This document shows, piece by piece, positions 1-64,000 of a DNA stretch of 64,000 nucleotides. The stretch comes from Sinohyriopsis cumingii (lineage: Eukaryota > Mollusca > Bivalvia > Unionida > Unionidae): positions 62,335,719 to 62,399,718 of the forward strand of contig CM068835.1 of assembly GCA_028554795.2 (NCBI GenBank), given 5' to 3'. How positions within the stretch are numbered: the first letter of the stretch is position 1; the number at the start of each line of letters is the position of its first letter. A model generated the notes under the pieces. The model saw only the letters and a list, made by a program, of their open reading frames with translations, did no database searches and had not been told where the DNA came from. The position numbers and the translations under genes are program-made.

Positions 1-2819
1 TCGTGTCTCTCTGAAAACTGTACCATGTGAGAAAGAATTTTATAAAGAAACTGGACATAAGTATTGCTAGACATATACTCAGACCTGAGACTTCATAAAA
101 GACTGCTTACTTGTGAGGCATTATTAGTGCTAGGGTTTGAGGTAATAACTTGCTATATGTTTGGTAAGGCAAAATAAGGGGCCTTATGACTTAAATTGAA
201 ACTGTGAAAAAACAAAAGGTTCAAATGCAATAAACTTTTGTTTTTCCTCATTTGTTATATTACAGTGCCATGAAAGGTCATTTCTTTTATCTTTTTAATC
301 CCTTGCCAATTTTAAGTCATCATCACTAACCAAGTCTCTAAATCAATTCTTGGCATATTTAGCTAAAATGGTGTCTACTGTTCCATTATATCATTGATTG
401 TTTAGCTTGCTTGTATGGAGCTTAACACCATTTTTCAGGACATCATAGACTTTACATGGCAGCCAACATATTTATTGGAAGAAATCAACACACATAACGC
501 TACTGGCAAACTTTCCCATATACACACATTGGTTGGACTAGAGAGAGTTGATTAGTGATGTGTATGCCTAGACCATTCTATAATCCAGGGCCCCATGATT
601 GAATACAGCTTAAAGAAATTAACCCTAATTCAATTTCCTTGTTGCATTTAAATCATAACACCCACCATGCAAAGTGACACGTCTCAAGATTTTCAAATTT
701 GTATATGTTTTGCAACTTTTAATTCTGAGTTGATGCATGTGGATGTGGAAATTCAGTTACTGAATACTTAGCTACTTATATAAGGAGCTCTCACACTGGT
801 AAAAGCATGCAGTTGGGATTTTATTTGCAAGAGGGCAATTAATTGTTCAAAATACTGTTTTAGCTAACTACATATGCGAAGGGTTGAGGTATAAAAAAGA
901 GGATCAAGAAATCCTAGCTAGTAAAGATAATTGTATCCAACTTGATAGAAAGTCAGAAGGCCTTTTAATTTTGTACAGCAGTTTCATTAAGGAACCAACT
1001 ATAATACCATTAGAAGTTTATGAGCAGCAAAAACCACATTTAGGACCAACTAGACATCAAAACCATATGCATAGTTCCATTTACGGCCAACCAGACATCA
1101 AATAGGTCATCTAGTGAAAGCACAATGTCAAAATGACCAGCCATCTAGGAGAAGTAGCAAGGAAGGGGTTTTCCAGATGCCCATTAAAACAGCCATATTG
1201 GAGGTTAGATTGGCACTATTTTCATTTACGTCCAACTAGACATAAGAAGTCTTTCACTGATATGACGATTCATTCAGGAGAAGTAGTTATAACAAGATTT
1301 TCAGGATGGCCACATTGGTGGCCTTATAGGATGTCTGTACAGCACCATAATTCTCATTCAGGACCTGCTAGACATCAACATAAGTATTTTGTACACATGT
1401 TGACACGCTGACACAATTATCCATTCAGAAGTAGCGATAAAAAGTTTCTTAATATGGCTACTGTGGCAACCACATTGTATGTGTGAGTGGCACCATCTTG
1501 TTTTTTCTTCCAGATATTTTCACACAAATATCATATTTAAAGATAACATGAATTCATACAAGATCTTGTCGGTTTATTTCATAACAGATTTTTCCCTCAT
1601 ATTAATATAATCTTTTGAAAACATTTATACATTATAGTTCTAGAAATTTTTCATGCTCTCAGAAACTATTAAAATCACAGCAGAAAGTGTTATGTTATAT
1701 CTTTATTCAACACTGAAAAATATTTATGAACTCTTAAAGTTTTTTCCCCTATATTAACTTAATTTAATGAAGATGTTCAGACTATAACCTTTCCATTGGA
1801 TTTATTTTTTCAAACATGGCGTAAAAAGTATGTTATAGTAACCAATTTTTACATTGCCTTCACCATCGCAGAAATCTCTATAATCAATTTCCTAGTAAAG
1901 AAAAGCCAAGAAAATAAATGGACAGTTAATATTCACTTCAGGATCACAGACCTGAGGCAAATATGTCATTGTTAAATCAAACATTTTTATTGTGTTTCCT
2001 TAGACCTAAATATATATATATACTTGCTGTTACTCTAAACGAAGGCTGGTGATCCAGTTGATAACCTTTTGGGGGTTTTAAGGATGTCTTTAAAATTAAG
2101 GCCTTAAAAATGTTGAGATCTTATATTAAAAATGACAATTTGAGCCTTGCAGATTCATGTCCACAGGTGCCCAAATATAAAAAAAGGGGCGGGGGGTGCA
2201 AGGGGCAAGCTTGTTGGTGTGTTATAAAATAACTGACTTATCATCGGTGTGCTGACAGGTAATGTGTAATTAAATCACTGTTGTAATATTAATAATGAGC
2301 GAGTCTGCACAAAGGAATTTCATACAGCTAAACTAACTCAACAACTAGAGGCAATTAAGAAATATATCCACATTCGTGATTCTGTCAAATGGCAGATACA
2401 ACAGCATCAGGAAGCTCAAGTGGCATTTACAGAAGGTAAAGAGCCGCTATACTTGTTATCTTTTTAGGGATGTGCTTGGATTTTGCCCTCAAGCTGGAGC
2501 AGTCATAGGATATATAATAAATCGCCACGGTCGGAATTTATCCCCAAGCTGGGGTAATCGATGGGTAAAGTCTTATCCACAGTCGGGGATTTATTCAAGC
2601 TTCAGGTGCAAGTTTTTGTGCATCTCCATGCCCTTGCATAAAACACAGTTACACGTTTTTTTATATAGATATTTTTCAGTTGTAGACAGGAATAATATGT
2701 ATTTGCGAGTGTTTGAAATGAATGGGTTCATTATGAATTGAGTGGCACTACATTTCAAAAGCAAAATTGGATTGAAATGCAAGAACTGTAGTACGGAATT
2801 AGTGTTGGTTCTGGATCGT
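1..2819. other. non-coding stretch, no gene seen
   Basis: I see no credible coding sequence here. The short open frames have no family resemblance and no splice context. The segment is AT-rich with scattered homopolymers, and degenerate repeats at about 1.0-1.4 kb are listed separately. Confidence 0.5.
1020..1400. repeat. degenerate tandem repeat, period about 140-180 bp
   Basis: A motif close to CCAACTAGACATCAA recurs near 1045, 1087, 1229 and 1364. It is interleaved with recurring 'CAGGATGGCCACATTGG'-like and 'AGGAGAAGTAG' pieces, which gives an old, diverged tandem or interspersed repeat. The long open frames over this stretch (884-1105, 1133-1411) reflect the repeats and are not taken as genes. 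Confidence 0.4.
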
Positions 2820-2832
2820 AGAATGGAATTGT

Positions 2833-3149
2833 GTGTGTGTGATTGGATTTTTAACGTAGCTTGAATAATTTTTCAGTCATATTGCTACGATGTCTGCAGT
2901 GTGGCAGTTTATAGTGATGTATAGCACTGGGGCATCATGCTGCAAACATGTAGTATGATGTTGCACCCAGTCACATTATCCTGACACCAGGCCGATCAGT
3001 CCTAACACTAACCTCTTAATGCTGAGCGTCTAGCGAGGTAGCTGTTAATACCATTTTTGTAAGTCTTTGGTATGACTTGGCTGGGGTTTGAACCCATGAC
3101 CTCCCGCTTCTGAGGCGGACGCTCTAACCACTAGGACACTGGAGTGGTC
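2833..3149 (-). mobile_element. tRNA-derived SINE, full-length copy with target duplication
   Basis: Read on the minus strand this starts with a tRNA-like head. A box-A-like TAGTGGTTAGAGCGTCCGCC is followed by a B-box GGTTCAAACCC, then a body and a (GT)n-type tail at 2833. A 13-bp direct repeat, AGAATGGAATTGT, flanks it at 2820-2832 and 3150-3162, the signature of LINE-driven retroposition. The same family recurs near 38.56, 51.46, 59.70 and 63.01 kb, which supports a family and not a single tRNA gene. Confidence 0.85.
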
Positions 3150-3857
3150 AGAATGGAATTGTAACAATTACAATGGAAGCAATTTGTATTATGCTTGTTG
3201 GGGCATTCCTCACTGATGGCTGTCAGTGACATCATCATGGGAATGTGTAACAGCCACATTTTGTAAGAACAAGGTGTAGTTGGTGAACAATACAGACACT
3301 TTTCTGCCATTTCCACTGGCATCATCTCATATGATGTTATTTAAAAAAACTTCCTACAACATACTCACAACATATAAAACCTATATGCAAATCTGATGAA
3401 AGCTGCTTGTGTTTCTGAAACACATATTCCATACTGGTGGCAAGAATGTCCAAATCTACATTACAAAAATGAAAACATTACCATCCACCTAGGAGTTGCA
3501 AATGTATGAAATCCTCTTGTTGGGTAGTTTTACTAACAGGCTTTACAGCAGGGCCTTCCATTAGATTTAAATGTGGCAGGTAAGTTGACAAAGTAGGGTG
3601 GGGGGTTGGGGGGACCTACCCCAATGGGGATAATTCATTTTTTTTTTAAAGTAGCATGGTGTAAAGTAAAAGTAGATGGGCTGATAAGGAATCCACTGAA
3701 TTTACAGACTAAAGGTTCAGACATTTGTTTTTAAGAGAAAAATGAAAGAAGGAAACAATACAACAGATATTTTAATATGACTTTAATGTTTATTTTCTAG
3801 ATTTAATTAAGATTATGAATCAGAATCAGTCTCCAACTCCACTGTAAAGTTTATCTA

Positions 3858-6800
3858 TTACTTCTTCTGCTCAGGCACCTGCAAATTAAAACAAAATTGT
3901 AATGCTTAAATAAAGTCATATCATCTCAGCACTAGTTACATATGCAGAAGTCATGTTAATCAGCATTATAAAAATGTATGAAATTTTCTTCACTGCACTT
4001 GTGCTTCCCTTACTATCGTTAAGCCATGATACAAGATAACTTTGCACTTACTTATCATTTCTGGCAAGTGGATGGTGCAATCAATTTGCACAAAGATGAA
4101 TTTATTTCATCCAAATATTTCATGTGAATAAAAATTCCAAATGGAGGCACTTGTCCGATCAGACAAGATATATGCATATTGTAGTTAGCTGGACTCTAGC
4201 TTTGATAGTCCTGGGCAATAGGATAAGCTGATTTTGTTATCAGTTTAGAAATGCATCCGCTTTGCAAATACTATGCTTTAAAAGACGAAACTGAATCCAA
4301 TATTGATGAAATAAGAGTCATTTGGATTACCTTGTTTTTTATCATTCTGCGTTGGTTGGGTGCATATTTGAGGGTCTCTGATATGGTCTCTTCCATTCCA
4401 TTTGCCTTTGCTTTGCCATTAGTTTTCAAGCAGGCTTCTGCAAGAGTAATACAATGTTTTAAAAAAGTTTCACAACAAAGGATGCATTGCATTTTTCTAA
4501 ATGCCAGCAATAATCAATGGAATATTTTTAAAACATGTACTTTGAAATGTGGTCTCAAGTTACTTTATCAATTCATTTAAAAATCTCTGGCAAGTCACAT
4601 GAAAAACACAATTTAAATCAAGCCATACTTACTTATCAAAACCTGACATATCACAAGCTCTTGAAATGCTTTTTTCCCTTTACGTCCCTTTGGACTATAC
4701 TCTGGCCAGTCTTTTTGTTTTAAGCTTTTTCATCATCCTGCAGACACTATCCCCAATTGTAAACCTGCCAAGGGAGCTCAAGTAGCATATCTGAAAATAA
4801 TAATAATAATAATATTACTATTTTTTGATTTTGATATTATTATTAGTAGTAGTATTTCATGATCGATGTGACAAAATATGCTTGTATATAGTTATTTTTT
4901 GCCATGGTTTTGCAAGCAAATTTAATTTCTCTAACTTGAAAAAAATTTGATAACATTAACTATGCAACACAATGTACTAATAGCAATTATAAACCAAATT
5001 AACCACCGTGAATCTATTAACTTCATAAATGACATTCACTCAAGGATTGAATTAAAGTAGTCACATAATATGTAATAGTGTATATGTAGTAAAATACCTG
5101 TTACATGTTCATCTCTAAACATGTTTTGGCCTACATCCGTAAGACAAAACAGCCGACCACTACATGTTCACCCCACCCCCAAAAATAATTATACAGGCAC
5201 TGCAGAACTTGCATAATGCATATTGAGGTTCACAACAGCAAATAAAGGTTATAACAGTTTTTTTAAATAGAAAATAAAGCCCCAATTTACCATCTTCTTG
5301 GAGAGTTTGGGATTCTCCTCCAACCTCTGGCAAAGGCCCTCTAGTTCCTCCACTGAATCACATGGCATTGCAAGAATTTCTTCTCTATATTCTGTGTCTG
5401 GGCCTTGTGTATGAACTTGGAGGGCCAGCTGCTCCAACAAATTCTCAATATTTGTGTCCAGTTTCATAAGTACATTCAACTGGAAATCTGTAACAGATTT
5501 GTGATGAAATTAGTTTTGAAAGATCAAGATCATTATTATAAACTCCTTAAAAAGATCTGTACAGTGAACATGGGTTTAACAATGAAATATATTTATGGAA
5601 TGAAATACATGGTTTTTGTACAGTTTATATGAAAACTTTTCCCATAATCCTTTATTTTTTTATTCCCTGGATATGTTGTTTCACTGCTGGTGTCTGTAAA
5701 GTCTGCATTCAATGTAGATGGTTTAGGCGTCTGACTTACACAAGACAATGGTATACATCAGAAAGAAAAATAAAAAAAACCAATGGAATGATGAACAGTC
5801 GACACATCAATGAAAAACAATTCATTGTTTATTTGCACAAATAAGTCTTGAACAGTATGTTTTATGACCTATAATTTAATTAATTAACATCTCACAATGT
5901 TCTGAAATAACAGTATCTAAGCTACAAGAGCTTGTGCTTTCATGTCATAATCTTCCATTTTGCAAACAAATTTTGATGTTGAATCAATGTATATGACCTT
6001 AGCATTGAACACTAACATTCAAAATGTCTACAAGATGACAAGACTATTATCAACTGAAGTGACAACAAACCAATGAGTTTTACGTGCATTGAACATAAGC
6101 ATTTTTAAATGCTACAAAATGTGTTTTTAGTGTATGGCCACAAATTACCCAACATTTTGTCAAACATAAAACAGTTCTACTACCTTAGATGAGAATTAAA
6201 TTCATAAATACAGTGTATAATTGACCTACTCGTATTTAGAGAGCTGTAAATGAAATAAGAGATTATATAAAAGTCAACACCTGTAGTATTTGTTTCATTA
6301 TTCTATAATGTACATTTTTTTTCCATCCTCAATACTTACTACTTGCAGAGGAACTGGCAGAGAGAAATCTTTATATTCTCCACTCCAGAGTGGATGGGGA
6401 TGGTGATGGTGTTGTCCTTCTGGATGCAGCTAAGAGTATAAAGATTATCACTACTCCTTAATTGCAGTAAAAAAGAAACAAAGAAATCAGACTGGATTTT
6501 TTGGCATGTAAACAAAATGCATACTGGTTGCAATGACCACTGTATATAAAGCAGTGATACAATATATCACAAAATGCATTCTTTTTTAACAAAACATCTA
6601 TCTCATATATACAGCATCATGAGTAAGTAAGTACTCTTAAACACATCTTATTAAACAGACAGAAAAATGATGAAATTTATACATACTTTTGATAAAGAAT
6701 TTCCAATTGTGGCATGGTATAAAAGCAATTGATAAAAAATAAAAAGAGACCAGATAAACTAAATAGAACATACCAGCAGGATAAGAGGAAATCTTGGAGT

Positions 6801-6899
6801 CTGCAAAATACTCTCCATTTCAGGAGGTTTTGGATGAGATGGCTGACCAGAAAGGTTTCCACTTGAGATTTTCATCTTTTTTCAGTTCTTCATTTTCAT
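3858..6899 (-). CDS. spliced host-type gene, DUF4806-like protein (six exons, one frameshift)
   Basis: Six minus-strand exons with GT/AG borders can be joined in phase: 6899-6774, 6429-6340, 5479-5291, 4790-4633, 4437-4331 and 3878-3858 (TAA stop). A plausible start is the ATG at 6875, because an in-frame TGA lies just before it. Exon 3 (63 codons, phase 0) encodes an amphipathic 'LNVLMKLDTNIENLLEQL' helix and an acidic 'DSVEELEGLCQRLEENP' segment. Exon 4 encodes 'CYLSSLGRFTIGDSVCRM' followed, one frame over, by 'GRKGKKAFQELVI'. Exon 5 ends in 'ETLKYAPNQRR'. This order resembles the DUF4806 domain common in invertebrate predicted proteins, whose function is unknown. The predicted product is about 220 aa and the His-rich exon 2 is of no known role. 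Exon 4 is 158 nt, one base too long for the frame set by exons 3 and 5. The A-rich run near 4696-4710 is the likely site, so this is a real inactivating indel or a sequence error. Family assignment is from memory of the motif pattern. Confidence 0.6.
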
Positions 6900-7384
6900 C
6901 TGAAATGTCAATGAGAACTTGTAAATACTGTATGAGTCCTTGAATACACTGACTCCTTGTGACATACAGGGTTTGCAGAACAATCGCTAGCAATATTCAC
7001 CACTTTTAAATCCAGCTGGTGAATTTTCACCATGAAATGCATCCGAATGCAGTGAATAATCTTGGATTAAAGACAAAATAGTGTACAGAAATGTGCAATA
7101 AATTAGTCAAGCTCCAGACAAAACAAAGATATGATTTATCTCTGATTCATAATGACTTTTCTTGTGCTACACATTTTACCAATGCAAATTACATTGAATT
7201 TTGTAAATTAAATGGTACAATTAAGATATGTATGTCAAAAGATTACTAATCTTCAGCTTTCCAATTAATGCTAAACACAAGTATCAAGTCATGTATTTAG
7301 TCTCTCACCACCAATAAATGCATTTTTAAGTAATCATCCTAGAGTGCACCAAAGTCATGTGAACTTGATCCAATTCCAACATTA

Positions 7385-8862
7385 CTGCTGCTTGAGTGCT
7401 TAGATCCAGTATTGCCTTCACTAACTGATGTTATTAATACCTCTCTCTCATCAGCATAATTTCCATCATTTTTCAAAACTCCCATTGTAAAACCTCTGCT
7501 GAAGAAACTAACACTACACCATAAGGATTTAAAGAACTACTGCCCGGTTTCTAATCTCCAATTCATATAAAAAATCTTACAAAAGGTTGTTCAATCCCAG
7601 CTTGCATCTTGTCTGAATTCAAACAGTCTTTTTAGCAATGTACAATCTGCATATTGCCCTTGCCACAGGACACAAATTGTGTCTGCAAATAGATTACACT
7701 CCAGCCCAGTTGATCTATGTTGTGGTGTTGCACAGGGGTCTGTTCTTGGACCTGTTCTCTACACTCTATACACTCAGCTGCTCTCAAGTGTCATAGATCA
7801 TCATCCAGTGTCTCACCAGTTGTACACTGATGACACCCAAATATACAAATCTAGCCACCCAACTGAAGTTGATGCTACCATCCAAGGTGTAGAGATGTGC
7901 ATTTCTGATGTGAAATCATGGATGACTTGTAACAAGCTGCAGATGAATGATGATAAAACTGAGGCCATTCTGATTACAACACAAAGACTTTCTCATTCAC
8001 GTCCTTTACCTCACACAATAAATATCAGCAACACCAACATTAAATTCACACAATCAGTACAAAACCTAGGTGCTACTCTGGACAGTACTCTCACATTGCA
8101 CCAACATGTCATGAACATATGCAAGGCTGCATATCTTGAGCTGAGACGCATCAGCTCCATTCTCAGATATCTTTCAGTTGATGCCACTAAAACACTTGTG
8201 TGTTCATTACTACTTTCAAGACTGGACTATGGTAACTCAATTCTGTCTGGTTCATCTTAATATCTACTGCAGAGACTTCAAAAAGTTCAAAACATAGCTG
8301 CTTGGATCATACTTAGAGTACCACAATCAGAGCACACCTCCCCGCTGCTCTGTACCCAACACTGGCTATCCATTCGATCCAGAATCAAACACAACATTAG
8401 TTCTCTGTGCTACGTTTCACTGACAGACTCTAGTCCAACATACCTATCCGACCTCACCTATGTGTACACACAAGCAAGATACTTACACTCCTCTTCCGAC
8501 AATCATATACTCATTATTCTCACTATGAAAACAGAGTCACATGGACAGCATTCTTTTGCATACCAGGGCCCAGCAACATGGAATGAATTGCCCACTGAAC
8601 TTAGACACAAAGACGCAGTGATCCCATTCAAGAGTGCTCTCAAAACTACTTATTCTGACTGCAAAAACAAACTTAATGACTTAATAATGTTAACTACCTT
8701 AAATATTCTCAGCATGTTTTTTATGTTTTCTAATTTCATGGTGTTTGTTTTTGTAATCATATCATTGTGTATGTTTTTATGTTGTCTAATGTTGCAAAGC
8801 GCTTAGAGCTTCTAAAGATTAGGCGCTATACAAAGTCCTCATTATTATTATTATTATATTTA
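7385..8862 (+). mobile_element. 5'-truncated non-LTR retrotransposon, CR1/L2-like, broken
   Basis: A degraded reverse transcriptase reads on the plus strand. Around 7480-7570 comes a 'KPLLKK...LKNYCPVSNLQF'-type segment, then an intact stretch 7679-8260 with the RT motifs 'GVAQGSVLGPVLYTLYT' and 'YTDDTQIY' (the catalytic YADD-like box) and the downstream 'NKLQMNDDKTEAILI'. After a break, a C-terminal piece (8462-8806) has the usual 'HSFAYQGPATWNELPTEL' end. The 3' end carries a 'GCGCTTAGAGC...TAGGCGCTATACAAAG' tail followed by (ATT)n, typical of CR1/L2-type elements. Stops and frame changes make it non-functional. No 5' end, ORF1 or endonuclease is present. Confidence 0.85.
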
Positions 8863-9829
8863 GCTTGGATGAATATTTTTTAAATCAGTGGCCATAACTA
8901 AAACAATGGGATTTTGTTTTATGATCATAAAAGTATGTTGGACACCATCCATGATGTACAATGCTGTCTGACATTTCTATGCACCTAAGGTTTCCATCTC
9001 AAATATTAAAGCAAAATGCATACCAAATTTGACAGATTGACGAAAATAAAAAAAAGCAATGCTTACCATTTGAAAAGAGGCAATTGTCACTAGAATATTC
9101 TATTCAAAATGATATTAATTTTGGACACAGGGGATACCACCCCCATGTTTTCCTGACTCGTGATATGTCGGCCTATTCTGTGCACAGCTTTAAAAGATGT
9201 AATGTTTATCCATCGAGCTATAGAAATGAAATACATTTACTGTAGACTGTTTCTGTCAGCAGTTAAGTTGAGTAATTAGGTCAGGTTTATAGCTAGTTTA
9301 CAAAATTCAGTGTAGAATGCCAATAAATGACAAGATATATTTTTGCAAACTAAAGTGATCTTGAAAAAAGATTAGTAAAGTTTAACATTTTATAAAAAAT
9401 AAGCTATTATGTGGAAGAGAAACAACAATGAAATAGGATGCAATGTGTTTGCGTCTTGTTGATGGGGGAAAATTACTAAAGAATTTAGAAACAGACTATA
9501 CGCTGGGGAATTTTTTGAGAATTTATGTTCTGGCGACAAGTTTACATATTGGGTAGCAGATGATTTTGCATGTGCGGGACAACTTCTTGCAAAATTGGAA
9601 ACTTGGATTAAAATGCAGTATTGTTTTAAGGTATACATTTACCATATTTTATATAATGTATTGTATGATTCTAAAAGATGCATAGTTAATCGGAATTTCT
9701 GGGTTACAGATTCAAGAAGGTCATGGAGTGGGTCTACATGTTGACTAATAAATTACTATTTGATCCCCTAGGTGATATTTCAATTCTAAATTAAAACTAA
9801 TAATACTTAATGTATAACCAAAAATGCGA

Positions 9830-10255
9830 CAACCTGGTGGAGAGGCGAAAATGGATATAAAAAACTTCCATATAGCCTCAGCAAATTTAAACTGAATAAA
9901 TAGGGAAAAAATAATTAAACTAAACAACAAGACAAATTATGATATGACTTTCATACAAGAAACACATAATAAGTTGACTAAAGAACTAATAACTTCATAT
10001 GAGGAAAAATTAAATGGGGTTATAATTGTAAATGATTATAAGGAGATGTAAGGGGAGGGGTAGCTACTTTTATCAAGAATAAAATGGGAGTAACTTGGGA
10101 GCAAAAAAACAAGGGAAACTTTTTTGCAGGAAGATTGATACATATTGTGATACAGGACACTCATTTTATAAATGTATAAATACCTGCTAATAAAAACAAA
10201 AAGCAACAATTCATTGAAAACCTGTTTAAATATGTAGAAACAATTTCAAAGGCCC
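9830..10255 (+). pseudogene. LINE apurinic endonuclease fragment (Tx1/L1-like), decayed
   Basis: Around 9925-9985 the plus strand reads 'NYDMTFIQETHNKLTKELI', the E-T-H motif of the exonuclease-endonuclease-phosphatase fold. Further fragments in shifted frames read 'GGVATFIKNKMGVTWEQ' and 'QDTHFINVY'. Several frameshifts and stops are visible. It resembles the endonuclease at 37.8-37.2 kb. No RT follows, so it is an isolated remnant. Confidence 0.65.
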
Positions 10256-10836
10256 CCCTCCAATCTGTGTTGATATTGATGGAAATATTGTGGATCTGAT
10301 GTGCAATCTTACTGCATGCAAATCTTTCCAGAAAGCACCTATGTACTGTTTAGACACCGGTATTTGGTAACAGCCATATCTAGCGCAAAATTCAAAATGG
10401 TCATAGGACAGAAGGTTGAGTAGCTACAATGTCATAGCCTCAATGTCTCCACGAAGTAGGGATAGTAATATTTGTGCTAGGGTTGTGCTATTCCATGTCG
10501 ATTTACAAGTAACCAAACAGGATTTGATTTGGAAATATTTTTCGCAAAAAGATCTCTTCTGCCAATGGTAGCTCAATGGCTGGGAGAAATACTGGCAAGT
10601 CAGATGTGTATAAAATGTACAGCAATGTGTGCAGATAAAATTGTCAAAAATGTTTGCAGGTTTTAATGAAAGGGCTATATCAGCCTTGAAAGTGCCAGAA
10701 ATTATCATTATAGATGTGGCTTGAGTCTACATGTTTTCAGTTAACAAAAACAGAGTATCAAAGCTAGTAACTGGCATCCTTGTTAATTTGACTAATAACT
10801 ATTTTTAATTAACCATTTCAGATTTATAAATATATA

Positions 10837-10842
10837 CTCAAT
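10837..10842. repeat. left 6-bp target-site duplication (CTCAAT)
   Basis: CTCAAT directly precedes the first base of the left terminal inverted repeat and is repeated exactly at 23030-23035. A 6-bp duplication is the size known for Polinton/Maverick insertions made by a retroviral-type integrase. Confidence 0.9.
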
Positions 10843-10854
10843 AGTAGTGAAGTG

Positions 10855-11125
10855 GGATGATATAGCATCAATGGGACTTACCATTAAAAACCACCCTGGG
10901 ACGATATAGCGTCAATGGGAAATTTAACATTATGGAAACCCTTGGGACGATATAGCGTCAAGGGGAATTTAACATGGGAATATGGGACTGTTTAGCGTCA
11001 AGGGGAATTGAACAGGGTGGGACTGTACAGCGTCAAGGGGAATTTAACATGGGCAAAAAAAAAAAAAAAAAAAAAAATCTTGGGCCTGTTGAGCATCAAG
11101 GGGAAATGGAACAGGGTCAGGACCC
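10855..11125 (+). repeat. iteron array in left TIR
   Basis: Six units of about 35-63 bp share the pattern GGGAC..(TA)TAGCGTCAA.GGGGAA followed by TTTAACA or TGGAACA. The right TIR has the mirror set. Iterons at the ends of a protein-primed linear replicon are candidate sites for an origin-binding or integrase protein. That role is inference. Confidence 0.7.
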
Positions 11126-11267
11126 TATTTTAATAAGGTCCCGACCTGATGGGTCTATGGAAATGGAACAGGCGAATATTGAAACAGGGAGGGGTCTCTA
11201 TTTTTTATTTTTTAAAAAAAAAAAAAAAAAAAAAGAAAAAAAAAAGGGTAGGCAATGAAAGTCAAGA

Positions 11268-11303
11268 TCTTTTCGAGACCTATGAGTGGCCCTGAAAAGG
11301 GCC
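11268..11303 (-). terminator. histone-type mRNA 3' end signal (stem-loop plus purine-rich element), left TIR
   Basis: On the minus strand CCAAA precedes GGCCCTTTTCAGGGCC (11303-11288: 6-bp stem, TTTC loop) and ACTCA follows. GAAAAGA (11274-11268) begins 13 nt after the stem. This matches the metazoan replication-dependent histone mRNA 3' stem-loop and resembles the U7-binding histone downstream element. It lies 18 nt after the TAG (11324-11322) that ends the minus-strand gene inside the element. Confidence 0.8.
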
Positions 11304-11321
11304 TTTGGGTTTCTTCTTCTT

Positions 11322-11917
11322 CTAACTCTTCCACTTCTTCAACCATCTTCTAACTTTTACCAATATTCCTGTCATCTTCTTCTTTATTTCTGACTCAGGC
11401 ATCCAGTCAGGATGACCTATCACTCGGAATTTCTCCTGTATTCTTATCCAGTTATTGTTGAGTTTCTCAAAGCTTTTTTTCTCTTTCTATTTTCTTCTTC
11501 TTTTCTTTCCTTAGACCACTTTTCTTTGATGTTCTTTACCTCTTCCGTCAGCACTTTCCTCATTACTTCTTCCGTTTTTGTCAACTGGTCGAACCCCCAT
11601 TTTACGTATCACCACTCCATCCAATACAATACTTTTTCCAGGAAGCACCCGACTTGGATGACATGGTCCAGTGCTTCCTTCAAACTTCCCACTCTGACAT
11701 AAGGTGGGTCAGTAAATCCGCTTGACTTGCTGACTTCTTCTTCTATCATCCCTGCGATGAGATCTCCGGCCACCTTTAGTCCTTTGACTTGAATAGTTAA
11801 CAAGTCTTGCCTATTTCCATCACTCCATTCCTTTTCTATTCTTCCTACAACATATTCAACATCCATTATCCAAAAATAGATATCTCTTAATAGATTGAAT
11901 AATTTTGTCACCTCCAT
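11322..11917 (-). pseudogene. charged, coiled-coil-like protein of the Polinton-like element, broken
   Basis: The start ATG at 11917 opens a 102-codon frame beginning 'MEVTKLFNLLRDIYFWIMDV' and ending at TGA 11608-11606. The same frame continues after the stop with a Lys/Glu-rich helical segment ('EEVKNIKEKWSKERKEEE') and then shifts by one frame near 11.47 kb to a basic tail ending at TAG 11324-11322. The ancestral protein was about 195-200 aa, with an N-terminal hydrophobic/helical half and a highly charged C-terminal half. I do not recognise the family. A weak TATAATT lies about 60 bp upstream of the ATG, and a histone-type stem-loop begins 18 nt after the last stop. The plus-strand ORF over 11412-11702 is its antisense shadow. 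Confidence 0.6.
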
Positions 11918-12504
11918 CTTCTTTGTTTATTCCGTGGAATGGTCTGAACGATTGTTGTTGTTGTTGAGTTGAATTATAGTGGCGTGCGCTTCGCATTGAG
12001 CATGTACCACTGGTTTATGATTCCACAGGCACCTAACTGATTACTCCTTGGAGGAAGGAATGGAGCCACTTCCTCCAGGCATATCTGTGTTCACAGAACA
12101 CTAATTGATTGGGCCGTCAGGTCAAGGTACTTTTGTGTACACATCGATCTGATTGTAAGGCCTATGTTTTGTTTGAGTGGGATTGGACCCAGCACACACT
12201 CTGTCATTCATTTGCATTGATTAGCGACTAGTGGGATTGGACCCGATCTAGTCCGTATTTTTAATTTATGATGCGTGCACTGCACGTATGTGTTTTGATG
12301 TCTGTCCGTCGCAAAGGGCGAAAGTGGTCAGGCTCGGGCGGAGTTGTCTTGCCACAGGTTAGCAGGGTTTTTCCGATCCAGGGTATTTTTGTTCTAAATT
12401 TCCGTCTTTGGAATTTTGAATCATAAAAACTCTGTGCTGTTTTTAAGAGAGATAGAGTCTATTGAGGTCGATGTTAGCTTTTAGATGACAGTATTTGTCG
12501 ATTG

Positions 12505-12830
12505 GTTTTGCAGCCTTGTGCTGCTGGCCCTGGATGGAGTTGGTGTTTTTTCCATCTTACTGAGTAATTGTTTTTGGGTCCTAATTATCTAGTTGTAAAT
12601 TTTGGTTGCAGCCTTGTGCTGCTGGCCCTATAGTCACTGGGTTTTTTTGACTACCTTATACAAGTAATTTTTGGGGTGGTATTCTACATATTTGTTATAT
12701 TTGCAGCATTGTGCCGCCGGGCCCGATAGTCGTTGGGTTTTTTTGACTACCTTATATGTGTAAGTTTAGGGTCTTAATACGGGGGATCCCTGATGGTCTA
12801 TTCTTGCGACCACCTTATACGTTCTATTTT
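12505..12830 (+). repeat. tandem repeat, 3-4 units of about 95-98 bp
   Basis: Units start with GCAGCCTTGTGCTGCTGGCCC at 12510, 12608 and 12703 (diverged), with a partial fourth near 12790. In the two middle units TAGTCA..GGGTTTTTTT..TGACTA forms a small hairpin just downstream of the GC-rich start. Confidence 0.75.
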
Positions 12831-13141
12831 GGGACTATATGGTTATACCTAGTTTTTGTCTTAGCTGTCACCTATGTAGAAGATAGACTTTTGGAGCTGT
12901 TAGTTAGGGTGTTAGGTGAGTATTAAGTTAGGAGAAGTGGAGAAGGTTTGTTTTGTTTTTCCCACCACCCACCCCCTGTATATTTCTTCCTGGTATTTGA
13001 ACTAGGTGTTTTTTAATTTAATGATATTTGTTTGTCGAGTTTTATCAGTCAGTGGGCTAGTTTTGATAAAATGAGTTTTTCTATTGTTCAGAATTTGGTA
13101 CTTGTTTTGTGAGTGTATTTATTTTGTAATACTTTTGGCTA

Positions 13142-13210
13142 GATTCGGATTAGATTCCCTCGTCGATCACACTCGCCTCTCATAAATGGAGAGTTCGGGG
13201 AGACCGAATC
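13142..13210 (+). other. foldback with repeated CTCGTCGATCACAC module
   Basis: GATTCGG near 13142 pairs with CCGAATC near 13203, and an inner CTCTC/GAGAG hairpin sits between them. The left arm and loop start (CGGATTAGATTC.CTCGTCGATCACAC) recur at about 13306-13334 without the right arm. It could be a structured RNA or a protein-binding site; the function is unknown. Confidence 0.4.
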
Positions 13211-13443
13211 CTTGTCTTCGCCATTGGTCCAAATTTGATATATATATATTTTATGTAAGTATTTATTAGTGTAATTTAGATAATTTCATTGCTTAGCCGG
13301 TTTCGGATTAGATTCTCTCGTCGATCACACGGTCTGAATGACGAATACTGTAGGTTCTTATAGTTAAAGCGCAGACGTGAAGGAAAACATCCCCCTAAGA
13401 CTAAAATCTTATATTACCAAGATCATCACTTAAAACGTACAAT

Positions 13444-13833
13444 TCACAATCTTCTCCTAGAGCAAAAGTAATCCACATAGTGAGTAATTTCAGACCACTG
13501 CCATTCAGGGTAACGTTCAAGAATCTCATTGAACTCTTTTGATGTAAACGGTCTAAAGCGATATAATAGTATGAATGCACCCTTGACTCAGAGAAATCTA
13601 ACACACTGGTTGACTTTTTTCACTTATCTCTTGTGAATTTCTCGGAATAAAAGTTCTACAGTTATCCATTGAGATTTCACTCTGGCAAGCCCCTGCCAAA
13701 CTTCCTTGTAAATCTTCTCTTGCAGTTCTTTAGGTAATGATTCAATATCGTTTTTGAAATGAAGTTTAAATACTGGTCTCGATGATGTCCAACATTTGAC
13801 TCCTAACCAATCTGGTTTCTTCTTTAACGACAT
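13444..13833 (-). pseudogene. small unknown protein of the element, two in-frame stops
   Basis: The ATG at 13833 lies 10 nt after the stop of BIR protein 1, suggesting tandem or overlapping transcription. The first 69 codons include 'WLGVKCW' and a helical 'LPKELQEKIYKEVWQGLARV' segment, then TAA at 13626-13624. The same frame stays open after that stop, has one more TGA at 13590-13588, and ends at TGA 13446-13444 after an aromatic-rich part ('RYPEWQWSEITHYVDYFC'). The ancestral product was about 129 aa. I do not recognise the family. The alternative frame from 13604 to 13401 is less protein-like. Confidence 0.5.
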
Positions 13834-13844
13834 GGTAAGTTACT

Positions 13845-14480
13845 TCAATGTCTCAGTCCCACTAAGGGTAAGTAATGACAATTCGGTGACCAACGAGCAT
13901 GTTCTAGATAGGCCGAATCTTGTGGTTCCCAGTGGTGAAGTGACACACCGCAACTGAAGCACTTGACTTTATCCCCTTCGTGCAAGTGGAAAAATCTGGC
14001 TCTGGCTAATTCTTTGGGGATCGGTCCTCCCAGATACTTAGGCCATTTTCCTTTGAATGATTGAAGACGATTTTCAAAGTCGCAGTATTCCGACAAACTT
14101 ACAGGGAATGAATATTCGTCTTTCACAGGTTCGTTTCGATGAGGGCTGGGTGACATGGACAGGAGTTTGCTCAAGTCTGGATGACATCCGTAGGGGGGTA
14201 GACGTGAAGGTGAACATCCACATTTAAAATGAAACCCAGTAAAGTGTCCAAGAGGACGAGCAGCATCGCTTTCGCATCCCTCAGGTTTGACACGCACAGC
14301 ATCACTTTCCATGAGAGGGGTAGTGAGAACAAAGTTCTCATGATGCTTTACGGCATCGCTAAGGTCACAGCGTACAGCATCGTTCCCATCGCAAGGCTCA
14401 CAATCACATTCCACTTCAGAAGCCCCAAACTTGAATTGTGCCTTTCTGAACTTGTTTTGTGTTTCTCTGAAAGGATTCAT
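13845..14480 (-). CDS. BIR-domain (IAP-like) protein 1
   Basis: An intact 211-aa frame starts at ATG 14480. Residues about 135-205 form a baculoviral IAP repeat: an R-x-x-S-F start ('RLQSFKGKWP'), 'LARARFFHL', then 'VKCFSCGVSLHHWEP', 'DSAYLEHARWSPNCHYL', giving the zinc ligands C-x2-C...H-x6-C and the conserved W. The N-terminal about 130 residues are Cys/Asp-rich with repeated 'DAVR' units and are not a recognised domain. There is no RING finger, so ubiquitin ligase activity is not expected. In the BIR family such proteins bind caspases or IAP antagonists; here a role in blocking host apoptosis during element activity is inference. A TATA box (14531-14546) lies about 60 bp upstream and overlaps the end of the BIR protein 2 gene. 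Confidence 0.85.
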   Translation of the reverse strand: MNPFRETQNKFRKAQFKFGASEVECDCEPCDGNDAVRCDLSDAVKHHENFVLTTPLMESDAVRVKPEGCESDAARPLGHFTGFHFKCGCSPSRLPPYGCHPDLSKLLSMSPSPHRNEPVKDEYSFPVSLSEYCDFENRLQSFKGKWPKYLGGPIPKELARARFFHLHEGDKVKCFSCGVSLHHWEPQDSAYLEHARWSPNCHYLPLVGLRH

Positions 14481-14530
14481 CTTGTTCGCTTGGTCTTGGT
14501 AGTCACAATGAACTATCGATCTTGACCATA

Positions 14531-14546
14531 GCCCCTTTTTATACTA
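14531..14546 (-). promoter_or_regulatory. TATA box of BIR protein 1 gene
   Basis: The minus strand reads TAGTATAAAAAGGGGC about 55-60 bp before the ATG at 14480. The position matches the TATA boxes of the other genes in the element. Confidence 0.65.
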
Positions 14547-14547
14547 G

Positions 14548-14988
14548 TCACAATGCAGTCTCAAGCTTGTACATCGTTCCTTTTTTATATCTAGTTTTTG
14601 AAGGTACTGTCTCTAAGGTACCGTCATAATTGTACCGTAGTGTAATGGGTGGAAAGGCCATGGAAAGGTAAGGGCAGTGCAAAGACCATCGAGTGTGTTC
14701 CAGAATAGCTGAACCTTTATAGATACATAGATCCATTCGTAACTTCAGTCCACAAGCGAAACACTGTACTTCGTATCCCAATCCTGACTCAGGTCCCAAG
14801 TAGACAAATCCTGTTCTAGCTAAAACATGCGAAGAAGGTAATTCTTCCCTATCCGTAAACTATTTCTGAAATGTGTCCAATCGACGGGCACAATCATAAT
14901 AGTCAGGTAAGAAGACTGGAAAATGGTAGGGTTTGAACTTGGAGTTCTCATCAGGTTTCTCACTTGATTCTTGCTGTGGCGTAGTCAT
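14548..14988 (-). pseudogene. BIR-domain (IAP-like) protein 2, one nonsense codon
   Basis: The start is ATG 14988. The frame holds 'PDYYDCARRLDTFQK', then a TAG at 14862-14860 where BIR domains usually have Trp, then 'SSHVLARTGFVYLG', 'VQCFACGLKLR' and 'SAILEHTRWSLHCPYL': a complete BIR zinc-ligand set (C-x2-C...H-x6-C). The full product would be about 146 aa, essentially one BIR plus short tails. The downstream open part (from GTG 14799) has no stop before 14548. It is related to BIR protein 1 next door, so a tandem duplication is likely. A TATAAAAC (minus, 15032-15023) lies about 40 bp upstream, inside the end of the polymerase gene. Confidence 0.8.
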
Positions 14989-15022
14989 GCTTCTGGTGAG
15001 TGGCTATCCACTTACAACCAAT

Positions 15023-15032
15023 GTTTTATACC
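15023..15032 (-). promoter_or_regulatory. probable TATA box of BIR protein 2 gene
   Basis: TATAAAAC reads on the minus strand about 40 bp before the ATG at 14988, within the last codons of the polymerase gene. Confidence 0.5.
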
Positions 15033-17664
15033 GACATGTCCATATAGCAATATAAAGTGATTGGGAAGCCGCACTCGCTTCTGATACACGATTTGACAGA
15101 CTTTTTCCAAGGGTCGACTGACGATGTGGTGAGTGGGTAAACGTACAATCTTGTTCGGTTGATAGGTGGTCACTTTAAAGTGTTCATCTTCTCTAGACTG
15201 CAAAGCTTCTTTCAGTACGCCAAAGTTCACCACTCGACTGGTACGATAATTCAGAGTCAATCCTTTCACTTTACACTTCGTGTGCACTTCTCCTTGTTTG
15301 TCCCGGTATTCGTAGCCGTAATTTTTAAGACCGCCACTGGCGAAACTTAGAATCTTGTCGTCAGAATGCTCGTCTGTCCAGGCTCCTAAACGGTCTCCTT
15401 CGATGTTAGAGTGCTGTTGACTCGGGTGATCGATGTAGATGCAACTATCCGTGTCAAAGTACAGGACGCGTTCCCCTAACAGTTCTAAAGCTTCGTACAG
15501 TTTTAAGCGAGCATGAGCTGTCACGTAAGCTGCAATGATGACATTTCCAAAAGGATCGGCTTCTACAAAGTCCAGATCTTCTTCGTAATTGACTAAGATC
15601 AAATCTTCGCGAACGACATCCACGTGTTTGATGAATTTAGTTTTGTTGTGAATCATCTGGAAGTAGCAGGAAGGTTCTGTCAAATATTCTTGGGTAAACA
15701 CGGTCGTTGTGCCATTTTACCCCACAAGCAATTTAACATCACTTTGGCAAACGATCGCCTGCCTTTGTTTTTCTCGATGTGATCTAAAGTAATGCCTTCT
15801 TGTGCCCAGTATTTCTCTTTGAATGTCTTTTGGTCTTCGGGAGTGTGATACCAGGACGGATAACCACTGGCTTCTTGCTTTAGTTTCAAAAAGGCATCCA
15901 CGTAGTCTGCCAAAATGCCTTTCTGAGTGGGGTCACCCTTGTTGTATTGTTCTGTCTTGGGAAAGTGACAAATTTCATACACTTCTAACAGTTGGTATCC
16001 CATGTCCAGAGCTTTGAACAATTCTACGCTGACCCACGTCCCCGTCAAGGCCCGTTCTTCCTGAGTGTGCTGACAAGGCTGGTCTTGGTTGCACGTTTCA
16101 GCACAAGTACGGCACAAAGGAAACATCAGTTTGTCTTGACAATGGTGAGGTAGAACGGGATGGTACAAGTCAGTGGGAGCCAAAACTTTACATTTGATCA
16201 AGCCTTCATATTGTCGAATGTTTTTCAAATCGATGTGTTCCGTCAACAAATGTGGGTGCCCTGCAGGAAAGCGACAATATTTGCACACGTAGGGATACAG
16301 TGAACACACGTCCAAGTATTTGATTTCTTCTCCTTTCTCTTCGTCGGCTTGGTACAGCAAACTGGTGGCATTGGTCCTTCCTCCGTACAAACTATCCCTC
16401 GTGTTCAGGGGGTCCATGAACTGGTAACTTTCCACGAGGTGTTTAAACTCTGGATCGGTTTTCAAACGGTGATGGTACTCGTGTTCCCACATTTCCACCA
16501 CTTAGTATCCTTCCTGTTCTAACTTTAGGCGTTGCTGACATGTGGCCTGGTACAAGTCTTCCATGGTTCATTGTAAAAACTGATTTTTAGTGCCACGGTC
16601 AGGGTAACAGACGGGGCATCCGTGAAATAAGCAACCTTTAAACTCGTACACAATCTTGGGGTTTTCTAAGTCCCAACCATCGACCGAATGCATTCTGATG
16701 GTCTTTTCACCCCCTCCGTTGCGGGCATGCTGAATCCATTTGTCTTCCTTGTCGCACAAGTAATGTAACCAGCGTAGGGCTTTGACCGAGTATTGACGTT
16801 TGACATAGTTGGTCATTTGAGGACTGATGACAGCCACGGTGTTTTCAGGCATGAATCATTGCCGGTACACTAAGGAACATGCTTTGGCAATGGTGCAAGC
16901 TTCTTTGAAAGGATCGACCCCTCCGTGTTCCATGAACAGTTCTCGAAATTTTCCACAGCAACGCCGTAAAATGTCCACGTCGGAACGACAATACTTTAGC
17001 ATTTCTTCCTGAAAGTCGAAAGGGTCAGAGGCGTGAGCCTGGTACCAAGCGTAGAAAGCTTCTCGTTGTTCGGTACGCATGTTGTCAGGGTCGTAATAGT
17101 GAGCCTCAGGCAAATGGGGTAGAACGGTGTGTTGATTGGCTTCCGTATTGAAAAAGTGTGGAAAGCACCCTTTAGCCATTTCTGTCATTCCAAACGTTTT
17201 AGGCATTCGACTCAAAGGCATGGCTAAGTAACTCATCGAATCTTTAAACTGTACTTGTCCCACTTGCATGAAAATGATTTTGGCTCCATTCAAAGTGACT
17301 TTAGGACGTTCGGTGCCATGTTCTGTATAGTATCTGTGAAGAAACTGTCCATCGTATCCGGAGAAATTGTGAGCCATCACTGTGGCATGACGATGACAAT
17401 CTCCGTAACGTTCGATGTCCTCTTGGATCCACGTCTTGTCGATGGGGTGTAAGACCCATCAAGCGAAATCAGCTAGCGTGTTCGGTCCTCGAAAGATTTT
17501 TTCACGTCCTCCAGAAATCTTGCTGCAGTGAAGGCAATGACTGAAAATAGGTTCTTGAATGCACTTCTCGCACGCTCGATGAGCCACGCAGAAATTAGGA
17601 ATGTGAATACCAGTCTCTTGCATGCATTCAAAACACTGGACAACAAATTTTTACAAAAGTCATG

Positions 17665-20012
17665 TTACTGAAATAAAATTAGTCAATTCTTATCAATTTT
17701 TATGTGCTGAACACGAATATGACAGTCAAATTGCAAAATTGGCTCTAGTTTTTTTGTAATCTGCAAGAAATTAATGTTTACATAACGAAATGCATTCCAA
17801 TAGTAAAAGGTCAACTGTAATAGCCTACCTATAAAAAATCAAGTCATTGACTACATCTTAGATTTCTTCGCCTGTCTCTTGTACAGCTGTTCGGGAGCAT
17901 CTCTGAGGAGTGTCCAGCAGTAGTCAGCCAGCATTGTAGTGGACCATTTTCCCTGGTATCTTTGTTCCATTGTTGCGATATCTTGATGAAAACGTTCGCC
18001 GTGTTCATCACTAACAATACCACAGTTGCTAGGAAAGAAATCCAAATGGGAATGAAGGAAGTGAATCTTTAGAGACATATTGCAGCCAAGTTTCTTATAC
18101 TTCATCAACATGTCTTCTACTAGTTCCTTATAGTTTTCTGCCCTAACATTTCCGAGGAAGTTTGTAGAAACTAGGCGAAAAGCATTCCATGCTTGTTTCG
18201 CGTCACCTTCCAGCAAATTGTTGAACCGGTCATCTTTGAAAAGCTCTCGAATCTGAGGACCCACAAAAACTCCCTCTTTAATCTTTGCTTCGCTGAGTCG
18301 AGGGAATTTTTCATGCAGGTATCGGAATGCTGGCAAAGTCCGGTCAATGGCTTTCACGAAGTTCTTCATCAAACCTAGTTTGATGTGAAGGGGTGGTAGC
18401 AAGATTTTCTGAGCCTCAACCAGAGCTGGGTGTTGGATATTCTTCTCTCCAATGGCTACATTCTGCCTGTGAGTCCATTCCTTCCTCATGTAGTGCATTT
18501 CCCTTGCTCGGCTATCCCACTCGCATAAGAAACACATGTATTTTGTATATCCTTGCTGCAGTCCCATTAAAAGGGCAACTACCTTCAAATCACCACAGAG
18601 GTGCCAGCTGTACTTGTTATACTCAATGGAATTCAGTAGCTGCCTTAAGTTATCGTATGTCTCTTTCATGTGGACAGCATACGCTACTGGAATAGATGGA
18701 AGAATGTTTCCATTGTGCAAAAGCACAGCCTTGAGACTCAGTTTCGAAGAGTCCACAAATAGTCTCCATTCTTGTGGGTCATGAGTGATTTTTAAAGCAT
18801 TCATGAGGCCCTCAATATCGGAACAGAATATCAGATTACTTTCCTTTCTGAAGAAAGGCTCCAATTGCTGGTGGCGCTTTCGATATGCAGTAATTGTGAC
18901 ATCTTCTTCTAGAAGATTCCATTGTTGGAGTCTTGATCCTAGCAATTCTGCCTTGTTCTTTGATAAGTCCAAATCACGAATCAGGTCATTTAGTTCTTCC
19001 TGTGTTATTCTGTGTGGGGTTGATGATGCACCACAGTGAAAATCTGGATCACTGCATGCTGATGGACCAGGAGAAGAACAGGTCGACTCACCTTTGTCTT
19101 CGTCAGATGAATCAAGAGAATATTCTGCTGGAGGTTCTGGAATAGGAAGTCCCTCACCATGTGGAACTGGTCTCAATGCAGACGGAATGTTTGGGTAGAC
19201 TATTCTCGACTTCTTTCGCTTCGTTATTCCGCCGGAAAGAGGAGGAACCAAGCAGAAGTAACAGTCATTTAGGTGGTTGCTTGGCTCTCTCCACACCATT
19301 GGGACTGCAAACGGCATTGATGACCTTTTGCAATTCAACCACTGTGAAAGCTGTGTTGTACATGTAGCACAGCATATATGCGGAGCCCAAGGCTTGTCTT
19401 GGTCACCAACCTTGCATCCGAAGTAAAGATGATATGCCTTCTTCACTTGAGAATTGATACTTTTCTTCTGGTTGGCAAATGTCACTTCCCCACAAATATA
19501 GCAAAAATTGTCCGCGGTATTAACACACTTTCGAGGCATTACTGTTCTTTATTGTACGTAAATGGATAAAATAATAAGTTTTATGTAACAGTAGCTTGAA
19601 CTGTCTCGCACAACGTCTAAAATATTTTAAATGCTGAACCTATCTGATTGGGCTTTATATAGTACACTGCTTACGTCAGCTTCAGCAGCCGCCTGGCATT
19701 AGTATAATAGGCCTACACATGTATAGTACACTGCTGACGTCAACTTACTTCAGCAGCCGCATGGCATTAGTATTGCATTGCATCAGAAAATGATGCAATC
19801 AACTGTGGATGATGTGAGCATGATGGTATTATGCAATGTTACATCATTATTCCGGATGTTGCTGCAGTCCTACTGGAGAAATTTACACAGTGAAACATAG
19901 AAAATGAGGTATATGAATATCTTCAAAACGAGAGCCAATACAAATTTTTCACGGTTATATTCGTGTTCGGCACACCAAAATACTACAGATTAGGGCCTTT
20001 TCAAGTCAGTAA
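17665..20012. mobile_element. nested 2.35-kb DNA transposon inside the polymerase gene
   Basis: Left end TTACTGA...TGTGCTGAACACGAATAT and right end (reverse complement) TTACTGA...TGTGCCGAACACGAATAT align without gaps over the first 51 bp. Weaker similarity continues to 'TTGGCTCT.GTTTT', for a TIR of roughly 105 bp. TG on each side (17663-17664 and 20013-20014) may be a 2-bp target duplication; exact borders are uncertain by a few bases. The sequences outside both ends belong to the same polymerase gene: Exo I on one side, the Cys-rich segment on the other. The single ORF inside is intact, so the insertion is younger than the decay of its host element, or at least better preserved. Confidence 0.85.
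17851..19539 (-). CDS. transposase-like protein of the nested transposon, 562 aa
   Basis: An intact frame starts at ATG 19539 and ends at 17851. The N-terminus has a putative zinc module: C13-x2-C16 ('CYIC'), then H54/C56/C57/C60 ('HICCATC') and a later 'CYFC'. The C-terminal two thirds suggest an RNase H-like DDE/D core: 'FVDSSKLSLKAVLLHNG' (first acidic residue), 'CGDLKVVALLMG' (second), a 'CFLCEW' Cys pair with a nearby 'H', and 'SDEHGERFHQDI' (about residues 510-521, candidate E). The spacing and the C..C insertion are like MULE/KDZ-type transposases, but I cannot assign a superfamily. Very similar hypothetical proteins starting 'MPRKC' are, from memory, common in invertebrate genomes. 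Its position between TIRs supports transposition as its role. Confidence 0.7.
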   Translation of the reverse strand: MPRKCVNTADNFCYICGEVTFANQKKSINSQVKKAYHLYFGCKVGDQDKPWAPHICCATCTTQLSQWLNCKRSSMPFAVPMVWREPSNHLNDCYFCLVPPLSGGITKRKKSRIVYPNIPSALRPVPHGEGLPIPEPPAEYSLDSSDEDKGESTCSSPGPSACSDPDFHCGASSTPHRITQEELNDLIRDLDLSKNKAELLGSRLQQWNLLEEDVTITAYRKRHQQLEPFFRKESNLIFCSDIEGLMNALKITHDPQEWRLFVDSSKLSLKAVLLHNGNILPSIPVAYAVHMKETYDNLRQLLNSIEYNKYSWHLCGDLKVVALLMGLQQGYTKYMCFLCEWDSRAREMHYMRKEWTHRQNVAIGEKNIQHPALVEAQKILLPPLHIKLGLMKNFVKAIDRTLPAFRYLHEKFPRLSEAKIKEGVFVGPQIRELFKDDRFNNLLEGDAKQAWNAFRLVSTNFLGNVRAENYKELVEDMLMKYKKLGCNMSLKIHFLHSHLDFFPSNCGIVSDEHGERFHQDIATMEQRYQGKWSTTMLADYCWTLLRDAPEQLYKRQAKKSKM

Positions 20013-20756
20013 TGATTTCACTGTTGACCAGTGAAATCGAAAAAGATGAAATTGCCTTTCTTCTTGTGACCGATCTCTTTCTCTGGTTGGGGTTGGTATT
20101 TTTGCACATAGCATTCGTGTTCCAAGTCCACGATGTGGCAGCAAATGTGACATTTTTTCTTTCCTCGACACAGGTGTGCCTTGGCATTATTGGTAAGTAT
20201 GCCTTGTCCACAGGTAGGGCACAATCTCAGCAGCTGACAAGCACATTTCTTCTGTGAACCTTGCATCTTCAAATGTTGTTGGTAACAGGCAGGGCTGACA
20301 AACGTGCGCAGACCAGTTGAACAATGCACTCGTTCTTGTCCTTCGCTCAGACAGGGTGGAGAGGCCAAACATGCTGAGCATTTCAATCCACATCTCGGTG
20401 ATGAACCCTTCTGCTTTCTCTAACAGTACTTCGGACTTGAAATCTTTAAACTTCACTGTGTATTTGTAAGCTGTAGTTCTAAATTTTCTAGAGGGATGCT
20501 CTTCCGTCTCTTGAATGGAATAGTACTTTTCACGGTTGACTAAGGGTGGTGAACTTTGTTTAGAGGGTTTGTTTTCTGGTTCACTCATGTCCTCTTCAAA
20601 ATCACTGGCATGAATTTGTGCCAAGACTTCAGCCCTGGTACGAGGCGATAAAGCACGTTTCTGCCTCTTACTTTCTTCTTCCTTCTTCTCAAATGAATTG
20701 GATCGTTTCATCTTGATAGCAAAAAGTCAAATGACTAAAGTTTAAACACCATGGAC

Positions 20757-20766
20757 TAATTTATAG
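20757..20766 (-). promoter_or_regulatory. TATA box of the polymerase gene
   Basis: The minus strand reads ACTATAAATTAG about 50 bp before the ATG at 20711. With the plus-strand TATA at 20783 it forms a compact divergent promoter of about 135 bp between the two start codons. Confidence 0.65.
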
Positions 20767-20782
20767 TCATAGCAGACCAGCG

Positions 20783-20793
20783 TATATAAAAGG
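20783..20793 (+). promoter_or_regulatory. TATA box of the CCHC protein gene
   Basis: TATATAAAAGG is a near-perfect TATA box about 60 bp before ATG 20846. This spacing argues for the start at 20846 and not the in-frame ATG-less extension to 20798, which would leave no 5' leader. Confidence 0.75.
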
Positions 20794-20845
20794 GTATGTG
20801 TCTTGTCCTTTCACTATTCATTTCACTCTCAAACCGAGCACAACG

Positions 20846-21226
20846 ATGGAAGAGACTACCCAGATCGAACGTTTCATCAGAGCTTTGCGAGGGGTCATCC
20901 AAAAATTCTCTTCAGACCAGCCGAGGGACTACTCTCCTTCCTTTCAAGATAAAAGTCAAGATACTTGCTATATCTGTCAGAAGAAAGGGCATTGGTCTTC
21001 AGAATGTCCAGACCGTCAAAAAAGAAAAAAAGGGGCTAGAAAAGACAAAAGTCAAGATACCTGTTATTATTGTCAAGAAAAAGGACACTGGTCTCCAGAT
21101 TGCCCAAAAAAGAAACAAGGAGTCAGAAGAAGAGAGGGATTCTTCAGAGGAAGAAGAGGAAGAAAACAGGTGAAGAAAAAGAAACAGGAGAAGAAAAGAA
21201 GAAGAGAAGAAAGTGAGGAGGAATAG
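20846..21226 (+). CDS. small basic protein with two CCHC zinc knuckles
   Basis: A 126-aa product starts at ATG 20846 ('MEETTQIERFIRALRGVIQ'). Two zinc knuckles of the exact C-x2-C-x4-H-x4-C form follow: 'CYICQKKGHWSSEC' and 'CYYCQEKGHWSPDC'. Each is preceded by 'KDKSQDT' or 'QDKSQDT', so the unit was duplicated. The C-terminal third is almost all Arg/Lys/Glu. The knuckles suggest single-stranded nucleic acid binding, as in retroviral nucleocapsid, but nothing else here is retroviral. A nucleic-acid packaging or replication accessory role is inference. An AATAAA at 21356-21361 could serve as an ordinary poly(A) signal. The frame is intact. Confidence 0.8.
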   Translation: MEETTQIERFIRALRGVIQKFSSDQPRDYSPSFQDKSQDTCYICQKKGHWSSECPDRQKRKKGARKDKSQDTCYYCQEKGHWSPDCPKKKQGVRRREGFFRGRRGRKQVKKKKQEKKRRREESEEE

Positions 21227-21355
21227 GAGGAAAAGACTGTGGTGGTGAAGAAATTCAAAAAACTCAGAGAGTGAACAATGAGACAGAAGAAGTTTATGAA
21301 CTTTTTAAAGTGCTCTGTTGTGAATTGTGAATTGGATTGTAAATATTTATAAAAG

Positions 21356-21361
21356 AATAAA
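21356..21361 (+). terminator. poly(A) signal AATAAA for the CCHC gene
   Basis: AATAAA lies about 130 nt after the stop of the CCHC gene, on its strand. It contrasts with the histone-type ends of three neighbouring genes. Confidence 0.45.
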
Positions 21362-21500
21362 TTAGGTATTAAAAGGTAAGTGTCTTTGGGTTTTGATTTT
21401 AAAATAAGAACCTACACTCACACACTCATACACACGTACTACAGAGGTAAAATGTTTTTTTTTTATAGTTTGAATGGATGTTGGCAATTGAAAGTCTATC

Positions 21501-21536
21501 TCTTTTCGACAGACGTGGGTGGCCCTGAAAAGGGCC
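21501..21536 (-). terminator. histone-type mRNA 3' end signal, internal copy
   Basis: The minus strand has an A-rich 5' flank, GGCCCTTTTCAGGGCC (21536-21521), the 3' flank ACCCA identical to the vertebrate histone consensus, and GAAAAGAGA (21507-21499) starting 13 nt after the stem. It lies 21 nt after a TAA (21560-21558) that ends the coiled-coil gene in its shifted frame. The bases between stem and GAAAAGA differ from the TIR copies while stem, flank and spacing are kept. Confidence 0.8.
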
Positions 21537-21557
21537 TTTTTTGGTGTAGGGGTGAGT

Positions 21558-22131
21558 TTAAGCAATCAACTTTAACTGCCTTAAACCTTTGCCACGGCCA
21601 AGGCCTACTTCTGGACTGCGTAGTGTTGATGATGATGATTTGGTTGAAATCACTAAGGGTGGCACGGGAGGCTTAGTCACAGGGTTGGAGTGTTTAGCTC
21701 GGGAAGGTCATATTCTCTTTGGTCGTAATAAAGAAGTCTGATAACATTTGTTTCAGACTTCTTAACTCCGCTAAAATGTCTAACAGTACCGTGACCATTT
21801 GATTTTCACACCCTTGTTTCTTTGCTGCTGCTTCTTCTTCTTCTTGTTTTTTTCTTACCTCTTCTTTTTGCTGCTGTTGCTGTAGGAGAAAAGCTTGTTC
21901 CGCTTCCTTTTGCTGTTGTATAAATTTCTCCAATTCTTCTTTCTGTCTCTGTCTAAATTTCTCCACGTGTGGTAATGAAGGAGAAGGTGACGAAGGTTCC
22001 AGAACAAATTCTTGCGAGGTAAGAAAATCCACAAAATCCCAATTCACCTCTTCTGAAAGTAAGTCCGGTTTCCCTTGGGTAGTCTCCACAGCTGGTGCAC
22101 CCCAATTTATCGTTTTCTGAGTTTCCGTCAT
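21558..22131 (-). pseudogene. coiled-coil protein of the Polinton-like element, one frameshift
   Basis: The start is taken at ATG 22131 ('MTETQKTINWG'), about 52 bp after a TATA box, and not at the upstream frame opening at 22191. Residues about 55-115 are a Gln/Glu/Lys-rich coiled coil ('EKFRQRQKEELEKFIQQQKE', 'QQQQQKEEVRKKQEEEE'), followed by a Leu-heptad-like 'VTVLLDILAELRSLKQML'. The frame meets TAA at about 21694-21691. One frame over, a Pro/Ser/Gly/Arg-rich tail ('GLGRGKGLRQLKLIA') runs to TAA 21560-21558, so a single indel probably split the gene. The ancestral product was about 190 aa. The family is not recognised; a structural or assembly protein is a guess. Confidence 0.65.
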
Positions 22132-22177
22132 GTTGAAAAACTGTCGCATGAATTGACTGCACACAGGTGCTAGCAAA

Positions 22178-22189
22178 TCTATATAGACC
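22178..22189 (-). promoter_or_regulatory. TATA box of the coiled-coil gene
   Basis: GGTCTATATAGATT on the minus strand lies about 52 bp before ATG 22131. It forms a divergent promoter with the plus-strand TATA at 22276. Confidence 0.65.
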
Positions 22190-22275
22190 ACATGACGTCA
22201 CAGACTGCTCTCTTCGGATTGGATGTGGGCGTGTTTGGATTGGTCAGTGAACTCCGTTTCAATCCTTCCTCTCCC

Positions 22276-22285
22276 TATAAATAAG
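22276..22285 (+). promoter_or_regulatory. TATA box of the right-end gene
   Basis: TATAAATAAG on the plus strand lies 52 bp before ATG 22328. Confidence 0.65.
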
Positions 22286-22327
22286 TGTAGTTCACTGCAT
22301 TCCTTCACCTGTTCTCGGCGCCTCAAC

Positions 22328-22558
22328 ATGTGGACCAACGTTCAATCTTCTACGCTTGTGTCTTCGATGATGTTCAGGACAGACATACCGATGTACGTCC
22401 GATCCAAGTGGACAGTTGTCCATAGGACAGATACCAGCCTATGGATACGTAGGATCTATGTGGAGAGGCAAGGATGTCTCAAAAGAGTTTTAGTCTATGG
22501 TCCTGCAGTCAGGCGAAGCCTAAGGACAAGAAGAAGTCACAGATGCCCTTTATGTTAA
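22328..22558 (+). CDS. small Arg-rich protein at the right end (frame uncertain)
   Basis: From ATG 22328 a 76-aa frame runs to TAA 22556-22558, beginning 'MWTNVQSSTLVSSMMFRTDI' with an Arg-rich C-terminus. No family is recognised. Other frames over the same DNA also give protein-like pieces: 'GYVGSMWRGKDVSKEF', and a Lys-rich tail 'KPKDKKKSQMPFMLRAY' ending at TAA 22567-22569. The original gene may therefore have been frameshifted. Either stop lies 12-23 nt before the histone-type stem-loop at 22582. The TATA box is 52 bp upstream of the ATG, and the gene lies against the right TIR. Confidence 0.5.
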   Translation: MWTNVQSSTLVSSMMFRTDIPMYVRSKWTVVHRTDTSLWIRRIYVERQGCLKRVLVYGPAVRRSLRTRRSHRCPLC

Positions 22559-22564
22559 GGGCAT
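22543..22564 (+). other. hairpin over the stop codon of the right-end gene
   Basis: ATGCCCTT..TATGTT..AAGGGCAT is a perfect 8-bp stem 18 nt before the histone-type stem-loop. It may be chance, or a second RNA structure at the 3' end. Confidence 0.4.
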
Positions 22565-22572
22565 ATTAACAT

Positions 22573-23029
22573 AAACCCAAAGGCCCTTTTCAGGGCCACT
22601 CATAGGTCTCGAAAAGATCTTGACTTTCACTGCCTACCCTTTTTTTATTTTTTTTTTTGTTTTAAAAAAAATAAAAAATAGAGACCCCTCCCTGTTTCAA
22701 TTTTCGCCTGTTCCATTTCCATAGACCCATCAGGTCGGAACCTTATTAAAATAGGGTCCCGACCCTGCTCCATTTCCCCTTGATGCTCAACAGGCCCAAG
22801 ATTTTTTTTTTTTTTTTGCCCATGTTAAATTCCCCTTGACGCTATACAGTCCCACCCTGTTCAATTCCCCTTGACGCTAAACAGTCCCATATTCCCATGT
22901 TAAATTCCCCTTGATGCTATATCATCCCAGGGGTTTCCACAATGTTAAATTTCCCATTGACGCTATATCGTCCCAGGGTGGTTTTTAATGGTAAGTCCCA
23001 TTGACGCTATATCGTCCCACTTCACTACT
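22573..23029 (-). repeat. right terminal inverted repeat
   Basis: This is the reverse complement of 10843-11312. It carries the mirror iteron array (cores TTGACGCT near 22837, 22872, 22910, 22958 and 23001, and TTGATGCT) and, at its inner end, the plus-strand histone-type signal. Confidence 0.93.
22582..22617 (+). terminator. histone-type mRNA 3' end signal, right TIR
   Basis: The plus strand reads CCAAA, GGCCCTTTTCAGGGCC (22582-22597), ACTCA, then GAAAAGA (22611-22617) starting 13 nt after the stem. The stem, the TTTC loop and the CCAAA 5' flank match the metazoan histone mRNA consensus; the 3' flank differs by one base. It lies 23 nt after TAA 22556-22558. Confidence 0.82.
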
Positions 23030-23035
23030 CTCAAT
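23030..23035. repeat. right 6-bp target-site duplication (CTCAAT)
   Basis: Exact copy of 10837-10842, directly outside the right TIR. Confidence 0.9.
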
Positions 23036-24982
23036 GTGTTTATACCAATATTAAGTTTCTGTATGTCACTGTGTTTAAGTTTTGATTTTCTCTGTTTTAT
23101 TTCACTTGATACAAACACATGCTGACTAATCTTGTCATGTGGTGTATCTCGATCATACTGTAAAAGTGCATAGCTTAACACAGGTTTCGAACTCTTGCTA
23201 TGAGCAGCAGCAGTAAACATGGCATGTACCACTAGAAATCAACTTTTTTTCTTCTTGGCTATAAAATCATTAGGTACTAATGTGTAAACTATTAAGTTGG
23301 TAATTTTTTAAATATAATTATTGTGCAGATTTACTAAATGTACTTTTGCGATACTAAGTCCCATGTTTGTTTAAAGGTTCTAACAAGCTGGGGTTTTTAT
23401 GCAATATGTCATAAGTATATAAGGTGTTGTGGGCTGCATGTATGAAGACAGCTCAGCAGCTTTCTAACTAATATTGCAATTACTATGAGCTTTTTTAAAA
23501 GTTATTTATTTTCTTTAAGTTGTTTCTTACTGTTCTGTATATAGTTTAGAAACTTTAAGCAATATTTTGGACTAGTCCGATAACATAAGACACATCACCC
23601 AATATATTTGTTGGGGGGCTGATGGGTCTTACTGCCTAACGAAGGGTGCTGTGTGGAGCGTTTTGATGTCGACTAACAGTGTAATGAAAGTCAAATTTTC
23701 TGAAATATCACACACAACTGGTAACCAATAACAATGCATTTCTACAAAGTAAAGTTATAATGTTTTTGTCAGACTTCACTTATCCTGATGTCTTTTCTCT
23801 AATAAATTCAAATTCTCACAAAAGAACCGGACCTGTTTTCAAGTTTTGTTGGCCCACATTTCAGTTGGCTGGAAAGCGATGAAAGTCAGGAATGCCAAAA
23901 TCGGGTTAAGCTGAAACATTATTCTTTAAGGAAACAAATAAAAATATGTTTTGCCTATTGGAACTGTAAGCAATGTTTTGTTTCATTCAAGAAACATATT
24001 CCCCACATGAACCTACTTAAACAAACTTTGGCGTACCTCGACTACCATTGCATTGCAACAAATTCAAATGTATGTCAATGGAACATGAAAATGTGTCCAT
24101 TTGCTAGTGTCATATTTTCACTCCACCAGGATAAAGACAGCACTGTAAGTATATTAATTACACATAAATTAGTGGAAGAGTGTCGATATAGGCTGCCAAG
24201 TGTGTGAGCTATTCCTGAAACTTGGACTACTCATTCCGATGACAATTGACATTGGAACACATATACATGGCCGTTATTTGGGTAGTAAGACATAGCACTA
24301 AAACAAAATATTTTGGACTTGTACATTTTTGTTTAAGATTTTATTTAAGCACAAAATATTTATTGATGGAATTTAATGTGCTTTTCTCTATTCTAAATTA
24401 TATAATTAATATTCATTCCTAACTTATTTTACAAGCAAACTACATATAGTTATATCATTTGTTATAAGAACTTGGCTATATTGTCAAGTGAGTGTTATCT
24501 TCACATACCAACACGTGTATGTACTGATTTTCTGTATTTAAGACTCTAATTCCATGCCTGAGAAATTTTTCTTATGCTGCAATACATGATTCAATTTCTT
24601 ATACAGTATAGGTCCAAAAATGTTCTTAGGGATATAGAATACCCAAGTCATTGTGAGTGTTATCCTTGCTGATTTGATCTTTGCAATACAATTTAATCAT
24701 TACTTAATCCATGATATGATTGAGGTTTTTTTAAACTAGTAATTTTTTAAATTACATTACATTTTTTTGTAATGTAACAAATCCAAATCACACACACACA
24801 CTTAATCTAGCACTTCACACACATAATTCCAATGTCTTCACAAAAAGCTCAAAATGTCAAAGTCACTGTGAGTGTTATCTTCACTGACATAATATTCTAA
24901 CTTCAAGTCAACAATAACTTATTAATCTAGCAATCCAGAAAAGCATAATTTAATGACATTTTTCTTTCATAATTTACTAGTT
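23036..24982. other. non-coding stretch, no gene seen
   Basis: AT-rich sequence without recognisable exons, long ORFs or repeats of known type. A short (CA)n lies near 24.79 kb. Confidence 0.5.
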
Positions 24983-24990
24983 GTCTAAGT

Positions 24991-25133
24991 CTGAGGTGGG
25001 CAAACTATTTTTCAATGTAGCCACAGGTGTGGCGAATGAGAAGTGAAAAACATCATACGATGCCACAACTGAGCCAAACTTACATGGCCAATTTGCCACT
25101 TGTGGCAATTGGTGACAAGGTTGCCCACCCTGG
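24991..25133. mobile_element. 143-bp hAT-like MITE with perfect 8-bp target duplication
   Basis: The ends CTGAGGTGGGCAAAC and (reverse complement) CCAGGGTGGGCAAC are short imperfect TIRs of the CAG...GGGCAA kind seen in hAT elements. GTCTAAGT flanks both sides (24983-24990 and 25134-25141). An inner TTGCCACTTGTGGCAA palindrome is present. No coding capacity. Confidence 0.85.
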
Positions 25134-25959
25134 GTCTAAGTCAGTGTGACCATTGTCATTACCAGCCTGAAACCCAATTTAATGTCATTTGTATAAATTC
25201 ATTTCAAATAAATATTATGATATAGTTGAAGTGTAAAGTCAAGCGAGTATTCTGTTTGCAGATTTTACATTTTAGATATTACAGTAAAGTCATATTTTCT
25301 CTTGTGTAGTGAACTTTATTGCAACTGGTTCCAAAATAGTAAAACTTATTCAGTTTTCATTCACCAGAATAGGTATTAATACAATCCTGAATTAACTGTA
25401 TGGTACTAAAATATACCCTGATCTTGTGTGAGATTGTAATATACAGAACTATACCTCAAGACAACAATAATATATTGAATTTATATTATATCAAGACTGT
25501 CATGGTTATGAACTCCAACTTTATTCAGGTTTTTTCATAATAAATGATCATCTTGTGTTATGGCTGAAAAGAAATCAGAGTTCATTTTAACTCCATTCTC
25601 TCCACATTTGTCAGTTGTTATGAGGCATACTCATCATCAGTGTTATAGTAAAATGTAATCTTATCTGGATCAATCTTGCTGGTGTAATATATGAATGGAG
25701 AAAGAATATTATCATCCAGATTAAAATATTTTTTATTCAGACTCTACTGAAAATTTTAGCTGGATATGGGATACGGAGCCTGATGTGTACGAACAAAGCA
25801 ATGTGTACCATGACCTTTTTAATTTAACATTTTAAACTCCTGCAGAAGAAAGAGATTTTTAGATCCATTAAATTGTATTAACAAAAACATTTCTTCAGTA
25901 TGATTTTCCTTTACTTAGTAGTGACACAACTCATATTTTAAAGTTGTTGTTTTGTGTTT

Positions 25960-26133
25960 GGTTTGGCTTTTTATGGTAAAGCAACACAAGTAAGTTATTT
26001 AGTGCCAAGGTATAGTGCCTTGCCCAAGGACGCACCATGGTAGCTAACCCAGGTTGGTCCGATGGTAGAATTTGAACCTACCTTATTTCACAGGTCCAGA
26101 AAGCTAACCACTGAGCAACTACAGCTCCCCATC
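25960..26133 (-). mobile_element. tRNA-derived SINE of a second family
   Basis: The minus strand has an A-box-like 'TTGCTCAGTGGTTAGC', a B-box-like 'GGTTCAAATTC', then 'CCTTGGGCAAGGCACTATACC', a body motif common to SINEs of many marine animals. The tRNA head has no cloverleaf of functional quality. Confidence 0.7.
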
Positions 26134-29100
26134 TTATAGTGGAATGCTGGTATACTTTATGATCAAGAAGGATGGGTTAGGGTATGCATGTTGCATCTGA
26201 AAAAAGTGATGGAATTTTTGTTTACATAATATTTTAGTCATACAATATGAATCATTTTCTATAGATTTAAGATGTATCAGATCAAGTTAAGAAAAATTAT
26301 ATATTCTGCTTCCTGGGAATGTACTAAAATTCACTGTTAATGTTTGATTTTTTTGGTAGTAAGCTTACTTGGTATTTTTTTCTTTTTAACTTGAATACCT
26401 AATTTGTTAACATCCTGTCCTAAATCTTCATGGTTCTGTCTATAAAGTGACAACTGTTGATACATGTAGGGAAGTTTTTGTTTATATCTTTTGATTTTTG
26501 TGGTTCTGGAAGTTGCAGTATTTGTTGTTGTATTATTAACCATTTCAGTAATTTAATGAATGCAGAGTATACTGCTCTATAAATGAAATTTATGGGAAGA
26601 TAATGTAAAAGTATGTTTCACTGCAAATATAAATTGTTTAAAATAATAATATATCATTTATCATATGACTATTCAATTGTGGTAACTAGTATTCCATCCA
26701 ATATCTATATATTAAAATATGTCTTTTCATACAGCTGGTGATCATTTAGATACAAGTCCAATTGAACATAATCAAATTATCAGTGCAGGTGTTTTTATTA
26801 GTAGTAGTATTGCAAGTATAAGTGTTAGTATTAAGATTTCATATACAGGTATGATAAGTGTATCATAATGTTTAAATGATGCTCCTTGTTACAACATAAA
26901 ATATGTTCATTGAAACAAATGGTTCACTGGTAAATTGGCAGTAAAGGTCTTCACTGAATTATGTTGCATAAACTATTTTACAATAAAACATATATGATGC
27001 ATCTCAATTATGATGATGTGGAGGAGGAGGATTAATAATAATGCAGTTTAAGTTATCTTCATCACATAAGTTCTAGCAGATGTGTCATTTTTATGTGGCT
27101 CATTATCAGTTTGAAACTGGTCTATGATTCCTGGATCTGGACATATCTGGCCCCCTGCTGTTGTGCTGCTATGGTCTTTACAGTTCATTAGGATATCAGT
27201 TACACTTGGTTTACATTTAGAACCCCATGGGATGGAATGCCCAGTTTGAAACTGAGAGAATGGTTAATTATCCATAATATAACTCCTGCAGTTATTATTA
27301 GGTTTGATATCAAGGTCTTTCATTAAAAGCTTTTCAACTCATGTTCTGTTCTACCATACAGATAAATAAAGTCAAATTCAAGGCTTTCAGAATTGTCCAG
27401 TTTGTTTCATGTGTTGTCAGTTTAATGGGCAGGTAACTAAATGTGCAGCAGACGGACTGTATATTGCCACTGTACCACATAAATATCAGTGCTTAGTCTG
27501 CTCTCAGTGGCTGTGGTTTGATTAGTTACAAGTGTCATCACATGTGACTAATTATTAACCAATGTAATGAAACTTATATAATTAGAAGGCTGTATTTAAA
27601 AACTCTAAAGATCTTAAATGTGTGCTAGAGGGTAGGGTTAGCAGTTATAATCCCAATTATGTTGTGACGAGCAAAAAGCACTGCACACATTTGAGCTTTT
27701 AGTTTGGTTCTGGTAGGGTCAAAACATGCAGGTACATTTTGATCTTTAAAAATTAACATAATTCCCATGTAATACTTTCCAAACCTAAGTATGCAATTGA
27801 TCTGATAAAAGTTTTGAGATTACTGTTTAGGCTCTGTTCTTACAATACTAGATATACCTGACTACTCCACAGTGAAATGGCCAACTGTTAAGTTATATAA
27901 GCCAGATGAGTAATGTTAGCCATTTGTTTAAGTGTTTTCTCATTAATTTCATTTGTGTCACAGAGTTGCATGCAATATTTCTTTCTAGAATAAATTTATT
28001 TTATTTTCTAATTGTGTATTTTATGGTCTCACTGGACAGTTTATCTGGTGAATTTTCATCCGACAATGACCAATTACAGAAAAATGAGAATAATTTTACA
28101 CTGAAGATACTAACAAAAACAAACTAATGATTTTTGTAGAAAGCATACATGTGAGATTTTGACTGCAGTAATCAGGTTAATTCCTGATGCAGCTATTGAT
28201 TTCTATACTGAACCATCACTGCCACCATCTCCTAAATTTTACATTCATTTTTGACAAGAAATAGCTATTTTCAATATTTTTCTGTGACAAGGCAGCTAAA
28301 AGAATCAGTATGTGGCTTATGCATGAATAAAGTTCACTAGTACTATAACAAATTAGCATACTTTTTTCATCAACCCTCAACCATCTAGATTTTTTTATAT
28401 TTGCCTCTGTAGCAGACACACATCAAGGTCAGCAGCTCATTTGCAGATCAAGCATTTGATCTCCAATGCTCATCTAACTGTGACAGGCAGTCACTAACAA
28501 GCCAACCTATTTCCATGCCTAACTCAAAGTAAATCTAAACCACATTATAGATTTAGCTTATGTGTGAATTTAGAAATGCTAGGCTTGTGATAATTAGGTT
28601 CATGCCTTCTACCTTAAAAATTAGGTGTATGTCAAAATACAAAATTATCCAGTGAGACCTATGATGTTAATTTTAATCCCTATGGGATTTGTGACATAAA
28701 AAACCCAAATGCTTTATGTATTAAAAGGTAACTAATGGGGGCAGGATCTGCAGTGAATCAATGGTATGTATGATAGACTCCTGACAAAAATGTTTGTGTT
28801 ACAATCCTGTTATCAAGTCAACCAGGTTACCTACTGCAATGTACCCTTGCCTTACTCCAATTCCCTCAGTACTCAGTAAACAACTAGTGTTGCTGTACAT
28901 AACAAAACCAGTCCATATTGATTTTACCTATTTTACTAAATCCTGACAAAAATAATTCTCTAAATAAAGCATGATTAATATGTGAAGGTCTCGCATGTAA
29001 TCAAACTCTTCCAAGCTTTTAATGATATGAACCGATTTATCAATGTTTATCAAATTTACATGAAAAACTATTTCTTATTTGTTATCAAATATGTTAGATG

Positions 29101-29867
29101 TTTTGATCATATAAGCATTTCTGCTACATTAGATCAAAATAATCTTTTTGTCAGAAATAGAGCCCTTATAGTATTTGCAAGGTCAACCAATCAGATGCAG
29201 AATTTGAGTTTAATATGAATGAATATTTTTTTTACAAAATTGCTCCTTTGCTATATCTTGATGAGATAAATCTATTTACCAAGTCTGATAAAATTAATGA
29301 GAAATAGTTTTAAGAGCAGTAGCAAGAATGGCGAGTGAGATGTAGAACCACCACATTATTTGCATAGAATTTGCTTACAGCCTCAGACATACAAGCAAAT
29401 AATTAAACAAGTCAGATCTAAATTTGACCATGAACACTGTTGTGCAAGTCGTAAGAAACTCTGCCAATCAGATGCAAGGTCACTTCATTAACATACCTTT
29501 ATCACACTCATAATAAGCATCATTGTGAAGCTTGACTATAGAAGCCCAATGGCCAAGTATGATCAAACTTGAATCAGCAGTAGTGGTTATAACCTCGTGT
29601 ATTTGTATGCATCTTCACTTCTTCAATCTAGATCTCATTTATATAAGCATGTATTCTAAATTTAGTAAAAACTGCACTATATGCATAAATACTGCATGCG
29701 GTGGTAACATGCTCAGTCAGGTGAAAGATCACTTTATTATTATTAATGGTTAACACTCATCAAACTTCGAGGACAACTTAATGATTTTAGTCTATATTGT
29801 GGAAGTATGGCTTTTAGGTTGGTTAAAAGAACTCAACTAATCTTATACATGATCACCTCGTGTATAT
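26134..29867. other. non-coding stretch, no gene seen
   Basis: AT-rich sequence with several short ORFs, none with family resemblance or splice context. It could be an intron of a gene outside the window or intergenic DNA. Confidence 0.45.
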
Positions 29868-29881
29868 ACTTGGATTTTGCT

Positions 29882-30840
29882 GAATTCCTAAAGCATGGAA
29901 AGATGCCATAAAAAACCACCTAGTACATAATAATTTTGATAAGCAGGATGATAAAATAACGAACTTGCGAAAACAAGATTCACTCAAGTTTATTTACAAA
30001 GATCTTTGACAGGAAGCTAAAAGGCAACACACTGCGAAGCAAGAAACTTGGATGCAAGTATTAAATAAAAATATAAGTAGTGAGGAGTGGTCTGATATAT
30101 ATAGCCGGGCAAAATGCTGTACCAAGGATACCAAGTTGATCTCTTTTAACTTTAAATTAATCCATAGAATAATCGCTACTAATGATTTTCTTAAAAGAAT
30201 TAACATATTTGATGACAACAAATGTACTTTCTGTAAGAGTGAAACTGAAAGTATTGAGCATCTCTTTTATGACTGCAGTATTACTTCACAGTTTTGGTAC
30301 CGTTTTAATGAAGTTTTTGCACCTTTTTGCCCAAATATTGTACATCTGTCTAAAAAAGAAACATTTTTAGGAAGTGAACAACTGGACAGTTTGGGTAATT
30401 TTCTGCTTATTTTGGCAAAATATTATATTTATACTTGCAGATTCAATATGAAAAATCCTTCTATTTTTGCTTTTAAGCAAATAGTTGCAATGCATAAGAA
30501 CATTGAAAATTACACTGCCAAGGTAAATAAAAAAGAGGACCAATTTCTTCAAAAATGGACCTCAACAATGAACATTTAACTTGTCTCTGACTTGAGGGTA
30601 AACAGGAACAAAATACTGTAATATCACAAAAGCCATGTCACCTAGATTTTGGCCATATGCATGTGTATATGCGTGTGTGTGTGTGTGTGTTTTTCTTTTT
30701 TACTTTCTCTGTAGATTATATTTATTATCCCTAGATTATCTGATAACCAGAAATGTTTGATTGTAAGGTGATCCTGGGATGGTTCCCCGACCCAGTGGTC
30801 AACCTATTACGGGGTTAATAAAAAAAAAAAAAAAAAAAAA
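29882..30840 (+). mobile_element. 5'-truncated LINE (L1/Tx1-like) with poly(A) and 14-bp target duplication
   Basis: ACTTGGATTTTGCT occurs at 29868-29881 and again at 30841-30854, directly after an A-run. The insert ends 'GGGGTTAATAAAA...'. It encodes the C-terminus of an ORF2-type reverse transcriptase: an open frame (30052-30579) includes the zinc-knuckle-like 'CTFCKSETESIEHLFYDC' and 'QFWYRFNEVF'. One TGA lies upstream near 30008. It is a typical truncated retroposition product. Confidence 0.9.
30673..30691. repeat. (TG)n microsatellite
   Basis: Short (GT)n run inside the 3' UTR of the LINE. Confidence 0.8.
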
Positions 30841-30854
30841 ACTTGGATTTTGCT

Positions 30855-32740
30855 CATTATTAGATTTATCCAAGATGTTGATTTAAGCCCAAAACCAAGT
30901 TTTATATAAACAAATTGATCAGAACTATGGACTCCAAAGTAGCTAATTTCTTACTGTTGAAAGACAGAAGGGATGTGAAATAAATAACACACTCTGGACC
31001 ATTACATAAACCCACTTAGCCTTTTGACCAGTTGAGATAAAATAGCAACAATAATGTTAATTCAGATTGATAAATTATGTTTTCTCACATTACCTCTAGC
31101 CCTTTTCAACATGGATGGTATTTTTCTTCCACATATGTCAGCTCTTAATTAGTGGCCCTTTTCCATCATGAATGTTGTAGGTGAAACTCTCAGAATTAGG
31201 CTTTTTAATTTGTATCTGAAAAAGAAAAAAATTATTGGTCTGCATATATCAATGTCACCTTTTCTGTATTAAATTAAAATACCATATGTGTGTGTGTGTG
31301 TGTGTGTGTTCATTTTAGAATTTAAGCATACTTGTCTCCATGTGTTTATTTTACAATTGATGATGATAACACATAACTGGTTCAATTGATAAAATGTTAT
31401 TTCTGACTTCTTACAACTGCTCATTATATCTGAATTTACATTCAATGTTTGTTTTAATTAACATATTTTGGATAATGGGCAAATTATTTATTTTGTAGTT
31501 TATCATTATATCATTTATCAGTAATTTATCATTCAAATATTTAAAATATAGTACCATTATACTGACTTCATATTCTATATGATATCCCAGCAATACATGT
31601 TAAGCAGATAAGTGCAAATAAAAATGTTTAGAATGTAAAAGCTACTCCAAGCTCAAAGAAGATCTGCAAAAGATGATCTCCAACATATTACCAAACAAAA
31701 AGCGAAGTTAACGCAGTTACCTTTTTTATGATGTTTCAAACACCAACGGTACTGTACAGCTACGTCTTCTGAGTTTTACCGTCATCTTGTCTTTCAAACC
31801 AGAATTAATTTCTTGAGCTCTTACAAAATGAAGAAAATTTTAAATACTATAATTTAAGCAGCTTCTTTACATGACATAAGATAAATTATGGCACAGTGTT
31901 GTCTTTCAGCACGACGCAACTTCACATTTGGACGGCGTGCTGTGTGGGCATCCCTGACACAGCAACTGACATGAATCCTTTATTAGCAGACAATAATTCG
32001 GAATAAATCCTCCGCAAATCTAACATTCTCGATTTTTCATAGTTCCACTTTTTCACTGTTGCATTTGTTTGATTGTGCTCATGAAGTTCAATGAATCAAG
32101 TTCATCTGCTGTCTGAAATCCCGGTTCAGTTGGTATTTTCTTCCGCGCATGATGCCGTGTAAATACAAGTTACGGTCGACATTCAAAGTGGTTTAGGTTA
32201 ATTTATTATTTTCCTTTATTAAGGTCATTTGCAGAAAGTGTTTCGCTAGGATGAGATAATTTAAAAAAAAATATATCAAAAATAAAACTTTCTTTTCCAA
32301 CGCTAATACTGGATATATTTCAATTTGTGATTGATACTATAAATAAATATTTAAAAAAACATTTTAGCCCGTGGCTTCGGCGCGCCACTCGTTTTTGTGG
32401 GTTTTTTAAAATGTTGTTGGTGTTGTTTTGGTTTTTGTGTGTGTGTATCACACTAAGAAACATACCAGGTATTAGGCCTAACGTAGGAAAAGAAATTATC
32501 CTCTATTTGTTACTATTCTTACTGTAAAATGACGCAAAAGTGATCAAATTGCTATTAAGATTTTGTTTTATATAACACTTACCGCTCGTTTTCCTCGAGA
32601 TAAAGCAGCCACTTCAAAATGATTATAAAATCTGTGACAGATGAAGAATGTGGTTTAAATAATTCGTAATCGCCTGCCTTAAATACTGTAGGGATTTGCT
32701 AATGTATTTCATGGCCCTCGTTTGAATAGATAACAACGAT
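30855..32740. other. non-coding stretch, no gene seen
   Basis: AT-rich sequence, with a (GT)n microsatellite at about 31288-31309. No exon-like segment is recognised. Confidence 0.45.
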
Positions 32741-32744
32741 CATG

Positions 32745-33045
32745 TATATCGACCAAAATTTGTATATTCCTGCCCACGATCATGTATTTTGTATTAAACC
32801 GTATATTACACGAGCGCTCTGTGGCGAACTCGGGGGGGGGGGGAGGTTTATTATACCCGCTATATCAGTTGAGAAATATATTGAACTGATCAGGCCCCAA
32901 TACTCTCGCTCTGACAAACATTAAAATAATTATATGCAGAATATCGGTATGTCTCCCTCTTGCCGAAAATGTCAGCACCATATATATTTTGCAAGTAATG
33001 TAATGGGTATAGTAACACACACACGCACACACAAACACACTTTTT
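32745..33045 (+). mobile_element. LINE 5'-region-like fragment
   Basis: The segment 'ATTCCTGCCCAC.ATCATGTA...GTATATTAC.CGAGCGCTCT' matches, in opposite orientation, about 37930-38010, which lies at the 5' side of the long minus-strand LINE. It abuts the 3' end of that LINE here, so the two ends of the same family are joined head to tail. Confidence 0.4.
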
Positions 33046-33049
33046 TTTG

Positions 33050-36000
33050 GGGGGGGGGGGCGCCGGAAATATGCCCCCCCCCTTTCCAAAAAATTAAAAA
33101 GTATTTTATGTTTGTGTCTTTCCCCCTCAGATGTGTTGTATGTTTTATTTAAAACAAAATTTTATATAAAAAAATTTAGTTTGTAGATATTTTGATGGGG
33201 TATTTATGTTTCCATAGTGTTATCTAAAGGGTTGTTCGTCCGAGTCTGGTTTCCCTCACCTTGCTCGAAGTTCCTTCCCTTGAAATATTTTGTGACCTTT
33301 GCTATATGTCGCCTAGGTCTCAGTGTTTGCTATATGTAATGGTGCTATATTGTATGTATGCTATATTTTCTTTATGTTTGAGACAGCAAGTATAGATCAA
33401 CTATCTTTCCCAGTTGTATTTCTTCCTTTATGATGTTATATTGTATCTTTTAATTTGTTTTATGGTTTTCTAATTTTGACGATGGAATGGTGTACTATTT
33501 AGATTTTGTTTAAAAAAAAAATAATTTCTCATTTTATTATTCGAGTGATAATATGATCGTTCCTCATAATAGGTTTTAAAGATGTTGATAGGTAGGTTAC
33601 GCTCGATCCAAGGTTCACGCTTCTTTATTCTTTATGTGTTTCTCCTGGGTCGCGTTAGGCTTCCTTCGTTTAGTTTATCTGATTATGCTTTATTGAAAGA
33701 TCCAAACGTATATATGAGACCACATTATTGTGCAGTGGTCAACCACGCAGTGCGGGAGCTGTATGGATTTTAAGATATAGAAGTTAGTAGGGTTTTAAAC
33801 TAAGTGTTATACAGTATGTATTTGTGTCTCTGTTTTGTCTGTTTATGTTCTACATGGCGTGTTTTCAAAGACTTTTGATGGGCCTGTCCACTTCGCTTAG
33901 CGCCATGTGACTTAGCCCCATGATGTCATCGCTATTTACTTCCCCCTTATATTTTCCCTGTATCCCTTACTATATATGTCTTTAGAATTTTTTTTTCATA
34001 GAAAGAAAAAAAAAATAAATTACAAAATTCTTTTATTGTTTTCTTTCTTCCTTTCTTCCCTTTTCTCTTTTAAAGAAAAAGTTATATGGGTTTCTTTGAA
34101 ATATTTGAAATATAATTTGAAATTTTCTTTAAAATATGGCTGTTGTGGGGTGCGAGGAGGGGGTATGGGTATGGCATCAGCTCGCAATTGCGCTACGCGA
34201 CCCTTCGGTCTGTCATACCTATTCCTCTCTCTCCCAATTCCAACATAAATTGCGTTATATCAGCCTGACGGTAAGTATCTGTTCGTCGTAAGACGTACTG
34301 AGTTCGTATTGTGGTTAATATTCTTATTTTTACTGCGTATCCTATTTAAAAATCTTTATCACCTGTTCACAGGATATCATCGTAGTTACTATATAGTCTA
34401 TACATTTTTAGAACGATTTTGTTTTCGTAGTCTACATCTATGAATAAAATGTTATTTTTGTTATACTTATATATTTTTTGCAAATTTCCATTATTAACTT
34501 TATCCTATTATGTTTAGTTTTTTCACATTGGGCAATCGTATGTAGTTTGGTGAAGTTCGCTGTTTTACATAAAGGGCATTTCGGCATTATCCTGAGCATA
34601 CGACGTTTGATTGCTTCTTCGTCTGTTAGCCAGGTGTTGTGCAGGTATTTAAAAAATTATACTTTGTGTTTGACAGATCTTATTTTCACCAATTTTTCCA
34701 AGTGTTTGTCCAATTTACCCCCCAGTTGTCCTGCTCTAATCTACATTTTATATTTTTGGTTACCTCCTCTCTAATCCAAGCGTCACTTTTACTTATTTCT
34801 ATTTTCCATAAATCTGTTTTGTCTCTATATTTTAAAATTAGTTCTCTTATATATTTAAATTTGCGTGGCACTTCAATTTTTTATATTAATTTGTTATTTT
34901 TGTATATCTCTGGTCGGTTTCTCAAGGTGAAGCTGAACCAGTAGATGTACAGTGCTTCCCACGCTGTAGCCGGGTCTGATTGCAATTTTTTAATCTATTG
35001 ATTATGTTAGTTAATTATAGTAGTAGGGGGCTCGGCAACCCCAAGCCCCCTTTACTTTTGGCCCTATATAATGTATCTTTTTTTACATAATGCATTTTAT
35101 GATTCCATATATAATCTATTATTTCCTTGTCTGTTTTGTTTAAAATAGTATTATCCGTATATATGGATTTAATTATGTAGTTAATATTTGAGTATAAATA
35201 AGTCTTGGCCACTTGGGCCCGCTCCATGATACGTAATGGCGCCATGGCCAGATTTTCATATTTTCTCTTATTTTGTTGATAATATGTTCATAGTTTTCTA
35301 CAGCTTCTTTTCTTTTTTACCAAAGTAAACCCTTAGAGCCTTTACCGTGTCTCTCAGTAGGTGTGTGTGTGTGTGTGTTGGGGGGGGGGGGGGCAATCCA
35401 GGGTGGTTGCCCCTCCAGTTAACTATTTTTAAGATTTCGTGCTTGTTGTGGTTTATTTTGGAACCCGACGCTTTACCAAATTTTTCAAATTCTTCTACTA
35501 GATGCATATAGCATTTCCCCTCTCTTATAAAGTTGGTGCAATCATATGCATGTTAGAGCATTTTTTATTCTTTTTTAGGTTTGGTATTTGTATGCCTTGC
35601 ATTCAGGGGCGGATTAAGGCTCACTGGTGCCCTAAGCACTGACAAATCTTGGTGACCCCCTCCTTTCAACGTACACCTGGGAAGATAACCCTAGGGTGTA
35701 CCATGATCAAGAAACAGAACATTATGATCAATTGGCACTAGTTTTATCAATTTGTTTTTACAAATCTTCATTCGCTTTTTTTTTTCTTTTCACCCTTTTC
35801 TCAACTTTGTGGTGCCTCCTTTGGCCCTGGTGCCCTAAGCAAGTGCTTAGTCTGCCTAATGGTTAATACGCCCCTGCTTGTATTTCTGGGTTGTTTCTTA
35901 TCGTGTGACTTAGGATTTCTATTGCCATTACGTATTGTAGCATTGATAGTGGACATCCTTGTCTCACTGATCGTTTTATTTCAAATTATTTCGTGCATTT

Positions 36001-37960
36001 CCCGTTTAATTGTACACATGAAATTATCCCAGTTTGTAGGATTTTGGTCCATTTCAGAAACTGGGTCTGAAACCAAATTTTTTAAAAACATTCTTTATAT
36101 AGTTTTGTTCAAATCGGTCGAAAGCTTTCTCCTGGTCGAAGAGTACCATAACACTCATCATACATGTTTCATTTATGTAGTTAATTATAGTTTTAATGTT
36201 TAAAATTTTGTTTTGTATATCCCTCCCCCACAAGTTTGATTTACAATAATTATTTTGTTTATCCTACCCGTTACTCTATTTGTTAAAATACTACTTAAAA
36301 TCTTATAGTCCGTGTTTAAAAGTGATATGGGCCTCCAGTTTTTAATCTCGTCTCTATCCCCTTTCCCTTTGTATATAAGTGTGATAACTCCCTCCCTCAT
36401 AGATTTAGTCATTTTATTTTTACTTAAAAATATATTGTTATACAAAGCGTTTAAGATCGGGGTCAGTTCACCGTGGAACTTTTGATAGAATTCCACGGTG
36501 AGTCCATCGTTCCCTGGCGATTGTTGTGAGTGTAGATACACTTTTTGTGATTTCTTCATCTGAGATGACGTCATCACATTGGTCTCTATGTTCTGTTGAT
36601 GTCATCTCACAGTCGACATTTTTTAAGTAGCTGTCGATTGTGCTGAAGTATATGTTCTGTGTGGTGTATAGTTCTTTATAATATTGGGAAATATTATTTA
36701 GGATATCTTCTTTTACAGTATGGGTTACATTGTTTATTTTGATTTTGTTTAACATTGTATCACCCCCTTTTCTAAATTCTTCTCGTTTATATAAGTTTTT
36801 TGCCTTGTTGTAGATCTCTATAAATTTTCCCGCCCTTATTATTCCCCCCTGATTTTCGTCTTCTTCAACGATTATAATTTTGTCTGTCAATCGTTTTTTT
36901 TCTCCATCGTCGTTTGTTGTTTTGCTTAGTTCAAATTTGAGTTCGTGTTTGTCTTTTTTCTGTTTTTCCGCCCTCTATTTGAGTACTGAATATATATTCT
37001 TTTCATTATGTTTTTCAAAAACATCCCAATCAATTATTATATTAATATTTTCTTCATTTTTGAAGGTTTCAATTTCTTTTTTTATTTTATTATTTGGCCC
37101 ATATTTTTCTATTATTTTTTTTTTATTTTTAGGTCAATAGTGAACATGAAATGGTCTGATAGTTTTTGGTTGGTTATTGCAACATTAATATATATTAATG
37201 GATCATAAAAATTCCCGTAAAATTTATAAAACCTGCTAGACTGGTTTTATTTATAGTTAAAGGTAAATTCTCTTCTTAAAATGTTCAGTTTTCTATGAAT
37301 GTCATGTAAATTGTGTTTATTTAATAAATTTACCATTTCAGTTCGGTATATTTTGTCACTTGTTAGGTCAGCCGTTCTGTCAATTTCGTCCCCTACCCAG
37401 TTGAAATCTTCCCCTATGATTAGATTTTCCATCGAATATTGTTGTAGGTAGGTATGTAAGTTTTCTTTAAAATTAGTTTCTTATTTTTATTAGCTGGCAT
37501 GTACACATTTATAATATGGCAATTCAACATTTTAACATGTAGCAACCGTCCCTTAAAAAAATTCCCCCACCTCAAACCTTTACTAGCTTACTGCCTGTTT
37601 TATTAAAAAATATTATTGTTGCAACCCACTCTAATATCATTGTTTGTAAAATTGTTGCATATCTTTATTGCGTTAAGTTTGTCTTCTACTAAAATTTTGA
37701 ATTCTGGCTTAATTCCAATGTGTGTTTCTTGTATCATTATTATCTCAAAGTTTGTTTCTTTGGCTATTTTGTCTGCTTTCGCTTTGTATATCCCCTTGCT
37801 GTTGATAGTAGCGATCCGGAAGTTTGTTTCTTCCATTTTTGCTTTACTCCCAGGTGCCGCATCACTTTTAAATATAATTTAATTGTATATATTTCAGTTA
37901 AAGTTATTATATTTACACACACACCAGCACGCTCGACAAAGAGCGCTTGAGTAATATACA
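33050..37960 (-). mobile_element. nearly full-length decayed LINE (Tx1/L1-like)
   Basis: In order on the minus strand: AP endonuclease start 'MEETNFRIATINSKGI..IIMIQETHIG' (37836-37700) and 'LIIGEDFNWVGDEID' (about 37430); a Lys/Glu-rich linker (36890-36600); RT core 'SPGNDGLTVEFYQKFH' and 'SMREGVITLIYKGKGD..IKNWRPISLLNTDYKIL' (36535-36290); later 'KGGLGLPSPLLL' (about 35050) and 'KFKYIRELILKYRDKTDLW' (about 34860). Many frameshifts and stops break it. The catalytic YADD region cannot be read clearly because a MITE lies at 35604-35876. The 3' end contains G/C runs near 33.05 kb shared with about 45.96 and 48.42 kb. Confidence 0.75.
35604..35876. mobile_element. 273-bp hAT-like MITE nested in the LINE
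   Basis: The left end CAGGGGCGGATTAA and the right end TTAATACGCCCCTG form an inverted pair, extended by 'GTGCCCTAAGCAC'-like inner repeats. The 8-bp flanks CTTGCATT and CTTGTATT differ by one base. The insertion separates LINE RT pieces, so it is younger than the LINE. Confidence 0.85.
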
Positions 37961-38099
37961 GTTTGATACATCCTACATGGTAGTGGGCAGGAATATATAT
38001 ATAGGTCGCTATCCTTCTGGACCGAAGTAGTAATATTGTTCCAATGTTACCACTCGACGTCCTCGATTTGTGCTTCATCGTATTTGCAGTCTATACACT

Positions 38100-38178
38100 T
38101 AAAGTTACAATGGAAAAGTGTACATGAACATATTTATACCATAGACAGAGCCTTGAAGTACTACTTATTTCGGTTTAG

Positions 38179-38227
<49 letters not shown>

Positions 38228-38560
38228 ATAAAAATAAAATAAAAACCCGGCTTGTGATAGTTCATTTCGATACATTTGCACAAGAGCATCTGACGTTCAT
38301 TTTGATGTCAATATTATTTATATCGACTAAGTGCGATTTGTTTTCAAAGTTACTTTATTGCTGGTAGTGCTTCTGTTTTCAAGTTCGATATATAATAAAA
38401 CCATGGAGCAGTAGTAATAAAACAAATCATGAACAGCAACCATCATCATCATCATCGGGATTATTATTATCGTATATGTTGGTCACAGCTATGATCATTA
38501 ATAAAAAGCGGTTGAAATATGAACAAGATTCCATCTCTTTAAATAGCAAATACCCTAGTA
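38100..38560. other. non-coding, A-rich
   Basis: A long A-run (about 38189-38225) and a short (ATC)n. No gene seen. Confidence 0.5.
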
Positions 38561-38564
38561 AAGT

Positions 38565-38885
38565 GTGTGTGTGTGTAATTTTTTACGTAGCTTTAAAAAA
38601 ATGCAATCATATCGCTACCATGTCTGCATTGTGACAGTTTATAATGATGTGTAGCAATGTGGCATCATGCCACAAACATACAGCATTTTGTCCCACCCAA
38701 TCCCATTATCCTGACACCTGTCCGACCAATCCGAACACTAACCTCTTAATGATGGGCGCCAAAAGAGGCAGCTGCTAGTGCCATTTGTACAAGTCTTTAG
38801 TATGATTCGGCCGGGGTTTAAATCCGCGACCTCTCGCATCCAAGGCGGACGCTCTGTAGAGACACTGCACCACCGGAGCGATCGC
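38565..38885 (-). mobile_element. tRNA-derived SINE (same family as 2833-3149)
   Basis: The minus strand starts with a degenerate tRNA head ('GGAGGTGCAGTGTC', 'GCGTCCGCC', B-box-like 'GGATTTAAACCCC') and then the shared body 'CATTAAGAGGTTAGTGTTCGG', ending in (AC)n. It is the left part of a block duplicated near 51.46 kb. Confidence 0.8.
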
Positions 38886-39328
38886 TTAACAAAGAATGTA
38901 CGATATTGGTTCCTGTTGTTCTTGACAACTCGACCTGGAGACCTACCTGAGGGAAAATGAAGGCGCATTATAAGGTTATAATATACGAATCCAGAATTTT
39001 TTTGATAATTATAATTTTCAAGAAAGTTAGTGCCTGTTAGAATTTGACAAAGTGTGCTTGCAGTAGCGTACTAAGGGGAGGGGGAGTTTACAACATACTT
39101 CGATGCTGACACTACTGATTTCAAGCATAAAATTAAAGCTAAACAACAGCATAACATGTTAATATATTTTATTAAGTACGTCTTCATTTGTCTTACCGTG
39201 CGCCAAATGCCTTCCTACACGAACATGTTCCACATAGGTAAATAAGTTGTACCAATCGTAAACGACCACCGATTTCGACATATTTGATATCAATTTATAG
39301 GTTTCTCATCAGTTTAAATCGATCTATG

Positions 39329-39367
<39 letters not shown>

Positions 39368-41060
39368 AAAAAAATATGGCGAAAATGAATAATAAAAAGT
39401 TGCTATTTGTGACTCATTGTCGCTTGCGACTTTACCGATCTTCGTATCCTTGATGCTTCCATCCTTGCCGTTTAGGATGGTAGCACATAATTGGATGCTA
39501 ATACTATAGATTTGAAGCATATAATTAAAGCTGTATAACAGTAAATAATATGTGTATGTATCTTATTAAGTAAGTCTTCATATATATGTTCGTGCGCCCA
39601 ATGCCTTCCTATACGAACGGTTTCGATATAAACGAATAAGTTATACCAATAGTAAACAAACACCAATTTTGACAAATTTCATATTATTATATAGGTTTCT
39701 CAACAGTCTAACTCTATCTGTGCCAATAGACATGTGTTAACATGCAAAATACAAAAAAGTGTACTTTTTACTGAATATTGGGTTCGACTTTACTGATCTT
39801 CATATCCTTGCTACGTTCATACAGCGTTCCCGTTCTGCGATGGTCGCACATACTTCCATGCTAATACTATAGATCTGAAGCATAGAATTAAAGCTGTACA
39901 TAATTATAAAATATGTGTATGTATCTTATTAAGCACGTCTTTATCTGCCTTTCCGTGTGCCTACATCTGACCTATACGAACGTTTTCCATATGGGCGAAT
40001 AAGTCATACCAATCGCAAACAAAGAACGATTTTAATACGTTTGATATCAGTTGACAAGTTTTTCATGAGTCTAAATAGATCTGTGCCAATATAAATGGGT
40101 GAAAATGCAAAATAGAAAAGTTAATATTTTTCACTCAGTATCGCTTGCAACGTTACCGATCATCGATTCCTTGCTACGTCCATCTGCCATTCCCGTTTTG
40201 CGATCGTATCACATTTTTACGATGCTAATTCTATAAATCTGAAACATATAATAAAAGCTGCACAACGGTAAATAATATGTGTGTATGCATCTTATGAAGT
40301 ACGTCTTGATTTGTACGTCCTTGCGTTTATTGCCTTCCTAACCAAATATTTTCCATATAGGTGAATAAGTCATACCAATCGCAAACAACCAGCGATGTTG
40401 ACAAGTTTGATATCAATTGATAGGTTTCTCATGAGACTAAGTCGATCTGCCAATAGACATGTGTGAAAATGCAAAATCAATCGTTTTGTTCTTTTTACTG
40501 AATATTGGATGCGACATTACCGATCTTCATATCCTTGGTACGTGAATCTACCATTGCCGTTTTGCGATCGTACCACTTATTTCGTTGCTAATACTATATA
40601 TTTGAAGCATGTAATTACAGCTGTACAACAGTAAATAATATGTGCATGTATCTTATTAAGTACGTCTTCATTTGTCTGTCCTTTCGCCCTCTCTTCCTAT
40701 ACGATCGTTTTCCATATAGGTGAATAAGTCATAACAATAGTAAATAAACCCGGATTTAGACAAATCTGATATCAGTTGATATTTTCTCATCAGTCTAAAT
40801 CGATTTGTGCCAACATAAATGTGCGAAAATGCAAAATAAAAAAGTTTATATTTTTGGCTCGGTATCGGTTGCGACTTTAACCATCTTCATATCCTTGATA
40901 CGTCCATCAACCATTGCCGTTTGCCACGGTACCACCTACTTCAATGTTAATAGTATAGATCTGAAGCATATAGGGAAAGCTATACAACAGTATATAATAT
41001 GTGTATGCATCTTATAAAGTACATCTTTATGTGTCTGTATGTCAGCTCAATGTCTTTCTC
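38690..41060. repeat. composite block A, paralogue of 51465-53490
   Basis: The SINE, the 'GGCGCATTATAAGGTTATAATATACGA' spacer, the 'TGCAGTAGCGTACTAAGGGGA' segment and the following tandem units occur in the same order and strand near 51465-53490. The first and last units of each array match each other best, which indicates copying of a whole block. Confidence 0.8.
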
Positions 41061-42060
41061 AATGTGCGTTGTCCATATAAGCAAATAAGTTACAACATTA
41101 GTAATTTTTTTAAAAACGCGATTTAGACGAATTTGATATCAATTGATAAGTTTCTCATCAATCTAAATTGATCTGTGAAATATATAAATGTGTGAAAATG
41201 CAAGTAAAAAAGTTGATATTTTTTACTCGGTGTCGCTTGCGATATTACGGATCATCAACGGATCATCATATTCTATATTCTACCTACGTGCCTCTACCCT
41301 TGCCGCTTTGAGATGGTACCATATAGTTCGATGATAATCATTTGAATGTTAGTGCTCCTAGATCTTTACAACACGAACGTTTATCTTAGAGTCGAATAAG
41401 TCATACCAATCGTAAGCACACAAAGATTTTGACAAATCTGGTATTATTTGATAGGTTTCTCATCAGTCTAAATTGATATATGCCTACAGAAATGTGTGAA
41501 AATGCAACCTAGAAAAGTTAATATATTTTACCCATTATCCTTTGCGACTTTACTATTACCAATCTTATATTCTTGTTACGTGCCTCTACCATTGATGTTT
41601 TGCGATGGTATCACATATCTCGATGCTGATACTAATGATATGAAGCATATACTTAAGCAATAAAACAGTAAAAGTTATGTGTATGTATCTTAAGTACATC
41701 TTCATTTCTCTGTCCGTGCGCCTATATCCTTGCAACATGATCGTTTTCTATAAGGCTAAATATGTCATGTTAATCGTAAAAAAACCCCCAAAGATTTGGA
41801 CATATTTGATATCCATTTATTGGTTTCTCATTAGTCTAAAACGACCCGTGTCAATATAAATGTGTGAAAATGCTACCTTGAAAGTTGCCTTTTTTGTCTC
41901 GGTATTGCTTGAGACTTACCGATCTTCATATCTTTTCCACCCGCTTCTACCCTTGCCGTTTTTTGATGGTTTGTATATAATCAAATAAGTCATGCCAATT
42001 GTAAAGAACCACCGATGTTAACACATTTGATATCAATTTATAGGTTTCTCATCCTCCAAA
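39090..42060 (+). repeat. tandem array, about 363-bp unit, 7-8 units
   Basis: Landmark GATGCTAATACTATAGAT begins near 39102, 39495, 39858, 40221, 40584, 40943 and (diverged) about 41620. Each unit also has 'TTCCATATAGGTGAATAAG', 'GATAGGTTTCTCATCAGTC' and 'TGCGACTTTACCGATCTTC'. No coding capacity; satellite-like. A (CA)n of about 34 bp lies in the first unit (39331-39364). Confidence 0.88.
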
Positions 42061-43230
42061 TCTTTCTGTTTTTAAGAAACGTTTTTCTAATTCAACTAAC
42101 GGGTCATCACGCTAAAATTATGCTACTGACAAATGTCATCTTAATATCCTACATACTAAACTTAGATAAGCAGGTAGTCTCCTGAATTCCGACCTTTACA
42201 TGGTGAATTTAGTTAACTCTTTCACGTGTGCATGTGCTTATGATAATGAAGAAGTTGAGCACTTTGTCTATTGCCCCTTACCTAATGCCAAAGATCCCAG
42301 CTCTTTCGCTCTACCTTTCAACACACTTCTTGGTTAAGTCTAGATTTATCATTGAAAAGTGACGTGACTACCCAGCTACAATAAGATGTCTTTCTGCTTG
42401 TGTGATGATCCGTTAGTTAAATTAGAGAAACGTTTCTTAAAAATAGAAAGATTTGGAGGATTTCGGATAGCATCAGGGAGAGAGTTCTAAAGACGAATCG
42501 TATATGGTAAAAGGTCGTGTGAAAATATAAAGTTTGGTAGAGATTGGTGTGATACTTTGAGAGTAACGTAGACGATAATTAGATGCCTCATATCTCTTTT
42601 GTGGAAGAAGTTCGCTTAAATAGTTAGGTACTTGAGTATTTATAATCGAATACATAATGCATAATCTCTTCCTTTTCCTTCGTTGTGCAAACCAAAGAGT
42701 TTCCGCATAAAGAGACTATCTAGAAGAATTAATGGGTATAGATCTGGAACGATCCGTGCATCTTCCATCTGATTTTCCCCCCTTTATTCTGATCTTTCCG
42801 AATCTTCAATAGAGCAATTATCCCAGACTCCAGAAGTATATTCTAAGGTTGGACTTATGAATAGTGTATATAATTTAGCCGAAGTCAACAATTAGTCTGT
42901 ATTTAGACGGTAGTGTTTTATCTCCTTTCTTATACATCGGTATGTCATACGCTAGCTTGCACTATGTTAGGAACACGCTGGCTGGGAGTGATTTATTTAA
43001 AAGTATTTGCAATGGAACATACATTTCTTCAACTATACTTGTACAAGTTTATTACTTATTGGATTGGTTCCAGCGGTTTTGTTTAGGTCAAGACTAGTTA
43101 TTACATCAATAATTTCTTGTTTATATATAATGATGGCAGAAATAAAAGTTTGATTTCTAACTTCAAAATGCGGTAACTGTTTATCATAATTTTTTAAACG
43201 TGTAACATATCAAACTTGCGAGTTCAACAG
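42055..43230. pseudogene. Jockey/CR1-like LINE RT C-terminal fragments in inverted orientation
   Basis: The plus strand from 42055 reads 'PPNLSVFKKRFSNSTNGSS' and later 'DNEEVEHFVYCPLPNA'. The minus strand from about 42655 to 42400 reads 'MYSIINTQVPNYLSELLPQ' and ends 'NPPNLSIFKKRFSNLTNGSS'. Both are typical non-LTR RT C-termini. The two shared ends make an inverted repeat of about 55 bp (42055-42110 against 42408-42465). Stops are frequent. Confidence 0.6.
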
Positions 43231-43364
43231 ATCGCACTTCTCCTGATCACTTTTTGCAAATTTAGATGATCATTTCGTACGTTTCAGTGGAAGTAATAGG
43301 TTCCATGTCTTTGTAGAATGTACTTGTTATCTCATTATTTTCCAATAAGGTCGAGGATTTGATC

Positions 43365-43440
43365 CGATGGCAGGGGTTGAACCTGCATCCTTTCGGTCGC
43401 AGGTCTGAGACGCTAACCACTGAGCCAATGTGGCTCCTCT
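43365..43440 (-). mobile_element. tRNA-like SINE head fragment
   Basis: The minus strand reads 'GGCTCAGTGGTTAGCGTCTC' (A box) and 'GGTTCAACCC' (B box) in a tRNA-length unit, but the acceptor arms do not pair convincingly. I treat it as a SINE fragment and not a tRNA gene. Confidence 0.5.
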
Positions 43441-45950
43441 TAAGATTAATATACCCATATGATATTTTCCAGTATCATACGTAACTATATGATACGTTTA
43501 ATAACACCCAATAACTCAGCAAATGCCGGCATGACGACATATGAATTGAAGGTGTAATGACGAATGTAATTTAAAGTCAATTATGTAACCTATTTTTATG
43601 CTTTTTATTGAATATCATTTCTGTCATGTGATACACATAACATAATCTTACATTTAAGATTATTTAAAATGAAATTTATGAAATTCATTAAATAGTTTCA
43701 ATCTTTTGCGACTCTCGTAAAAGATCCTTCATTGTTGTTCATGTAATTTTACATGTCATTATATTCCTTTATTGATTTGCACTTTGGTTATACAAAAGAG
43801 ACAACTTTGTTACAAAAGAGACAACTTTGTTACAAAACAGACAACTTTTGCAATTTAAAACTTATTTCATCTATACTACACTAGTATAGCTCATGAAATG
43901 AAGGCAGTTTACTTGGCCTCTAATTCATCTATAGGGAATGATACCTGCGGGAGACTGCTCTATCTGATCAGTGTGTAACTATGGAAACGGTAATTTAGTG
44001 ACCTCTTCTCCAGCATCGAGCTTTAGGTTAAGACTGAAATTCGTTGTCTTATGTAATGTTCTGTCTCTGCAGTTTAAAGCTGGGAGAATTATACAAAGAG
44101 AAAAGAAAGTAAACCCTTCTGTAAACGGAGCAAACTCGCACTTTTACATTGTAAAACTAATTTCTCTTACAATCATTTATGAATAATTAAAAATTACTGA
44201 GTAGTAACTAAGAATATATAAATTCTTTAGATGGAGACCCAAATTTCATTTTTTAAATTATCGTATTCTTTTATGTTTACTTTCCAGATACATTTTAAAA
44301 ACATTTCTCAAGAAAATATGAAATCTAACAAAAGATGAACGAAAGTCTTATTATTTTGATTTTTTGTAAAGAGCAAAGAAAGAAAACTATTGATGACATA
44401 ACCTTTCATCATGACATATACACACTAGCCTCCACAGAAGTACTTTTATGACAGTACGCTTAAAATAGAAATAAATATGCATATCCAGTTGTAAACTTTC
44501 CCGATTTATGACTAAACATTTATACTGTGATAGGGTATTCTTAGTAAGTAAAATGTGTATTATACAATAAATGAATAGGAGGTATTCGATGAATGGACTG
44601 CATGCATTTCAGGTGCAGTGGCTACTCAAGATTATTTACTGATGCACAAACTAGTTAGAGTTGTCATACTGGTTGTCATTCCAGGGATACTGACAGTCAG
44701 TGATTTCCACCTTGTAAAATCTTTCCTCTAGGGCGGACAATAATAATAGTTTCTGAAGCTGATTTTATTAGCAATGGTTTGCAAAACAACAACAAATATC
44801 CTTGTGTTTTATCAACTCATTATGGTTCCGCTGCTTTGATAGAACAAAAAGGAATGCTCTTTATTGTTTTATGAATGTTATGCCCTGTGACAATGGCCAA
44901 CATTATGCAGGTCACGATCACTTTGGCATAAACTTATTTTATGCATGGCAGTTGGAAACTACGAAAATCTTCTTAGAGGCGAGCTGTATAATCGGCAATT
45001 ACATTGTTATTCTGAAAGAGTTCTGATAACTAAATAAAAAAGTAAATAAATAAAAACACCAACTTTTATCATTAAAAGTTGCCAAGTGTTGTTTATACAT
45101 TGTACGTGGCGTAATTCGTAAGTTTACTCGGCATCTTTTCAACTCAGTAACGCCTGGTAACGGTCATAATTTTACCTAAATATGTGGGTCCTTTGAGAGC
45201 ATCGTAAATGTATGGAGGAAAAGAAATTGTCTTTTATGCTCATCTCAAAAGATTTGTTTGTATTTCTGCGAAATAGTCATGCCTAACCAAAGAATAGCAA
45301 AGAAAATCCCCCCCCCATTGTAACTACAAAACCTTGAACAAGTGCGAAGTTACCAGTTAATTTTATTGTTTGTTTCTATTTTTCAAGTTGTCTTCGTGTG
45401 TGTAAATTGAAAGCTTGTTATTACTAGTCAATATCGTCAATCATATTTGCTCCATTATTCCATGCAGATAAGAAAGGAACTAATTTTGTGTTGAATTTGT
45501 GCCCCCACCCCCCACCCCACCCCGGCACGGTACAATAAACAAACACTTGATTGAAAATAAAATAAAAGAAACTAACCTTGCATTGTTATAATGTATTCCT
45601 TCTTTTTTCATCATGCGAAATTTAGAGAACAAAATATATCAACGAACTCCGTAAATGTAGCGGATGCCGGCATGCGTATGCATCCTTACTGTGTGTGTAT
45701 CGCTAATGTCAAATAAAAAAAAAATATCGCAAAAGAAACGAAAATATCACCAGATTGCTTGAAGGCGCCTGCCATTCACGCATGATAAGTTACAAGGTGC
45801 AAACGGACCAAGATTGTATTGTATCCAGGTTAACTATACAACGATATCTCGCAAATTAAAAAAAAATCATTATTTTAAAGAACATACAATGTGACTGCAA
45901 ATGATAATCTTTCGCTAGTATGGGTTACGAAAGTATTATTATTTATTTAT
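43441..45950. other. non-coding stretch, no gene seen
   Basis: AT-rich. Three near-identical CAAAAGAGACAACTTTGTTA units lie near 43795-43850. No recognised exon or transposon ORF. Confidence 0.45.
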
Positions 45951-45954
45951 TTTT

Positions 45955-46640
45955 TTTTTTTGGGGGGGACGCACCAGACAGATGCACCCCCCACCACAAA
46001 AAATAAAGTGTTTTCATGTACTCTTGTATACCCCAAGATGTGTGTGCTTGTTTAAAGTTTTAAAAAAGGAATTTTGATCAAACGTTTAGTTTATAATTAG
46101 TCCCAGTGTTTTCTAAAGGGTAGTAGTCTGAAACATGGGTCTTATTCCCATTTTCAGATTTCATATCCTTGATTTTTAGTGATCTTTGCCAAGGATTTCT
46201 TATGTTCCGTGTATGCTATGTGTATCAATGCTATGGTGTGTGTATGCTACATAGTCTGTGTATAGGGACAGCAATACTATGTCAAATTTGTCCCTGTTGT
46301 CTTAATATATATTTTTCTATGGACTTTTCAAATTTATTTGTTTGTCCTGGTATAAATTTAGTTGCTTTTGAATTAATTTCAATTTAGAATTCCGGCGAGA
46401 TGAACGGTATACTACCAGTTGAAATTAAAATAAAACCTATTGTTTTATGTGAGTGACTATGGTGTGGCGTTTCTCACATTAAAGTCTATTTTCAAAATGA
46501 GGCAGGTTGTATTCGAGTCAGGGTCCGCACTTTCTTTAATTATTTGTGTTTCTCCCAATTCGAGTTAGGCCTCCTCTCTAGTATTTCATTTATAATGTAA
46601 AAGAAGTAAATATCCAACCCAAAACCCCTTAGGAAGCTTT
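45955..46640 (-). mobile_element. LINE 3' end fragment
   Basis: It shares, in inverted order, the 3' features of about 48.06-48.47 kb (the C-run, 'GCACCAGACAGAT', 'AACCC.TAGATAA' and 'CATAGCATAC') and of about 33.05-33.4 kb in the same orientation. No coding part is visible. Confidence 0.45.
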
Positions 46641-47762
46641 ATACATTTACGGGTTTGGTTTTAGCATGAAAAACATAAGTGACATCTACAAAAATAATAA
46701 ACTGGTAAAAAGACTAGAAAAACCAAGGACCTTTAGAAGTATAAAGGAACTTTTATGTAAATATAGGGAAAATGAGGAACTTTGGGGAATTGAAACTAAG
46801 GAAACATATAATTGGATAAGGGAAAACTTAACCTCTAAAATTAAAAATAAAGTAGAGGAGGAAATATCTCGGTTAATTGGGACAGACCTTGGAGGTACTG
46901 GACCAACATCGGCTCTCCAAAAATACAAAGCTTGATATTCAAATATCTACACGACATATGGCTGACTGGTGAAGTGGCACTCCGAAGGAGAATGATACGC
47001 ATACATGTAAAATATCTCATGTGCAAATGTGCGAACTCCACAAAATATCATGCGATAGCACAGTGCGAGTTTAGGAAACAAGACAGGATACAATTATTAT
47101 GGAGATATCCAAGAAATAAGAATACAGAAGAAACCAAATTTTATATCAAGACGGCAACTTTAACAAAAATTTAATAGGAAAAATAACAGATTACATAACT
47201 AAAACCATGATGGCATGTGACCAAGTCATAAACATAAAAAAATGAATAGGCCAATTTTTTTGTAATCCTTTCAAATTAATTAGAAAAAAGACCTTCTAGG
47301 AAGATTTGTGAATGGGAGGGACGGGGCTGCAAAGGGTGAAAAGAAGGGGAGGGAGATGGGGCAATGGATAGTCTCCCCTTAAAGGGGACCACCACAAAGT
47401 GAACCCTTGCCCCCATACCCCCACCCCGGATTGGAATCTGCTGTAGCCGCCACCCTTTTAATTTCTTATAAATTTTCCTAAAAAGCTTCAGTTTCTTTTT
47501 ATTATCCATTAAAATTAAAATTAAATAATTAAATAGACTTTAATTATATTACGCAACCTATCACAAATCTTAATTATCGGGACAGAGAAACTATATGGGA
47601 AAAGTACGAGATAATGACGTCATGGGCTATGAAAGAGTCGGGGAAAACACCCCATATAGGAAACTTTACATACAAACACGAAAACAAAGGATCTAATAAG
47701 TCTCTCTTCTAATTCTATTCGCTCTAAATGTGCAGCTCTCGCACTGCACGGTAAATCCCCAC

Positions 47763-47796
<34 letters not shown>

Positions 47797-48480
47797 ACAA
47801 CCATTTTTAGAGATTTTGGCAGAAATCCAATGAATAATTTGAGACGGCCTAACTCTAGGTGGGAGAAATACAAGCAAATAAAAAAGTGTATGGACTCCAA
47901 CTCGAGTACAGCGGATTTCAATTTACAAATTCAATATATTTGCACACAGAACACATTAAGGTTTATTTTTTTCTTAATTAAATTATAATACACCGTTACT
48001 TCGCCAAAATTCCAAAATATATTAAATAAATAAAAATAAACCTTTTCTTGATCCGATTATAAGGTCCTAAGATTACTGGGGAGATTTGGGAAAAAAAAAT
48101 ATAGGATATCCCAACATGGAAGCAAAATATAGCATACACAAACTATAGCATATATACATATAGCACACACGGGATATAGGCGACCTCTAGCCAAGGTCAA
48201 CCAAGAGTATAGGGAAGGGATTTCAAGTCAGGTGATGGAAAGATGGAAACCTACTCGGAAAAACAACCCTATAGATAAAACTAAGTTTAAAAAAAAATAC
48301 CCCGTTAAAAATTAGAATTAAATGTTTTTTACCTAAATTCTTTTGCATAATATAAAACATACAACACATGGGGGGGGGGAATAAATACACATAAAACACC
48401 ATAATTTTTTGGAAAAGTGGGGGGGATCTGTCTGGTGCCCCTCACCCCCCACCCACCCCAGTACTTCGTCTTGTGGGGAT
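46640..48480 (+). mobile_element. 5'-truncated LINE (same family as 33050-37960)
   Basis: The plus strand encodes an ORF2 C-terminal part: 'KPRTFRSIKELLCKYRENEE' (46666-46935), similar to the minus-strand frame at about 34.86 kb, then one frame over 'IFKYLHDIWLTGEVALRRRM' and 'CKCANSTKYHAI' (46932-47174). A long 3' UTR with G-runs ends near 48.47 kb. It lies tail to tail with the fragment at 45955-46640. Confidence 0.55.
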
Positions 48481-51270
48481 AAATGTACGTCATTTCCTGC
48501 TGGCGTCCTCTATAGGTGGAAAATCGTAGCTAAGTAACAGTGATGTATACTTTTATTTCGAGAAATTAAATTATTTTTTCTGTACACTTGATAGTTTTTT
48601 TTTTTGGTTCTTTTTGTTCAAGTATAACTACTTTTAATCATGTTATGCAAATCTGATGCAAAAAGAAAAATGTTGGTGCATGGCCGGTAACTTTTATTCG
48701 TCATGGCAACGGAAATTAAATTCCGCGCATGCGCATTTTGTGTGGAAGCACAAAAAACCCCACACAAAAACAAGCAAGTGAATGCAAACATCTACTAAAA
48801 CAAGCCATTATGTGAGAACTTGGCCTGAAAAGAGCAAATATAGGTACTATAAAATGTTGTCTAGTCTCGGATTTGACAATCCTTATTTTTTTATGCTGAT
48901 GAAACATTTTTCAGTAGAATTTTTTATCCTACAGTTTAAATGCCTATATTTACTGTTTATAATCATACCTGTTCAAATGTACTGGTCACATATAATAATA
49001 TCGTCGAAATATTAACTAATACCATGCTGGATTTAAATAGAATGTCTAAATAATCATAAAACTAAAGGTGTAATTGATTATAACCAATATATATTTTTTG
49101 CAATAACAAGATAATGAGATCCGAACATTGACCAAACAGTACTTAGAGAAATTCAATATCGATTAGTTCATCCTCAACCTCCAACTGATATACTTTATTG
49201 CAAGGGGTAAATGGTACCCTATTGAAATGGAACCGTATTGAAAGACGTGTTAGGATAAAAGATACCATTGTTAAAGAATATTCTGACCGACTGAGATCTC
49301 AACATCGTACATCATAGCTGAAAACAGTGCAAGCCAGTATATATATTTGCATTATGCTCACGCAAGAAATATTGTATCAACCAAAGGGGTTTCTTGACCG
49401 AGCGATGTCAAGCCCTTGCGCGAATCCCGCTACGAGTCATAAGTTTCCCCTGATTCAAAGGAATCCTGTACAACTACTTCTGCAAACTGGAAAGTCCAAC
49501 GCGTCCATTCTATCAATAATGTTACTCTAATTAATACATGACCACAAATCCCAATTTCCCAATTGAATGTCAAGGTCACAACTGCAAAGCTTCTCTTCGT
49601 TAACTTTCCGTAACTTACCACCAGTATTTCACGCCGTGAAACTATACAACTCAACAACCTAATACAGGGAACCGTTTTTACTACGCTACCTTAGGCCATT
49701 TAAATCATGATTTTTTTGCTTAATTACGCCTGTAACTTTGTAATATATTTACCACCATAGCAACAATAAATGGCGCCTGCCGACGGCGGAACAGTTCTTT
49801 CCTGTTGATTCCATTGTATAATTTACCAATCTCCAGTCATAAATACTGCACCTGGAGTCACACGATCAATTCACGCAACTAGATTTGAATAGGGACTACT
49901 GAGTGACAGGGACACTCATGCGGCTCTGACCTGAATTCACCAAAAGTAAACCATGTCATCTTGAAACTCACTTACACTTCACTCCGTAACGTTTGCCCCT
50001 AGTAACTGGCTAATTATTTCGGTCTAAAGACTATAATCCCAGCACCGACTTCCCATATTCAAGCAAGTATATAATGAATCCTTAAAATGGAGAGCTGTAA
50101 ACAAATGCGCATACTCCAAAATATATTACAATATTATACATACTTTGGAATTTTATTAACTATTTCTGTTTATATATTTTCATTGTACTCGTGAATGGGC
50201 AATGTGATTTTGCGTTCTGCCTTGCTTATAAAATGTATTGTCTTTGGTCAACAAAAGTTGATTTAGAGTGGATAAGAAAAGAAGTCTTGTTAAACGATGA
50301 TGGAATTAAATAAACACTGGGGACAATATCGTACGTTGCATCAAAATGATAACACATAAATCGCAGAGATTAACTGAGATTTTGCTTAACGGTCAATCAG
50401 TCCGCACTCGCAGTAGGGAAATAAGTGAATAATGCAAAAGCCGACCATTGTCTGATAATCGACGTACATCTGCCACTGCCATATATTGTAAAAATCCCAT
50501 TACTACAGGGAAAAAAGAATTAACTACAACTGCTTCTTTGGGGCGTCATGTGTGACCAGTGTATATTAGTATTGTGTTAGAAAAATATTGCGACAAACCA
50601 AAGTAAAGAAAACAGTCACTTTTATCAATCAGTCCATATCGTTTTACAAATTATACTGAATAATTGACTTCAGTAGAACTCAGAAGAATGTATTCCTGTA
50701 AGCACATCACGATTGCGGTGTTTGTACATTTATATAAAGTGGGATCATTTTACAAGCAAAGTATACATTTAAAAATTAATACTACAAATGAGACAACACA
50801 TAAGTACATACGGATTATAATCGTGAGATGGCAAAGAATGGTTCATATGTTGAGAGGTAACCAATACACCAACAAAATAAGAGTTCGTAAGAACATCTTA
50901 TTTCCTTCTAAGATATACTTAGCCATAATGCAAATTGTTTCATAATATGAAACATTTAAACATATTCCGACCATGCTGGAAACAAAAATAGTAAATTTAA
51001 TTTAGTTTAGAGTAAACTTAAGTTAGTTCTTTCCTTTTGGCATGGTGTCTGAATAAAAAAGTATATTTCTCAAATTTGCTAACCACTACACTGTCATTAT
51101 GTAATTAGATACCTAATTGTTGTACCATGGTTGTATACATATATCTATAAATATATATAGTTTTGTGGACATGTACGGTTGAATAATACCATCCCGTGTT
51201 TGTGTAGGACAATGCGTACATCACAATCGCACTCATAAATTTGAATCAATACCATCTCATGAATGGTTAG
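48481..51270. other. non-coding stretch, no gene seen
   Basis: AT-rich and without family resemblance in any of the short ORFs. Confidence 0.45.
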
Positions 51271-51400
51271 GGGCCGTCCATTTAGTATGTACGCATAGAG
51301 GGGGGAGGGGGGTAACCCAAATGCATAGGCTTGCGTATGGAGGTATGCTGATAATAAATGTACGCATTTAAGGGGGGGGGGGCGCTGAAACGTCGAAAAT
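51270..51400. mobile_element. MITE-like fragment with GGGCCGTCCAT end
   Basis: GGGGCCGTCCATTTAGTATGT followed by G-runs resembles the termini of widespread invertebrate MITEs. No partner end is clearly seen, so this is tentative. Confidence 0.35.
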
Positions 51401-51460
51401 AAGTTGTATAATACGTATCCTGTTCGACTTGGTTCAGTAGGCTTTTGCATTTTAGCGGAC

Positions 51461-51668
51461 ACAAGACAAACTTGTCCCACCCAGTCACACTATCCTGACA
51501 ACAGGCCGGCTAATCCGAACACTAACCTCTTAATGATCGGCACCAAAAGTGGCAGCTGCTAGTACCATTTTTTATGTCTTTAGTATGATTCGGCCGGGGT
51601 TTGAATACGCGACCACTCGCATCCGAGGCGGACGCTCTATAGACACATTGCACCATCGGAGAAGTCGC
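51461..51668 (-). mobile_element. tRNA-derived SINE, truncated (same family as 2833-3149)
   Basis: Shares 'AACACTAACCTCTTAATGAT', 'TTTAGTATGATTCGGCCGGGG' and the tRNA-like head with the copy at 38.56 kb but lacks the (AC)n side. It is the left part of composite block B. Confidence 0.75.
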
Positions 51669-51839
51669 TTAGAAAAGAATGTACGATACTGGTTCCTGTT
51701 TTTCATGACAACTCGACCTGGAGACCTACCTGATGGAAAATGAAGGCGCATTATAAGGTTATAATATACGAGTCCACAAAATTATTAAAATTATAATTTT
51801 CCAGCAAGTTAGTGTCTCTTAGCATTTGACAAAGTCTGC

Positions 51840-53490
51840 TTGCAGTAGCGTACTAAGGGGAGGGGGGTTACAACATACTTCGATGCTAATACTACTGATT
51901 TCAAGCATAAAATTTAAGCTAAACAACAGCATATAACATGTTTACATATATTATTAAGTACGTCTTCATTTGGCTTTCCGTGCGCCAAATGCCTTCCAAC
52001 ACAAACATTTTCCATATAGGTAAATTAGTTGTACCAATCTTAAACAACCATATATTTCGACATATATAATATCAATGTATAGGTTTCTCATCAGTTTAAA
52101 TCGATCTGTCCCCCAAAAAAGTCGAGAAAATTAATAATAAAAAAGTTGGTATTTATGACTCATTATGGCTTGCGACTTTACCGATCTTCATATCCTTGAT
52201 ATGTGCATCTACCCTTCCCGTTTAGCCATAGTATCACATACTTGGATACTAATACTATAGATTTGAATGATATAACTAAAGATGTACAACATTAAATAAT
52301 ATGTGTATGTATATTATTAAGTACGGTTTCATATGTCTGTTTGTGCACCCGATGCCTTCCTATCCGAACGGTTTCCATATAGGTGAATAATTTATACCAA
52401 TAGTAAACAAACACAGCTTTTGACAAATTTCATATTAATATATAGGTTCTCATCTACCTACATCGATTTGTGCCAATAGACGTGTGTGAAAATACAAAAT
52501 AAAAAAGTTCCACTTTTTACGGAATATCGGGTGCGACTTTACCGGTCTTCATATCCTTGCTACTTTAATACACCCTTCCCGTTTTGTGATTGTAGCACAT
52601 ACTTCGATGCTAATATTAGAGATCTGAAGTATAGAATTAAAACTATACAATATTATAAAATGTGTGTATATATTTTAATAAGCACGTCTTTATTTGTCTG
52701 TCCGTGCGCCTAGATCCGATCTATACGAAAGTTTTTCATATGGGCGAATAAGTCATAACAATCGCAAAAACAAGGTTTTGACACATTTGATATCAGATGA
52801 AAAATTTGATTTTAATTGATATGTTTCTAATCATACTAAATCGATCGGTGCCAATAGACATGTGTGAAAATGCAAAATAGAAGGTTTTGTTCTTTTTACT
52901 GAATATCGGGTGCGACTTTACCGATCTTCATATCCTTGCTACGTGAATCTACCATTGCCGTTTTGCGATCGTACTACATATTTCGATGCTATTGCTATAT
53001 AGCTAAAGCATATAATTAAAGCCGTACAACTGTAAATAGTATGTGTATGTATCTTATTAAGTATGTCTTCCTTTGTCTGTCATTTCGCCTAATGTCTTCC
53101 TATACGATCGTTTTCCATACAGGTGAATAACTCATAACAATAGTAAATAAACCCCGATTTTGACAAATTTGATATAAATTGATAGGTTTCGCATCAGTCT
53201 AAATCGATCTGTGATAGTAGAAATGTAAGAAAATGCAATATGAAATTTTTGGTATTTTTGACTCTGTATCGGTTGTGAATTTAACGATCTTTATATCCTT
53301 GATACGTGCATCTACCATTGCCGTTTGCCTCGGTACCACAAACTTCAATGTTAATAGTATAAATCTGAAGCATACAAGGACAGCTATACAACAGTATATA
53401 ATATGTGTATGAATCTTATTAAGTACATCTTGATGTGTCTGTATGTCCGCCCAATGTCTTCCAAAGCGAGCGTTTTCCATATTGTGTATT
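51840..53490 (+). repeat. tandem array B, about 363-bp unit, 5 units
   Basis: Unit landmarks lie near 51880, 52243, 52605, 52976 and 53346. Unit 1 shares the variant 'CTAAACAACAGCAT', and the last unit 'AATGTTAATAGTATA', with the first and sixth units of array A. One unit fewer than the corresponding part of A. Confidence 0.88.
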
Positions 53491-54389
53491 GTTCCACTTC
53501 CTATTTTTACACTACCTAATTTTGACCTAGTTTAATAAACACCCATTTCTACAGAGGACACATCTGTCGCAGCCTCGACATTTGTTTTACACATATCAGC
53601 ATTGAGTCACGCAGACAAAAAGATTTGTCAAAAGTCATATCATTATTATTAATGAAGTGAAACAAGGACACACACGATGAAAAAAATAATACATTTCTCA
53701 AATTCACTTTTTTCCAACCAGGAAGTCCTCTTACAATCTTTACCAACTATTCTGACAAGGCAAATACAATTCCTACCATACCAAGCATCCAGTCTGCTAC
53801 TCAACATGTGTTAGCTATGTGACTCACAGCTGATAACTGCATCTCCAACACTTTTTTAGAATTGTGTTTTGTGTTTTACATGAATATGTCATTACTGATT
53901 TCCTGAGGTGGTTCTTGGATATTTTACTTTGGAGTAATGAACATGAAACACACGTTTATGGTATATTTCATAAATAAATCAGCATCCTCTACATTACTGT
54001 TAATTTAAATAAAGTACATGTATTACTATTAGGATTTTTCTCTCAAAAATAGGCAATTTTACTTTAATACTAAATTTTCAAACGTCCATTAAACTAATCT
54101 TGATATTTAACTTATTTTGACAAATTAATTCTTTCTAACTGTCTTCTGTCTCCTATTATTTGCACTATTAGATAAATAAGTTATGAAGTATGCAAAACAG
54201 TTTTGTACCTTAAACAGTACATGTACATTACTAATTAGCATTATTGAAAACTTCTTAGATATCATAATAAATAGTATATATGTAATTATGTATGGTGCTT
54301 TTTGGCGACATTGGCAGATTATTCACTCCACATCCTGGTTCCCGGGCAGTTGTGATCTCTCACAATAATAATCACGGGCACAGCGGCTC
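53491..54389. other. non-coding stretch, no gene seen
   Basis: No recognisable feature. Confidence 0.45.
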
Positions 54390-54489
54390 GTTACAAAGAA
54401 AATCAACAGATGTGGGTTCTAACCTGTAACAATATTAACATATTATATTGTTACAGGTTAGAACCCCATCCCTTGATTTTCTTTGTAAC
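54390..54489. repeat. 100-bp near-perfect palindrome (foldback)
   Basis: The arms GTTACAAAGAAAATCAA...GTTCTAACCTGTAACAAT (54390-54433) and their reverse complement (54447-54489) differ at only a few positions around a 13-bp AT loop. Probably a foldback or MITE-type element; no target duplication is obvious. Confidence 0.8.
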
Positions 54490-54855
54490 GACCCCCTGTC
54501 ATCATGGGCAGTAAATTTGAAACATACTACTTCCGGGTCAATCTATTTTTACCATGTAAGAAATGCTTGTACATAATGGGAGGTAACTCAAGATGTGCTA
54601 TTCAATTCAATTCATTAATGAAAAAATGGAAATAAATAGGTAAAAAGGCAATTTTTTATTTTGCTGATGAATATTTATCGAATATTTAACATTCAGCAGC
54701 GTAAATATGCATTTATTTTATTTATATTTGTGGCAAGAGTGCAGAAAAGGACGACGTGCTTCATGGGCAGATTTCCATCTGCCCACGAAGCTTTCATCTG
54801 CCCACGATACCAGTCCGAGGACGACGAAACTGCCCACGACCCACCTTAAATAATA

Positions 54856-54918
<63 letters not shown>
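54856..54918. repeat. (TA)n microsatellite
   Basis: About 30 uninterrupted TA units. The overlapping 'YIYIYI' frames are artefacts. Confidence 0.95.
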
Positions 54919-54922
<4 letters not shown>

Positions 54923-57296
54923 TCCAGTTCAGTTAGAAAAATAGTTGTTAATATAGTGTCGATGGTGTTTACTTTCTGTACATAATGATTTGGTTGATAG
55001 ACGGTGATGCTTACTATTGTTGGCTTTCCAAGTATGATATTGATTCTAGCAATCAAAAGTAGTGCAATATTATCGGAGTTGACATGTCAGCTACTGTGTA
55101 TTCAATAGCTTATAAAGTGATGGTTGTGATGATATTTGTTCTTCAGTAACAATTCAAATTAAACTGGTGTGAGTGTGTGTGTGTCTGTGTGTGTGTGTGT
55201 CTGTATATGTGTGAGTGTGTGTTCGGGTGTTTGTGTTTGTGAGATTGTGTGTTTGTTTTCTCTGGAAGATTGATTACTATATTAGATGCTGTCAGCATCA
55301 TTACGATATCCAACCCGTCCAACAACAACACAATAAATCTGGACAAATGAGTGTTATCGGTGTCAGAATAGTTGTCTACCTGACAATATATGCGTTTGGA
55401 TATCCATATTTAATAAGGTGTGAAATTTCAAAATGCAAACAAAACGGAAACGTTCTGTAGAATTATTTAAAATCAGATATTTTACCCTAAGTGATCTAGT
55501 TCGAAGGTAGACGATAGAGTGCACATATTGTAGGAAGAAGAGTATATATTTGATTAAAAAAGTACATATACAAAGTTAAATGCAGTATCGAAAAGGGAAA
55601 TCGAATATAAAGTTGTTAAATAAAATGAACATCATCTACATAAAATACTGAAATATATATTTTATGTTTGAAGTCGACCAATTAGTTTCTTTAGTCTACA
55701 AAATTTCATCTTGTAACACTGTTACATTTAAAAACTTTACTTGCATTCAATCTTGCAAACAAACACACATTAAATGTATAGAACCGGTACCTGATTATTT
55801 TAGATTCAATTAGATTTTGGTATGACTGTAAACGTCTTAGGGTCATCCTTTTACTAGTTAGAGAAAAATATGAGCAGAAGATATACCTTCTGCTCCCGGT
55901 ATATACCGCAAATTCAGAAACAATAAGAATAGACTGTTACCTGGTGTCTGATCTCTTGGTATGGTCCCATGAACGTTCGATTTTACGAGCAGTAGGAGGT
56001 CGATCTATTCGTATGTAGGGGCATACCGCACACACACACAGACGTGCACATACAAAGATGCACACACACAAAAACAGAAACACAACCCACACATACTGAT
56101 TCCAAAGATACAAATATTCAATATTTGTTCAAGTCACTCGGTCAGGGAAATGTATGCAGTGCAAATACTTCATGAAAACTTAAAATCTAGGACGTGGAAG
56201 TATTTCATAATAAATAAAACATTCCTTAAATTATTACATTTAATGGAGGGATATAATTCAAAGACAATATATGAATATAAATAACTGTAGTGAAAGGAAG
56301 AAGAAAAAAACCAGTAAATGGTATTTATCATAATATGTGTCTACGTGTCTACCTGACCTTATTTACGTTTGGATCATCAAATTTGATAATGGTTGATATA
56401 GTTAAAATGTCAAAACGCAAACAAAATCGAAACTTATTGAGGAAATATCTAAAAGCAGACACATTTTCTTAGGTGATCCAGGTATTTACACTTTGAACGA
56501 CTTGAAGGGAGATAAAACAGTAGGCATATTTCATCAAGAAGAGTATCACTATTGTTTAAAAACCACATATATAAAGGTACAATGCTTTTACAAGAAAGAT
56601 GAATGAACGGTATAAAAATGTAGTCTTTCAGATGAAAGAAATGAATGGTCTACATCTTTTCTAAAGCACTGATCCAGGTGTTTTCACATTGAACGATATG
56701 AAGAGAGATAATAGAGTACGCATAATTTAGGAATAAGATTGTAGTTTTAATTAAAAGATCACGTATAGAAAGGTACAATAGTTTTAAAAGAAATATGAAT
56801 CATGGCAAAAAACATAGTCCTTCAAACGAATATGACCTACATCTTTTCTAAAACACTGAAAAATATATTGTAATTGTATGTTTAACCAGACAAATTAAAA
56901 ACTTCATTTTGGGAATATCATATTGCTACACTGGTAGATTTAACCGCTTTAAGGTCATATCATTTTATCAAATCTTGTAAACAGACACATGTATATCATG
57001 ATATTTATTTTGGATTTAATTAGACTTTACGATATATGTGCATGTGTAGGTTACACGGCTATCATCTTTGTAGATAAGGAGTAGAGATACGAAAATTGTG
57101 CTAAGACAATCGATTAGACAAACATATGAGAAGAAGACACACCTTGTCTGCTCGTGTATACCCCAAGTTACAATCCAAAAGAGTAAACCATTATCTGGTG
57201 TCTGATATTTTGATATATTCCACATGTACGTTCGGATTTGCAACGTATAGACGAGAGATGTACACGTCAACAAGGGGTCTAAGGTATGTATGTATG

Positions 57297-57302
<6 letters not shown>

Positions 57303-57383
<81 letters not shown>
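57303..57383. repeat. (TA)n microsatellite
   Basis: Long perfect TA run in unit 1 of the tandem duplication. The equivalent site in unit 2 (about 62.33 kb) has (GTAT)n instead. Confidence 0.95.
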
Positions 57384-57391
<8 letters not shown>

Positions 57392-58037
57392 GTACTCAGG
57401 GGTATTAACTTTTAGTCACCAGGATATTGAAGTAGAAGAAAATATTTTTTAGTTTTTGTATCGCAAAAAAAATACTGGTTCGGAATTATCACAAAAGTAG
57501 AGAAAATCAATATATAAATTTAATTGTTACCGTCAAAAGCCACGACATTTGCAATCTTATCTAATGAAATGGTAAATCAGTCTGCATCTTTCACAGTAAT
57601 TATATTATCACCCAATCTCACAACTCTTACTTATAACCAATGTTTGTATCTACATCTTTATTTGAAAATTCTCTCTCATTGCATCTAGTGAAACAAGATC
57701 GATATGTTCCACCTAAATAGTAAATTAAAATTGAACTGGTGTGTGCGTGTATGCTTTTGGGTGTTTGTGTGCGTGTCTGATAATGAACGAGTATAACACA
57801 ATGCATTAGACACAAATATGATCAGAAGATTAACGATGTTTTTTCCATGTTTATCTTTAGTCGAAAAACAATAAGAATATATCATTATTGGTAGCTTACC
57901 TTTGGATATCGTGACATGATTGTTCCGTTTACGAGGAGTAGGAGGTCTATATACAAGTAAATACGGGTCTAGTACTACTACTACTACTACTGCTACTGCT
58001 TCTACTAACCACACACACACAAACACACACACACACA

Positions 58038-58038
<1 letters not shown>

Positions 58039-58097
<59 letters not shown>
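58039..58097. repeat. (CA)n(TA)n microsatellite
   Basis: CA then TA runs. The equivalent in unit 2 at 62.83-62.98 kb includes (TATC)n. Confidence 0.9.
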
Positions 58098-58099
<2 letters not shown>

Positions 58100-58353
58100 A
58101 CAAAGTTTCAGTATAATTCTTGCTTTTGCTGTGGCGTTAGGTTTTATATGAGGAAGTACGGAATCTACTTAATATTTTTTGCTCAAGGCAATTTCTGGGA
58201 CGTGATAAGGAAGTTAGAGTATAATGAAAATAGTTTTAATTTTGCAAAGCATACTTGCAACAGGAAACAATCTGCTTCTGTGTCCAAACGGCATAGATTT
58301 AATGGACGGATCTGTACCAATCAGTGTTAGGACTTGTCAGTAAAGGAGACGAA

Positions 58354-58356
<3 letters not shown>

Positions 58357-58421
<65 letters not shown>
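58357..58421. repeat. (TA)n microsatellite
   Basis: Perfect TA run of about 32 units. Confidence 0.95.
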
Positions 58422-58424
<3 letters not shown>

Positions 58425-59702
58425 TGCGTTAATTACCAAGTCATTAGCAATGTTATTTTATGAAATTGTAAGCCAGACTGCATCTTTCACAGTTATTCTT
58501 GAATCAAGTCACACCCGCTTATGCACATAAAAAGTGTCGTTTATAACAAAACCAATATGCAGAACATGGTGTATTCATACTACAGGCATTGGAGATTAAG
58601 CTTGGCTTAATGACATTGACCTTTCGACTAAGTCCCTCCCCCTCCTAATCTCTATCTCCCTGTCTCTGTCTCTCTCTCTCTCTCTCTACGGATAAACAGA
58701 GTATATATAGTTATCCAGTTCAGTTAGAACAATAGTTATTAATATAGTGTCGAATGTGGTTCCTTTCTGTACATATTTTTTTTGTTGATAGACGGTGATG
58801 GTTACTATTGTTGGCTTCCCAAGCATGATGTTTCTAGCAATCAAAAGTAGTGCAATATTATCGAAGTTGACGTTTAAGTTTTCCCGAGAGAACTAAACTA
58901 ATATTTTGATATCTGTGCCACGTATGAATTTCGTGTCAACTACTGAATCTTCAATAACTGGTGTGAGTGCGTGTGTGTGTCTGTGTATATGTGTGTGTGT
59001 GTTTGGGTGTTGTGCTTGTCAGTTTGTGTGTTTGTTTTCTCTGGAAGTTTGATTACTATATCTGATGCGGTCATCATCAGTACGATATCCAACGCTTCCA
59101 ACAACAATACAATAAATCTGGACAAGTGAGTGTTATCGGTGTCATATTAGTTCTCTACCTGACAATATATGAGTTTGGATCACCATATTTAATAAGGTGT
59201 GAAACAGTTAAAATTTTAAAACGAAAACTTACTGTCGAATTATTTAAAATCGGACATTTTACCCTAGGTGATCTACTCTGAAGGGAGATGATAGAGGGCA
59301 CATATTGTAGGAAGAAGAGTATATATTTGATTAAACGATGACATATTAAATTCATCTTTTAAGAGAAATCGAATATAAAGTTGTTAAATAAAATGAACAT
59401 GATCTCCATCTTTCCTAAAATACTGTAATATTTATTTTAGGTTTCAAATCGACCAATTAATGTTTTTAGTCTACTAAATTTCTTCTTGTAACACTGTTAA
59501 ATTTAAAATCTTTACTTGCATATCATCTTGCACATAAACAAGCATTAAATTTACAGAACCGGTACCTGATTTTTTTTACGTTCAATTAGATTTTGGTATG
59601 ACTGTAAATGTCTTAGGGTCATCCTCTTACTAGTTAGACATAAATATGAGCAGAAGGCACACCTTCTGCTCCCCATCTATACCATAGACTTCAATTTTCT
59701 TT

Positions 59703-59938
59703 TACTAGCAGCTGTTAAGAGGTTAATGTCAGTTCTGCTCAGCCTGGTTTCAGGATAATGTGACTGGTTGGGACATGATGCTTCATGTCTGTGTTTGGAT
59801 GTTCCAATGCTAGATATCACTATAAACTGCCACAATGCAGACATCGTAGCAATATGACCAAATTTGCTAAAGCTACTTCACAAATCACACACACACAGAC
59901 ACACTAGCACACACACACACACATACAGACACACACAC
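59703..59938 (+). mobile_element. tRNA-derived SINE, 5'-truncated
   Basis: The body 'GTTAAGAGGTTAATGTCAG', 'GGATAATGTGACTGG' and 'GCAGACATCGTAGCAATATG' matches the family, ending in (CA)n. The tRNA head is missing. Confidence 0.75.
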
Positions 59939-61519
59939 ATCTGAGCAACATCTAGAAGATCGGGTAGGCAAAGATCGGGTAGGCCAAGGTCGGCTGGTTT
60001 CATCGTGTTGACCCCTCCCTTGTGTTATCAATCTTTGAACAATTCAGAATGTGGATGTCCAGTACTAATGCGCCTCCATGATGAACGATGTTTTCGAGAT
60101 CTGTGGTATGATATCTTGCTTGCATCATGTGATTATCAAGTTTATTTTGCTTTCCTGTGTTTTACAAACACAGAAATATTCCATGTGAAAGGAGACATAA
60201 ATGTGTTTGATGCAATTTAGATGGTTTTCATTTAAGCTTGTTATTATCTGCTAGACAGATAATATCAAACATTAATTATTGTCCTGATATTCTTCTCCTA
60301 TTTTAATTGTCCAACAGTAAACTGTATTTACATCATTATTACGATCTTGAAAGAAACTTTCTTTAGTGAATATCTTCAGTGTCAGCATAATTTAATCATA
60401 CAATACGCTGAGTTGATACAATCGTTAACATACCAGTCCACTTGCCGATTGCAGAAAAGCAAAACAAAAGAAAGATTACACTCTTAAAATTTTCTCTTTG
60501 CCACTTTAATGACCATTTACCGACAGACAATACTGACATTCATATATATGGCTCCTGCAATAATGGATATAAATATATTCTGACAATGCCTTATATTTTC
60601 CGCAAGAACGCAAGCTGGAAAGGTAAAAAGAAGACAAGGTTACGCCATGCACAATGCCTTTAGAGAACTCTTAAAAAAGAGAAAACCTGCAAAGATACAA
60701 TTTGTTGATAGAACGAATTGCCGCAATGTAGCTTATGGATCTGCTGAAAGATATAAATATGTAATATTTGTTCAATTCACTAAGTTCGGGGAAATGTATG
60801 CAGTGCAAAGAGTTCATAAAAGCTTGAAAACTAGGACGCGGAAGTATTTCATAATAAATCAAACATACATTAAATTACTATATTTAATGTAGGGATATAA
60901 TACAAAGACAATATGTGAATATAAACAACTGTAGTGAAAGGAAGAAAGAAATAAAACCCAGAGTAAATGGTATTTATCATAATATTTGTCTGCTTGACCA
61001 TATTTACGTTTGTATCAAACTTGATAATGGTTGATACAGATTAAATGTCAAAACACAAACAAAATCGAAATGTATTGAGCAAATATCTAAAAGCAGACAC
61101 ATTTTCATCGGTCATCCAGGTATTTACAAACTGAACGACTTGAAGGGAGATAAAACAGTAGGCATATTTTAGCAAGAAGAGTATCATTTTAGTTTAAAGA
61201 CCACACATAGAAAGGTAAAATGCTTTTATAAGAAAGCTGAATGAACGGCAAAATAAATGTAGTCTTTCAAATGAAAGAAATGAATGATCTACATCTTTTC
61301 TAAAACACCAAAAAATATATTGTATTTGTATGTTTAATGCAGACAAATTTTCATCGGTGATCCAGGTGTTTTCACATTGAACGATATGAAGAGGGATAAT
61401 AGAGTACGCACATTTTAGGAAGAAGAGTGTCTTTTTAATTAAAAGATCACGTATAGAAAGGTAAAATACCTTTAAAAGAGATATGAATGATGGCAAAATA
61501 AATATAGTCCTTTAAACGA

Positions 61520-61860
61520 ATAAAGCAATCAATCAGTCCTCTCTGCGCCGTCTGGTGCTTGAGGCGACAGCAAGGGAACACCATTTTGGTCTATCGGCTG
61601 CTGTTATGGGGGCGGTTACAGGGTGAGGCCTCTGGTCTTGAGTTCTCGCTCCACGGTTCGGCAATAGGTCTCTTTGGGTCTGCCACGGTTCCTTTTCCCC
61701 TGTGGAGTCCATTTCAGTGCCACCCTTGGTAGTGAGCCAGGGGGCATTCTGCAGACGTGGCCGAGCCATCTCCATCGACGAGTTGCAATGGTCTCAGCGA
61801 AGGTGCTTGCGCCCGCTCTGTGCCGGGGTTCCTCTGGTTTCTCTTCACATCATATTAATC
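61520..61860 (-). pseudogene. non-LTR RT C-terminal fragment (RTE/BovB or related)
   Basis: Shifted minus-strand frames give 'RRWRWLGHVCRMPPGSL', 'KRNRGRPKETYCRTVERELK' and 'AADRPKW', the usual end of endonuclease/RT proteins of this group. It interrupts unit 2 of the tandem duplication ('ATATAGTCCTTTAAACGAATA' / 'CGCCTTTTAAACGAATATG') and is absent from unit 1. Confidence 0.7.
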
Positions 61861-62849
61861 TTTCGCCTTTTAAACGAATATGATCTACATAATTTCTAAA
61901 ATACTGAAAAATATATTGTATTTGTATGTTTAACGCAGGCAAATTAAAATGTTCATTTTTGAATGACAAAGTGTAAAGTGGTCGATTTAACAAAGTTAAA
62001 GTCATATAATTGTATGCAATCTTGTAAAAAGACACATGCGTGTCATAATATTTATTTTGGATTTACTTAGACTTTAGGATATATGTGCATGTGTAGGTTA
62101 CACGGCTATATTCTTTGTAGATAAGGAGTAGATATATGAAAATTGTGCTAAGACAACCGATTAGACAAACATATGAGAAGAAAACAAACCCTGTCTGCCC
62201 GTTTATACCTCGAATTAAAGTACAAAAAGAGTAAACCATTATCTGGTGTCTGATATTTTGGTATATTGCATATAAACGTTCGGATTTGCAACGTGTAGAC
62301 GAGCGATGTACACGCAAACAGGGGTCTAAGGTATGTATGTATGTATGTATGTATGTATGTATGCATACATAGCCACGACATTTGCAATTTTATCGAATTA
62401 TAAATCAGTCTGCATCTTTCACAATATTTCTAGAATCACCCAATCTCACAACACTTACATATAACCAATGTTTATATCTACATCTTTATTTGATAAATAT
62501 CTCGCAAAGCATCTAGTGAAACTAGATCGATCTGTTCCACCTAAATAGTAAATTAAATGGAACTGGTGTGTGCGCCTCTGCGTTTGGGTGTTTGTTTTGG
62601 GGTGTTTTTGTGTGTGTGATAATGAACGAGTATAACACAATGCATTATACATAAATATGAACAGAATGCAAACCATGTTTTTCTCCGTGTCTATCTTTAG
62701 TTGAAAAACAATAAGAATCGATCCTTATTTGGTCCTGATATCTGGATATCGTAACATGAACGTTCAGTTTTACGAGGAGCAAGATGTCTATGTATACGTA
62801 AATAGGGGTCTAATACTACTACTACTACACACACAAACACACACACACA

Positions 62850-62985
<136 letters not shown>

Positions 62986-63008
62986 GAGACAAACTTTCAG
63001 TATATTTT

Positions 63009-63263
63009 GCGGATGCGGGATGTCGTGGGTTCGAACCCCGGCCGAAAATGGTACTAACAGCTGCCTCGCTTGGCGCTCAGCATTAAGAGGTTATTGTTAG
63101 GACTGGTCGCCTGGTATCAGGATAATGTGACTGGGTGAGACATCAGCTACATGTCTGCGGCATGATGCCCTAGTGCTAGACAACACTATAAACTGCCACA
63201 TTGCAGACATCGTAGCGGTATGACTGAAAAAGTGTTACAGCTACGTTAAAAATCCAGATCACA
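63009..63263 (+). mobile_element. tRNA-derived SINE, head partly truncated
   Basis: It starts inside the tRNA head ('GTGGGTTCGAACCCCGGCCG', B box) and continues through the body to 'AAATCCAGATCACATCAC'. TTCAGTAT.TTT flanks both sides (about 62996 and 63269), an imperfect target duplication. It is absent from the equivalent position of unit 1. Confidence 0.8.
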
Positions 63264-64000
63264 TCACACTTCAGTATTTTTCGTGTTTTTGCTGAGCCGT
63301 TAGGTTTTAATTGAGGAAGTACTGCAATCTATTTAATATGTTTGGCTCAAAGCAATTTTAGGGGACGTGATAAGGAAATTAGAGTAGAAGGAAAATATTT
63401 TTAATTTTGCAAAGCATACTTACAACAGGTAACAATCTGCCTCTCTTTCCCGCCCGCTGTGATTTGATTGATGGATCTCTACCAATCGGCATTCTGACTC
63501 GTCAGTAAAGGAGACCAAATGTGTGTGTATGTATATATATATACATACATATTTGCGTTAATAGCCAAGTCATTAGCAATGTTATTTTATGAATTTGTAA
63601 ACCAGACTGCATCTTTCACAGTTATTCTTGAATCAAAACACACCTGCTTATGCACATAAAAAGTGTCGTTGGGGAGAAAACCAATATGCAGAACAAGGTT
63701 TACTTATACCACAGGCATTGGAGATTAACCTTTGCTTAATGACATTGACCTTTCGACTAAGTCCCTCCCCCTCCTAATCTCTATCTCCATCTCTCTCTCT
63801 CTCCGGATAAACAGAGTATATATAGTATTCCAGTTCAGTTAGAAAAATAGTTGTTAATAAGGTGTCGATGGTGGTTCCATTCTGTAAATAATGTTTTGGT
63901 TGATAGACGGTAATGCTTGCTATTGTTGGTTTTCCAAGCATGATGTTGATTCTAGCAATCAAAAGCAGTGCGATATTATCGGAGTTGACATGTAAATTTT

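Follow-up and report, generated by a model that had tools for sequence, protein, structure and literature searches.

Histone-type 3′ stem-loops at the ends of a subset of genes in a Polinton family of Sinohyriopsis cumingii

Introduction

The 3′ signal of histone mRNAs is part of the system by which histone synthesis is coupled to DNA replication. In a window of the Sinohyriopsis cumingii genome (the whole stretch of 64,000 nucleotides that was analysed), three sites carry a stem-loop of this type within a mobile element, which raises the question of which genes of such an element end in a histone-type signal, and what the signal does there. In the literature searched, no description of histone-type gene ends in Polintons was found apart from one tally, in which a PLV/virophage collection gave n = 6 Rfam 'histone 3′UTR stem-loop' matches, reported without genes, placement or interpretation and with none in that paper's cryptophyte PLVs (PMC12220804). 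The original prediction, made from the letters of the window, knew of no report for Polintons; this stands as regards descriptions and has to be qualified by that single uninterpreted tally in Polinton-like viruses.

Results

Three stem-loops in the window, two of them independent

The same 16-mer, GGCCCTTTTCAGGGCC, is present at all three window sites, each time exactly, and all three sites exceed the 34-bit gathering score of Rfam Histone3 (RF00032), as expected from the predicted match to the histone consensus (Table 1). Allowing up to three mismatches, the window holds 3 matches against 0.14 expected, and none of 100 shuffles reached 3, so that a chance origin was rejected. Nearby host histone genes were likewise rejected as the source, since tblastn with human H2A, H2B, H3 and H4 (E 1e-3) gave no match in the window; within that search, the predicted absence of a neighbouring histone gene holds. 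The prediction had counted three sites, but those at 11288 and 22582 lie in opposite arms of a single terminal inverted repeat (11222-11312 and 22573-22663, 96% complementary), leaving two independent sites. It had also placed each stem shortly after the stop of a same-strand gene; the distances, 18, 21 and 23 nt, agree with this, whereas genes A and C are frame-split here and gene B is the only open ORF among the three. Between genes C and B, a second TATA-like box, readable on both strands, lies near 22180-22185. LxCxE motifs were found in none of 81 ORFs.

Table 1. Features of the element in the window
Feature	Position	Strand	Remarks
Polinton-family element	10843-23029		12,187 bp; internally deleted, decayed copy; TIR arms, 6-bp TSD, PolB PF03175
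Left target-site duplication (TSD)	10837-10842		CTCAAT, 6 bp
Right target-site duplication	23030-23035		CTCAAT, 6 bp
Left terminal inverted repeat (TIR)	10843-11312		5′-AG start; stem-loop A at inner end; 95-97% complementary
Right terminal inverted repeat	22573-23029		Stem-loop B at inner end
Gene A	11322-11926	-	Charged, coiled-coil-like protein (by eye); over several frames
Gene C	21558-22131	-	MTETQKT..GLRQLKLIA; over two frames
Gene B	22328-22558	+	Short basic protein, C-terminal end ..RRSLRTRRSHRCPLC; open
TATA-like box	22276-22281	+	Between divergent genes C and B
Stem-loop A	11288-11303	-	End of left-terminal gene; RF00032 37.1 bits over 11263-11308
Stem-loop C	21521-21536	-	Internal gene; RF00032 36.0 bits over 21496-21541
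Stem-loop B	22582-22597	+	End of right-terminal gene; RF00032 37.1 bits over 22577-22622
Downstream-element core A	11269-11274	-	GAAAAG, 13 nt from stem; read from letters
Downstream-element core C	21502-21507	-	GAAAAG, 13 nt from stem; read from letters
Downstream-element core B	22611-22616	+	GAAAAG, 13 nt from stem; read from letters
BIR (inhibitor of apoptosis) frame	13845-14480	-	PF00653 in 13848-14480; no stem-loop
Second BIR-similar frame	14548-14859	-	36.6% alike by tblastn; no stem-loop
Family B DNA polymerase (PolB)	15012-20711	-	Pieces, broken by nested insertion; PF03175 in 2/3, tblastn; no stem-loop past stop
Two-CCHC zinc-knuckle gene	20798-21226	+	PF00098; no stem-loop

The carrier is a Polinton

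The Polinton-like nature of the carrier was borne out by terminal inverted repeats starting with AG, a 6-bp target-site duplication and a broken family B DNA polymerase, detected by PF03175 and by tblastn to the PolB of a distant Polinton (L013); we take this polymerase to be of the protein-primed type. These features are those of Polinton/Maverick elements and adintoviruses. The likeness extends to MCP, adenain-like protease and chromodomain integrase in other family copies only: searches of the window copy found no rve integrase, no MCP and no adenain-like protease. One family copy (L104) has a frame-split rve integrase with chromodomain (tblastn E 8e-56; Pfam Chromo over cut-off); adintoviruses combine the same two domains and some have zinc-finger genes, according to PMC11071296. 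Using proteins of three distant Polintons (L013, L014 and L019), tblastn located MCP (E to 7e-64) and PRO (E to 2e-10) in six own-genome loci each. In our reading the L013 protein is a putative MCP, assigned from the place of its gene; with Pfam, the capsid-side proteins gave a C5 protease below cut-off only, and MCP had no match. All 34 own-genome loci fetched, out of 75 scored Rfam matches, are copies of the window element's family, a Polinton (adintovirus-like) family expanded to great numbers in the host genome.

The signal ends five small gene classes

Five small gene classes of this family end in the histone-type signal, and the polymerase and capsid-side classes lack it. Across the own-genome loci, the stem-loop follows 10/10 ends of gene A, 10/10 of B, 21/21 of C, 13/15 of D and 7/8 of E (61/64 in sum), as against 0/43 for PolB (0/4), BIR (0/3), MCP (0/6), PRO (0/8), ORF178 (0/8) and CCHC (0/14, in a test that reached only ~30 nt past the stop; 0/29 for the negative classes without it). 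With the window and the sites that had recruited the loci removed, the counts are 3/3 for B, 17/17 for C, 13/15 for D and 7/8 for E versus 0/39, class A having no ends separable from the recruiting RF00032 matches. The motif thus recurs in related elements (five gene classes in 34 loci, and L013) and is not placed at random relative to stop codons, in keeping with the original prediction on both counts. Genes A and B have common 3′ ends because these ends lie in the terminal repeats, and the C, D and E stem-loops are internal to the element. In the overlapping MCP-ORF178-PRO row PRO comes last, and A(A/T)TAAA occurs within 250 nt after it in 7/8 copies; the same motif lies within 250 nt of 19/56 stem-loop gene ends, a share close to that expected where the motif occurs locally 0.38 times per 250 nt.

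The downstream element matches that of host histone genes

At 78/81 element sites, [GA]AAAAG is found 13-15 nt past the stem, with a spacing of exactly 13 in 75, compared with 1.2% for shuffled flanks. The host H3, H4, H2B and H2A genes carry GGCCCTTTTNAGGGCC and H1 carries GGTCCTTTTCAGGACC, with GAAAAG 13-14 nt past the stem in all five, and the letters of the host and element signals are nearly identical. In histone pre-mRNA a CA cleavage dinucleotide lies ~5 nt past the stem, as given in PMC6303110; CA occupies +4/+5 in 74/81 element sites and in 3/5 host histone genes, being missing in two of these and in L013. Between copies of classes C, D and B (n = 20, 13 and 10), likeness is 0.95-0.96 in the stem and 0.94-0.98 in the downstream element (HDE) versus 0.75-0.78 in the intervening gap.

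Of the host factors, U7 snRNA (RF00066) and SLBP (PF15247) gave no match in the host genome, the control searches being likewise empty, and the host histone genes do carry the stem-loop. Two U7 patterns gave 25 and 89 matches, below their controls of 38 and 133, and no convincing hairpin was seen among the candidates inspected (25/25 and 20/89). One candidate, L084, was set aside because, by eye, it resembles a decayed histone-type 3′ end more than it does U7.

Distant Polintons and viral databases

In nine MAG bins, the sole match over the RF00032 cut-off was that in L013 (35.8 bits), where the stem-loop follows a zinc-finger gene not seen in the window element's family. The other 13 of 14 distant PolB loci have no signal at gathering score; these include L014 and L019, both with PolB, integrase and MCP. 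In IMG/VR, AAA plus the 16-mer (19 letters) retrieved 8 stretches on 7 contigs, which were rejected as relatives with 0/8 over the RF00032 cut-off, indicating that the hairpin alone does not account for the Rfam score. By eye, the eight stretches resemble prokaryotic terminators. The single IMG/VR match to GGCYCTTTTMAGRGCCAC (L009) was also discarded, its surroundings resembling coding sequence by eye, and scans of IMG/VR with the PolB piece and with PolB, MCP and integrase alignments yielded no confirmed relative.

These hairpins bear on the possibility that the signal acts in DNA (during terminal replication, in packaging or at integration) or halts transcription in general, its histone likeness being coincidental. 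A perfect hairpin could work in DNA, two window sites lie within terminal repeats and the terminator-like viral stretches share the hairpin; however, the internal position of C, D and E, the sense-strand placement after particular gene ends, the HDE at the host's spacing and the failure of all eight IMG/VR loci to pass the Rfam cut-off make this explanation very unlikely.

Base pairing is kept across the host genome

In the 2.9-Gb host genome the exact 16-mer occurs 34,230 times and, as a control, the same pattern read backwards not at all; histone genes such as H2B are a minority of these copies. The first stem pair is G-C in 34,230 cases and A-U in 21,286, with 410 mismatched (A.C) and 271 wobble (G.U) forms: the A-U version, which is seen in two element gene classes, is kept paired. 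When 56 sites were aligned, 20 cells were altered on both stem sides, a number attained by 0/500 shuffles; pairs with a double change were not clearly above shuffles (28/500 as high), and pair types were not above them (500/500 as high). The change of the stem pair seems to have arisen once or a few times and to have been inherited since.

If histone-gene 3′ ends had been captured from the host and carried as inert baggage, the near identity of stem and HDE to those of host histones would be explained. Such baggage would not be expected at five gene classes, nor to agree between copies more in stem and HDE than in the gap, to keep the A-U stem paired or to appear in a distant element after a gene foreign to this family, and we regard inert capture as even less probable than a DNA-level signal.

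The two main stem forms together amount to 55,516 exact copies versus 662 first-look histone candidates, a disproportion that could also mean that the stem-loops are mainly decoys, with many-copy transcripts binding SLBP or U7 and disturbing the host's supply of histones, whether this benefits the element or is incidental. Binding is possible for transcripts only, not for DNA copies, and 3′-end formation accounts better for stem-loops that follow particular gene ends; the decoy role is the least credible of the three alternatives.

Discussion

We consider it highly probable, judging from the signal and its placement, that genes A-E make non-polyadenylated, SLBP/U7-processed mRNAs whose expression is timed to DNA copying. 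The cis-signal on the five small genes comprises a 6-bp stem, a UUUC loop, mostly CA at +4/+5 and a purine-rich HDE 13 nt on. Host SLBP and U7 snRNP would cleave the transcripts after ACCCA, leaving mRNAs with a terminal stem-loop in place of a poly(A) tail, and these poly(A)-less ends would cause genes A-E to be expressed mainly during the cell's DNA copying. The polymerase and capsid-side genes would stand outside this programme, with a conserved poly(A) signal present after PRO. The earlier proposal that the host histone pathway is used for a subset of genes finds support in the gene-specific placement and host-like HDE; its RNA-level part, namely SLBP/U7 processing, lack of poly(A) and S-phase timing, is what we infer from DNA letters. 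For the five genes, we infer a regulatory or early role.

The element signal resembles the replication-dependent histone 3′ end (RF00032) in its stem, loop and flank, in the HDE 13-14 nt on and in having a gene end close upstream. It differs in that the genes concerned belong to a mobile element and are not histone genes, and in the A-U first pair of two classes. Unlike the Polintons and adintoviruses described in the literature searched, the window family has five gene classes with histone-type ends. On balance we lean slightly towards a wider reading, taken jointly, of a two-class expression programme in animal Polintons: small, perhaps regulatory genes would yield S-phase-coupled, poly(A)-less mRNAs processed by SLBP/U7, and polymerase and capsid genes would have ordinary ends. 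As part of it, because element-borne histone-type ends (of >55,000 exact stems, only a few belong to histone genes) far exceed those of the host's histone genes, SLBP/U7 supply may be contested, and the occurrence in L013 suggests that the strategy may predate this host.

The findings suggest that the element may borrow the host machinery coupling histone production to DNA copying. If confirmed, this would reveal a large second class of genes with histone-type ends, on a virus-like element, and a natural set of SLBP/U7 substrates that differ in their stems. It would also provide a reason why part of Polinton transcription would escape poly(A) RNA-seq, and a testable answer to the question of how Polintons time their expression to host DNA replication.

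The histone-type 3' signal marks a subset of Polinton genes

All three stem-loop sites predicted in the window were confirmed in place: one and the same 16-mer recurs exactly at each, and each passes the curated score of the Rfam model of the histone-type RNA 3' signal (RF00032, Histone3). The first and third lie in opposite arms of one terminal repeat, and therefore only two sites in the window are independent.

To assign signals to genes, gene ends were placed by protein similarity, independently of the hairpin, in the window and in 34 loci from the same genome. Similarity matches ending more than 12 residues before the query's end were discarded, gene class E was anchored by its start with a 700-nt reach, and stem-loops were called at up to 2 mismatches and at least 5 pairs. 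The signal proved to belong to a subset of the element's genes: it was found at 61 of 64 ends in five classes of small genes, A (left-terminal, 10/10), B (right-terminal, 10/10), C (internal, divergent from B, 21/21), D (13/15) and E (7/8), versus 0 of 43 in six others (PolB 0/4, BIR 0/3, CCHC 0/14, MCP 0/6, the protease PRO 0/8, ORF178 0/8). The three A–E ends without a stem-loop show decayed forms. The CCHC query falls short of the gene end and its test covered only ~30 nt beyond the stop; leaving that class aside, the count is 0/29. The loci were selected via the motif, a bias that gene-anchored counts address for B–E only; a stricter count excluding the window and the locus-recruiting sites, which retains zero A sites, gives B 3/3, C 17/17, D 13/15 and E 7/8 versus 0/39.

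PRO closes a row of three overlapping capsid-side genes, and in 7 of its 8 copies the sequence A(A/T)TAAA follows; the element thus seems to employ two kinds of 3' end. Of 21 MCP, ORF178, PolB and BIR ends, a single one has this sequence within 250 nt; these ends are not explained by poly(A) signals of their own, unless a distal one is common to them.

Downstream element, cleavage site and stem pairing

Of 81 element sites, 78 have GAAAAG or AAAAAG, the core of the purine-rich histone downstream element (HDE), 13–15 nt past the stem, and 75 have it at exactly 13 nt (shuffled flanks, 1.2%). The one host histone repeat unit fetched carries H3, H4, H2B, H2A and H1, each with the same kind of stem, and GAAAAG follows 13–14 nt beyond it at all five. 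A CA dinucleotide at +4/+5, about the known histone mRNA cleavage position according to the available text of PMC6303110, is present in 74/81 element sites and 3/5 host histone genes and absent in L013, a distant Polinton locus. Among copies of classes C, D and B, likeness is 0.95–0.96 in the stem, 0.94–0.98 in the HDE and 0.75–0.78 in the gap between them; the remaining flanks range from 0.49 to 0.92, the maximum being the far flank of class D. An ATTTGCC-like second motif, picked post hoc after inspection of the sequences, occurs ~25–50 nt past the stem in 74/81 element sites and 3/5 host histone genes (shuffles, 3.4%).

D and E genes begin their stem with an A-U pair. Genome-wide, the first pair is G-C in 34,230 cases, A-U in 21,286, A.C in 410 and G.U in 271, which shows that pairing is kept; because the copies descend from few ancestors, thousands of independent changes are not implied. 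Covariation was analyzed in 56 of 87 sites, a hand-picked subset including five host histone sites and L013, and pre-selected in that each had passed a scan requiring at least 4 pairs. Both-side changes occupied 20 cells, a value that no shuffle (n = 500) reached; a double change occurred in 2 pairs, a count equalled by 28/500 shuffles, and all 500 attained the observed variety of pair types.

Abundance and the carrier element

In the 2.9-Gb assembly holding the window, 589,472 first-look candidates arose in the Rfam histone search; 75 of them were scored, and every one lay above cut-off. The window's own sites are absent from these 75, so the set is far from complete. Of the 75 places 34 were fetched: the top 8, the 20 that followed and the bottom six. 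All 34 contain family genes, as judged by reading frames, and core histones gave no tblastn match in any of these loci. The exact 16-mer has 34,230 copies genome-wide, versus 0 for its reversed letters; part of these are histone genes, host H2B having the identical 16-mer. The first 100 places on contig C1 include 28 site pairs spaced 1.07–1.10 kb, all in minus-plus order, where 0.3 would be expected; for 22 of these pairs another site lies 13–24 kb off. This spacing fits a divergent C/B pair at one element end and gene A at the other. As a rough guess, scaled up from one 5.9-Mb stretch, the genome would hold several thousand elements. Two arrays of stems were also observed (table), of which the one on C1 is probably an element fragment repeated in tandem.

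The carrier element contains PolB in broken form, a BIR frame accompanied by another like it, a CCHC gene and, at its termini, three small genes; neither MCP nor integrase was found in it. Other same-genome copies of the family have MCP and an adenain-like protease, and one has a chromodomain integrase. We read the window element as a member of this Polinton family that has decayed and suffered internal deletion. Mercenaria and Saccostrea are among the named PolB relatives, and for the host's histone H1 the best named relatives are bivalve (Mytilus, Saccostrea), with an overall top hit at 98% identity; together these make a bivalve host probable. The insertion that splits PolB is probably a DNA transposon; its frame has zero Pfam matches.

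At least 26 further PolB copies in the genome (141 scored out of 27,402 candidates) are 98–99% identical to the window piece within the same 273-aa frame, so this subfamily apparently spread once its polymerase was already broken, presumably through mobilisation in trans. In other copies, PolB is open over a much greater length.

Features of the window, its genome (G000) and distant loci
Feature	Location	Strand	Remarks
Carrier element	window 10843-23029		repeats start AG; flanked by 6-bp duplication CTCAAT
Nested insertion in PolB	window 17696-19981	-	562-aa frame at 17851-19539, bounded by 35-nt inverted repeats, 83% complementary
Match to integrase of distant Polinton L014	window 60508-60850	+	outside element; weak tblastn match, E 3e-5
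Stem-loop array	G000:C1:5073417-5084538	-	seven stem-loops, regular ~1,851 nt spacing
Small tandem array	G000:C3:8673907-8674261		eight A.C-mismatched stems ~49 nt apart
TATA-binding protein homologue	L013:7189-7695	-	Polinton-borne; PF00352, E 1e-27; relatives in L014 and L019 (tblastn)
Two type II hammerhead ribozymes	L008 (viral contig, IMG/VR) 13-80 and 5897-5960		above Rfam cut-off

Distant Polintons and earlier reports

The PolB alignment search returned 14 relatives on contigs assigned to prokaryote MAGs, where they are presumably contamination from eukaryotes. The expectation that related Polintons carry the stem-loop held in L013 (35.8 bits), and the other 13 of 14 loci yielded no match at the gathering score. 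In L013, 28 nt separate the stem-loop from the preceding stop codon, that of a C2H2 gene (89 aa), which is near the contig end and points outward, like gene B of the window element. This locus encodes a PolB (41% identity to the window PolB in the best segment) and an rve integrase whose chromodomain is under the Pfam cut-off, with probable capsid and protease genes. Across the nine MAG bins with PolB loci, L013 was the sole match above cut-off among at most 150 scored candidates per bin; one other reached 23.3 bits, under cut-off. When 8 of these 14 were rescanned at laxer settings, no additional Histone3 match appeared. Some contigs are short; L014 and L019 are not, yet they too have no match at the gathering score, and therefore the trait is not universal.

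The claim that Polintons had no earlier report of this kind needs one qualification: for a PLV/virophage collection, PMC12220804 includes histone 3'UTR stem-loops (n=6), without comment, in its tally of ncRNA matches. In the available text of PMC11071296 both histone mentions concern a histone-like protein, and nothing else relevant was found. Signal and element type are each known; their combination was found described nowhere in the literature searched, which left subscription papers mostly outside.

Implications for expression of the element

In the histone mRNA pathway, the stem-loop is bound by SLBP and the HDE by U7, and CPSF73 cuts between them; the product is a poly(A)-less mRNA restricted to S phase. 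Neither an SLBP nor a U7 gene was identified in the host assembly. The cis-parts known to be required stand at the gene ends of five classes and are similar to their counterparts in the histone genes of this host. The A–E proteins are small and either charged or rich in cysteine, which suggests possible regulatory roles. Transcripts of these genes would be processed by the host SLBP/U7 pathway like histone mRNA, and hence would be coupled to DNA replication.
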